DNA from: a virus
Reading direction: 5' to 3' (one strand)
Virus record (IMG/VR): IMGVR_UViG_3300050821_017785
Coordinates: 1 to 39,899 of that record
DNA: 39,899 nt
Below the pieces are notes generated by a model, which searched no databases, was not told where the DNA came from, and was given only the letters and a program-made list of their open reading frames with translations. This document shows positions 1 through 39,899 of this stretch, in pieces. The position numbers and the translations under genes are program-made. Each line of letters opens with the position of its first letter. Position 1 is the stretch's first letter.

Positions 1-98
1 AGGAGTAAATACAGGAGCAGAATTTGCTTCTAAACTTGCCTTGGAAAAATCTAAAAAGCGTATGCGTCAGGAAATGATTAATAAAATTCTAATGGGAC
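1..98. repeat. Terminal direct repeat, left copy
   Basis: These 98 bases are identical to the last 98 bases of the window. A gene reads in frame through the repeat when the two ends are joined. This is what a circular or circularly permuted molecule looks like after assembly with overlapping ends. A genuine short terminal repeat in the virion cannot be excluded. Confidence 0.95.
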
Positions 99-973
99 AA
101 GCCCCAGATCAAATGATGGAAGGGCAAAAAACATTTAGTGATCAACTTTCCGGCACGAAAACAGGCGGGATTTCAGAGCCAGTAGAAGATATCAAAAAAG
201 CAGAACTGTTTGCGCTTGCCGATGAACCAACATTGTCAAAATTTTATGCAAAACGTGGAGAAATTGAAGAACAAAAAAAGGAACTTCCTAGACAGGAGTA
301 TATAAAGCAAGATTATAAATCTTTGCCGAAATTTATGGAAGGAATTGAGGCAACTGAAGATAAAATGCCAGTTTCAGACATTTCAATTAAGTTAGCTGAA
401 GAAGCGGTCGAAAACCCGGGAAAGTGGGATGCTTACAGAGATTATTTGGCTGAAAATACCGGTTATGAAGGATTTCGATCGGCTAAAGGAGCTGAACTTC
501 AGTCTGCTATTAAACAATATTTTTTAGGCGACTTAGCCTCGATTAAAGGAGGAAGACCCAATCAATTGATTGAAAAACAGCTTTTAGATGCATATCCTCG
601 CATTGGTAGAGATCCAATTTCCAATCAAAAGATTCTTGTTGGAATGAAAATGCAACAAGAAATTCAAAAAATAAAAGTTGATGCAACAAGAAAATTAGAA
701 GAAAAATACCTTGCTGAACAAGGATATTTGCCTCCTGGTTTTCAAGGAATTGTCAAGAAGACAATTCGATCTAAGATTGAGGAAGTTGAAAAGAAAACAA
801 TAAATCAACTTACAAGCCTGTCCAAGTTTCAAGGCGAATATGAAAAATTGGCGAAAAAACAACTTCAAACTGGAGAAATTTTAATGATGTCTCCCAATGG
901 TGAATATGAAGCCATTCCCAAAAAATCAATTCAGGAAGCAAAAGATCAAGGATATATAAAACTAGCTGGATAA
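1..973 (+). CDS. Virion/ejection-type protein, 3' part of a gene crossing the circle join
   Basis: The reading frame is already open at base 1 and continues the gene that starts at ATG 39728. Joined, the gene is 1047 nt and encodes 348 residues. The in-frame TTG at 41 is therefore not the real start. The protein is rich in Lys, Glu and Gln, with long predicted helices (for example the EVEKKTINQLTSL region near its C-terminus). It has no signal peptide and no motif I recognise. It sits between a 172-residue gene and a 416-residue gene read the same way, right after the tail genes. In podoviruses that position usually holds internal virion proteins ejected with the DNA. That role is inferred from context only. 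Confidence 0.75.
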   Translation, partial: GVNTGAEFASKLALEKSKKRMRQEMINKILMGQAPDQMMEGQKTFSDQLSGTKTGGISEPVEDIKKAELFALADEPTLSKFYAKRGEIEEQKKELPRQEYIKQDYKSLPKFMEGIEATEDKMPVSDISIKLAEEAVENPGKWDAYRDYLAENTGYEGFRSAKGAELQSAIKQYFLGDLASIKGGRPNQLIEKQLLDAYPRIGRDPISNQKILVGMKMQQEIQKIKVDATRKLEEKYLAEQGYLPPGFQGIVKKTIRSKIEEVEKKTINQLTSLSKFQGEYEKLAKKQLQTGEILMMSPNGEYEAIPKKSIQEAKDQGYIKLAG

Positions 974-974
974 T

Positions 975-2225
975 ATGACACTTGGAAGACCGATAGAAAT
1001 TGAAGATATCAAGGATACACCAGAATCATTTCCCGAGGGACCGATTCAAGGAAGAAAGATTAGTTTCTCAAAAAAAGAAATTTCTCGTCTACGATCACTT
1101 CTCGGTGCTCTTCCAAAAGGGTTATTAAAAGGTGCTCAACAAATTTCTTCTTTATCTCTCTTTCCGCAGGCCGGCCCAGTACCATCAAAACTCGTTTCTA
1201 AAGCTATTGAGGAGGCTTTGCCTACCGAAGAGGCGCTTCCCGAAAAATATCTAGAAAGAACTGGTAGATTGCTTGCTTCAACTTTAGGGGGTGGAGGATC
1301 TTTGCCAGCTAATTTGGGTCGTGCAGCTCTTTCGGCAGGTTTAGGTCAAGGGATTGAAGAAATGGGAGGCGGTGAATTTGCACAAACATTAGGAGAACTT
1401 GTAGGATATTCACTTCCTGGACTTGGACGAAAAATTGTTCCGACCAAAGATCAAGAGAAATTAGTAGGTTTTGCCAGAAAAACGGGTATGACAGAAAAGC
1501 AAATTGCCCCTCTTTTACCTAGCGGAACCAAACAAAAGTTTTTTGGCAAGCCCGCTTTAAAAGGTGAAAAAACAAAGGAAACGATTCAAGAATCTCGAAA
1601 AGGAATTGGAGAAGCCTATGAATTTATTAAAGGAACTCCAGCTGCTCAAGAGACATTAAATCAACAAGATATTCAAAAATTTCTGAGAGACAGCACAAAA
1701 ATTGCTTATGAAATGCCTTTTGAAATAAGAAAGCAGCTTGCTCACGATGCGGCAGATTTGGTAAAACAAGGATTCAGCGGAAAAAACCTGATAAACTATT
1801 ACCAAGACATCAGTTCTAAATATAAAATTGGTCGTGAACATTTAGAGCGATTTAAAGAACCCATCCGAGAAGCACTGGGAAAACTATCCCCTGAGCTTGC
1901 TGAAGATTTTCAATTAACTAATGAGATGTTTAAGCGTCGTTTGGACATCGGAAGAACATTGAAGCCTGGATTGGCAACGACTTTAGTTAATCTAGGAGAA
2001 CTTGGAAATTTAGCGTATTCAGCCATAAATATGAATTTGAAGGGATTAGCAATTTCATTGGGTGTTCATGGCGCTCGTCTTTTTGCAAGAGAAATGCTTA
2101 CGAATCCTAGACTGCAAAATATTACAAAGCAAATGGTTAAGGCCGCAAATGAGAACAAATTTACGATTGTCATGAATTTGGCTAAATACTTAAAGAAAAA
2201 ATATGAAGAAGATCAATCAAAATAA
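975..2225 (+). CDS. Putative internal virion/DNA-ejection protein, 416 aa
   Basis: The ATG lies one base after the stop of the preceding gene, so the two are probably translationally coupled. The sequence has Gly/Leu-rich amphipathic or hydrophobic stretches (around residues 95-150, with GGGGS, and a second near 325-365, around LVNLGELGNLAYSAINM). Between them is a charged helical middle, and the C-terminus is Lys-rich. Alternating membrane-active and helical segments are common in podovirus ejection proteins, but no family signature is visible. Its 3' end overlaps a tiny ORF on the opposite strand. Confidence 0.7.
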   Translation: MTLGRPIEIEDIKDTPESFPEGPIQGRKISFSKKEISRLRSLLGALPKGLLKGAQQISSLSLFPQAGPVPSKLVSKAIEEALPTEEALPEKYLERTGRLLASTLGGGGSLPANLGRAALSAGLGQGIEEMGGGEFAQTLGELVGYSLPGLGRKIVPTKDQEKLVGFARKTGMTEKQIAPLLPSGTKQKFFGKPALKGEKTKETIQESRKGIGEAYEFIKGTPAAQETLNQQDIQKFLRDSTKIAYEMPFEIRKQLAHDAADLVKQGFSGKNLINYYQDISSKYKIGREHLERFKEPIREALGKLSPELAEDFQLTNEMFKRRLDIGRTLKPGLATTLVNLGELGNLAYSAINMNLKGLAISLGVHGARLFAREMLTNPRLQNITKQMVKAANENKFTIVMNLAKYLKKKYEEDQSK

Positions 2226-2275
2226 CAAATCGCAGACCAACCCATTACTATTAAAAATCCTAAAATAAATCCCAT
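2213..2275 (-). CDS. Possible 20-aa membrane microprotein
   Basis: ATG at 2275 starts a 20-residue peptide that is almost entirely one hydrophobic segment (MGFILGFLIVMGWSAICYFD). It starts two bases after the stop of the 48-aa membrane ORF upstream and overlaps the end of the 416-aa gene on the other strand. Its placement suggests it could be translated by re-initiation. The ORF is so short that chance is a serious alternative. Confidence 0.3.
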   Translation of the reverse strand: MGFILGFLIVMGWSAICYFD

Positions 2276-2276
2276 C

Positions 2277-2423
2277 TTATTTTCCTTCCAATTTCTCGAC
2301 TTTCACTTCTAATTTTGCAACCGCAACTTTAATATCAATAATATAAAATATAACCGTCATGAATCCAATTAAAGATGCAACGTAAACACTCATCTTCTGC
2401 CAATCAGGCTTCTTACTTGCCAT
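2277..2423 (-). CDS. Small single-pass membrane protein, holin-like size (48 aa)
   Basis: The peptide has a Lys-rich N-terminus (MASKKPDWQKM), one hydrophobic segment at about residues 12-31, and a charged C-terminal helix with heptad-like spacing (KVAVAKLEVKVEKLEGK). The start codon overlaps the end of a 25-aa membrane ORF. It lies downstream of the signal-peptide barrel gene on the same strand. One-segment proteins of this size with a charged tail include phage holins and spanin subunits. Lysis function is a guess, since no endolysin is next to it. Confidence 0.55.
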   Translation of the reverse strand: MASKKPDWQKMSVYVASLIGFMTVIFYIIDIKVAVAKLEVKVEKLEGK

Positions 2424-2490
2424 GATGGAATATGCTCCAGTAAATGCCATTAATCAAAACTAAGGCACAAAAAATAAATGGCCAAACCAT
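2413..2490 (-). CDS. Possible 25-aa membrane microprotein
   Basis: ATG at 2490 follows a good ribosome-binding site (GAGGTG, 4 nt before the start). The 25-residue product has a hydrophobic core (PFIFCALVLINGIYW). Its end overlaps the start of the 48-aa membrane ORF, so translational coupling is likely. No family can be assigned at this length. Confidence 0.4.
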   Translation of the reverse strand: MVWPFIFCALVLINGIYWSIFHHGK

Positions 2491-2541
2491 AGTTCACCTC
2501 ATTTTTCCAATCATTATAGACAAAATCGACATTATCTACAA

Positions 2542-3084
2542 TTAAAATCTCTTTCCAATACTATATCCCAAGGAAATTGCATTTGAAGTCAAATATTTTC
2601 CTTCAATGCGGTTATATGCAGGAATTATTTTAACATCCCAATCCCTGTTTTTTCCAAAATGGATGGAAAAAGGAATTCCTACAGTGAGGTTAAAAATATC
2701 TTTGGGTATAGAGGCTGCCATTCCTCCAATAGTAAACATGTCATTGATTCGATGTTTATATTCTACAGAAACCACAGGAACCCAATCCGATGAAAAATAT
2801 TTATCATGAAGAATTGCACCTCCGACACTGGGTGTTAAAGTGTCTTTTTCTGAAAGAGAAAAATTATATCCAACCAGGATCATATAGAGCTGCGTGTTTT
2901 TGTTAAATTTAGTGGAAGTTCCGAGGTAAAAAGAATCTGGTTTGACGTGCTCATATCCGACACTTCCACCGATAGGATTGAAATCAGGCCCAAATCCTAT
3001 ACGATGCTCGTATGTTGGTATTTCAGCAAAAAGACTCATGATTGACAGAGCAGACAATGCAAAAATAGATGGGAAAATTTTCAT
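2542..3084 (-). CDS. Outer-membrane beta-barrel-like protein with signal peptide (180 aa)
   Basis: I chose the ATG at 3084 because AAGGAG lies 5 nt upstream; a GTG two codons earlier overlaps that site. The product begins with a typical Sec signal peptide (MKIFPSIFALSALSIMSLFA) with probable cleavage after AEI or SLFA. The rest is alternating beta-strand sequence with many aromatic and Gly residues, ending in Phe (GYSIGKRF), as outer-membrane barrels do. It follows a terminator and so is probably a separately transcribed cargo gene. A role in changing the host surface, such as superinfection exclusion, is inference. No exact family is recognised. Confidence 0.7.
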   Translation of the reverse strand: MKIFPSIFALSALSIMSLFAEIPTYEHRIGFGPDFNPIGGSVGYEHVKPDSFYLGTSTKFNKNTQLYMILVGYNFSLSEKDTLTPSVGGAILHDKYFSSDWVPVVSVEYKHRINDMFTIGGMAASIPKDIFNLTVGIPFSIHFGKNRDWDVKIIPAYNRIEGKYLTSNAISLGYSIGKRF

Positions 3085-3132
3085 AAACACTCCTTTGCAT
3101 CAATTATAAATAGATCATTAATAGTAGAGAAG

Positions 3133-3152
3133 AAAAAAGGGGATTTCTCCCC
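3133..3152 (-). terminator. Rho-independent terminator after the scaffold-like gene
   Basis: Read on the minus strand, GGGGA-gaaa-TCCCC forms a GC-rich stem with a GNRA-type loop, followed by six T. It lies just downstream of the stop codon at 3163 and upstream of the beta-barrel gene. Confidence 0.75.
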
Positions 3153-3162
3153 CGAAAAGACT

Positions 3163-3846
3163 TTAAAGACGCAATCTTTTTTGTAACTCCTTCATCTTGC
3201 TGTAAGCATTTTTTTGACCGGAATCACTAAAATCCCCCGCCATACCATTTGGAGGAGCTCCAACAGAACTTGGCTGGTAGTAAGGACTTCTTTTATTCGC
3301 GTCAATTCTTTCCTGTACAGATGACTCCTGTTTTTCAGGCTTGTCGACTCCAAGGGCCTTTATGTTCTCGTAGACGAGTTTTTGTCTTTCAAAGCCATCT
3401 GGCATCCTTAAAATGTTTTCAGCCAGTCTTGGGTGCTTTGCCGCAAACTTCTCTATGGTTTCAGGGTTCATTGTCTTTTCGAAATCAGAATTTTCTCTAA
3501 GATATGAGGTTCTTCTTTCTTGCTCAATCATCGCGGCAGCTTTAGCTTCTGCTTTTTGATCTATTGTTTTTTCAATGTTGGCTTGAAACTTGTTAAGTTC
3601 TTTAGATAATTTTCGACGATCGACGTAAGGCTCATTATCTTCTTCATCGTCTCCATCATGGGTAGCTCTTCGTTGGGATGCTTCTTGAGCAGCTCGTTCA
3701 GCAGAAGCAGCTCTTTCTTCGGCTTGCTGTCTTGCGATTCTTTCTTGTTCGAGTTGGCGCTCATACATTTTACGCTGTTTTGAAAGATTGCTTTCAATAG
3801 TGTCATTCTTGACCTCTGTTTGAGTAACTTGTGATTCTTCTGACAT
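3163..3846 (-). CDS. Probable capsid scaffolding protein (227 aa)
   Basis: The start at 3846 (MSEESQV) has AAGG six bases upstream; the ATG two codons earlier is too close to that site. The protein is highly charged and helical. It has a long Gln/Glu/Arg/Ala coiled-coil segment at about residues 25-65 (RQLEQERIARQQAEERAA), an acidic stretch (DGDDEEDNE), and a basic C-terminal end (KMKELQKRLRL). This composition and length are typical of phage scaffolding proteins, which template capsid assembly and bind the coat protein through a basic C-terminal helix. It lies downstream of the portal block on the same strand. Unusually, the major capsid gene is about 24 kb away on the other strand. The assignment is by composition, not by motif. 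Confidence 0.6.
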   Translation of the reverse strand: MSEESQVTQTEVKNDTIESNLSKQRKMYERQLEQERIARQQAEERAASAERAAQEASQRRATHDGDDEEDNEPYVDRRKLSKELNKFQANIEKTIDQKAEAKAAAMIEQERRTSYLRENSDFEKTMNPETIEKFAAKHPRLAENILRMPDGFERQKLVYENIKALGVDKPEKQESSVQERIDANKRSPYYQPSSVGAPPNGMAGDFSDSGQKNAYSKMKELQKRLRL

Positions 3847-3862
3847 ATTCATCCTTTTCGTC

Positions 3863-3890
3863 TTGACGCCGACGCGCGGTTGGATATATG
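3863..3890 (+). promoter_or_regulatory. Candidate sigma70-type promoter
   Basis: TTGACG, a 16-nt spacer and TATATG read rightward, 35 nt before the start of the + gene at 3925. It lies in the divergent gap between that gene and the scaffold-like gene. Confidence 0.4.
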
Positions 3891-3924
3891 GTCATGTAAC
3901 ACAAGTATTTATTTGAGGCAAGAT

Positions 3925-4452
3925 ATGAAGATTAGCCGAACAGATGCTCACGATCGATTCTCCTTCTACCAACGACAAGATTTTAGCATCGCAGAATGCT
4001 GCCAAGATCTCATAAATAAAAGACCCTTTGGTGAGCATGCATTCTATATTTTTGCTCATGCGAGAACCTTGGGTCTCGATGAAAAGGTCAAACTCTATTC
4101 TTCTGGGAAATATATGACTCTCGATGAAGTTCCAGAGAAGACAATCATCTGGCAACCTCGTCTAACTAAACCTAAATGCGAATCCAATTCTATGCTGTTT
4201 AAGGCATATCCTGGATCTGACAACATCAAAGTGATTTGGATCCTTCCTCCGCGAGAGTTTTGGGATCAATTCAAAAAAGGGAAGATGATTGAAAATGAGA
4301 CGATCGCTATAAGTATACATGACTATGAGCATGATAAGGCACGATTAGAGGCTAAGGAAGAAGATGATCTTTCTGATGAAGCCATAGATCAGATTTATAA
4401 GGAAATTAGCCGGTCGATAAAGAAGGATGGGGATGTCACAGGAAGTCATTGA
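3925..4452 (+). CDS. Conserved phage protein of unknown function (175 aa)
   Basis: I chose ATG 3925 because it follows the sequence GGCAAGAT, which also precedes the starts at 10301 and 25181. The frame is open further upstream but lacks a credible start. The protein is soluble, with mixed alpha/beta sequence (RFSFYQRQDFSIAECC near the N-terminus, FKAYPGSDNIKVIWILPPRE in the middle) and an acidic C-terminus (EEDDLSDEAIDQIYKEI). It resembles proteins found near portal and terminase genes in related phages, by memory only. I cannot assign a function. Its last codons overlap the next gene. Confidence 0.65.
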   Translation: MKISRTDAHDRFSFYQRQDFSIAECCQDLINKRPFGEHAFYIFAHARTLGLDEKVKLYSSGKYMTLDEVPEKTIIWQPRLTKPKCESNSMLFKAYPGSDNIKVIWILPPREFWDQFKKGKMIENETIAISIHDYEHDKARLEAKEEDDLSDEAIDQIYKEISRSIKKDGDVTGSH

Positions 4453-4777
4453 TCTCTTAAAAATAGTAAGCAAAGCACACATAAATAATTCTCAGAGAAT
4501 TGATGACATTGAAGATCAAATAATCGAAATTGAGGAGCAACTCGAAAAAATTGTCTTGTTCATAGAGTTTCATCTATCAAAAGAGAAGATGACGGATCTG
4601 GGGCAAAAAGGCTGGCCCCCAAGAATTAAAATGTCAGATGCAAATCTAGCTTTAAGTGATGAAAATTGGAATAGATTTATGCCAAAGTCTTCGGAGGCTT
4701 TTTCAACGATTTCGGTGCAGCAGGATTTGTCCCAGGAGCATACATTTGACGAATCTTCCCCATCTTCGCAGGAATAG
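4433..4777 (+). CDS. Small coiled-coil protein (114 aa)
   Basis: The second of two nearby ATGs has AAGG six bases upstream and is preferred. The N-terminal half is a strong coiled coil (DDIEDQIIEIEEQLEKIVLF); the C-terminal third is Ser/Glu-rich. It overlaps the preceding gene by 20 nt, so the two are probably translated together. Its last 101 nt lie antisense to the 60-aa basic ORF on the minus strand. Function unknown. Confidence 0.5.
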   Translation: MSQEVIDLLKIVSKAHINNSQRIDDIEDQIIEIEEQLEKIVLFIEFHLSKEKMTDLGQKGWPPRIKMSDANLALSDENWNRFMPKSSEAFSTISVQQDLSQEHTFDESSPSSQE

Positions 4778-4859
4778 CTCTGCCATAAAAATCCCCCATC
4801 CCAAATTTAGCATTTGCTGAATGAGCTTCTCTATGTTTGCTTCTCGGCTTCTTCATCAT
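4677..4859 (-). CDS. Small basic protein (60 aa)
   Basis: The 60-residue product is rich in Lys, Pro and Arg (MMKKPRSKHREAHS at the start, PKSLKKPPKTLA at the end), typical of small phage nucleic-acid-binding or virion-associated proteins. Its start overlaps the end of the zinc-ribbon gene upstream, in another frame. It is antisense to the end of the coiled-coil gene at 4433-4777. Function unknown. Confidence 0.5.
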   Translation of the reverse strand: MMKKPRSKHREAHSANAKFGMGDFYGRAIPAKMGKIRQMYAPGTNPAAPKSLKKPPKTLA

Positions 4860-5001
4860 ATTGTATTTGTTTGATTGTAATCTTTTTATAACAATGAGGA
4901 CAAGTCTTCACCAGCGGATATGTTCCTTCAATAAATCTAAAAGCCTCATCACATTCAGGACAGATTGTCGTCTGTGTTGGTTGAATGTATTCGCTTATCA
5001 T
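4831..5001 (-). CDS. Small zinc-ribbon protein (56 aa)
   Basis: ATG at 5001 overlaps the stop of the upstream 88-aa gene as ATGA. The product has two CxxC knuckles (ICPECDEAF and TCPHCYKK) about 20 residues apart, which would bind one zinc ion. Such miniature ribbons are common in phage genomes and usually mediate DNA or protein contacts. The exact role is unknown. The 3' end overlaps the next small gene in another frame. Confidence 0.65.
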   Translation of the reverse strand: MISEYIQPTQTTICPECDEAFRFIEGTYPLVKTCPHCYKKITIKQIQYDEEAEKQT

Positions 5002-5264
5002 TCTTTCGCTTCAAATCTCAAATTCTTGCGAGGAATTTCCGCTACTTCCATGGTTTTAACACGATCCATAGGAAGAGTTGGAGCTTTATCCTTAGGATTG
5101 TCTTTATGACCCACAGGTTGTTTATGTCCTACTCCAAAATGTGATCCAGCATTGACGTAACAGCTTGATCTTTCGTCATAATCAGGACATGTGAAATCCC
5201 ATGGAGATTTCATCTTTTTTCCTTCTTTGACTGCAATAGGGTCTTTAAATCCTGATCGTTCCAT
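4998..5264 (-). CDS. Small phage protein of unknown function (88 aa)
   Basis: ATG at 5264 has AGGT six bases upstream. The protein is hydrophilic, rich in Lys, Asp and Pro, with a CPDYDERSSCYVNAGSHFG segment containing two Cys and a His that might bind metal. It belongs to the short gene string downstream of the portal gene and is coupled to the zinc-ribbon gene by an ATGA overlap. I recognise no domain. Confidence 0.6.
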   Translation of the reverse strand: MERSGFKDPIAVKEGKKMKSPWDFTCPDYDERSSCYVNAGSHFGVGHKQPVGHKDNPKDKAPTLPMDRVKTMEVAEIPRKNLRFEAKE

Positions 5265-5277
5265 ATTTATACCTATG

Positions 5278-5319
5278 TAAAAGACGCATTTGGTTGGGCA
5301 ACCTTAAGGATCAATGCGT
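5278..5319 (-). terminator. Stem-loop between small genes, possible terminator
   Basis: ACGCATT and AATGCGT form a 7-bp stem. It encloses a second perfect hairpin, GGTTG-cc-CAACC. On the minus strand the structure is followed by CTTTTA, a short T run. It could be a weak terminator or a processing or stability element in the leader of the 88-aa gene. Apart from this I see nothing in the 5265-5368 gap. Confidence 0.4.
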
Positions 5320-5368
5320 AAATCTCCCTTGAGTCGATCGGGTAACCCCAATCACTTGCCCTCTCAAA

Positions 5369-5584
5369 TTAATTTCTGTAACCTGATTTCAGAGGATGAG
5401 CTTTAGCTTTAGAGGCTCCGTTCTCTTGTTGTTTCTTGATCATGGCATCTGTATCTTCGTACTCATTTTCTGCACCTGCACCTTCAGCCGAAGAGTAATG
5501 CTTTGTATGAGTTTTAGATTTCATAGCCATATCGGAAGTATGCGGCATGCCTGCATAATCATCCATTCTTTGTCCACCTGACAT
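5369..5584 (-). CDS. Small hydrophilic protein (71 aa)
   Basis: The ATG at 5584 follows an excellent ribosome-binding site (GGAGG, 5 nt away). The frame extends upstream, but those codons lie between the portal stop and this site and are unlikely to be used. The product is Lys/Glu/Gly-rich with several Met and His (DDYAGMPHTSDMAMK), probably disordered. It is the first gene after the portal gene in the same direction. Function unknown. Confidence 0.6.
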   Translation of the reverse strand: MSGGQRMDDYAGMPHTSDMAMKSKTHTKHYSSAEGAGAENEYEDTDAMIKKQQENGASKAKAHPLKSGYRN

Positions 5585-5652
5585 AATTACCTCCTGGTAA
5601 TTGTTGTTATTTCTTCTCAATATCATCATAATCATATTCCTTCAAGAATAGA

Positions 5653-7684
5653 TTACATATTTTGTGCTTGCTCTTGGGACCCTTGTTGTGGTCCTAATCC
5701 ACTCAACATTTTAGAGACAAATTCATTAGAAGCAGTTTCGGTGTGCGCCTTTGCTTTTTCTCTGTCTTCATTGAGAGCAGATTTGTAGTCATAGGATTCA
5801 ATTTCAGCAGATTTTAGAGCTGTTTCCACTTCCCCATATTTCGCAATGACATCCATCATTTTCTCTAAAGCTTCCATTTTTGCCTTGGTAGATAGAGAAT
5901 GATTTTTTGAAACCTCCGCCATACGTTCCTCTAAGAGGCCAATGTTACTTTCGAAGCGTCCGTAGCGCTCTTTTGCCATAGCTACTTGGTTCGCAGTCTT
6001 GGCATAAAGTTCTTTCAGTTTGGCTTCTTCGACAATATGCTCTAAGTTCATAGCATGCTGTTGTGCGGCTGCTGATTGTTGTTCTTGTTGTTCAAGTATT
6101 TTAATGATCTCAGATTTACCAGTGATGTTCAGTTTTGGTATGATTTGGCTGGCGCTGAAGACCTCGCGACCAAACATCTGATTCATCTCTAACATTTGAG
6201 ACGCTTGCAAGTTTTGTTGGGTCGGTGTCAAGTCACTTTCTTCTACTAATACATTGTATTTAGCGAAAACCTTAGAGTAGAAATATGGGCTCGGTTCTTC
6301 GTTGATAATCTGTTCAACCTTTTCCGCGCTCCAGTTGTTGAGCACAATCTGAAGCAGTCTGTCTCCCAACGTCTTCAAAGAAACATCCCACTGATCGAAA
6401 TATTTCTGGAATACCATCAAATTTGCAGCTTGTTTGAGTAAAACAGTTAGACTCGAAGTCTGCTTGTCTTGCTGTCCAGACCAATTCTCTAGATTGATGC
6501 CTGATGTTTTGTACATCAAATCTTCCATCTGTTGAGCAAGCGCAAGATCGGATTCTGGAACAGCAGAAGGAATGATCTTTTCACAATCTGTCATCTCATA
6601 GCCATCATTTATGATGACATCCCATCCTTGCCCAGATTTCTTCAGATTGTCTTCGTTAGCTACAGCACCAACTTTACGCTTCCATCCAGCATTAATTGTA
6701 GCGGCGGCAATATCATTGTTCTGTATGACCTTATGATTGAATAGGAATTGAGGTGATCGCATTGTGCGGATAAGACCTCGTACACGAAGATCATAATAGT
6801 TGATATGAGGTTCATAGTTCCATACGACGGGAATGAAAGGACACCCATCAAAACCGAGAGGATTTTCTCCTTCGAACATGAGCTGATCATTGAGTACAAC
6901 AGCAAGTTTCCATGTAGGAACTTCAACTGTAACTTCTTCAAGATCTGGTATTGATTGTACCAGCATGTCGATATTACCATCGCCACCTGCAACATCAAAG
7001 AACTGATTTCTCTTTTGAGAGTAGAGTCTTTTTTTCTTACGTTTCCATTTATACCAGACATACGACAACACCATTAAATCGTTGCGAGCCATGTTATAGT
7101 TTTCAGGAAGGAAATAGAACGAACCATATCTCTGGGGAGTCCCAGACATTGGCATGATGTTCTTGGTTTTATCAGGGAAACGAGCTTCTGCTTCACGCTT
7201 AGAAATGTATTCCTGAGTCCATATGAATTGAGAATCTTCAAATGTCATGGAACGAGCATAAGGATCGCAAAGGAAGCTATTGTATTCCCAGAGCTTTACT
7301 TTGAGTTCGCCTTGAGCTTGGTCTTCGCCAGTGTAATCCAAATATGGTTGTAGCAAAACCATACCAGTAATGGCAGCCTGCTCGCATGCACGAGAGAATT
7401 GCTCATGGATTTGCTGCTTATTAGCTTCCATCGTAATGAGCTTTGTATATTGGTCGGTTGTCTGAGGATCTGATCCTTCAGTCGAGGTGTAATTGAAGTT
7501 TTTACGATGCTGACGTTGATAGCCAGTCACCATGTTTACAGGCTGTTGGCATACGTTGAAATAGTAATTGGAATTGGTCGTGTTGGTGCCCGTATTGAAG
7601 TACCTATTTAAAAAGGACTGCTCGCCGGCATAGAAAAGTGTATCGATATTACTCTGGTTCCATCGCGTTCTGTTACTTTTAAGA
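5653..7684 (-). CDS. Portal protein, exon 2 (P22-like portal)
   Basis: The portal is the dodecameric ring at the capsid vertex through which DNA is packaged and ejected. The protein has the layout of P22-type podovirus portals: an N-terminal segment FYAGEQSFLNRYF followed by NVCQQPVNMVTGYQRQHRKNF, a large mixed core, the long helical region SGINLENWSGQQDKQTSS, and a Gln/Ala-rich helical tail that could form a barrel. The in-frame ATG at 7692 has no ribosome-binding site and lies inside the last intron hairpin. The real start is therefore in exon 1 (7943-8010). Spliced, the gene encodes 699 residues. It lies two HNH genes downstream of the large terminase. Confidence 0.85.
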
Positions 7685-7942
7685 CCTATCATTTTGATAG
7701 GCGGAATAACCTCTTCGGATCATTCTCACCACCTTTATTTATTCGTGGTGTTCAGACTATCGCATCCCTTTCGGGTCTTCTGATTTAGTCGTTCAGGCTG
7801 CTTTCGCTTGCCCCTTGTTGCCCTGTCGGGTGTCCAAGTCAATTACAGAAGATTTATACAGACCCTTGAAAAGCCTGCTCGATAGGCATAAATTTACTAT
7901 ATAAATTATCGCATTACCTATCGAAAGAGTGGCCCGATTTAA
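7685..7942 (-). ncRNA. Group I self-splicing intron in the portal gene (258 nt, no ORF)
   Basis: All core helices can be drawn on the minus strand. P1: exon AGTGGCT (7949-7943) with GGCCACT (7934-7928), ending in the diagnostic U.G pair. P2: TCGATAGG/CCTATCGA. P3: TCTTCTG (7852-7846)/CAGAAGA (7782-7776). P4: CTTG/CAAG. P5: CCC-GACA-GGG. P6: GGC/GCC capped by GC-GAAA-GC. P7: GACTA (7790-7786)/TAGTC (7759-7755). P8: CCC-GAAA-GGG. P9: CACCAC/GTGGTG. P9.1: GAATGA/TTATTC plus CC/GG. P9.2: CCTATCA-aaa-TGATAGG. The intron begins TTAAA, like known phage introns, and ends in G (7685). The helices are seen in sequence; the exact 3' splice site is inferred from frame and the terminal G. P10 is weak. Confidence 0.9.
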
Positions 7943-8010
7943 AGCCACTGTCTTACATTGCCTTGATTTGGCTCAATGTCATTATTCCATGGGGGATAGT
8001 AAAAACTCAA
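7943..8010 (-). CDS. Portal protein, exon 1 (22 codons plus 2 nt, TTG start)
   Basis: A TTG at 8010 follows a strong ribosome-binding site (GGAGG, 5 nt away) just after the upstream HNH gene. It opens a short frame beginning MSFYYPPWNNDIEPNQ and ending in QW plus the first two bases of a Leu codon. Without splicing this frame stops at once in the intron (TAA). Joining CT to the T at 7684 restores the portal frame exactly (QWL-LKSNRTRWNQ). The tiny exon escapes ordinary gene calling. The start is inferred from the ribosome-binding site and frame. Confidence 0.8.
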
Positions 8011-8040
8011 TGTGGCCTCCAAGTAGTTTATTTTTTAATA

Positions 8041-8619
8041 CTACTTATCCACCGTATAGCCATACTCCTTTAAAAACTCAATAGCCCAATTAACCTTATC
8101 TTCTAATCGTTGGCCTGGTGGTTGACCACGATGCCAGAGTTCTAGATTTTCAATTCTATTGTCAGTACGTATTCCGTTTTTGTGATGAACTGATTCTGTT
8201 TTTGTTTTTAGAGGACGACCTAAATACTGTGACATAACATAGACATGTTCTCGAATTCGACCCTTTAGATCCATTTGATTGGGATGTCCCTTAACTGTAA
8301 TTGTCTTATATCCCTGATAATCTATGCTCCCTTCCCCATTTTTTCGTTTCTTTATAGGCCCGTAAAGGGGCAATCCTCTCATTTTTCTATAATAAAGTTT
8401 ACCAGGGCTGTGTTCTGGAGGATTTTTTTTACGCCTTTCTTTGGCTTTAGCATTTATCCAAGCACGATGTTTTTCACGATATTCACGTTGATAATCGCTC
8501 AATTTGTCTTTATGTTTTTCGTAATATCTGATTTGAGTGAGTTTGGTACGACAGGAACGACAAAATTCTAATTTAGCTAATGGGGCAAGTTCGGCGCCAC
8601 ATATTGTACAACTCTTCAT
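8041..8619 (-). CDS. HNH endonuclease, free-standing (192 aa)
   Basis: The ATG follows AGGAG at 5 nt. The N-terminus carries a zinc-binding pair of knuckles (CTICGAEL and FCRSCRTKL), followed by a basic helical linker. The C-terminal half holds an HNH_3-type nuclease domain: HVYVMSQYLGRPL, then SVHHKNGIRTDNRIENLELW with the His-His and Asn residues of the metal-binding nuclease fold. Such enzymes are homing endonucleases that spread themselves, and sometimes a neighbouring intron, by cutting intronless alleles. It lies immediately upstream of the intron-bearing portal gene but outside the intron. Whether it drives intron homing is inference. Confidence 0.9.
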   Translation of the reverse strand: MKSCTICGAELAPLAKLEFCRSCRTKLTQIRYYEKHKDKLSDYQREYREKHRAWINAKAKERRKKNPPEHSPGKLYYRKMRGLPLYGPIKKRKNGEGSIDYQGYKTITVKGHPNQMDLKGRIREHVYVMSQYLGRPLKTKTESVHHKNGIRTDNRIENLELWHRGQPPGQRLEDKVNWAIEFLKEYGYTVDK

Positions 8620-8685
8620 AATTACTCCTATAATTTAAGGATATTATATCGAATTGAGCAATATATCTATATTACAATGAATTTT

Positions 8686-8979
8686 TCATATCCCCAACAT
8701 CAACTGCTTAGGATCAATCTTCTTCTTCCTCCAGTGGAACTTCATGTGGTCTCTAGGCTTTAGCATCTGCAAATTGCTGATATCATTATTTGATCTATTC
8801 CCATCAATATGATGTACATGCATTCCTTTCGGAATCTCGCCAAAATACATCATCCATACCCATCTGTGAGCATAAATAGCAGCCGACTTTGTTGATTGCC
8901 AATAACCTAAAGCATTGTTTTTATAAAATTTCCTTCCAAAATAGACTTGATGTTCTTTCATATCGGATAACTTTGCCAT
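8686..8979 (-). CDS. Small HNH homing endonuclease (97 aa)
   Basis: A minimal HNH nuclease with the segment AHRWVWMMYFGEIPKGMHVHHIDGNRSNN: His-His-Asp metal-binding core, then ISNLQMLKPRDHMKFH. It lacks the DNA-recognition modules of larger homing enzymes, except for a short N-terminal region (FGRKFYKNNALGYWQ). It lies in the 19-nt-spaced position right after the large terminase stop, so terminase and portal are separated by two mobile nuclease genes. The ribosome-binding site is weak (GGATA), suggesting low expression or coupling to terminase translation. Confidence 0.88.
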   Translation of the reverse strand: MAKLSDMKEHQVYFGRKFYKNNALGYWQSTKSAAIYAHRWVWMMYFGEIPKGMHVHHIDGNRSNNDISNLQMLKPRDHMKFHWRKKKIDPKQLMLGI

Positions 8980-8998
8980 TATCCAATAATTAGTTCAA

Positions 8999-10285
8999 CT
9001 AAAAATTGCTTCTAAAACGATCGTGAATATATTTATTGGGATTATGCGCATAGGGTTGATATTTTGCGACCTTATGAGTAAGAATGGCATATCTTAGCGC
9101 ATCAAGAGCATGATCATTCTGCTTTAATGGCGCATCTTCACCTTTATCAGCTTTCTTTTTATCCCAAACATATTGTTCAATTTCACTTATCAATCCCGTG
9201 CACTCGCTACATACAAACAAATTTCCTTGAGCCATCTCAGATGTCATGTGAGTAATCCCACTGAGCACATCATTGTCAGCGTCAATAGTCGCTATTCCTT
9301 TTTTCCTCAACTCCACCTTAAATGAAGCAGCGCTAGGATCAATATAAACACCCCGTATAGTATAAGGGGCCAAAAACTCTTCAACATCTTTTGCATATTC
9401 AGCATTTGTTTTTTGCCTTCCTTCCTTTCCAGAATCCCAGACATACTCCTTTTCTACCCATCGTATTACACCTTGTTGTGTGGCGTGTCCTGTGTTCACT
9501 CCTATTAATACACATGCAAAGTTATTAGTAACACCATAGTCGATACCAGCTATCCAATATTCTGCAGCTCTGGGAGGGCGTTTCACAACATGTATTTTTC
9601 TATCAAAGAAATCGAATATCGCTCCTTCTGCTAGGCACCACATACCGAGATAATTTCTCTTGTAGAAAAGACCAGACAAGCTTTCCCTTACCATCCTTTT
9701 ATACTCTTCGTCTACATATGGATTATCATCCAATACGAACTTAAGCTCGTAATATAAGGGGTCACCAGCGATAGCTTTATCTATCCATTGCTTGATCTTA
9801 TGAGTGGGATGAGATGGGTTACATGAGCAGAAAAGCCTAGAATGTGGGTTGGAAAGACGAGTATGAATCATGTCGATGATAGACTCTGGATATAACGTAA
9901 TCTCATCGCAATAGGCTAATGAAAATGTCTTCCCTTGTATAGCTCCAATAGCACCTTCATCCTTTGCTCCAACAGTAGAAATAGTCTTATTTCTGAACTT
10001 GAGTTCTGCCTTTCCAGGATGCCACGTTAGGAATGGCTGAAAAATACTCAAAGGATTATTAGGTGTATTAGCTTCCATTAGCAGCCTTACTGCGTTATGG
10101 TAAATTGTACTAGATGAGTGACCTATCATCCATATCTGACTATCAGGACATGATTCTACCGCTTGCATGAATCTAAACAAGGTTGCTACAGTCTTTCCAG
10201 AACGTACAGAGCCATGAGCAATATTGATTTTTTTTGTAGAATCTAGGATGAAATCCATTTGCTTGGGAGCGAGTAAGTTTGGCAT
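8999..10285 (-). CDS. terL: Terminase large subunit
   Basis: This is the ATP-driven packaging motor and nuclease that cuts concatemeric DNA and pumps it through the portal. Walker A is GSVRSGKT at residues 25-32; Walker B is FSLAYCDEITLYPE. The C-terminal RNase H-like nuclease shows GIDYGVTNNFACVLIG with the first catalytic Asp, GVYIDPSAASFK with the second, and NDHALDALRYAI with the third. The pattern fits the PBSX/SPP1-like (Terminase_3) group. I prefer ATG 10285 (428 aa) to the TTG four codons upstream; neither has a clear ribosome-binding site. The start region overlaps the leader of the divergent + gene at 10301. The small terminase is about 15 kb away at 25181. Confidence 0.95.
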   Translation of the reverse strand: MPNLLAPKQMDFILDSTKKINIAHGSVRSGKTVATLFRFMQAVESCPDSQIWMIGHSSSTIYHNAVRLLMEANTPNNPLSIFQPFLTWHPGKAELKFRNKTISTVGAKDEGAIGAIQGKTFSLAYCDEITLYPESIIDMIHTRLSNPHSRLFCSCNPSHPTHKIKQWIDKAIAGDPLYYELKFVLDDNPYVDEEYKRMVRESLSGLFYKRNYLGMWCLAEGAIFDFFDRKIHVVKRPPRAAEYWIAGIDYGVTNNFACVLIGVNTGHATQQGVIRWVEKEYVWDSGKEGRQKTNAEYAKDVEEFLAPYTIRGVYIDPSAASFKVELRKKGIATIDADNDVLSGITHMTSEMAQGNLFVCSECTGLISEIEQYVWDKKKADKGEDAPLKQNDHALDALRYAILTHKVAKYQPYAHNPNKYIHDRFRSNF

Positions 10286-10290
10286 ATATA
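10263..10290 (+). promoter_or_regulatory. Candidate promoter for the rightward gene at 10301
   Basis: TTGGGA, a 16-nt spacer and TATATA end 10 nt before the ATG, which is preceded by GGCAAGAT instead of a normal Shine-Dalgarno. The transcript would have a very short leader. The promoter lies inside the first codons of the terminase gene on the other strand. Confidence 0.35.
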
Positions 10291-10300
10291 TGGGCAAGAT

Positions 10301-10693
10301 ATGAAAAACCGCGCTAAATGTAAACTGTGTTTAGACATTCTTGAAAGCTTCCATACATATGATTATGTGACATGTAAATGTGGTGAGATAAGTATTTCTG
10401 GTGGATCAGATCGTTTAGAGTGTTCAGCTAAAGATTGGATAAATTTCTTAAGAATTGATGATCAAGGAAATGAAGTTGTTGTTAAAGTCAAAGATAGTGT
10501 AGAAACGACCGAATCAAAAGATGAGGATCTGCCTAATATGACAAAAGAAGATAAAATCGAAATGCTAGAAGCCATGATCAAAAATATTGAAAATCTCCCC
10601 AAGGCTGCCATGCTTACACCTATAAATCACTTTGATATGTATTCCTTTATGCTTGTGATTTTGTCTATTCTTAAGGAAGAAAAAAAGTCTTAA
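10301..10693 (+). CDS. Zinc-ribbon phage protein (130 aa, DUF7695-like N-terminus)
   Basis: The N-terminus (MKNRAKCKLCLDILESFH, then YVTCKCGEISISGG) is a zinc ribbon with CxxC and CxC knuckles, followed by a Gly turn. It resembles the short phage family known as DUF7695, from memory. The C-terminal part is helical and acidic (MTKEDKIEMLEAMIKNIENL). Its function is unknown; ribbons of this type are thought to bind nucleic acid or protein. It starts the rightward tail-fibre block and is divergent from, and overlapping with, the terminase start. Confidence 0.7.
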   Translation: MKNRAKCKLCLDILESFHTYDYVTCKCGEISISGGSDRLECSAKDWINFLRIDDQGNEVVVKVKDSVETTESKDEDLPNMTKEDKIEMLEAMIKNIENLPKAAMLTPINHFDMYSFMLVILSILKEEKKS

Positions 10694-10706
10694 ATAATTC
10701 TCTTTA

Positions 10707-10753
10707 AAAAAATCTCCGCAAGTCTTAGATATGGGCTTAATAGGAGATTTTTT
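10707..10753 (+). promoter_or_regulatory. Long A/T-flanked hairpin covering the ribosome-binding site of the first fibre gene
   Basis: AAAAAATCTCC (10707-10717) and GGAGATTTTTT (10743-10753) are a perfect 11-bp inverted repeat with a 25-nt loop. The 3' arm contains the GGAG ribosome-binding site and ends right at the ATG of the 10754 gene. The stem with its T run also looks like a two-way terminator. It could attenuate read-through from 10301-10693 and limit translation of the fibre gene until melted. Confidence 0.6.
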
Positions 10754-11734
10754 ATGACAGCTCAGTCACCAGCAAATTTATATACTCAAGGATTTGGATC
10801 TAGACCAGAAAACGTCGAAGTTCCAGTAGTTACAAATGTAGCTCCATCCACGAGCCAGGTTAATTTTCCAATTGGAAAACGATGGATCAATACAGCTACA
10901 AACTCTGAATATGTTTTGACTTCTAGCACAACATCAGGTGGAGTAACAACTCCAACTTGGACTCTTTTAGAGTCTGGGACGTCTTCTTTTCTCTCATTGA
11001 CTGGAGATACAGGTACTGCTCTACCATCTGCTGGAAATGTTAAACTTGCTGGAACAGCCAATCAAATTTCTACATCTGCATCTGGAAGTACAGTTACATT
11101 TGCATTAACTGGTCCTTATACACCTGCAACTTATACAGCACATGGAGTTCTAATTGGTGAGGGAACAAGCGCTGTTGTTGCTACAGCAGCAGGAACGGAT
11201 GGTCAAGTGTTGACTGGTAGTACTGGTGCTGATCCTTCATTTGGGGCTATCGGCATTAGATCTGGTCTAACAGCTCATGGGGTTCTTTTAGGTGAAGGAG
11301 CCAGTGCATTTGCGGCAACGGCAGCAGGCGCTACGGGTCAAACATTAATGGGAAGCACTGGGGCTGATCCAGCATTTACTGGTTCACCATCATTTAGTGG
11401 CTCTGTTACAGCAGCAACAACAATTACCGCAACACTTGGTGACATAACTGCTACCAATGGAAACTTGGTAATGGGAACAGCTGGAAACAAGATTATCGTT
11501 CCGACAGGTTCCAATGCATCAGCTGGCACTTCTGGAGTTATGAGTGGAACACCAGGAGCTGTTGTTGTTGCAACAACTGCTTGTAGCGCTACAGCAAAGG
11601 TTTTTTATTGCCGAAATGTTACTGGTGGAACACCTGGCGAAGTATCGATAACTGCACAAGATGGAACAGGTTTTACCCTTACTAGTACAGGCAATGAAAC
11701 CAGTACATTCAACTGGTGGATCATTAACGCGTAA
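10754..11734 (+). CDS. Tail-fibre/virion appendage protein (326 aa)
   Basis: ATG with AGGAG 7 nt upstream, inside a hairpin. The N-terminal module PSTSQVNFPIGKRWINTATNSEYVLTSS matches the N-terminus of the fibre gene at 15729 (PTTNDVNYPIQTRWFNQMAETEYIL) and is probably a virion-attachment domain. Next comes SLTGDTGTALPSAGNVKLAG, a repeat motif shared with the downstream fibres. Two near-identical blocks of about 40 residues follow (TAHGVLIGEGTSAVVATAAGTDGQVLTGSTGADPSFG). The C-terminus is beta-rich. Low-complexity Thr/Ser/Gly beta repeats of this kind form trimeric fibre shafts. Receptor contact is inferred, not shown. Confidence 0.75.
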   Translation: MTAQSPANLYTQGFGSRPENVEVPVVTNVAPSTSQVNFPIGKRWINTATNSEYVLTSSTTSGGVTTPTWTLLESGTSSFLSLTGDTGTALPSAGNVKLAGTANQISTSASGSTVTFALTGPYTPATYTAHGVLIGEGTSAVVATAAGTDGQVLTGSTGADPSFGAIGIRSGLTAHGVLLGEGASAFAATAAGATGQTLMGSTGADPAFTGSPSFSGSVTAATTITATLGDITATNGNLVMGTAGNKIIVPTGSNASAGTSGVMSGTPGAVVVATTACSATAKVFYCRNVTGGTPGEVSITAQDGTGFTLTSTGNETSTFNWWIINA

Positions 11735-11747
11735 GTGAAAGGAAAAT

Positions 11748-12083
11748 ATGAGCAATCGACAAACTGTCACATTTGATGCCATTAGAACTCTAGCTCAAGC
11801 TAGTATTTCAAGTTCATATGCTGCTGTTGGGGGCCCTTTTGTTAACCCTGTTCGGCTAATTTGTATTACAAACAATACAGATGGAGATATGTTTTTTTCG
11901 GTAGATGGCACAACGAATCATCTCTTCATTCCCAAGGGAGCATTCAAACTATTTGACTTGAATACTAATAGGACTCACGTAGATCAATATTGGGTGCTTC
12001 CAGCAAATACTCAATTCTACGTAAAATATAGCACAGCACCAATGTCAGGAGCAGTTTACATCGAATGCCTTTGGGGGCAGTGA
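11748..12083 (+). CDS. Small virion protein of the fibre cluster (111 aa)
   Basis: ATG follows AAAGGA at 5-6 nt. The sequence is a compact beta-sandwich-like domain: TVTFDAIRTLAQASISSSYAAVG, NPVRLICITNNTDGDMFFSVDG, KLFDLNTNR, FYVKYS and GAVYIECLWG. I recall similar proteins beside tail-fibre genes in other podoviruses. It is too short to be a fibre itself and may be an adaptor or decoration subunit. Its stop overlaps the next start (TGATG). Confidence 0.6.
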   Translation: MSNRQTVTFDAIRTLAQASISSSYAAVGGPFVNPVRLICITNNTDGDMFFSVDGTTNHLFIPKGAFKLFDLNTNRTHVDQYWVLPANTQFYVKYSTAPMSGAVYIECLWGQ

Positions 12084-12724
12084 TGCAAAATGTACAAGTA
12101 TCAGCTAATATCCACGCAATAGAAGGAAAGGTTGATCTTGTAAAGCGCGAGATGGAGTCAGTCCATGACCATATCAATCGTTTTAAATTGCATTTTGACG
12201 AGCTTTTCAAAAAGCCTAATGTCCCAGTAGAGTTTGAAAACTTTAAGTCATTGGTCGAATCCTTTATTAAGGATACTGAAGATAAATTTGTCTCAACAAT
12301 TTCTGCAATTTCAGGAATAAGATCTTGTTTAGAGACTGCGAAAATCAACATCAATAGTCATGATACAGAAATAAAAATGTTGAGACGAGTTCTTCCTGTC
12401 ATAGAACAGAAGATTGATGATACAAAAGAAGATTTTTCGAGTAAAATCGTTTCCATTTCTACCGCGTTCAATAATAAATTTGACGATCATGCCGACAAGC
12501 AAAAGAAGCAGTTGGAAATATTTAGCATTCAAGCAATGTCAGCGCCAAATTCTGTTATAGAAAGCAATAAACAACTACTCGATAAAATTGAAGTTGCTTG
12601 CATTGATGGCGCTAATGCCCTTTTAAAGGCATCTAATATTGAACTCACGGTAAAGCTCCTAGAAAGAAAGATAGAAAATCTGACTTTGCAAGTTAAAAAA
12701 GCCGAACTTACGCAACAAGTATAG
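12083..12724 (+). CDS. Coiled-coil protein of the fibre cluster (213 aa)
   Basis: ATG 12083 overlaps the previous stop and has GGGGGC upstream. The same frame opens earlier inside the previous gene, but this overlap is the more usual arrangement. The product is almost wholly alpha-helical with repeated heptads (AIEGKVDLVKREMESVHDHI, then IELTVKLLERKIENLTLQVK). It lacks membrane segments. It lies between fibre genes, so it may be a helical fibre stem, a chaperone or a connector. The next fibre gene begins 8 nt after its stop. Confidence 0.6.
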   Translation: MQNVQVSANIHAIEGKVDLVKREMESVHDHINRFKLHFDELFKKPNVPVEFENFKSLVESFIKDTEDKFVSTISAISGIRSCLETAKININSHDTEIKMLRRVLPVIEQKIDDTKEDFSSKIVSISTAFNNKFDDHADKQKKQLEIFSIQAMSAPNSVIESNKQLLDKIEVACIDGANALLKASNIELTVKLLERKIENLTLQVKKAELTQQV

Positions 12725-12731
12725 GTATTTT

Positions 12732-14699
12732 ATTTCACAGGCTGGCGAAATAAGTGTAGTAAAAAACAATCCTAGTATTCCCACTTCATTCATTACAGAT
12801 AGTGGTACAGCTGTTCCTATCGCAAATGATCTTTTTATTTTAGGGGGTTCCGTTGCTGCACATGGCGTTCCTCTTCAAACAACAGGTGCTACAGATGTTG
12901 TAACCATCAATGTACAAAAGGCGTCAGCACAAGGTGCATCCAGTGGAGCTAATGCTGGTGTTGCATCATTCGATAGTACAGATTTTGCAGTTGATGCAAA
13001 TGGTTTTGTGACTTTTAGTGGATCAGGATCAACTGAGACTCTCACAGGAAATAGTGGTGGTGCAGTATCACCTACTGCAAACAATATAAACACTGTAGGC
13101 ACTGGATCCATTACGATCGTTGGCAATCCTGGTACTAGCACACTTACTACAGAGCTTACGGGACTAACGAATCATTCAATACTAGTAGGAGCTGGTACAC
13201 CTACGATTACCTCATTAGGCGTCGCAACGAATGGCCAACTTCCAATTGGCTCAACAGGTGCAGATCCCGTACTAGCCAATATTACAAGTTCTGGCGGTAC
13301 AATTTCTATTACTAATGGAGCTGGCTCTATTAGTATCGATGTAAATGGATCGCACGTAGGAGAGACAATAACAGGAAATAGTGGGGGTGCCCTATCTCCT
13401 ACAGCGGGAAACTGGAATATCTTTGGCGCTTCAACCGCAGCAGGCACTATACCTGTCACCACATCTGGATCCGTTAGCACTCTTACTGTAAATGTGCAAA
13501 AAGCTCAGGCAATTGCCGCTACTGATGCGACGAAAGTAGGCCTTGCAAACTTCAATTCCACAGATTTTTCCGTAGATGCAAATGGATTTGTTTCTGCTTC
13601 ATCCACTGGATATATAAGAACTATAACAGGAACGACCGGAGGAGCCGAATCTCCAGCAGCTGGAGGTAATTTTAATATTTTGGGAGGCACTGCTGCTGCG
13701 GGCACTACGCCTGTTGTAGTAGCAGGATCGGCTAATACAGAAACTGTTAAAGTTCAAATATCTCAGGCTATAGCTTCAACTGATGCAACAAAAATTGGTT
13801 TATCAGCATTTAATAGCGCTCAATTCTCGGTTGATGCTAATGGTTTTGTATCTGCTATTGCTGGAGGATCTGGTATTAACACTATTAATGGAGATAGTGG
13901 ATCGATCACAGGATCAACGGTTACAATCTATGCTCACAATTCTACAAATAGTACTGGAGCATCAGTTTCATTCATAAATAGCGGAACCATTTCCACCTTT
14001 ACCTTAAGCGATGGTGGAGCAAATGTTCTATTAGGACAAAACAGTGGAAATTTGACGCTTTCCGGATCAGCTCCAGGGGGGTCGGGAAATGTTGGGGTTG
14101 GTTTTAATACCCTTAATTCCCTTCAAACGGGAAATTTTAATTGTGCTTTAGGTTATGGATCAGGTGATTTCTATACCACCAATGAATCAAATAACATTAT
14201 GATTATGAATCAAGGAACCGTAGCCGACAATAATACTATTCGGGTAGGCACACAAGGGTCTGGATCAGGTCAACAAAACAAATGCTTCATCGCTGGAATA
14301 GCCTCTGTTTCAGTATCTAATGTGAACTTTGTCACCATCAACACTTCTACAGGCCAACTTGGATCTGTCGCCAGCATCACACCGACGTTCACATGGACTG
14401 ATGAAAATACTAACTTCAATGCAGCCGCTAATGGTAACTATTTTATTACGGGAGCAGCTATAGCCACTCTTCCTGCTTCTCCAAGTCAGGGAAATACAGT
14501 TGCCTTTGCTGTAGACACAGCTAGTACACTTACTATCACAGCCAATACAGGACAAGTAATTCGTATTGGTTCCGCAGTATCGGCAGCTGCTGGAACGGCG
14601 GTAAATAATGCTAGGGGTGATAGTGTAACTCTTGTATATAGAAGCTCTGATACAGCATGGATAGCAACAAGCGTTATAGGAACATTTACGGTGACCTAA
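12732..14699 (+). CDS. Long repeat-containing tail-fibre protein with probable ATT start (655 aa)
   Basis: The open frame begins after a stop at 12681 and contains no ATG, GTG or TTG until GTG 13008. That GTG falls in the middle of a conserved repeat. ATT 12732 follows AGGT at 5 nt and gives the natural N-terminus MSQAGEISVVKNNPSIPTSF. The protein repeats a module of roughly 80-110 residues: ETLTGNSGGAVSPTANN, then ETITGNSGGALSPTAGN, then RTITGTTGGAESPAAGG, with FxVDANGFV recurring between them. The C-terminal part (GQNSGNLTLSG..., then TFTWTDENTNFNAAANGNYF) is a different beta domain, likely the tip. Alternatives to the ATT start are a frameshift from the previous gene or a point error. Confidence 0.75.
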   Translation: MSQAGEISVVKNNPSIPTSFITDSGTAVPIANDLFILGGSVAAHGVPLQTTGATDVVTINVQKASAQGASSGANAGVASFDSTDFAVDANGFVTFSGSGSTETLTGNSGGAVSPTANNINTVGTGSITIVGNPGTSTLTTELTGLTNHSILVGAGTPTITSLGVATNGQLPIGSTGADPVLANITSSGGTISITNGAGSISIDVNGSHVGETITGNSGGALSPTAGNWNIFGASTAAGTIPVTTSGSVSTLTVNVQKAQAIAATDATKVGLANFNSTDFSVDANGFVSASSTGYIRTITGTTGGAESPAAGGNFNILGGTAAAGTTPVVVAGSANTETVKVQISQAIASTDATKIGLSAFNSAQFSVDANGFVSAIAGGSGINTINGDSGSITGSTVTIYAHNSTNSTGASVSFINSGTISTFTLSDGGANVLLGQNSGNLTLSGSAPGGSGNVGVGFNTLNSLQTGNFNCALGYGSGDFYTTNESNNIMIMNQGTVADNNTIRVGTQGSGSGQQNKCFIAGIASVSVSNVNFVTINTSTGQLGSVASITPTFTWTDENTNFNAAANGNYFITGAAIATLPASPSQGNTVAFAVDTASTLTITANTGQVIRIGSAVSAAAGTAVNNARGDSVTLVYRSSDTAWIATSVIGTFTVT

Positions 14700-14700
14700 T

Positions 14701-15732
14701 ATGACAGAAGCAAATGCAATAAATGCAGCAACTACAGGAATTGTAGGAAATACTGGAACATCTTTTACCGGTACTGCTGTTACTGCACATAATGTTATTG
14801 TAGGTGGTAGTACAACAAGTACACTAACAAATGTCGCCCCTTCTGCAACGAGTGGTGTTCCTCTTATTAGCCAAGGAGCTTCTTCTGATCCAGCTTTCGG
14901 GACTGCTGTGGTTGCAGGTGGAGGGACAGGAAATACCACATTTACTGCCTATTCAGTCATCACCGCCGGAACAACTGCAACAGGAGCTTTTCAAAACGTA
15001 TCGGGAGTTGGAACATCTGGACAGGTTCTCACTTCAAATGGAGCTGCGGCACTTCCCACTTGGCAAGCAAATCCAGTTAATAGTTTCGCCGTCAATCTCC
15101 AAACATTTACATCTTCTGGAACTTATACTCCAACTTCTGGCATGGTTTACTGCATTATAGAATGTGTTGGTGGAGGGGGAGGTGGAGGTGGATCGGCCTC
15201 CGCGAGCGCTGGATTTTATTCAGTTGGAGGAGCAGGTGGTGGTGGCGGATATGCAAGAAAAATATCCACAGCAGCAGCAATTGGAGTTTCTCAAACTGTC
15301 ACTGTAGGTGCTGCTGGGACAGCAGGTAGCGCCGGTAATAATGCAGGAGGCAACGGAGGAGATTCCTCTGTCGGAACTCTTTGTATTGGAAAGGGCGCAA
15401 CAGGAGGAAACGGTAATGCTGGCAATGGACCCTCCAATGGTGGCGGTGGTGGAGTAGCAGGAACAGGAGACTTTACATTGCCTGGACAAGCTGGATGCTG
15501 CGGCAATTTTACTGCTGGAGCGAGTGCAACAGGATACACATCTTTAGGCGGAAATTCATATTTTGGAACAGGAACTACTCAGGTAGCCTTAAATGGAGCG
15601 AATGGAACGCCTTCAGCAGGAAATTTATATGGTGGCGGTGGTGGTGGTGGTGCTTCATATAATGCTGGAGGAACACAAGCAGGCGCTGCTGGAGCCAAAG
15701 GCGTGGTAATCATAACGGAGTATATTACATGA
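14701..15732 (+). CDS. Glycine-rich tail-fibre/adhesin protein (343 aa)
   Basis: The ATG lies one base after the previous stop. The N-terminal 130 residues are Thr/Ala-rich fibre repeats (TAHNVIVGGSTTSTLTNVAPSATSGVPLIS). After FTSSGTYTPTSGMVYCIIECVGG comes a glycine-rich domain with long Gly runs (GGGGGGGGS, GGAGGGGGYARK, GGGGGGGASYNAGG) separated by variable segments. It ends with AAGAKGVVIITEYIT. Glycine-rich domains of this type in phage adhesins can form packed polyglycine helices whose loops recognise the receptor. It is probably a receptor-binding tip, by analogy with other phage glycine-rich adhesins. Confidence 0.75.
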   Translation: MTEANAINAATTGIVGNTGTSFTGTAVTAHNVIVGGSTTSTLTNVAPSATSGVPLISQGASSDPAFGTAVVAGGGTGNTTFTAYSVITAGTTATGAFQNVSGVGTSGQVLTSNGAAALPTWQANPVNSFAVNLQTFTSSGTYTPTSGMVYCIIECVGGGGGGGGSASASAGFYSVGGAGGGGGYARKISTAAAIGVSQTVTVGAAGTAGSAGNNAGGNGGDSSVGTLCIGKGATGGNGNAGNGPSNGGGGGVAGTGDFTLPGQAGCCGNFTAGASATGYTSLGGNSYFGTGTTQVALNGANGTPSAGNLYGGGGGGGASYNAGGTQAGAAGAKGVVIITEYIT

Positions 15733-16922
15733 CGAATCCCAATAACAATCCGACACCTCCAGTATCCTTAGATTCTCTTGCAGTAGGCCGTTCATCTACT
15801 AACCCATTTCTTACAGTTTTTTCACAGGTTAATCCAACCACAAACGATGTCAATTATCCCATTCAAACACGCTGGTTCAACCAAATGGCTGAAACTGAAT
15901 ATATTCTCACAGCTTTTAGTGTTATTGGAGAAGTGAAAACAGCAATTTGGCAGCCAATTAATGCTTCACAAGTTGCTGCGACTGAGACATTGACAGGCAA
16001 TACTGGTGGTCCTGTTGGGGTTGATCTAAATAACAATATAAATGTCGTTGGCGATGCAACCACAATCAATATTGTAGGAAATCCTGGCACACACACTCTT
16101 ACCGCCTCCACTTCTGGATCCATTGCTACTTTATATACAGAGAATACAGGAACAGCTGCTCCGTCTGGTGGAAATCTCAATGTATTAGGAACAAATGGAA
16201 TCACAACCTCTGGCTCTGGATCAACTATAACGATTTCTTCGACGAATGGTCAAATAATGACCGGGATAATTCCAGATGCCCACACCGCTCCAGGCACCAC
16301 GCCTGTTGTTCCAAATTCATCTGGAAACATCACAGTAACAGGCGGCCAAGTAGCCGCCGGTACTACTACAAATGTGATACGGACAAACTCATTAGCAGCC
16401 AATACATATACAGTACAAATCCAAAGATCTCAGGCAGTGGCGTCTTCCACTGTAGGAGACAATGGAGTGTCTCACTTTAATAGCTCTATCTTTAATGTTG
16501 ATGGCAATGGATTTGTCGATCTCTCGACGTCTTTTTTTACAACAGGAAGCTTTACACCAGTTCTGATGTTTTCAGGTTCAAGCACGGGAATCACATATGC
16601 AGCACAGAATGGAAAATATACTATTGTAGGAAATCTCTTATTTTATCAAACCTCTCTTGTTCTTACTTCAAAAGGGTCTGCGGTTGGTATAGCTCAGATC
16701 GGAGGGTTTCCGTTTGCCGCAGGAGGTCCAAATACATTGAGTGGAAATCCTCAGCTCGGCACTATTACATTTTCCGGATATGTGAATATTTTCTCGACAT
16801 CTGGACAGACTTTCTTGACAATTGAGCAGACAACGAGTGGGATGGGATTTACAAGTTTGACAGACACGAATTTTGCCAACAATTCTAGTGTGAGTGTTGG
16901 AGGATTTTATTATTTGTCTTAG
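15729..16922 (+). CDS. Tail-fibre protein with shared anchor and distinct tip domain (397 aa)
   Basis: ATG overlaps the preceding stop (ATGA). The N-terminal 80 residues match the start of the 10754 protein (PIQTRWFNQMAETEYILTAFS), suggesting a common docking site. The middle carries the same TGNTGG...NNNINVVG and GTAAPSGGNLNVLG repeats and one FNVDGNGFVD motif. The C-terminal 130 residues (GSFTPVLMFSGSSTGITYAAQ, then GKYTIVGNLLFYQTSLVL, ending VGGFYYLS) form a beta-rich module typical of phage fibre tips. With 10754 and 12732 it makes up a set of modular fibres. Its last 38 nt overlap the next gene on the opposite strand. Confidence 0.75.
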   Translation: MTNPNNNPTPPVSLDSLAVGRSSTNPFLTVFSQVNPTTNDVNYPIQTRWFNQMAETEYILTAFSVIGEVKTAIWQPINASQVAATETLTGNTGGPVGVDLNNNINVVGDATTINIVGNPGTHTLTASTSGSIATLYTENTGTAAPSGGNLNVLGTNGITTSGSGSTITISSTNGQIMTGIIPDAHTAPGTTPVVPNSSGNITVTGGQVAAGTTTNVIRTNSLAANTYTVQIQRSQAVASSTVGDNGVSHFNSSIFNVDGNGFVDLSTSFFTTGSFTPVLMFSGSSTGITYAAQNGKYTIVGNLLFYQTSLVLTSKGSAVGIAQIGGFPFAAGGPNTLSGNPQLGTITFSGYVNIFSTSGQTFLTIEQTTSGMGFTSLTDTNFANNSSVSVGGFYYLS

Positions 16923-17184
16923 TAGCCTCTGCAAAGCTTTGTTCATTGATTGATATCTTATTTGAAACTAAAACAAATCTTGCAAACTTAAGTATCATTT
17001 GGGGATCTTCTTCTTCTAAAATTCGATAGATGTTCTCGATTTTTTCTTCTTCTGGTGACTCAATTCTTGGAGGATTGGCATGAATCTGAGCAAAATCAGG
17101 ATCTTTTCTACAAAGAGCATCAAATCTTGATTCGGCGAAAAGGCAACCAAATGACAAAAAAATAATAAAAGTTTTCCAGATCAT
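16885..17184 (-). CDS. Small secreted protein with signal peptide (99 aa)
   Basis: The product starts with a short Sec-type signal peptide (MIWKTFIIFLSFGCLFAES). The mature part is acidic and helical (ESPEEEKIENIYRILEEEDPQ). The ribosome-binding site is weak. The 3' end overlaps the fibre gene on the opposite strand. It is the last gene of the leftward block. It could act in the periplasm, for example in lysis or host-surface change, but there is no domain to support either. Confidence 0.55.
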   Translation of the reverse strand: MIWKTFIIFLSFGCLFAESRFDALCRKDPDFAQIHANPPRIESPEEEKIENIYRILEEEDPQMILKFARFVLVSNKISINEQSFAEATKTNNKILQHSH

Positions 17185-17199
17185 GTGGAAATAGTAACA

Positions 17200-17457
17200 T
17201 CATTCTTTTTTTTCGTCAAATCTCATGATGATAGTTCCTTCTTCCGTGTCTCGAATCACGGTCTTGCTAAAAGCGCTTTCCATTTCGTAATTGATAAATC
17301 TTTTCAACTCATCCTTTAATATTTTCCACTGATAAGGATATCCAAACATTTTCATATAGAGCACATAACGTTTCACTCCACTTCTAATTTGTTCTTTGAC
17401 ATCTTCAACGTAATCCTGTTGGTCTTCGAAAACTTTTTCTTCTATTCGTTCTTTCAT
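17200..17457 (-). CDS. Small helical protein (85 aa)
   Basis: ATG 17457 has AAAGGA at 5 nt, so the upstream in-frame Met is unlikely. The protein is charged and helical (MKERIEEKVFEDQQDYVEDV), with FGYPYQWKILKDELKRFINYEM in the middle. No motif I recognise. It lies upstream of the signal-peptide gene in the same direction. Confidence 0.55.
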   Translation of the reverse strand: MKERIEEKVFEDQQDYVEDVKEQIRSGVKRYVLYMKMFGYPYQWKILKDELKRFINYEMESAFSKTVIRDTEEGTIIMRFDEKKE

Positions 17458-17525
17458 AGGATTCCTTTGGTGTTCAAAATAATCCATACACATGGTAAGG
17501 GTTATTTACAACCATAGGAGTTATT

Positions 17526-17681
17526 ATGCCTCTCGTTAAAGGAAAAGCTGCTAAGACAAAAAAGGGGATTTCAGAGAATATTAGAAGAGAAAAACATGCT
17601 CATCCTGAAATGCCGATCAAACAAGCCGTTGCTATTGCTTACTCAACAGCGCGCGGCGGAAAAAAAAGAAAGAAAAAATAG
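17526..17681 (+). CDS. Small basic phage protein, DUF6496-like (51 aa)
   Basis: ATG follows AGGAG at 5 nt. The pattern MPLVKGKAAKTKKGISENIR, then PIKQAVAIAYSTAR and a Lys/Arg tail matches a short protein family common in phages and bacteria (DUF6496), from memory. Function unknown. Its basic character suggests nucleic-acid or virion association. It is read rightward between leftward genes, together with the lipoprotein ORF that follows. Confidence 0.65.
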   Translation: MPLVKGKAAKTKKGISENIRREKHAHPEMPIKQAVAIAYSTARGGKKRKKK

Positions 17682-17689
17682 GCGCCCTT

Positions 17690-17845
17690 ATGAAATGGAT
17701 TGTTTTCACTTGCATTCTTTCTGGTTGCACGCTTTTTCAGAAAAATGAACCAGACGAACTTGTTGCTCTTGCTGAATCGGTTCTGAAACACAAAAAAGGG
17801 ATCGACATTGAAATAAAGCCTATAGAAGATGGTCTCAAAAAATAA
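17690..17845 (+). CDS. Small lipoprotein (51 aa)
   Basis: ATG at 17690, 8 nt after the previous stop. The N-terminus is a lipoprotein signal, MKWIVFTCILSGC, with the lipobox LSGC and Cys at position 13. The mature part is a short charged helix (ELVALAESVLKHKKG). Phage lipoproteins this small include outer-membrane spanins (Rz1 type) and superinfection-exclusion proteins. Either role is possible; it is not nested in an Rz gene. Confidence 0.6.
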   Translation: MKWIVFTCILSGCTLFQKNEPDELVALAESVLKHKKGIDIEIKPIEDGLKK

Positions 17846-17887
17846 ATATATATTTTCTAAAATATTTTAGGATAAAAAGAGTATAAA

Positions 17888-17983
17888 ATGAATTTCAAAA
17901 CCAAGATTAGATTAAGATTGTCTCGTTTAAAATCGAAAATACGCTCTTTGTATAAAAGATTTTACACAAATACGTTCAAATAG
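17888..17983 (+). CDS. Possible very basic 31-aa peptide
   Basis: A short ORF encoding a Lys/Arg-rich helix (MNFKTKIRLRLSRLKSKIRS). AAAGAG lies upstream. It continues the rightward mini-cluster after the lipoprotein. It could equally be chance. Nothing else is seen between 17984 and 18064. Confidence 0.3.
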   Translation: MNFKTKIRLRLSRLKSKIRSLYKRFYTNTFK

Positions 17984-18064
17984 CCAACATAAAATACATT
18001 ATCAGACCTTGGATTTAATAGAAACTTAATAAAGATTGATGTTTCTTAGACACACCACGGAAAG

Positions 18065-18391
18065 TCAACCGCAGTTGTTTCTTTCGTAGTCGATAACCTC
18101 TGCTCCATCGATATCATTTCTGTCCATACCATTACTATCGCCTCGTCTGTTCCCGTCCGAATCATATCGGCTCCATTCTTCGTCTCTGGCTTCCCGATAT
18201 CTTTTGTAGTTTTCTTCGCTTCTTTTTCTATCACTTTCATCCTTTAGTCGTTCAGAATGCGATGAAGGGCCCTTTACATCTAAAGTGGGTGCAAAGCCGT
18301 GAGCATTACATTTACAACAATAAATGATTCCTCCAGCTAAAATGACGACGAATCTTGCGATATTCCAGAATCTTTGAAATTTAGGATACAC
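18065..18391 (-). CDS. Membrane-anchored charged protein (108 aa, GTG start)
   Basis: GTG 18391 has AAGGAG at 5 nt; an earlier GTG overlaps that site. The protein has one hydrophobic segment at about residues 9-26 (FWNIARFVVILAGGIIYCC). A Cys/His stretch follows, then a highly charged, probably helical and disordered tail (RLKDESDRKRSEENYKRYRE, then NRRGDSNGMDRND). One anchor followed by a soluble helical domain is the layout of inner-membrane spanins, but also of many unknown phage proteins. Its start overlaps the end of the 43-aa membrane ORF. Confidence 0.6.
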   Translation of the reverse strand: MYPKFQRFWNIARFVVILAGGIIYCCKCNAHGFAPTLDVKGPSSHSERLKDESDRKRSEENYKRYREARDEEWSRYDSDGNRRGDSNGMDRNDIDGAEVIDYERNNCG

Positions 18392-18512
18392 AGGCACTCC
18401 TTAGGGTTGATTTGATCGCTCGACTATGCTCAAAGCCTAATTTTTGGTCAATTTTGCATAAAATGAATAGAAGAAGGAATAGGATGATGGCTCCGTAGAT
18501 TATGTGTTTCAT
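18381..18512 (-). CDS. Tiny membrane protein (43 aa)
   Basis: ATG 18512 overlaps the stop of the 75-aa gene (ATGA) and has AGGA upstream. The N-terminal half is one hydrophobic segment (IIYGAIILFLLLFILC); the rest is basic. It overlaps the next gene by 11 nt, so the genes are likely translated in series. Holin- or spanin-like by size only. Confidence 0.5.
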   Translation of the reverse strand: MKHIIYGAIILFLLLFILCKIDQKLGFEHSRAIKSTLRSACVS

Positions 18513-18736
18513 TTCTTTATCCTCCAAAAAATCGTAGCTTTAAATGTATCCAAAGATGGTGTCATTCCTCCAGGGAAAATAGCCTCTGATTTTATCTTAA
18601 ACACATCACAGGTTGTCAATTGAATGAGTTGGAGCTCAACATCTGAAGGGATTTCAGTTTGAGGAAAGCCGTCGTATTTATATTCATTCCACCCACTTAA
18701 GTCAATGATCATTTCCTGTCCTTCAACTCCAAGCAT
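18509..18736 (-). CDS. Small soluble protein (75 aa)
   Basis: ATG 18736, with only a weak upstream AGAG. It starts inside the end of the preceding 42-aa membrane ORF and ends in an ATGA overlap with the next. The sequence (MIIDLSGWNEYKYDGFPQTE, then LQLIQLTTCDVFKIKSEAIF) looks beta-rich. Unknown function. Confidence 0.5.
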   Translation of the reverse strand: MLGVEGQEMIIDLSGWNEYKYDGFPQTEIPSDVELQLIQLTTCDVFKIKSEAIFPGGMTPSLDTFKATIFWRIKK

Positions 18737-18837
18737 GTCTCTTGAATATTCCTAAGCAAACACCATTGCTCGAACATGAAAACAAAGGTGATGAAGAATA
18801 GGACAATTAGAATCCCGAATTTGACGCCAAATTTCAT
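18709..18837 (-). CDS. Tiny membrane protein (42 aa)
   Basis: ATG 18837 overlaps the stop of the 77-aa gene as ATGA. The peptide has a basic start (MKFGVKFG), one hydrophobic segment (ILIVLFFITFVFMF) and a charged end. It overlaps the 75-aa gene by 28 nt in another frame. It forms part of a series of coupled mini-genes between 18065 and 19345. Confidence 0.5.
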   Translation of the reverse strand: MKFGVKFGILIVLFFITFVFMFEQWCLLRNIQETCLELKDRK

Positions 18838-19067
18838 TTCGGCGGATCCTCCATTTGAGACTCCACTATTTGCTGAAAATCTCTGGTTGGAAACTTTTGA
18901 AAAATCTTTTCTCTTTCTTCTCTTGCACTTTCTAGAATTGAAGAGTCGGTTCGATGAGCGTTGCTCTGTAAAGTTTCGTCCGTTTTTTCTATGGGCATTT
19001 CCTGAACTTCTTGAGTTGAAGTCTTAAAGCAGCAAAATAAAGATGAGTTGACGGGATTTAAAGTCAT
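18834..19067 (-). CDS. Small charged protein (77 aa)
   Basis: Start overlaps the previous stop (TAATG), end overlaps the next start (ATGA). The sequence is hydrophilic and helical, Glu/Gln/Ser-rich (TDSSILESAREEREKIFQKF). Two Cys near the N-terminus (LFCCFK) could be lipidated or metal-bound, but no signal is clear. Unknown function. Confidence 0.5.
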   Translation of the reverse strand: MTLNPVNSSLFCCFKTSTQEVQEMPIEKTDETLQSNAHRTDSSILESAREEREKIFQKFPTRDFQQIVESQMEDPPK

Positions 19068-19345
19068 TAAGGAGCCATGCTTTTTTCATATGGTTTTATA
19101 TACATCCTATAGAATTCTTCATCGCTATATCCCTTAGCGCCTTGTTTGATCTTTTTATTAAATCTCTCAAACTCAATCAAATTGAAATCTGCAATATTAC
19201 ATTGCTCCATGGCCCACGACATTTCTTCTTGATTTATCTTTCCATGTAGAGCTTCAAGAAAAACACGATCCCATTGTTTGTCAGCGGTTTTTTTCTTTAG
19301 ATAGAGCTCTGTCCAAACCTTGTCTGTTTTTTTGCATAGATTCAC
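19067..19345 (-). CDS. Small helical protein downstream of RecT (92 aa)
   Basis: GTG 19345 overlaps the recT stop (GTGA), indicating translational coupling. The product is helical, with basic and aromatic residues (KVWTELYLKKKTADKQWDRV, then YSDEEFYRMYIKPYEKSM). No family is recognised. Its position suggests a role in the recombination or replication operon. Confidence 0.55.
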   Translation of the reverse strand: MNLCKKTDKVWTELYLKKKTADKQWDRVFLEALHGKINQEEMSWAMEQCNIADFNLIEFERFNKKIKQGAKGYSDEEFYRMYIKPYEKSMAP

Positions 19346-20118
19346 TTCAATAAATCCCCTTGCTCTGCCTTAACTTCCATAGGCTGAGCTGTTTTGTCAG
19401 CCACCCATTTTAGATAAGATTTGGAAAATCTGTCACCATGTTTTAATGCTTGAGTGACGGCATCTTCGACAGATTTCTTGCTTGACTCAGAGATAAATTT
19501 AAGAAAGTCATTCAGGTCGTGGTCCATGTTCTCTATGGATTTAAAAGCTTCTTTGAAGGCAATCAGGCTGTCTGCTTCAGCTTCTACGGTTTCAACCTCC
19601 TCCACTGTCTCTTTCGATCTTTCTTCATCGTCTTCGATCTCGCTCTCCACATATGCCATGCCAATTACATCAGGGAACAGCCGTCTAGCAAGCCTAGACA
19701 AAGCTCTAGCAAAACACATATCAGAAGGATATTTTTCCCATCCTCCATTTGGCTTAACCAGCCCAGCTTTCCTGGCGTCTTCCAGAGAGAAAGATACCTC
19801 ACATTTTTCCCCTGTGTCTTTTCTTGTTCCTTCGATAATGCATCGCTGATCATTACTATCTATCTTTAACTTGTGCCCTGCTTTTCTGATCATCGCATTC
19901 ATAAGCTGAGGGGCTATAGTGATCTTGCCCATGATGTTAGCCATGCCACCGAATAATGCTGACATAATAGGAATGTTCAACTCCCTTGCAAACATGGCGA
20001 TAGAGAACACTCCAGCATAGCCACCGAGTTTTTCTACATACTTACTCTCTACGGCTTGTTTAGCCATTACCTCGATAGCTTTAACTTCTTCTTGTGTTGG
20101 TATTAAATCTTTAGACAT
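19342..20118 (-). CDS. recT: RecT-family single-strand annealing protein (258 aa)
   Basis: The ATG follows AGGAAGAG. The protein matches the RecT core: EKLGGYAGVFSIAMFAREL, then MSALFGGMANIMGKITIAPQ, then MIRKAGHKLKI, EVSFSLEDARKAGLVK and the CFARALSRLARRLFPDVIG helix. RecT-type proteins coat single strands and anneal complementary ends, working with a 5'-3' exonuclease during phage recombination and concatemer formation. That exonuclease is probably the PD-(D/E)XK gene at 21036. The C-terminal 70 residues are acidic and likely flexible. It lies in a tight leftward operon with overlaps on both sides. Confidence 0.85.
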   Translation of the reverse strand: MSKDLIPTQEEVKAIEVMAKQAVESKYVEKLGGYAGVFSIAMFARELNIPIMSALFGGMANIMGKITIAPQLMNAMIRKAGHKLKIDSNDQRCIIEGTRKDTGEKCEVSFSLEDARKAGLVKPNGGWEKYPSDMCFARALSRLARRLFPDVIGMAYVESEIEDDEERSKETVEEVETVEAEADSLIAFKEAFKSIENMDHDLNDFLKFISESSKKSVEDAVTQALKHGDRFSKSYLKWVADKTAQPMEVKAEQGDLLK

Positions 20119-20287
20119 AATCTCTTCCTTTTCTTGTTAAATCATCTTGTAAAAAGTATACCTGATCCATGAGCTTTTTTCTTCCTCTTTCTAGGTTTAA
20201 AATTTGCTCATCAATCTCTTCAATTTCTTGCCAAATAAGCTCTAATTGTATCTCGTCTTTGTGAGGTTTATAGGAATGAATTGCCAT
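20111..20287 (-). CDS. Small coiled-coil protein upstream of recT (58 aa)
   Basis: ATG 20287 overlaps the stop of the upstream gene (TAATG) and has a perfect GGAGG 5 nt before it. The peptide is one long charged helix with heptads (ELIWQEIEEIDEQILNLERG). Its end overlaps the recT start by 8 nt. Probably an accessory of the recombination operon; function unknown. Confidence 0.65.
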   Translation of the reverse strand: MAIHSYKPHKDEIQLELIWQEIEEIDEQILNLERGRKKLMDQVYFLQDDLTRKGRDYV

Positions 20288-20931
20288 TATTTCCTCCTCA
20301 CACAGAACTTTTTTCCCTTTACAATCTTAACCCCAGGAATATCTTGCATTCCCATGTCGACATGCTTTTGGATCATCTTTTCGTCAACAATCCAATATGT
20401 GTCGGGAATCAGATTTGGATTTTCGATCTCAAAAGACCAAGTTTCTTTGTAAAAAGTTGTCGCCTTAGAGCTGTGAATGCTTCTGGATTCACTAGGAACA
20501 ACGATATTAACCCCCAGTTGCTCAGAAAGGGCCCTGACTGACTCTTCAGCCGCCTTCATCTTTTCATCTTCTTTGGCATGATATGTGGCGATTTTGACGG
20601 TGAGTTCATGTTCAGCGATGGATAGGATCTCTTGCAGCCCCTTAGCTGAATCATTGATCATTTGAACAATTCGTCGAGAAGGCTCGATTGCCTTCTTTCT
20701 GAGCTCTTCAATCATCTTGTCTAATGATCTAATATCCGCTGTAATGTCCAAAGCTGTGCTACAGCCTTGAGAATCCTCTACAGTGACGTTTTTTGCCATC
20801 AGGGAAAGCTTGCTGATGACTGGCAAGTGCTTCTCAATTTCTGCTATCGACGGAAATCTATCATCCGGCAAAACTTCAAGATTGTCTTTTAATAAATCTA
20901 AGAAATCTGTATCTTCTTGTGTGTCATTCAT
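20287..20931 (-). CDS. Recombination-operon coiled-coil protein (214 aa)
   Basis: Lies between the exonuclease and recT. The middle is a long coiled coil (DITADIRSLDKMIEELRKKA, continuing to about residue 140). The C-terminal 60 residues form a small beta-rich domain (WSFEIENPNLIPDTYWIVDE, then DIPGVKIVKGKKFCVRR). I recall this pairing, with the PGV.I motif at the end, in phage proteins encoded next to RecT or Erf annealing proteins. Their function is not established; nuclease inhibition or annealing help is a guess. Confidence 0.65.
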   Translation of the reverse strand: MNDTQEDTDFLDLLKDNLEVLPDDRFPSIAEIEKHLPVISKLSLMAKNVTVEDSQGCSTALDITADIRSLDKMIEELRKKAIEPSRRIVQMINDSAKGLQEILSIAEHELTVKIATYHAKEDEKMKAAEESVRALSEQLGVNIVVPSESRSIHSSKATTFYKETWSFEIENPNLIPDTYWIVDEKMIQKHVDMGMQDIPGVKIVKGKKFCVRRK

Positions 20932-20976
20932 AGGCTATCATCCTTTGTTTGATTTTTTTCATGTATTTAATCCTCT

Positions 20977-21011
20977 GGGCCCGTTGACTGAACTCCTCGG
21001 GCTCTTTTTTT
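20977..21011 (+). terminator. Rho-independent terminator, rightward
   Basis: GGGCCCG and CGGGCTC pair over 7 bp (one G.U) around a 14-nt loop, followed by seven T on the + strand. All protein genes here run leftward, so it would stop antisense or read-through transcription. Read leftward, the A run comes first, so it is not a terminator for the exonuclease gene. The rest of the 20932-21035 gap shows no convincing gene. Confidence 0.6.
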
Positions 21012-21035
21012 ATGTTCTACATTGTAATCCAGATG

Positions 21036-21617
21036 TCATTTACTAGTCAAGTAGATATATGCATTATACCAAGAAATAGCAGAGGCCATCAATCCATCTG
21101 TGATGGTGTATTTGTGCACTTTTGGCGCCTTACCCTTAGGGTCAAGTTGCACGAAAAGGGCTGTTTTTTCAACAGGAATGTTGTTGACGCTGGCAAGTAA
21201 GCTATAAAGGGCTGCTTGAATTTGCCATTTCATCGGATCCGCAGAAACGGTGCACTTAAAATCAACAATAAAAACGTTGTTTTGGGCGAGCTTGGCCAAC
21301 ATGTCTATACAGCCAGTCAGCTTCATGTCTTCATGAAAAAGGCGCTTTTCTGTTTCATGAGGCATTAGGCGCATTTCCTTCTCCCACTTAAGATAGGACT
21401 CCAAAAAACCCTCTTCTTTAGCATTTACAGGGCAAAATTCATCTCTACAATGAGCGGCTATGGCAGCATGTACAGACGTGCCTAGGTCGGCCTTTCTTTG
21501 AAGAACGCCCTGATCTATCGCGCGCACAGGATAGTGCCATTTACCTTCCGAATCTTTAGACGGGATGATAGCCAAGATTGAGCTTACCCGAATCCATTTA
21601 GGGTCTAGATCTGTCAT
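21036..21617 (-). CDS. PD-(D/E)XK phage exonuclease (193 aa)
   Basis: Features of the Cas4/RecB-like nuclease fold are visible: an N-terminal helix with GTSVHAAIAAH, then LTGCIDMLAKL (catalytic Asp), FIVDFKCT (the D-x-K pair), and a QIQAALYSLL helix carrying the conserved Gln. Enzymes of this type resect 5' ends to make single strands for annealing. It is first in the leftward operon that also encodes RecT, so the two are probably a recombination pair. The size of about 190 residues is usual. The upstream region holds the regulator promoter and its repeats. Confidence 0.8.
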   Translation of the reverse strand: MTDLDPKWIRVSSILAIIPSKDSEGKWHYPVRAIDQGVLQRKADLGTSVHAAIAAHCRDEFCPVNAKEEGFLESYLKWEKEMRLMPHETEKRLFHEDMKLTGCIDMLAKLAQNNVFIVDFKCTVSADPMKWQIQAALYSLLASVNNIPVEKTALFVQLDPKGKAPKVHKYTITDGLMASAISWYNAYIYLTSK

Positions 21618-21635
21618 ATGCCTCCACTTTTCCTA

Positions 21636-21681
21636 TTGAATATAAAAGTAAATGACAATATAATCAATAAGTAAATGACAA
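21636..21681 (+). promoter_or_regulatory. Regulator promoter with two 13-bp operator-like repeats
   Basis: TTGAAT (21636-21641), a 17-nt spacer and TATAAT (21659-21664) form a near-consensus sigma70 promoter reading toward the HTH gene. AAGTAAATGACAA occurs twice, at 21646-21658 inside the spacer and at 21669-21681 downstream of the -10 box. A repressor bound there would block this promoter and could act on the divergent exonuclease operon. Binding by the adjacent HTH protein is inference. Confidence 0.65.
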
Positions 21682-21691
21682 GGAAAAGCAG

Positions 21692-21979
21692 ATGAATTTC
21701 AAAGACTGGTTCTCGAAAAGCAATCACACTATGAACTCTCTCAGCGAAGAGGTCGGCCTCTCGCACAACACAATCTCTAACATTCTTAAGGGAAAGGCGC
21801 CTGTGGTCAAAACCGTTCAAATCCTTGTAAAAGAGACAAAAAATTTTCATGCCCCCATTACTTATGATATGTTTCCTAAGGTTCATCTTAGAGGGACCTC
21901 CAAAACCATTAGTGGATCGGGTCTATTCAAAAGACTTATGGAAAAAGAACTCAAAAAAAGAAAAGCAGCGCCACGTTAG
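21692..21979 (+). CDS. Cro/CI-type helix-turn-helix regulator (95 aa)
   Basis: A small DNA-binding protein whose helix-turn-helix lies at about residues 15-38 (MNSLSEEVGLSHNTISNILK), the usual XRE arrangement. It has a short tail and no peptidase or dimerisation domain of the lambda CI type. It lies divergent from the exonuclease/recT operon, behind a near-consensus promoter with two identical 13-bp repeats. Autoregulation and control of the leftward early operon are therefore likely. Whether it acts as a lysogenic repressor is unknown, since no integrase was recognised. Confidence 0.8.
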   Translation: MNFKDWFSKSNHTMNSLSEEVGLSHNTISNILKGKAPVVKTVQILVKETKNFHAPITYDMFPKVHLRGTSKTISGSGLFKRLMEKELKKRKAAPR

Positions 21980-22085
21980 CAGCGCCGCCCAAAGTAGGAA
22001 CAAAAAGGAATTCGCATGGACGTTTTTCACCTTATTTCAAGAGTCGAATTTTAGACAAGAAAATAATTTATCTGGAAATTTTTGA

Positions 22086-22178
22086 TGTAAGCTGTTTACC
22101 ATAACGCTTACAAACAGCAAAGGAGGCCCCGCAAGGCCCCCCGTACATAGATAGTGGAAGTTGATATGTTCACTATCT
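22086..22178. promoter_or_regulatory. Inverted-repeat-rich control or origin region
   Basis: The 22085-22248 gap has no gene. TGTAAGC (22086-22092)/GCTTACA (22106-22112) and GCTGTTT (22091-22097)/AAACAGC (22112-22118) are overlapping, mutually exclusive 7-bp inverted repeats. AGATAGTG (22149-22156) and CACTATCT (22171-22178) form a perfect 8-bp repeat with a 14-nt loop. A GC-rich segment with GGCCCC twice lies between them. Operators or a replication origin upstream of the replication-type gene are both possible. Confidence 0.45.
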
Positions 22179-22248
22179 TAAGTCGGGCATTTATTTTCAA
22201 GCAATAGAAAATAAAAACTTGTCGGGATCTCCGAAAAAGGAGACTCAG

Positions 22249-23025
22249 ATGTCGCATATCACGACCCCACTTCTAGATATAGCCTTCTTATATGATTCAC
22301 TAACAGCCGCCGAAAGAAATATTTTACATTCGTCTTTGCTTATAAGAGAAACAAAGCGGAGGGAAGGAATACACAAAGAAATATTTCCTAGTCTTAAAAC
22401 AATAGCTCGCGAAGCTAAATGTGGAACCACTACTGTAAAAACATTTCTTAATAAAATGGATAGGTTTAAAGAGCATGGCTTTTTAAAGAGGCGGCGCGTC
22501 GTTGGTCGTCGATCTAACACATACGATCTGACCGAGGATGCTTTTGAGTTCCTGGTTTTGATACAAGCTTGTCGATTTCAATATGACTGGAAACGTTACT
22601 CAAAAGAGGTCATTCATGGTCTATCCGAAGATGAACAGTTTTTAGCCGAAAAGCTCTATAAAAAAGGTGAGTTATCAACAATCGAACTGTCCACATCAAA
22701 ATTGGCAAAACTGTCCACTATTAAATCCTTCCTTCTTATGAACTCCGGTCAGACGTTTAAACGTACGGAGAAGGAGGGGCGTACACAAGATATGAACAAA
22801 AAAGAATTCAATGCCAAGAGCAGGGAGGAAGGAATCATCACCGATCTTCCTCTTTCAGAAAAAGATAGGCGTTGGATTTCTCAGAACTATGCATTCGTAG
22901 ACTTAAGAAAAGCCCGATTAGATGCTGACTGTTATAGATTTAAATGGGGAAAAAAGATAGACAATATGGCAGCATTTTTTATTTCAAGAGCAAATGAACA
23001 TGCAAAAGAAAGGATTTGGAAATGA
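22249..23025 (+). CDS. Winged-helix protein, possible replication initiator (258 aa)
   Basis: ATG 22249 has AAGGAGA 6 nt upstream, inside a small hairpin (TCTCC/GGAGA). An upstream in-frame TTG is unlikely. The N-terminal 110 residues look like a winged helix: LTAAERNILHSSLLIRETKR, then SLKTIAREAKCGTTTVKTFL (helix-turn-helix) and GFLKRRRVVGRRSNTYDLTE (wing). The centre has a repeated Leu-Ser-Thr stretch (LSTIELSTSKLAKLSTIK); the end is a Trp/Arg-rich helical part. Phage RepA- or DnaD-like initiators have this N-terminus. No helicase or polymerase lies nearby, so the host replisome would be used. Confidence 0.6.
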   Translation: MSHITTPLLDIAFLYDSLTAAERNILHSSLLIRETKRREGIHKEIFPSLKTIAREAKCGTTTVKTFLNKMDRFKEHGFLKRRRVVGRRSNTYDLTEDAFEFLVLIQACRFQYDWKRYSKEVIHGLSEDEQFLAEKLYKKGELSTIELSTSKLAKLSTIKSFLLMNSGQTFKRTEKEGRTQDMNKKEFNAKSREEGIITDLPLSEKDRRWISQNYAFVDLRKARLDADCYRFKWGKKIDNMAAFFISRANEHAKERIWK

Positions 23026-23483
23026 ATAAAAATGAATACAGAAAAATCAGCGACCAATGTGGAATTGCTTCTATCCAGGAATGGGGAAACAAAAACGGAG
23101 AATGGTGGTATGTTGTTTACGTTCAAACATCTCATTGGGATAATGAGGGAGTTGGTGAAGTTTTTGGAAAGGGAAAAACTATAGAGGAAGCCTTAATTCA
23201 GGCTGTTAAAAACTTAGTCTTTTGCGGAAGAAAGGCTCTTCCTTTTAGTTATTTAAAAGACATCGACATCAGAGATTTTATCGAGACTTTACAGGAGGAA
23301 AAAGGATGCATAGGAGAATTGGAGCCCCCTGTATTGCCGATCGAAAGCACCTGCATGACATCTTTGCCCCCCGAAAAAGTAAGAGGGAATCCAAGCCTAG
23401 AAGCTGAAGCCGGATATTTTATAAGCAATACACATGTGATCATAGATCCGAGAGACGACAAAGCATATGCATTTAGCACTTAA
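23022..23483 (+). CDS. Phage protein of unknown function (153 aa)
   Basis: ATG 23022 overlaps the previous stop (ATGA) and has AGGA 7 nt upstream. The first half has a compact alpha/beta pattern (WGNKNGEWWYVVYVQTSHWD, then GEVFGKGKTIEEALIQAVKN) like small phage DUFs that fold into a strand-helix unit. The second half is Pro-rich and probably flexible. It is co-transcribed with the winged-helix gene. Function unknown. Confidence 0.55.
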   Translation: MNKNEYRKISDQCGIASIQEWGNKNGEWWYVVYVQTSHWDNEGVGEVFGKGKTIEEALIQAVKNLVFCGRKALPFSYLKDIDIRDFIETLQEEKGCIGELEPPVLPIESTCMTSLPPEKVRGNPSLEAEAGYFISNTHVIIDPRDDKAYAFST

Positions 23484-23537
23484 AGTCTTTCCTGAAATCC
23501 TAATCTCATGTATCCAGAAACTAAAGGAGCCAATCAA

Positions 23538-23669
23538 ATGACCCTTAATCAAGCCAAGAGTAAGATTATCAAGTGGTGTAAGGCCACAATCTTAAGAAGT
23601 TCAGTTTGTCCGTTTTGCAAGGAAATCTTCCACCAAAAATCCCATCCTAGAGTAAGGCGTAGAAGGTAA
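23538..23669 (+). CDS. Small basic zinc-finger peptide (43 aa)
   Basis: ATG has AGGAG 8 nt upstream. The product is very basic and ends in a run of Arg. It has a CPFCKEIFHQKSH motif, a CxxC plus two His that could hold one zinc. Such mini zinc fingers are frequent in phage early regions. The target is unknown. Confidence 0.5.
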   Translation: MTLNQAKSKIIKWCKATILRSSVCPFCKEIFHQKSHPRVRRRR

Positions 23670-23682
23670 ATTGAAAGACATA

Positions 23683-23865
23683 ATGGTTGAATTTGATGTT
23701 AATGATCAAGTGGAGATGGATCGTTTTTTAGGAATGATTCCTTCACATGTTCGATCATATGATTACAACGATAAAAATATTCCATATATAGACATAAATG
23801 AATGGGCTTATGTGGAGTTCCCAAACTTTAGAATACGATTTGTCTCAATGAGGAAAAATGGATAA
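23683..23865 (+). CDS. Small acidic protein (60 aa)
   Basis: ATG 23683 with GAAAG upstream; a TTG at 23671 with AAGG is an alternative start. The sequence VEFDVNDQVEMDRFLGMIP, then YIDINEWAYVEFPNFRIRFV is acidic and looks like a small strand-rich domain. Its stop overlaps the next start. Function unknown. Confidence 0.45.
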   Translation: MVEFDVNDQVEMDRFLGMIPSHVRSYDYNDKNIPYIDINEWAYVEFPNFRIRFVSMRKNG

Positions 23866-24028
23866 AAAAATGCGCAAACAGGTTGGAAAACCTCTTAAGA
23901 AGGCTGAAAAGCTTGTCCACAAGGCCGAGCGTGCCAATGCCAAGCTGGCTGATTACGATGAAAGGGTCAGGGATCCACAGATCAAAAGGCTTAAAAAGCT
24001 TGAAAAGACTAAGAGGTCTAGTAAATAA
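23858..24028 (+). CDS. Small Lys-rich helical protein (56 aa)
   Basis: ATG 23858 overlaps the end of the previous gene. The peptide is about one third Lys/Arg and a single amphipathic helix (KPLKKAEKLVHKAERANAKL). It resembles small histone-like or DNA-coating peptides, by composition only. It precedes the beta-barrel gene. Confidence 0.5.
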   Translation: MDKKMRKQVGKPLKKAEKLVHKAERANAKLADYDERVRDPQIKRLKKLEKTKRSSK

Positions 24029-24068
24029 TTCCTTTGCGGTGCTATGGCTTAATTTTAGGGACTACCCC

Positions 24069-24084
24069 TCAACCTGGAGGTTGA
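24069..24084 (+). promoter_or_regulatory. Hairpin over the ribosome-binding site of the barrel gene
   Basis: TCAACC-tgga-GGTTGA is a perfect 6-bp hairpin. The GGAGG ribosome-binding site (24076-24080) is split between loop and 3' arm; ATG 24087 follows two bases later. It could lower translation of this potentially toxic membrane protein. Confidence 0.5.
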
Positions 24085-24086
24085 TT

Positions 24087-25121
24087 ATGGTTTCTAAAAT
24101 AATATCTTTACTAATAGCTCTAAACGCTTGCACTTTGCTAGCTCATGACAATTTTAACCAAATTAGCGCAAATGTAGACTCTTCTGCATTAGATTCCTCA
24201 AATCTGAAACTCAATCATCAATCATATTTTTACATTCCTAACGGAGACGCATTCATTTTAGATTTGACCCATAGAATTCACCACAAGCACTTCCAAAACG
24301 ACCTTGGATTAGCCTACCGAACATTCCTTAGAAACGCAGGAATAGGCGTTAATTTTTATTATCAGCACTCAAATAGACTCAAGGCCTTTCTACACCAATT
24401 TAGCCCAGGCTTAGAGCTTCTCTACAAGAACCTACAAGTCTCCTACAACTTGTATCTTCCAACCTCTGTTAAAATGGACTTGGAGAGGGGCTCTATTTTT
24501 CATAGCCGGACTTCTGAGTTGGGAATTAAATGGTTCCCAAGAAAAGACTTTAATGTCGGAATCTTGCCATTCTATGACCACACACAAAGCAAATGGGGAC
24601 TAAATTCAAAGATTTCCTATATTCTAAAAGAAAGACTTGAGTTCGGATTGTCTCCATATTGGACTTCGGAAAACAAGGGATGCACATTCTCTTTTGGTGT
24701 TAATTTTGGGCCAACAAAAGGAATCAAATCGACCCACAGGTCTAATAGGTTTAACTGTTTAATCGAGCGTTGCAGCCCGAAGAATCCAAAGATATGGGTT
24801 GCAAAACCAGGCCCCATTTTGCCTCCAGAGTTGTCTCAATCGCCCCAAAATGGACCGACTATTATCCATCTGCCAGGAGCGCAGGAGGACTATGAGCAAA
24901 AGACCACAGAATCTGCGCCAACCCCAAAAGAAACAGGCGCCAAATCCTGGTGGGACACGTTTCCTCTGAGAACTCCCACAGCCCCTGAACCAAAGAAAGA
25001 AGAGGAAAAGCCGCTGGCGCTTAGTAATACAGAGACAGGCGATCTTTTCTTCGTTCCTCCTTGGGGGCAGATTTTAGAGCCGTTTATAAAAGGGCCGGAT
25101 CATTCCGGCTCCTACGTATAA
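24087..25121 (+). CDS. Outer-membrane beta-barrel protein, inverse-autotransporter-like (344 aa)
   Basis: ATG 24087 has GGAGG 6 nt upstream and begins a Sec signal peptide (MVSKIISLLIALNACTLLAH). The frame is open 68 codons upstream, but that part lies inside another gene. The next 200 residues are alternating strands with aromatic girdles: FILDLTHRIHHKHFQNDLGL, GIGVNFYYQHS, LELLYKNLQVSYNLYLP, ELGIKWFPRKDFNVGI, FSFGVNFGP. This resembles the beta-domain of inverse autotransporters (intimin/invasin type). After it comes a Pro-rich tail with no Ig repeats, so there is no passenger of the usual kind. Probably cargo that alters the host surface. The barrel is well supported, the family less so. 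Confidence 0.7.
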   Translation: MVSKIISLLIALNACTLLAHDNFNQISANVDSSALDSSNLKLNHQSYFYIPNGDAFILDLTHRIHHKHFQNDLGLAYRTFLRNAGIGVNFYYQHSNRLKAFLHQFSPGLELLYKNLQVSYNLYLPTSVKMDLERGSIFHSRTSELGIKWFPRKDFNVGILPFYDHTQSKWGLNSKISYILKERLEFGLSPYWTSENKGCTFSFGVNFGPTKGIKSTHRSNRFNCLIERCSPKNPKIWVAKPGPILPPELSQSPQNGPTIIHLPGAQEDYEQKTTESAPTPKETGAKSWWDTFPLRTPTAPEPKKEEEKPLALSNTETGDLFFVPPWGQILEPFIKGPDHSGSYV

Positions 25122-25142
25122 GATTGAAACTAAACGAAGAAT

Positions 25143-25171
25143 TTGACATTATTTGATGTTAGTCTTATTAC
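25143..25171 (+). promoter_or_regulatory. Promoter for the small-terminase gene
   Basis: Consensus TTGACA, a 17-nt spacer and TATTAC end 9 nt before the ATG at 25181. The leader would be only a few bases, made of the GGCAAGAT sequence that also precedes the starts at 3925 and 10301. Confidence 0.55.
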
Positions 25172-25180
25172 AGGCAAGAT

Positions 25181-25651
25181 ATGCCAAGAAAACCACCAGC
25201 AATTAAAAGACCCAGGGGACTTCCTCCTAAAGAAATTGACTGGGATTTAGTTGATGATTATCTAGAAACAGGATGTCCTGGCACTAAAATAGCTGACGCC
25301 ATAGGGATTCATCCTGATACTTTATATAATCGCTGTGAATCAGAAAAAGGGGTAGTCTTTTCTGCCTATTCACAAACAAAAAGAAACAAAGGTGATGCTT
25401 TATTGTTTAAAGCACAATTCGATAAAGCTATAGGTAGAACTGATCTTGGAGATAGTTCACTTTTAACCCATCTTGGTAAAACAAGGCTAGAACAAAAAGA
25501 AGCGGCCATTTCTACAGCCACTCCTGAACAGGAAAAAAACTATCGCATGGTCATCGATCAGCTTGCAGATTTACAGAAATCTAGGCAAACTATCTCCATC
25601 GAAGTGAAAACACAGGAGAATTCGAATGAGCTGGATAGCGACAAATCTTGA
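25181..25651 (+). CDS. terS: Probable terminase small subunit (156 aa)
   Basis: Small terminases recognise the packaging site and regulate the large subunit. The N-terminal half has a DNA-binding helix-turn-helix: DYLETGCPGTKIADAIGIHP, then DTLYNRCESEKGVVFSAYS. It is followed by KRNKGDALLFKAQFDKAIG and SSLLTHLGKTRLEQKE, the pattern I know from small terminases paired with podovirus large subunits. The C-terminal 40 residues are a charged helix. There is no Shine-Dalgarno, only the GGCAAGAT leader. It is about 15 kb from the large subunit and on the other strand, which is unusual. Confidence 0.7.
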   Translation: MPRKPPAIKRPRGLPPKEIDWDLVDDYLETGCPGTKIADAIGIHPDTLYNRCESEKGVVFSAYSQTKRNKGDALLFKAQFDKAIGRTDLGDSSLLTHLGKTRLEQKEAAISTATPEQEKNYRMVIDQLADLQKSRQTISIEVKTQENSNELDSDKS

Positions 25652-25994
25652 ATTTTGCATGATTGGAACTGCAATGTTAATCCTTACGTCGTCTTTCTTT
25701 TGTTTCATTTATTATGCAAGAAAGCTCGAAAAATTTCAGAAAGAGCAAGGAGAGAAGCTTTTCGATTTCCTTTTTGACATGGATGAGGCCATTCATCGAC
25801 GATTTGATACGGTTAATAAACACCTCGTTGATCTTAGGGAGCAAATTCATGAAACAAAAGAAACCCTTTCATTTATTGAAATGGCCTTGATATTCAGTCA
25901 AATGAATGAAGATCCCATAGAGAGCTCTCGAAGCCAAGCTGCTAAAGAGATGTGGAAAAGAAGAAGGGCCAAGAGGCTGGAGAAGAAGGATTGA
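25626..25994 (+). CDS. Membrane-anchored coiled-coil protein (122 aa)
   Basis: ATG has GGAG 7 nt upstream and overlaps the end of the small-terminase gene. The N-terminus holds one hydrophobic segment (FCMIGTAMLILTSSFFCFIYY). A long coiled coil follows (KLEKFQKEQGEKLFDFLFDM, then HLVDLREQIHETKETLSF), and the end is basic. This layout suits an inner-membrane spanin or a holin-associated protein. Nothing in the sequence proves it. Confidence 0.6.
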   Translation: MSWIATNLEFCMIGTAMLILTSSFFCFIYYARKLEKFQKEQGEKLFDFLFDMDEAIHRRFDTVNKHLVDLREQIHETKETLSFIEMALIFSQMNEDPIESSRSQAAKEMWKRRRAKRLEKKD

Positions 25995-26167
25995 AGCCCC
26001 CGCTCACAGGACATCACACCCCATTTTATGATCTAGAAAAGTACATCAATCAAGACTCATGCTTAGAAAAGCCGACGATTGTCCATGAAGATGAAACCTG
26101 GATAACTAAAGAAGCGATTATGGATGGAGATCTCGTCAGATGGAAAGAGGCGAAGAAGGATGTATGA
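25952..26167 (+). CDS. Small protein overlapping the coiled-coil gene (71 aa)
   Basis: GTG 25952 inside the end of the previous gene, with AAAGAG upstream; a later TTG is possible. The product (HHTPFYDLEKYINQDSCLEK, then TIVHEDETWITKEAIMDGDL) is acidic with no motif. An overlapping Rz1-type partner would need a lipobox, which is absent. Confidence 0.4.
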   Translation: MEKKKGQEAGEEGLKPPLTGHHTPFYDLEKYINQDSCLEKPTIVHEDETWITKEAIMDGDLVRWKEAKKDV

Positions 26168-26209
26168 AAGATTCGGACAAAAAGGACTGACAGACTTATA
26201 AGGAAAAAA

Positions 26210-26455
26210 ATGCTTAAAAAACTTTCAGGAAAATGTGAGAAATGCGGAAATCCTGGAGAGTCCATTTGGATACACGGTGGAGACCATTATCTTTTTTGTA
26301 GAGGGTGCGCTGCTATTTTGAAGAATCATGATCGCGGTGAGGTTGTTCGTCTATTCCTAGACGATAGGCTTAAGTTAAATAAAGTAGATAAAGCCATGCT
26401 TGAAGCAAGGATTGATAGAAACAGGGGAAAATCTCCCTGGAAAAAAAATAATTAG
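26210..26455 (+). CDS. Zinc-ribbon protein (81 aa)
   Basis: ATG preceded by AAGG. Two knuckles, CEKCGNPGES and FCRGCAAIL, separated by a GGDHYLF turn form a classic treble-clef or ribbon. A charged helical tail follows (RLFLDDRLKLNKVDKAMLEA). It resembles small phage zinc-binding proteins; DNA or protein binding is likely, the exact role unknown. Confidence 0.6.
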   Translation: MLKKLSGKCEKCGNPGESIWIHGGDHYLFCRGCAAILKNHDRGEVVRLFLDDRLKLNKVDKAMLEARIDRNRGKSPWKKNN

Positions 26456-26471
26456 AGGACAAACGATTTTT

Positions 26472-26834
26472 GTGAGTTGTCTTTTTGGGGTTGATAAAAA
26501 AGCGTCTGCTTACGAGGCTGAGCCCTTTTGTGTTGCCCAGCTAAACTATTCCATGACAAGATCCAGAGCAAGAAAAGAGGTAATTTTTTTTCTTAACAAA
26601 AGCGGTCTTGCTGCTGAAATATACAACATATCTGAAAAACAGAACCCAAGAACCTATATAGCAACTATAGATGAATCAAAAATTTTTCATGAAAATTTCA
26701 GGTCATGCAAGTCGATATCCAGCATGGAAAGTAGAATTAAAGACGTTTTTATCAGGAATTTGTCGAATATGAAAATTTCAAACATTGATATAGAGCAAAA
26801 TGTTTACCTGTGTGAATCGGCAAAGAACCTGTAA
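26472..26834 (+). CDS. Phage protein of unknown function (120 aa, start uncertain)
   Basis: The frame opens at TTG 26400 inside the previous gene. I prefer GTG 26472 as the first start outside it, although GAGGA lies 12 nt before it. The product mixes strands and helices (AEPFCVAQLNYSMTRSRARK, then YIATIDESKIFHENF). No motif is recognised. It ends 14 nt from the end of the convergent leftward gene. Confidence 0.45.
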   Translation: MSCLFGVDKKASAYEAEPFCVAQLNYSMTRSRARKEVIFFLNKSGLAAEIYNISEKQNPRTYIATIDESKIFHENFRSCKSISSMESRIKDVFIRNLSNMKISNIDIEQNVYLCESAKNL

Positions 26835-26848
26835 CCTCAAATAAATTG

Positions 26849-27094
26849 CTATTTATGATTAAAATTGATGTGTTCTGACTTTAACTCATCTTCATATAAT
26901 AGCTCATAATTATGTTTGTCTTCCCAGAAAGACTCTTTATTTTCTTCGTCATCAAGAAACTCATCTAGTTCTTGGGAGCGCCCCGAAGAAGACCAGGGGT
27001 TTCCTAAGTTTTTCGCTAAACACAGATATTTTTTTGTTTTCTTGTTTACTAGGAACATTCTGTCATTAGCCACAATCAAACATCTCCTTGTCAT
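26849..27094 (-). CDS. Small acidic protein (81 aa)
   Basis: ATG 27094 with AGGA 8 nt upstream; a TTG six codons earlier is the alternative. The first half (RRCLIVANDRMFLVNKKTKK) could be a small beta domain; the second half is a very acidic helix (LDEFLDDEENKESFWEDK). Acidic mini-proteins can be DNA mimics, but this is speculative. It follows the 116-aa gene directly. Confidence 0.45.
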   Translation of the reverse strand: MTRRCLIVANDRMFLVNKKTKKYLCLAKNLGNPWSSSGRSQELDEFLDDEENKESFWEDKHNYELLYEDELKSEHINFNHK

Positions 27095-27108
27095 TAAATT
27101 AATCCTTT

Positions 27109-27459
27109 TCAATCTTCTCTAAGCATAATTTTGAATTTTTTTGTAATTTTGATACCGTATTTGGTGGCCTGTTGTTTTAGAAAACCGTTTTGCGCTTTTT
27201 TATCTTTTATCCAGGGGACGTGTTCTATAAAATTCCCATGTAGATCTTTTTTGAAAAAATCAACCCATCTGTCTATTCGTATTTTCAGAATAGTCCATGC
27301 TTCGAGGTTAGAAAAATCTTTGTTCTCTTGAAACGCTGAGGAAAGCTCTTGAAGAATCATTTCTAAGGTTTTTTTTGTGAATTTTTCATTGTATTCTCTT
27401 CCTATTCTTTGTGATACCACTAGATAGGGCTTTCCTCTTTCATCTTCTTCGCTTGCCAT
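27109..27459 (-). CDS. Phage protein of unknown function (116 aa)
   Basis: ATG with AGGA 9 nt upstream. The protein is helical and basic at the end (NGFLKQQATKYGIKITKKFK); the centre holds ILKIRIDRWVDFFKKDLHG. No family is recognised. It is read away from the capsid gene and its start faces the structured leader at 27496. Confidence 0.5.
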   Translation of the reverse strand: MASEEDERGKPYLVVSQRIGREYNEKFTKKTLEMILQELSSAFQENKDFSNLEAWTILKIRIDRWVDFFKKDLHGNFIEHVPWIKDKKAQNGFLKQQATKYGIKITKKFKIMLRED

Positions 27460-27495
27460 TAAATATATTCCTTGATATTCCTCAAATTATCGTTC

Positions 27496-27635
27496 GCCAT
27501 CGTAAATGGCATCTCGCTTGCTACGTAAAGCTAGGGACGTCGTCCCATTATATCGCAGGCATGCGTTACATGCCACCCGATATGTCTGAGAACGGGCAGT
27601 AGTACGTCGGAAGCTTGCTTCCTCGCCCACGGTTC
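27496..27635 (+). ncRNA. Candidate structured RNA upstream of the capsid gene
   Basis: Several perfect stems follow one another. GCCAT-cgtaa-ATGGC (27496-27510). GCTT/AAGC (27516-27531). GGGAC-gtc-GTCCC (27534-27546). ATATCG/CGATAT (27550-27583) enclosing GGCATG-cgtta-CATGCC. GAAC and GGGC (27590-27597) pairing with GCCC and GTTC (27625-27635) around GGAAGC-tt-GCTTCC. The stretch encodes no gene and is much more GC-rich than its surroundings. It would lie in the leader of the capsid mRNA or be a separate RNA. It matches no class I can name; group I P7 sequences and hammerhead core bases are absent. Confidence 0.6.
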
Positions 27636-27671
27636 AGCCAATCACAAACATTTAATCCAATAGGATTAGAA

Positions 27672-28640
27672 ATGTCTATTACGACAACTGGCAATTTGGG
27701 ACCACTAATTCTCCAGAGCTTAGCTCCTGCGATGCTTTATGTTCCTACGCCAACAATGAACTACATCACCGTCTGCGATAAGGTAAGTATGCCTTCCAAC
27801 GGTGGAACAACTTGCCGCTTTATGCGTCCAAGAGCATTACAACCACCAACAATTCAGTTGGGCAACTCTGGGATTGACCCCCCAGCACAAGTGCCACAAA
27901 GAGACATCATTGATGCTCAAATGGCCTTTTTCGGTACTGGCTGTATCATCAACGAACAAGTTATTCTCCAAGACCAAGAGGGCGTTTTAGCCTGGGTTTC
28001 TGAGAGATTGGCTGTCGCTATGAGACAGGCTGAAGACCTTATCCTTCGCGACTACATTATCTCTGCTGCGTCTGAGATCAATGCTGGCGGCGGAACTAAT
28101 GGAGACAACCCAACTAACCTCGGAATCTCCGACTTTAGCTTGGTTGCTACTACATTAGACACCAACAATGCCTACAAATTTATGGCAGGTATTGAGGGTA
28201 TGGATAGATTCGGAACTGGCCCAGTCCGTTCAGCATATTTTATGTTGAGCTCAACTGAACTCCAATCCGATATGGATGGTCTCGTTGGTTCAGGATTCTT
28301 GAACCAATGGAACTACCCAAACAACAGCTCTGCTCTTCCATCAGAATTTGGCTCGGCTCTTAACATCCGAGTTCTTACATCTTCTGAAGCTCCGGTAGCT
28401 CGCGGCGCATCTGCTAATGGTAACGATGTTTATTACAACACAGTTTGTGGTAAACAAGCGGTAACTCACATCAATCAAGATGGATTTTCCATGAACTTGA
28501 TTTATCGTGATCCTTACTATTCTGGCATGCTCGCACAGAATGCGACTCTCGCTGTTAAATTTGCTCAGGCTCAAGCTCTGACGCAAGACACTGCGATCCG
28601 CAATCTTCTCTGCACACGCTTAAGCAATTTGGGGGTGTAA
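27672..28640 (+). CDS. Major capsid protein, N4 gp56-like
   Basis: ATG 27672 (MSITTTGNLGPLI) has AGGA 6 nt upstream in a small hairpin (TAATCC-aata-GGATTA, 27653-27668); the frame extends upstream only through the structured region. The 322-residue protein has the pattern of the N4-gp56 capsid family: YITVCDKVSMPSNGGTTCRF, then RPRALQPP, a helix ILQDQEGVLAWVSERLAVAM and RQAEDLILRDYI. The rest is the HK97-type core with YFMLSSTELQSDM. It forms the icosahedral shell. Scaffold and portal genes lie elsewhere on the opposite strand. Family identity is from memory of the motif order. Confidence 0.75.
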   Translation: MSITTTGNLGPLILQSLAPAMLYVPTPTMNYITVCDKVSMPSNGGTTCRFMRPRALQPPTIQLGNSGIDPPAQVPQRDIIDAQMAFFGTGCIINEQVILQDQEGVLAWVSERLAVAMRQAEDLILRDYIISAASEINAGGGTNGDNPTNLGISDFSLVATTLDTNNAYKFMAGIEGMDRFGTGPVRSAYFMLSSTELQSDMDGLVGSGFLNQWNYPNNSSALPSEFGSALNIRVLTSSEAPVARGASANGNDVYYNTVCGKQAVTHINQDGFSMNLIYRDPYYSGMLAQNATLAVKFAQAQALTQDTAIRNLLCTRLSNLGV

Positions 28641-28641
28641 C

Positions 28642-29769
28642 ATGACTGAATATTCAAGATCAGCAAAAGGTAGCTTTACTCAAGCGGCGACTGGCAACAA
28701 TGTGGCGATTTATCTCCCATTTCAACCGACTCGCATTAACTTGACAAACTACACAGCATACGGCGCATTTGCCCAACATGGAATTCCAAGCGCGACTTGG
28801 GATGTTCAAATGGGTCAAGGAACCGCTGCTGTATTATTAAACTCAGGAGCAACTCCTACGCTTATTACTGACCAAGTAACAAGCAATGGATTCTCAACAT
28901 TTGCAGCAGGAACAGCTCTGCAACTGGGTGCTAAACAGCAGATTGCAAGCATTGCGAAAGCAAGCCCAACTGTTGTCACAACTGCTTCTGCTCACGGATA
29001 TAACGTGGGTGATGTTGTGATATTGGAAGGCTTATATCAATCGGCAACGACTGGTATGCCTCAAATGAGCGGAATGCTCTTCCAAATTACTGCTGTTGGT
29101 AGCACAACTACTTTCACAGTGACTTGGAATTCAAACCAAAGTAACTATACCGCATTGAGTGCTTCTCCAACTGGCGCATTTGTACAAAAGGTATTGTATC
29201 CTTTCTTGTACTTGCCAGGACAGAACTTCATCACTGCGATCAATACGACTACTGGTTTGATCACAACAACAACTAACCATAATTTCGTGGTCGGTCAGCA
29301 AGTGGCGTTTAGAATCCCAACTCTTTGGGGCTCTACTCAGCTTAACTCTCTGCCTGATAACGTGATTCCTGGTTCTCCGATCTATTTCTATGTGTCTGCG
29401 GTGAACTCAAATACCACATTCACAGTTGCAAACTTCCCAGCGGGAGTTACTGCATATACATCAAACATTGCAGTTGCTTCTGTGCCGGGCTTAACGCCTC
29501 CGCAAGTCGTTGCAGTGGGCGATGTTAATAGCGGTGGTTTCCCCTACACAGGTGGAAATCTGTATCCAAGTCCAGCCTTCCCAACATTCTCTGGTGGAGT
29601 GTCTACGATCAATGGTCCTGCAATTCAGGGAGCATTCGTCAACAACACACGTCAAGGATTTGTGATTGGATCAGGAAGCGCAGTAACTGACGCGTCATCG
29701 CATCTGTCAGGAACCACCTCAGACGTGATCTTCTGGCAAGCGTTCATTGATGATATCTCAATGCCTTGA
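28642..29769 (+). CDS. Virion protein downstream of the capsid gene (375 aa)
   Basis: ATG one base after the capsid stop, with GGGGGTG upstream. The protein is Thr/Ser/Gly/Ala-rich and all-beta, with two small barrel-like repeats: TVVTTASAHGYNVGDVVILEG and GLITTTTNHNFVVGQQVAFR, each followed by a TFTV strand. Such modules occur in phage head-decoration and tail proteins. The position suggests a head decoration or abundant structural protein. A terminator follows it. The next gene carries a shortened relative of its second half. Confidence 0.65.
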   Translation: MTEYSRSAKGSFTQAATGNNVAIYLPFQPTRINLTNYTAYGAFAQHGIPSATWDVQMGQGTAAVLLNSGATPTLITDQVTSNGFSTFAAGTALQLGAKQQIASIAKASPTVVTTASAHGYNVGDVVILEGLYQSATTGMPQMSGMLFQITAVGSTTTFTVTWNSNQSNYTALSASPTGAFVQKVLYPFLYLPGQNFITAINTTTGLITTTTNHNFVVGQQVAFRIPTLWGSTQLNSLPDNVIPGSPIYFYVSAVNSNTTFTVANFPAGVTAYTSNIAVASVPGLTPPQVVAVGDVNSGGFPYTGGNLYPSPAFPTFSGGVSTINGPAIQGAFVNNTRQGFVIGSGSAVTDASSHLSGTTSDVIFWQAFIDDISMP

Positions 29770-29804
29770 TTGGCCTTGTAAATATTAATTGATGATTGTA
29801 TCTA

Positions 29805-29837
29805 GAGGGTGAGGAGTAAAGACTTCACCCTCTTTTT
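29805..29837 (+). terminator. Rho-independent terminator after the capsid genes
   Basis: GAGGGTGA and TCACCCTC form a perfect 8-bp stem with a 12-nt loop, followed by five T. It would separate abundant capsid mRNA from downstream tail genes. The only GGAG for the next gene lies in the loop, so translation of that gene may depend on the hairpin. Confidence 0.8.
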
Positions 29838-29841
29838 ATTT

Positions 29842-30270
29842 ATGGCGATAACAGGTCCGATAGCCCTCTATAACAATGTCCCAATTGAACCCCAATTTTA
29901 TACTCCTTGGCGTTTTGTTATATCAGCTATATCTCTTGGCATTACAACGACCGTCACAATGACGATTCCTTCCATAACGAATTTGACCTACATTGTTGGT
30001 CAGCTCGTTAGACTTATAATCCCTCCTACATTTGGATGCAGGCAACTCAATGGTCAAACGGCTTATGTCATTGGAGTAACACAGCCTAATCAAGTCACTC
30101 TTGCTCTCAATTCATCTCAGAACGTCGATCCTTATATTGCATCATCAGCTACAACTCCTGCTCAGATCCTGGCAATAGGTGACATTAGTACAGGGGCTAT
30201 AAATAATAATGGTTCACAAAATCAAACGACTTATGTTAAAGGTGCATTTATAAACGTCTCGCCTAACTAG
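29842..30270 (+). CDS. Small virion protein related to the preceding gene (142 aa)
   Basis: ATG 29842 immediately after a terminator; an in-frame GTG at 29809 inside the terminator stem is unlikely. The sequence ISLGITTTVTMTIPSITNLT, then YIVGQLVRLIIP and QILAIGDISTGAINNNG aligns with parts of the 375-aa protein (FVVGQQVAFRIP, QVVAVGDVNSGG). The two genes probably arose by duplication. Structural role inferred. Confidence 0.6.
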   Translation: MAITGPIALYNNVPIEPQFYTPWRFVISAISLGITTTVTMTIPSITNLTYIVGQLVRLIIPPTFGCRQLNGQTAYVIGVTQPNQVTLALNSSQNVDPYIASSATTPAQILAIGDISTGAINNNGSQNQTTYVKGAFINVSPN

Positions 30271-30278
30271 AGGAAATA

Positions 30279-30860
30279 ATGTCACAAAAACCAAAGAATA
30301 TAAACTCAGCATCAGAAAAAGAACTGGACAAAGTTGAAGAACAATTCAAGCAGTTCGAATCAGAAGTCAAAGATATGACGATGGATCGCTTGAACGCGAC
30401 CCCAAAAGAAGAAACAGAGCAGCAAACAAAGCTCTCTCAGAAAGAAATCTCAGCCAAGAAAGACAATTATCTTAAACCCATAAAAGTCATTAGCTGTAGA
30501 GAGAAATTCGATGAAAAGTGGCGAGCAGACTATGAGTTTCAAAAAGAGTATGTTCAGTTCATTGCTGAAAATAAAGAGCTCATTGGAGAAAGCATTGACA
30601 TTTGGACTCGTCCGTTTCCTGGAATGCCAGCTGAAGAGTGGCTCGTTCCTGTAAATACTCCGGTTTGGGGTCCAAGATATCTCGCCGAACAAATCAAACG
30701 TAAATTCTACCACAGACTCATCATGAAAGAAACTCCTACAGAATCTACAGGAGCTGGAATCATGTATGGCAAGATGGCAGCTGATACGACAATTCAACGC
30801 CTGGATGCAGTTCCGGTTTCAAAAAGAAAATCTGTGTTCATGGGCGACAAGAACTTTTAA
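30279..30860 (+). CDS. Hydrophilic virion-cluster protein (193 aa)
   Basis: ATG follows AGAGGA. The first 70 residues are a charged helix (KELDKVEEQFKQFESEVKDM); the centre is more folded (IDIWTRPFPGMPAEEWLVPV, then TPVWGPRYLAEQIKRKFYHR). I recognise no family. It lies between capsid-type and tail-adaptor genes, so it is probably a structural or assembly protein. Confidence 0.55.
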   Translation: MSQKPKNINSASEKELDKVEEQFKQFESEVKDMTMDRLNATPKEETEQQTKLSQKEISAKKDNYLKPIKVISCREKFDEKWRADYEFQKEYVQFIAENKELIGESIDIWTRPFPGMPAEEWLVPVNTPVWGPRYLAEQIKRKFYHRLIMKETPTESTGAGIMYGKMAADTTIQRLDAVPVSKRKSVFMGDKNF

Positions 30861-30883
30861 CCATATAAAAAAGGAGAAACAAT

Positions 30884-31003
30884 ATGGCGAAACATAAGAA
30901 AGAAGAGCATAAAAAAATGGCAAAAAAATCACAAGTTGCTCACTCAAAACATCATCATGATGAACATGAGCATAAAATGCATAAGCATAAAAAGAAAAAA
31001 TAG
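30884..31003 (+). CDS. His/Lys-rich mini-protein (39 aa)
   Basis: ATG has AAGGAG 6 nt upstream. The peptide consists mostly of Lys and His (HSKHHHDEHEHKMHKHKKKK). It could bind nucleic acid or metal ions. Genes of this kind between head and tail genes are common but uncharacterised. Confidence 0.55.
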   Translation: MAKHKKEEHKKMAKKSQVAHSKHHHDEHEHKMHKHKKKK

Positions 31004-31011
31004 GATAACAA

Positions 31012-31194
31012 ATGGCTGAGAAATGGATTCAAAAAGCCATCCAGCACAAAGGCGCTTTACGTAAGGCTTTGCACGTTAAAGAAGGGGAGAAAATCCCCTC
31101 TGGAAAACTTAAAAAAGCCGAGCATTCAAAGAATCCTAAACTGAAAAAAAGAGCGGTTTTGGCTGAGACCTTAAAAAAAATGCATAAGAAATAA
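31012..31194 (+). CDS. Small basic phage protein (60 aa)
   Basis: Pattern MAEKWIQKAIQHKGALRKAL, then KIPSGKLKKAEHSKNPKLKK and a Lys-rich end. I have seen near-identical short proteins in many phages, where they carry no assigned function. Highly basic and helical. It lies 8 nt after the previous gene and 9 nt before the adaptor gene. Confidence 0.6.
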   Translation: MAEKWIQKAIQHKGALRKALHVKEGEKIPSGKLKKAEHSKNPKLKKRAVLAETLKKMHKK

Positions 31195-31203
31195 AGGAAT
31201 AAT

Positions 31204-32439
31204 TTGAATCTCTTAAGCGACATTATCACGTACGTCCGGAGGATCATTAAAAGCCCTTCGGACGCGACCATCACCGACAATCTGATCATCGATTATATCA
31301 ATCGATTTTGGATCATGGACGTCGACGCTCGCTTACAGCTTTTTGATCTGAAGACGACCTATCAATTTCAAACTGTCCCTGGCGTAGATCAATATAATAT
31401 GCCATTATATAACGTCCAAGTTGAAGGAGCAAATCCTGGAACTGACATTGCAATGTATCCTGTATATCAGGGGTTTTTCCCTTATGCTAGAATAGGTGGC
31501 GTCAGTGTTGGATTCTATACTCAGAAAGGTGAGTTCTTCCAATATTGGGATAACTACATACAGCCCTTTACAACCGTTGGAGTGGGAAATGGAGGATCAA
31601 ATTATACAGTTCAAATCCCCTTTGCACCCGCATCTCAGACGGCAGTTAATCAAATCCCAAGTGGCATCTTACGCGGACACGTTGATATTACAGGCATTAT
31701 TGCTACTGGGAATAATGTCGATCCTCCTGTGGGACAAAATCTTGATTTAGATATCCCATCTACTTCTATTTTCCCTGCTGTCTATTTTACTAGTATCGAT
31801 ACAACAGGTGCATCTCGTGTTATACAAGACTCAGGTCAATTCCTAACCGGAAATGTCAACTATGGTCTCTTGATGACGGGATCTAATACAGCTCCTTTTG
31901 GATATCAAGAGCTCGATGGAAGCCAGCAAACCTCTAGTCAAATCTATACAACTGCGCTCAATACTATCAACTACAACACTGGAATAGCCAATATTACCTT
32001 TACTGATCCAACAAGTGGACTTCCCGTTAACATTCCACAAGGACAAAACATCAATGCTCAATGTTATTTATTTAATCCTGGTATTCCAAGGGCAATCTTG
32101 TATTACAACAATACGATTACCCTCAGAACCGTTCCAGATACTCAGTATTTAGTAGAACTCGAAGGCTATCTTTCACCGGCTGCGTTTTTGAGTAGTGGTC
32201 AGGCAATTCAGTTCGCATATATGTCTGAATATATTGCACGTGGCGCTGCTAGAAAAATACTATCGGATACTGGAGATACTGAACAGTTCACCTTCTATGA
32301 GCCGCTCTTCAAAGAGCAAGAAATGCTCGTCTGGAAACGCTCACAAAGACAGTTCACTAGTACCAGAACATACACAATTTATAGCCAAGGAAATAACCAA
32401 GGCGGTATAGGAAATAATACAAGCACAGGTTTACCATGA
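31204..32439 (+). CDS. Head-tail adaptor/tail protein (411 aa, TTG start)
   Basis: TTG 31204 has AAGGAA 5-6 nt upstream and nothing better lies nearby. The N-terminus (IIKSPSDATITDNLIIDYIN, then LFDLKTTYQFQTVPGVDQY) resembles the helical adaptor of T7 gp11/P22 gp4-type proteins, which sits between portal and tail. The centre is a large beta insert. The C-terminal EYIARGAARKILSDTGDTEQ helix with FKEQEMLVWKRSQRQF returns to the adaptor pattern. It directly precedes the fibre-tip and nozzle genes. Assignment rests on pattern and gene order. Confidence 0.65.
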   Translation: MNLLSDIITYVRRIIKSPSDATITDNLIIDYINRFWIMDVDARLQLFDLKTTYQFQTVPGVDQYNMPLYNVQVEGANPGTDIAMYPVYQGFFPYARIGGVSVGFYTQKGEFFQYWDNYIQPFTTVGVGNGGSNYTVQIPFAPASQTAVNQIPSGILRGHVDITGIIATGNNVDPPVGQNLDLDIPSTSIFPAVYFTSIDTTGASRVIQDSGQFLTGNVNYGLLMTGSNTAPFGYQELDGSQQTSSQIYTTALNTINYNTGIANITFTDPTSGLPVNIPQGQNINAQCYLFNPGIPRAILYYNNTITLRTVPDTQYLVELEGYLSPAAFLSSGQAIQFAYMSEYIARGAARKILSDTGDTEQFTFYEPLFKEQEMLVWKRSQRQFTSTRTYTIYSQGNNQGGIGNNTSTGLP

Positions 32440-33008
32440 CGTTTCCATATTCACCTGCAATTCCAAATCCTCCCAATGATCCAGCTGATGATGTCTCAAT
32501 CATGCAGACCAACGCGGGGTCTATCTCAAGCATACTAGCTGTTGATCATGTGGGATTTAACTTATCTGCGGGAGGCCAACATAAACAAATTACCTTTAAT
32601 TCTAATAATCCTCCTGCACCTCCTGTATCTCCCCCTGTTTTATTTACTAACAACCAAGACGGGGCCGGTAATAATCTTCCTGGGTCTTTAGCAGAGCTTT
32701 TCTTCTATTCAGGAAGCGCTGCACATAGCGCCAATCAATACAATGTCACTGGGACTAACGGCAGTGTGTTGCTTCCTATGGGCATTATCTTAAAGTGGGG
32801 AAGTGCGACTTTTGTAGGATCACAAAGCCCATCTGTTACATTCACCAATGCTTTTCCGAACAATTGTTTCGGAGTACAACTTTCACTTCTCAATGCTGGT
32901 GGAACCCAAACACAAAATAGATTATCAACTGTAACGACTAGTGGTTTTACTGCTAGCGTTAATGCTTCTGGTTCTTCGACCTGGTATTGGCTTGCCATTG
33001 GCAATTGA
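32436..33008 (+). CDS. Short tail-fibre/tip protein, gp53-like C-terminal domain (190 aa)
   Basis: The ATG overlaps the adaptor stop (ATGA). The C-terminal 80 residues (GSVLLPMGIILKWGSATFVG, then VTFTNAFPNNCFGVQLSLLN and STWYWLAIGN) match the trimeric beta-domain found at the end of tail-fibre proteins such as gp53-like tips. The N-terminus is short and Pro/Asn-rich and may dock to the nozzle. It is separate from the fibre array at 10754-16922. Confidence 0.65.
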   Translation: MTFPYSPAIPNPPNDPADDVSIMQTNAGSISSILAVDHVGFNLSAGGQHKQITFNSNNPPAPPVSPPVLFTNNQDGAGNNLPGSLAELFFYSGSAAHSANQYNVTGTNGSVLLPMGIILKWGSATFVGSQSPSVTFTNAFPNNCFGVQLSLLNAGGTQTQNRLSTVTTSGFTASVNASGSSTWYWLAIGN

Positions 33009-33016
33009 GGTAAAAA

Positions 33017-35899
33017 ATGCCAGAACAAATCTACATTGGTAACTTTGCAAAAGGTCTTACCACAAGTAGACTTCCTTTCGTCATAGACAACGACGCTTTT
33101 CCTACCATGTTCAACTTCTATTCCTGGAGGGGTAGGGCAAAAAGGAAAAGAGGCACAATTTTTCTAGGACAACTTCAAATTCAAGTTCAGTCGGTAGCCA
33201 CCGCAACACCTCCGAAGGCATGGCAAATTGGAACGATTATGACTTTGGACGGCTCAGGAAATGGCAGCGTCAATTTAATATCTACATTCTTAGGATCCTC
33301 TACAACTGCCTCAATTACCCCAGGTTCATTTACTCTTTCTGATGGAACAAATACATATACAGATACAAATCAAGATGGAACGTTGCAAGGATCTCCTGGT
33401 GGAGCTGGAACGATTAACTATGCAACAGGTGTTTTAACAATTACTGGAGGTGCGGCTGGTGGGACTGTTACGGGTACTTTCTCTTATTATCCAGGCAATC
33501 CTGTTATGGGCTTGCGCGATTACGCTTATAATTCCGTTCCTAATGTTCCTCCTGTAAGGGCATTATATCCTAATCTAATGGCTTTCGATACGACAAAGTC
33601 ATATCAAATTTTTCAAACATCCAGTTCCAATACATTTTATAATGTGACCTATTATAAATCTTCGCAGAATCCTTTCTCCTGGAGCGGCCAGGATTATCAG
33701 CAATTTTGGACGACGAATTATCAGGGAGCTTTGTGGGCTACAAACAATGTTCCTGGATTGAATATCGCTACAGGAACCTATGTCTCTGGATCTGGTACAA
33801 CAGCTATCGTTATTACACTTTCTGGGGCCGGAGTTCCTACATTGGTGGTTGGGGATTATCTCTGGTTCAATGAGTGGGGAAGCAACACCATAAACTTGCA
33901 GACTGGACATGTAACAAATGTGAGTGGCGCCCAATATACCGTCACTTTTGCTACTAGCGTAACAGCTTCAGCGACTGGAATTGTTCAGCTTTTGACAGCG
34001 AGTGTACCTGGACAAGACGGTATCAAGTGGTACGATGGGGACCCGACATCTCACACTGGAATACCAACAGCAACTGGCCTTGGATGGGTAAATTTTGCGC
34101 CACCTCTTACTGCAACAACAGTTTCGATCGATGATGAGCCCGCTGCTAAGTATTATTTAGTGGGTGCTTTGGCTATTCTTCCATTTAAAGATCGATTGCT
34201 TTTTTTCAGCCCTTGGATACAAACAAGTTCTGGGAATCCTATACAATTACAAGATACGGTGCTTTGGAGCTGGAACGGTACACCGTATTATACTACGCTG
34301 ACTCCAGCTGGTGAGACAAATGATGTTCGTGCATTTTATCAAGACCAAACAGGTCTAGGAGGAAACTTACCTGCCGGAACAGGACAGCCCATCATTACTG
34401 TATCTAATAATGAAGATGTTCTAATTATAGGTTTTGGTGGTTCAGGGCGTAAAACAAGGTTTGTCTATACAGGCAATGATTTGCAGCCATTCCTTTTCTA
34501 TAGCATTAACTCAGAGCTTCCATCCGATAGCACGTTTTCTGCTATCACTTTAGACAAGGGAGCCCTAGATATTGGGGCTTACGGAATAGCGATGACTGAT
34601 CAGCAGTCTAGTCAGAGAATTGATCTGGATATCCCGGATTCTGTATTCCAAATCCAAGCTCTAAATAATGGGGCTCAAAGAGTAAATGCAGCAAGAGATT
34701 TTTATCGTGAATGGATCTATTTTAGCTATCCTGTAAATAGCAGTTTATGGAAGTTCCCAACACAAACCTTTCTATTTAACTATCGAGACAATACGTGGGG
34801 AGTTTTATATGAAAACTTTACTGCCCACGGGACTTTTAGGACGATGATTAAAAAATCATGGTCCACAATAGGATACAACTCCTGGAATAATTGGAGAGAA
34901 CCATGGAATTCTGGAGCAAATTCGGCCCAATTCCCAAGTATAATTGGAGGAAATCCTCAAGGATATGTTTTGACTGTTGGACAAGGAACTGGTGAAGCTA
35001 CATCGGGAACCATCGGAGCGATTGCTAATTCTTCTGGAAACACTCAGATTACTAGTGTTAATCACTGTGTTAATGTGGGCGATTATCTATATTTCAGTGG
35101 AGCTCTTTCATCTACATCTGTAACCATAACTGGCATTACACAAGCTTCACAGGCCGTCGTCACAGCGACCAATACATTTACTGCTGGCCAATATGTTTTG
35201 ATTTCTGAAGTCTCAGGGATGACGCAAATTAATGGGGAGTCTGTACAGATCGTGTCAGCAACTGGATCGAGTTTTGTGATCAATTTGGATACTACGACTT
35301 TTACTGCATATTCATCTGGAGGAATAGCAACATTTCTTCCATTGCAAGCTCAAATAGGACGGGTAATATCTACTGCGGACGCTAATACATTTGTTGTAGA
35401 TATCGCATTTTTTTCATCAACATATATTGGACTCGGCAAATTCACGCGCCTGTCACAACCACTCTTGCAAACCAAGCAATTCCCAGTATATTGGGACCAA
35501 GGTAGACAGACACGCCTATCTGCACAAAAATATTTAATGGATTACACAGCAAATGCCCAAGTCACTGTCAACGTCTATCTTTCACAAGATCCTGATGATG
35601 TCTGGAATACTCCTCAGCCTCCTAGTGCCACTTCCGCTCTGGTTTACAGTCAACTCATGTATACTTGTCCTGAATCTACTAATATTGGTCTTACACCTTC
35701 CAATACCAACCTTCAAATGCCTACAGCTCAAGGTCAGTATCAAATCTGGCACCGATTTAATACTTCGCTGATTGGGGATAGTGTACAGATAGGGATCACT
35801 TTGAGTGACGCTCAGATGAGGAACCTGACTTATGCTACGAGTGAGATCACATTGCAAGGTGTCCATCTTGTAGTTGATAAAGGGCCACATTTGGCCTAG
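33017..35899 (+). CDS. Tail nozzle / DNA-stabilisation protein (960 aa)
   Basis: ATG has GAGG 6 nt upstream. The start MPEQIYIGNFAKGLTTSRLP, then NDAFPTMFNFYSWRGRAKRK is typical of podovirus nozzle (T7 gp12-like) or packaged-DNA stabilisation proteins: an opening segment saying which values are to be read, followed by a beta-propeller. Strands with Trp and Tyr fill the middle (FYREWIYFSYPVNSSLWKFP). Two inserted domains carry fibre-like repeats. The C-terminal part (SQPLLQTKQFPVYWDQGRQT) may contact the adaptor. Its stop overlaps the small membrane gene on the other strand. Confidence 0.7.
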   Translation: MPEQIYIGNFAKGLTTSRLPFVIDNDAFPTMFNFYSWRGRAKRKRGTIFLGQLQIQVQSVATATPPKAWQIGTIMTLDGSGNGSVNLISTFLGSSTTASITPGSFTLSDGTNTYTDTNQDGTLQGSPGGAGTINYATGVLTITGGAAGGTVTGTFSYYPGNPVMGLRDYAYNSVPNVPPVRALYPNLMAFDTTKSYQIFQTSSSNTFYNVTYYKSSQNPFSWSGQDYQQFWTTNYQGALWATNNVPGLNIATGTYVSGSGTTAIVITLSGAGVPTLVVGDYLWFNEWGSNTINLQTGHVTNVSGAQYTVTFATSVTASATGIVQLLTASVPGQDGIKWYDGDPTSHTGIPTATGLGWVNFAPPLTATTVSIDDEPAAKYYLVGALAILPFKDRLLFFSPWIQTSSGNPIQLQDTVLWSWNGTPYYTTLTPAGETNDVRAFYQDQTGLGGNLPAGTGQPIITVSNNEDVLIIGFGGSGRKTRFVYTGNDLQPFLFYSINSELPSDSTFSAITLDKGALDIGAYGIAMTDQQSSQRIDLDIPDSVFQIQALNNGAQRVNAARDFYREWIYFSYPVNSSLWKFPTQTFLFNYRDNTWGVLYENFTAHGTFRTMIKKSWSTIGYNSWNNWREPWNSGANSAQFPSIIGGNPQGYVLTVGQGTGEATSGTIGAIANSSGNTQITSVNHCVNVGDYLYFSGALSSTSVTITGITQASQAVVTATNTFTAGQYVLISEVSGMTQINGESVQIVSATGSSFVINLDTTTFTAYSSGGIATFLPLQAQIGRVISTADANTFVVDIAFFSSTYIGLGKFTRLSQPLLQTKQFPVYWDQGRQTRLSAQKYLMDYTANAQVTVNVYLSQDPDDVWNTPQPPSATSALVYSQLMYTCPESTNIGLTPSNTNLQMPTAQGQYQIWHRFNTSLIGDSVQIGITLSDAQMRNLTYATSEITLQGVHLVVDKGPHLA

Positions 35900-36090
35900 C
35901 CAACTTTTCTTTGAATCTCTAGAAGTTGCTTATGAAAATCTTTCATTTCATCATGAATTGCATTCATTAAATTTCTTTGCCCCTCTAATTTTGCATCCAT
36001 GTGTCTATTATCTGCTCGTCCTTCTGCTCTATTCCAGAGAAAAAGACCGAACACACCTATAAAAAATATTATAAACTGAACCCATTCCAT
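35896..36090 (-). CDS. Small membrane protein with coiled-coil tail (64 aa)
   Basis: ATG has AAAGGAG at 5 nt, an excellent site. One hydrophobic segment (EWVQFIIFFIGVFGLFLW), then a charged helix (MDAKLEGQRNLMNAIHDEMK). It is a good candidate for a holin or membrane anchor, but evidence is limited to its layout. It is leftward between two rightward virion genes. Confidence 0.6.
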   Translation of the reverse strand: MEWVQFIIFFIGVFGLFLWNRAEGRADNRHMDAKLEGQRNLMNAIHDEMKDFHKQLLEIQRKVG

Positions 36091-36139
36091 AAGATCTCCT
36101 TTTGCGTCTATTTTACCATCCTGCTACATTGAGATCAAT

Positions 36140-36628
36140 ATGACAACACCCTCCAATAATCTCCAACAAGCCCCCTATCTCAAGACCCAATGGCAATTCC
36201 CCTACGATGACTTGCGTGGCCTGTCACACCAAGTCGATATTTCTTATGTCGACATAGCTTCAAAAGTCAATTCCCGCACAATTGGAACCTATGCTATCAA
36301 CTTCCCAATCATCACTGGAGAAAAGTGGTATTTCGGTGGCTCCTCAAATTCACCACAGCAAAGTTTGCGCCAGGTTTATCAATTCACAGGCGCTGGCAAT
36401 ATCCCTCACGGGATCAACTTAACTGCCGTTTCTCTGATTAACCACAAATGCTATGGATCTTATACTGATGGAACGAACTGGTACGGAGTGATTTATTCGT
36501 CGTCTGTTGGGATTGCAGGACAGGTGACGTTTTATGTCACGCCTACGAATATAGTGGTGACTGTGGATGGTGCTGCTCCGGCAGTAACGAGTGGAGAGAT
36601 TACCCTAGAGTGGGTATCTCAGTTCTAA
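36140..36628 (+). CDS. Virion-type beta protein (162 aa)
   Basis: ATG with GAGAT upstream. I recall close relatives in other podoviruses, with the same PYDDLRGLSHQVDISYVDIA and NSRTIGTYAINFPIITGEKW pattern and the ending FYVTPTNIVVTVDGAAPAVT, always among tail genes. It probably forms a trimeric spike or a fibre head. The stop at 36628 is two bases from the 3' end of the convergent tRNA gene. Confidence 0.6.
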   Translation: MTTPSNNLQQAPYLKTQWQFPYDDLRGLSHQVDISYVDIASKVNSRTIGTYAINFPIITGEKWYFGGSSNSPQQSLRQVYQFTGAGNIPHGINLTAVSLINHKCYGSYTDGTNWYGVIYSSSVGIAGQVTFYVTPTNIVVTVDGAAPAVTSGEITLEWVSQF

Positions 36629-36629
36629 T

Positions 36630-36701
36630 TGCTGGAGAAAGGAATTGAACCCTCAACCGTCAACTTACAAGATTGCTGCTCTACCATTGAGCTACTCCAG
36701 C
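36630..36701 (-). tRNA. tRNA-Thr (anticodon TGT)
   Basis: A full cloverleaf can be drawn. Acceptor GCTGGAG/CTCCAGC is perfect, with discriminator A. D arm is GCTC/GAGC. The anticodon stem is GCAAT/GTTGA (one mismatch at its base), with loop CTTGTAA giving anticodon TGT. T arm is GAGGG/CCTTT with loop TTCAATT. The 3' CCA is not encoded. It would read ACA (and perhaps other ACN) codons, which are common in the Thr-rich fibre genes. Its 5' base is also the last base of the DUF551 gene's stop codon. Confidence 0.92.
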
Positions 36702-36886
36702 TAAGGCCCATCCAACCAATGAGTCACCTCTATGTTGCCCCCCTCGTGGATTAAACTCCGCCAAATTCCATATCCCCTGTAAACACAAATTTCGTGACCA
36801 TCGTTACTCCAAGTAAGATATCCCTTGGATTGGGGCGGAGAAGGAGGTTCAGGCGGAAGTTTATCTTTAACGCTGATCCAGTTCAT
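36701..36886 (-). CDS. DUF551-type phage protein (61 aa)
   Basis: The pattern MNWISVKDKLPPEPPSPPQS at the start and GGNIEVTHWLDGP at the end is that of DUF551 proteins, short proteins of unknown function found in many phages. The start overlaps the previous stop (ATGA). The stop codon's last base is the first base of the tRNA gene, so both are probably on one transcript, with tRNA processing at the stop. Confidence 0.75.
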   Translation of the reverse strand: MNWISVKDKLPPEPPSPPQSKGYLTWSNDGHEICVYRGYGIWRSLIHEGGNIEVTHWLDGP

Positions 36887-37119
36887 TTCTTTTTCTTCAA
36901 ACTGAAGGTGTCGAAAGGATTAAAGTTTCTAGCCATCGCCTCTTCCAAGTCTTTCTTTTTATCGAATTCGTGATGTTTTCGTTCAGCTGCTAAATAGATC
37001 CTTCGAGCCTCATAAAGGGCATCCCATTCTCTTTTTATTTTTTCTAATTCCAATCTTTTGAGATCCATAATTTCTTGAATGAAATCTGGTGTTACTTCGG
37101 AAAAACATCCTTCAGTCAT
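36883..37119 (-). CDS. Small helical protein (78 aa)
   Basis: Starts with ATGA overlap after the GroES-like gene. The protein is one long charged helix (FIQEIMDLKRLELEKIKREW, then ARRIYLAAERKHHEFDKKKD) ending in a Lys run. No motif. Possibly a partner of the neighbouring co-chaperonin or simply a small early protein. Confidence 0.55.
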   Translation of the reverse strand: MTEGCFSEVTPDFIQEIMDLKRLELEKIKREWDALYEARRIYLAAERKHHEFDKKKDLEEAMARNFNPFDTFSLKKKK

Positions 37120-37373
37120 CCATCCACCACAGCTAAAATCTGATCTTCGTAGATCACCAGATATTTTATTCCATCTTGCTCAATCGGAGTTCCAGTATGT
37201 GCGGGTAAAATAACGATTTCTTGTTCATGAAGTTGTGAATCTACTTCGCTTCCTGCTGCAATTACAACGGCCTTGAATGGCTTGTTTTCGTTAACCGTTA
37301 TAATGAGTTTCTTGTCTTGCGTTTCCTCTTCAATCCTCTTTACAATAAGACGTTTTGCGACCGCTTTTAGCAT
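37116..37373 (-). CDS. Phage-encoded GroES-like co-chaperonin (85 aa)
   Basis: GroES caps the GroEL folding chamber. The protein follows the Cpn10 pattern from end to end: KRLIVKRIEEE (first strand), a mobile loop TQDKKLIIT with the hydrophobic LII triplet that would bind GroEL, KPFKAVVIAAGSEV (for GxVvAVGxG), EQEIVILPAHTGTPIEQDGI (for GDxVlfxkyxGtev) and KYLVIYEDQILAVVDG at the end (for ylilxExDILAvv). At 85 residues it is slightly shorter than the usual 95 or so. The roof loop region is reduced. As with T4 gp31, it may adapt host GroEL to fold the phage capsid protein, which is inference. Confidence 0.8.
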   Translation of the reverse strand: MLKAVAKRLIVKRIEEETQDKKLIITVNENKPFKAVVIAAGSEVDSQLHEQEIVILPAHTGTPIEQDGIKYLVIYEDQILAVVDG

Positions 37374-37428
37374 GGTAAATCTCCTATTTTTTCAAAATTG
37401 CGCCATAAATTTTCAACATCAGACAAAG

Positions 37429-37578
37429 ATGGAATCCTATGCAAATCCAAATGAGTGGTTTATCCATATTGCCAGCAACTTACCATTTGCCAAAAAAAAA
37501 GACAAATGTGATCATGCGTTTGCAATGATATCGTCGGCTCTCGCGATGACGAGAGATTACCCCCTGAACCGTAAGTAA
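37429..37578 (+). CDS. Small ORF with its own terminator (49 aa)
   Basis: ATG 37429 with weak AAAG upstream. The product (MESYANPNEWFIHIASNLPF, then CDHAFAMISSALAMTRDYPL) has no known domain. It is the only rightward ORF between two leftward genes, and its stop lies within a rightward terminator. That supports a transcript here, either this peptide or a small RNA. Confidence 0.4.
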   Translation: MESYANPNEWFIHIASNLPFAKKKDKCDHAFAMISSALAMTRDYPLNRK

Positions 37579-37588
37579 GGGGGTTTTT
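37559..37588 (+). terminator. Rho-independent terminator, rightward
   Basis: ACCCCCT and AGGGGGT form a 7-bp stem with a 12-nt loop, running into five T on the + strand. It lies immediately after the 49-aa ORF. Confidence 0.7.
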
Positions 37589-37589
37589 C

Positions 37590-38324
37590 TTATTTGTTTG
37601 TCTCATCTTCTATATAAAGTTGGTTGTTTATAATTCTTCTTATACTCGCGATGTTTATGTTAAACATCGCGGCTAATTTTTTTGTTGTGTAGCCAGATTT
37701 TGATTTATAAAGCTGTCTAATAGTGTTTGCTTCGTAATTTTTTAATTTGGCACTTGCTACATTTTCTCCCTTCGGAACACTTTCTGGTTGTAAGCATCCG
37801 CAAGATTTTATTGTTTTGAAATTTCCAGTTTTAATAATAGGTTTGTTTCCGCATTTGCATTTGCATAAAAACAAAGTATTCCCTTCTTCATCTTTTCCGT
37901 GAATTTTAATTATCTTTAATCTGCCGAATTTAAGTCCTATTTTTTTTGAGGCTTTTTTGAGAAGATTTTCTTTCCGGAGACATCCGCAGTTGTTTGAAGT
38001 GCCTCGGATAACATAAGATGTGACATATTCTTTTTCACTTCCACATTCACATCGACACCATACAAAAGTAAGATGTCTATAGCATCGAGTGAATTTTATA
38101 ATTGTTAAACGTCCAAACTTTTTTCCAATATTTTTATTCACCAAACATAGTCCACATGTTTTTATCACCCCTCTTTTCAGGCAGTCGTAAAAAGTGAATG
38201 CTTTTCCTCCGCAATCACAAAGGCATTCCCATTGAGCCCTTTTATATTTTTTCAAGTCTACGCGTCTTCGTATTACTGAAAGACTTCCGAACTTTTTCCC
38301 GGTTATGTCAATATATTTAGGCAT
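37590..38324 (-). CDS. Triple zinc-ribbon-repeat DNA-binding protein (244 aa)
   Basis: ATG 38324 overlaps the ParB-like gene by 8 nt; an earlier in-frame TTG is less likely. Three repeats of about 60 residues each have GKKFGSLSVI- or GKKFGRLTII-type starts, then a CxC...C/C..C zinc ribbon: WECLCDCGGK...KTCGLCL, VWCRCECGSE...NNCGCL, LFLCKCKCGN...KSCGCL. The C-terminus is a helix-turn-helix (IRQLYKSKSGYTTKKLAAMF). These ribbons are seen in DNA-recognition parts of phage HNH homing enzymes, but no nuclease motif is present here. It may be a degenerate homing protein or a site-specific regulator. Confidence 0.65.
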   Translation of the reverse strand: MPKYIDITGKKFGSLSVIRRRVDLKKYKRAQWECLCDCGGKAFTFYDCLKRGVIKTCGLCLVNKNIGKKFGRLTIIKFTRCYRHLTFVWCRCECGSEKEYVTSYVIRGTSNNCGCLRKENLLKKASKKIGLKFGRLKIIKIHGKDEEGNTLFLCKCKCGNKPIIKTGNFKTIKSCGCLQPESVPKGENVASAKLKNYEANTIRQLYKSKSGYTTKKLAAMFNINIASIRRIINNQLYIEDETNK

Positions 38325-39063
38325 CGTTATTTTGCAATGGGGTGTGGTTTTTCCAGTTATAAATGCCAATCATCTGACGTGTCCATTCCTTCGAATTAAG
38401 CTGAGGTTTCAAATCAAACCATCTTTGTTCAATTTTGCTTAAAAATACATTTTCATTGAACCCTTGTGACAAGACAAGATTGCGATAGCCAATGGTGAAA
38501 TCTGCTGTAGTAAACATAGAAAAAGGAGTGATCCGCTTAGATTTAACAAACCCCATAAATTCTGAGTAAGAAGCTATAAGCTTGTCAATGGTAGTCCTAT
38601 TGTCGGGAAATTGGAATTTTCCTGATTTAATAAAGTCAATGATTTCTCGGTTAATTCCTCCAAAGATTAATCCAAAAAAACATTTTGGTTGAACATCAAT
38701 CTTTTTAAGATAATCAAATAGTTGTATATAAGAATCAATTTTGTCTTTATTTGCGTAAAACTTTATTACATCTTTCAATGAAAGTTTCTTTTGGAAAAGG
38801 TTTGAGTTGAGAATGTGGTCATAGGACAAGTCGGATTTTATATAGAATATAGGGAGCGAGAGCTCTTTTGCAGCCTCTAGTCTATGCTGTCCATCGACTA
38901 CCTCCATTTTTTCATTCACAAGTATTGGGTGCAAATGGAGAAGATTTTCCTTAAGAAGGATGGCTTTCAGGTTTTTGATATGTCTTAAGTTTTTTTCTCT
39001 GTTAAAGTTGACTTGTTTGAAAATAGAGTAATCTGACGTGTTTTCAATTTTTGGGTTTTCCAT
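38317..39063 (-). CDS. ParB/Srx-fold protein (248 aa)
   Basis: ATG has AGGA 8 nt upstream. The N-terminal 90 residues show the ParB/sulfiredoxin pattern: HIKNLKAILLKENLLHLHPI, LVNEKMEVVDGQHRLEAAKE (the DGQHR signature) and LPIFYIKSDLSYD. In phages such domains occur in ParB-like nucleases and NTP-dependent regulators. The rest is helical, without a clear HTH. It has no ParA partner, so plasmid-like partition is not supported. It is coupled to the zinc-ribbon-repeat gene by overlap. Confidence 0.7.
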   Translation of the reverse strand: MENPKIENTSDYSIFKQVNFNREKNLRHIKNLKAILLKENLLHLHPILVNEKMEVVDGQHRLEAAKELSLPIFYIKSDLSYDHILNSNLFQKKLSLKDVIKFYANKDKIDSYIQLFDYLKKIDVQPKCFFGLIFGGINREIIDFIKSGKFQFPDNRTTIDKLIASYSEFMGFVKSKRITPFSMFTTADFTIGYRNLVLSQGFNENVFLSKIEQRWFDLKPQLNSKEWTRQMIGIYNWKNHTPLQNNDA

Positions 39064-39196
39064 ATCTATATTCCTTTTTTTAAAAATCTGATAAGATTAT
39101 CGGGCAATATCAATATATTGTAAAGGCGTACATATTTTTTAATTCTCTCTACAAGAAATTCCCTTTCCTTGCTATGGTGAAGAAAAGAGGTGTTTT

Positions 39197-39715
39197 ATGT
39201 CCATATCCGCCGGAAGCAGGGGTGCAGCAGGTAATAAGATCCCAAAAGGATATTCAGCGGGAAGATTGCAGCAATTTACCCCAGAGCAACTTAGTCTTTA
39301 TCAAAGTCTTTTCCCATATGTTTCTCCAGGAAGCCAATTAGCTCAACAAGCTCAAGGATCAGAGGCTGGTTTTGCACCTCATGAAGACTATGCGAGACGT
39401 CAGTTTCAAGAGTTTTCGGGTCAAAATGCTTCCAGATTTAGTGGAATGGGAATGGGAGCGCGTAAAGGGAGTGGTTTTCAAAACTTGCAAACTCAAGGAG
39501 CACAGGATTTTGCCTCAACACTTGCAATGCAAAGACAAGGGCTTCAAAGGCAAGCTTTGCAAGATTTAATGGGATTAAGTGGTTCTATATTAGGACAAAG
39601 ACCCTATGAGCAATTCTTGACTCCAAAGAAAAAGCCATTTTGGCAAGAATTGTTAACTGCTGGTGCTGGCGGTTTAGGACAGGCAGCTGGATCTCTACCA
39701 TTTATGTTTTTATAA
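39197..39715 (+). CDS. Small internal virion protein (172 aa)
   Basis: ATG has AGAGGTG at 5 nt. The sequence is Gln/Gly/Ala-rich with amphipathic helices (LYQSLFPYVSPGSQLAQQAQ, then DFASTLAMQRQGLQRQALQD) and a small hydrophobic C-terminus (GAGGLGQAAGSLPFMFL). This resembles the smallest ejection protein of podovirus sets. It is followed by two larger genes read the same way (39728 onward and 975 onward). Function inferred from place and composition. Confidence 0.6.
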   Translation: MSISAGSRGAAGNKIPKGYSAGRLQQFTPEQLSLYQSLFPYVSPGSQLAQQAQGSEAGFAPHEDYARRQFQEFSGQNASRFSGMGMGARKGSGFQNLQTQGAQDFASTLAMQRQGLQRQALQDLMGLSGSILGQRPYEQFLTPKKKPFWQELLTAGAGGLGQAAGSLPFMFL

Positions 39716-39727
39716 ATAGAGGAAAAT

Positions 39728-39899
39728 ATGGTTCAAATTTTACCAGAAGCTCCATCATTTCGAACACAACTAGCAAGAAATCTTGGTGGGGGATTTACTC
39801 AAGGAGTAAATACAGGAGCAGAATTTGCTTCTAAACTTGCCTTGGAAAAATCTAAAAAGCGTATGCGTCAGGAAATGATTAATAAAATTCTAATGGGAC
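39728..39899 (+). CDS. 5' part of the 348-aa virion/ejection-type gene crossing the circle join
   Basis: ATG 39728 has GAGGA 5-6 nt upstream, 12 nt after the previous stop. The frame (MVQILPEAPSFRTQLARNLG, then GGFTQGVNTGAEFASK) continues through the terminal repeat and into the reading frame open at base 1. The complete product is 348 residues. The N-terminal Gly/Ala part is likely a short amphipathic helix. Confidence 0.75.
   Translation, partial: MVQILPEAPSFRTQLARNLGGGFTQGVNTGAEFASKLALEKSKKRMRQEMINKILMG
39802..39899. repeat. Terminal direct repeat, right copy
   Basis: Identical to bases 1-98. Joining the ends gives a circle of 39801 bp. Confidence 0.95.

Follow-up and report, generated by a model that had tools for sequence, protein, structure and literature searches.

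How many introns interrupt the portal gene of this phage, and what would remove them? The window (the whole 39,899-nt stretch, IMG/VR virus record IMGVR_UViG_3300050821_017785) carries on its reverse strand a gene for which the original prediction, made from the letters alone, proposed a 68-nt first exon, a single ORF-less group I intron of 258 nt (7942-7685) and a 699-aa spliced product. Comparison with related genes argues that the gene is split by two introns, one of 31 nt and one of 206 nt, and not by one.

Layout of the portal gene

Searches with blastn and tblastn against annotated phages gave no useful relative. A scan of IMG/VR yielded 80 portal loci, almost all of them intronless, and in these the intronless relatives read ..GNVRQWL-DNLYSKFQPIEQS-RWNQSNID... 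Around the conserved DNLYSKFMPIEQ, the window has gaps of 31 nt and 206 nt where the intronless copies among the 80 are uninterrupted. A purpose-written, intron-tolerant protein-to-DNA alignment gave the window gene three exons, with 31 nt between the first two and 206 nt between the last two. The features of the locus are as follows.

8686-8979, reverse strand: second small gene for an HNH endonuclease (97 aa); lies between the terminase and portal genes
8041-8619, reverse strand: freestanding gene for a 192-aa HNH endonuclease; 30 nt separate it from the portal start downstream
7943-8010, reverse strand: first portal exon, 68 nt, beginning with the TTG start codon (8010-8008); GGAGG at 8020-8016
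7928-7949, reverse strand: P1 of the mini-intron; exon AGTGGCT (7949-7943) with GGCCACT (7934-7928), U.G at the splice site
7912-7942, reverse strand: core-less mini-intron TTAAATCGGGCCACTCTTTCGATAGGTAATG, 31 nt, last base G, from the spliced protein-to-DNA alignment
7938-7935 with 7911-7908, reverse strand: P10 of the mini-intron; IGS AUCG with CGAU at the start of exon 2
7878-7925, reverse strand: tether helix, from a fold and a systematic test; mini-intron tail UUCGAUAGGUA (7925-7915) with mini-exon segment UGCCUAUCGAG (7888-7878)
7872-7911, reverse strand: 40-nt mini-exon; with the adjoining split codon it encodes DNLYSKFMPIEQA; kept in intronless portals
7666-7871, reverse strand: complete group I intron, 206 nt; P1 GCAGGCU/GGUCUGU, P3-P9 core, P7 GACUA/UAGUC, terminal G
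5653-7665, reverse strand: portal exon 3; P22-like portal, PF16510

Much of the original prediction stands. The 68-nt first exon was borne out, with its TTG start and the GGAGG upstream, and the relatives start at the matching place with ATG, GTG or TTG. No reading frame runs through the interrupted region. The ATG called at 7692 does fall within an intron, the 206-nt one, and gene callers would misplace the portal N-terminus, as had been foreseen.

The part that did not survive is the single intron. Removing 7942-7685 leaves an open frame across CT|T, and a set of helices from P1 to P9.2 can be drawn within it. The same excision would discard a stretch that the relatives keep: CGATAATTTATATAGTAAATTTATGCCTATCGAGCAGGCT, in frame inside the supposed intron, encodes DNLYSKFMPIEQA, and 40 nt of that supposed intron account for residues (DNLYSKFQPIEQS) found at this place in intronless relatives. 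Aligned with a relative, the 699-aa product needs 10 gaps and the 706-aa product ligated from the three exons needs 3. Moreover, a 3' splice site at 7685 would sit upstream of the conserved ..AGTAACAGNNNG end shared by the related full introns; the real site appears to lie 19 nt further on, at 7666/7665. We give the 258-nt intron practically no probability. A group I intron near the 5' end of the portal gene was correctly seen, but the proposed unit runs together a core-less mini-intron, a true exon and the greater part of a complete group I intron. The P1 formed by the exon end AGTGGCT and closed by U.G is present and belongs to the mini-intron; the P7 GACTA/TAGTC (7790-7786 with 7759-7755) is present and belongs to the 206-nt intron.

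The 206-nt intron and its relatives

By comparative sequence, 7871-7666 is a small, ordinary group I intron, one that escapes Rfam. Alignment of 33 related introns gave a structure with P3, P4, P5, P6, P7, P8 and P9 (with P9.2). The core comprises 41 pairs, and 96.6% of the cells were paired across the 33 introns. Its covariation score was 0.503, whereas shuffling gave 0.153 and sliding the partners at most 0.088, and covariation was seen in P3, P5, P6, P7, P8 and P9. P7, for example, occurs as GACUA/UAGUC, GACUG/CAGUC or GACUU/AAGUC. A covariance model built from the alignment, to whose training set the window intron belongs, scored 199.7 bits at 7666-7873 and found no other core in the window.

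Besides the pseudoknotted P7 and the conserved P3-P9 core, the intron has a terminal G and a P1 whose U.G falls at the 5' splice site, this P1 being of the kind found in its relatives. In the window this P1 contains two G.U pairs beyond the closing one. P10 is 1 bp long in the window and 3-6 bp in many relatives. By eye, some full introns with an initial P10 of 0 pair at an offset of one or two bases, and we therefore do not claim a loss of P10 in the partners of mini-introns.

RF00028 had no match in the window, an outcome that the original prediction had named as its refutation. However, Rfam missed nearly all of the related introns as well (one sub-threshold hit, L093), and the missing match therefore reflects the model and not the intron. 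A match to RF00028 is a search criterion, not a structural one.

The partner introns fall into two classes, one of 200 nt as in the window and one of ~250-870 nt, the latter often with an HNH gene. The longer class is group I-like, is missed by Rfam and also has core-less mini-introns upstream; its carriers (capsid B gene) are L238, L240, L241, L243, L245, L266, L273, L277 and L086.

Core-less mini-introns

The 31-nt intron has a P1 with U.G, a P10 and a terminal G. A catalytic core of its own is absent from its 31 nt, the sole core in the window being that at 7666-7873. Without a core it is not a group I intron by a membership test, yet it would work like a group I substrate. Nor is it part of a trans-split group I intron, with a core assembled from separate RNA pieces, since the downstream intron has a complete core and the mini-intron contributes none.

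About 35 core-less introns were found in the portal, capsid A and capsid B genes of dozens of related phages, the wider set coming from two capsid-family scans and a portal re-scan. They are 29-93 nt long, mostly 29-67 nt, apart from some enlarged by a LAGLIDADG gene within the P1 loop. The relatives L007, L024 and L079 have the double arrangement of the window at other portal gene sites. Every mini-intron ends in G and has a P1 of 7-8 bp closing with U.G at the splice site (three with one U.U mismatch) and, next to it, a P10 with the following exon, mostly of 4-8 bp.

For the statistical test, the 5' site was chosen by P1 alone and the 3' site was then set by the reading frame. The last base was G in 27 of the 29 distinct mini-introns (shuffled inserts: mean 6.9, maximum 13) and P10 reached at least 4 bp in 26 (shuffles: mean 0.66, maximum 4). 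The P1 score was 16.2, compared with 8.0 in shuffles. Compensatory changes in P1 and P10 occur among relatives at the same site (exon GTGTT/IGS AACAC versus exon GTATT/IGS AATAC). The expected residue reappears when split codons are joined; the conserved Trp (T|GG) of L079 and L104, for example, is encoded in no other way. Gaps in L028, L040, L070 and L110, included in the initial list, were dropped because they lacked P1, P10 and a terminal G; they had arisen where the reference protein ran into an intron.

Probable dependence on the neighbouring intron

Among unselected gene copies, 20 had a mini-intron and a full intron, 20 a full intron only, none a mini-intron only and 199 neither. The Fisher p of 2×10−18 for this co-occurrence is indicative, since the gene copies are related and independence is overstated. 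Wherever the partner was visible, every mini-intron lay upstream of a full intron, at a distance of 24-117 nt; the contig of L112 ends before any partner position.

Folded together, the mini-intron and mini-exon of the window pair through the tail of the former and the end of the latter. This tether has 11 pairs, including 2 G.U, and stops 6 nt short of the 5' splice site of the full intron. Tail pairing of at least 7 bp, with the exon segment flush against the P1 of the partner, was present in 31 of 37 cases; at this threshold shuffled tails gave at most 7 and tails swapped between composites at most 10. The best tail helix anywhere in the exon ended 6-9 nt before the 5' splice site of the partner in 32 of the 37. 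The tether was short or absent in six (L122, L238, L240, L266, L273 and the second mini-intron of L244), and two-sided changes were found in relatives (AAGCCAUU/AAUGGCUU in L104; AAGCCACU/AGUGGCUU in L290). Seen from the P1 of the mini-intron, the predicted tether occupies the position of P2. We conclude from these comparisons that the mini-intron is docked in cis on the downstream core, which would presumably perform the chemistry.

More elaborate arrangements also occur. The portal gene of L290 has the order mini, full, mini, full, and the capsid B gene of L244 has two mini-introns ahead of one full intron, the second without a clear tether.

Proposed splicing mechanism and alternatives

Sequence comparison shows the two introns with their boundaries, the exon kept between them, the P1 and P10 helices, the tether and the core. 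We infer the neighbouring core as catalyst, its action in cis and the order of steps. We consider it very probable that one group I ribozyme (7871-7666) in the portal pre-mRNA serves both introns in cis, with the tether in the role of P2. The 31-nt core-less intron would go first, offering its own P1 and P10; its tail, paired beside the P1 of the ribozyme with the last part of the mini-exon, would form a P2-like tether and so position the mini-intron on the downstream core. Cleavage at 7943/7942 would be by exogenous G. The terminal G of the mini-intron (7912) would then occupy the G site, and exon 1 would be ligated to the 40-nt mini-exon. As the mini-intron departs with its strand of the tether, the ribozyme's own P1 could dock, and the ribozyme would excise itself to yield the mRNA for the 706-aa portal.

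Since a group I core is able to process a P1 substrate separate from it, any group I ribozyme of the cell might splice the mini-introns in trans. Their strict placement upstream of, and at most 117 nt from, a full intron and their tether to the flank of that partner point to action in cis, and we regard splicing in trans as very unlikely. A regulated exon skipping, which would join the P1 of the mini-intron to the 3' site of the full intron and lose the mini-exon, would be compatible with the P1-P2-core geometry that the tether permits. Group I exon skipping is reported for the tandem introns of Twort (Landthaler and Shub 1999; PMC22036) and has been studied in engineered tandem Tetrahymena introns (PMC10136302). 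Skipping would, however, break the frame, because the mini-exon has 40 nt here and lengths elsewhere that are not restricted to multiples of 3, and P10 is complementary to the start of the mini-exon and not to exon 3, which makes this reading extremely unlikely.

The mini-insert might also be bypassed by the ribosome, in the manner of T4 gene 60, instead of being spliced; a stop codon and a hairpin lie immediately 3' of the exon, and the freestanding HNH gene is adjacent. Yet U precedes and G ends every insert, so that take-off and landing triplets never match, and the split codons (T|GG) require RNA joining. Because mini-introns were, in addition, found only beside group I introns, bypassing is hardly credible and was ruled out as an explanation for them.

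Relation to known introns

The original prediction considered a portal gene with a tiny first exon an unusual host. In the related phage group, introns in head genes are frequent, and introns in capsid genes are also known from Cluster J mycobacteriophages (PMC3706429). With the phage group I introns of T4 td, Twort, SPO1, Cluster J and Bastillevirinae (PMC11878797), the 206-nt intron shares the U.G in P1, the P3-P9 core, P7 and the terminal G, and like them it interrupts an essential phage gene. Unlike them, it is very small, is missed by RF00028 and would share its ribozyme with a second, core-less intron. The Twort and engineered Tetrahymena tandems likewise have two group I-type introns flanking a short exon. 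In those tandems both introns contain a ribozyme, whereas here the first has none and is tethered to the second.

We found no description of a core-less group I intron in the open-access literature, which does contain capsid-gene group I introns, tandem introns with exon skipping and core-less derivatives of group II introns. There is a strong case, on the comparisons above, that the dependent core-less introns form a class of their own. If the proposed mechanism is right, a single ribozyme cuts two different introns out of one RNA, and an intron can persist at 29 nt without catalytic machinery. Core loss combined with a shared catalyst has long been postulated as a step from group II to spliceosomal introns, and the mini-introns would be the group I counterpart of that step. 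Portal and capsid genes of many uncultured phages would also be misannotated, and a large intron family would be missed by Rfam.

Group III introns of euglenid plastids are short and group II-derived; they have lost the core and kept the splice-site elements. They are likewise core-less and reliant on something else for splicing (reviewed in PMC4424553). In contrast to these introns of group II origin, the mini-introns are of group I type, with the presumptive helper visible next door in cis.

Endonuclease genes and hairpin inserts

At site 104 of capsid A, L040, L104 (and L123), L109 and L121 share one core-less intron of 953-975 nt. Its P1 loop holds a gene of ~300 aa assigned as double-LAGLIDADG from its two motif copies. 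Decayed versions of this intron are found in L097 (325 nt) and L111 (93 nt). The LAGLIDADG-bearing intron of L040 is followed by a core that is cut by the contig end. At portal residue 35-36, L007 has a mini-intron and the window has the full intron; hence, either kind can occupy one site.

An HNH gene like that at 8041-8619 lies directly upstream of most portals with a composite intron or a hairpin insert (L024, L306, L330, L357, L047, L317 and L359; exception, L095). The inserts appear as if they were shielding the portal gene from the upstream HNH endonuclease.

The T4 gene 60 bypass sequence and its homing endonuclease form a mobile cassette. At portal residue 36/37, L047/L311, L054, L064/L288, L317, L353 and L359 carry inserts of 47-54 nt, which are long, near-perfect hairpins with compensatory stem changes and an in-frame stop inside. 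Most begin at CGG and end before CGN-TGG. The inserts have no P1 or P10, and these portal genes contain no group I intron. The inserts look like a translational bypass element of the T4 gene 60 type (reviewed in PMC5009743), which likewise combines an insert of ~50 nt with a neighbouring freestanding endonuclease gene. T4 gene 60 is closer to the hairpin inserts of L047, L054, L064, L317, L353 and L359 than to the mini-introns, which on present evidence would be spliced.

Read-through tails of unspliced introns

In-frame read-through into the introns ended with a hydrophobic residue (or Cys/Ala), AA and a stop in 33 of 121 introns, compared with 1 of 242 in the other two frames. We counted only this LAA-like class because the conserved core reads GCAGCCUGA and accounts for some of the plain AA endings. 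No such tail is present in the introns of the window, which lie at residues 23 and 36. Among the introns at residue 60 or later, 32 of 69 had LAA-like tails, versus 1 of 52 at earlier residues (p=6×10−9). Examples are AQAEQYALAA, SPTYALAA, ANLLAA, ELLAA, EQYALAA, TYALAA and LLAA; carriers include L040, L021, L241, L087, L089, L104, L111, L081 and L105. The tails look like the SsrA-type ClpXP tag and may be degrons that dispose of truncated capsid protein made from unspliced RNA. Their codons vary synonymously, and they lie at differing places in the intron, either in the P1 loop or further 3'.
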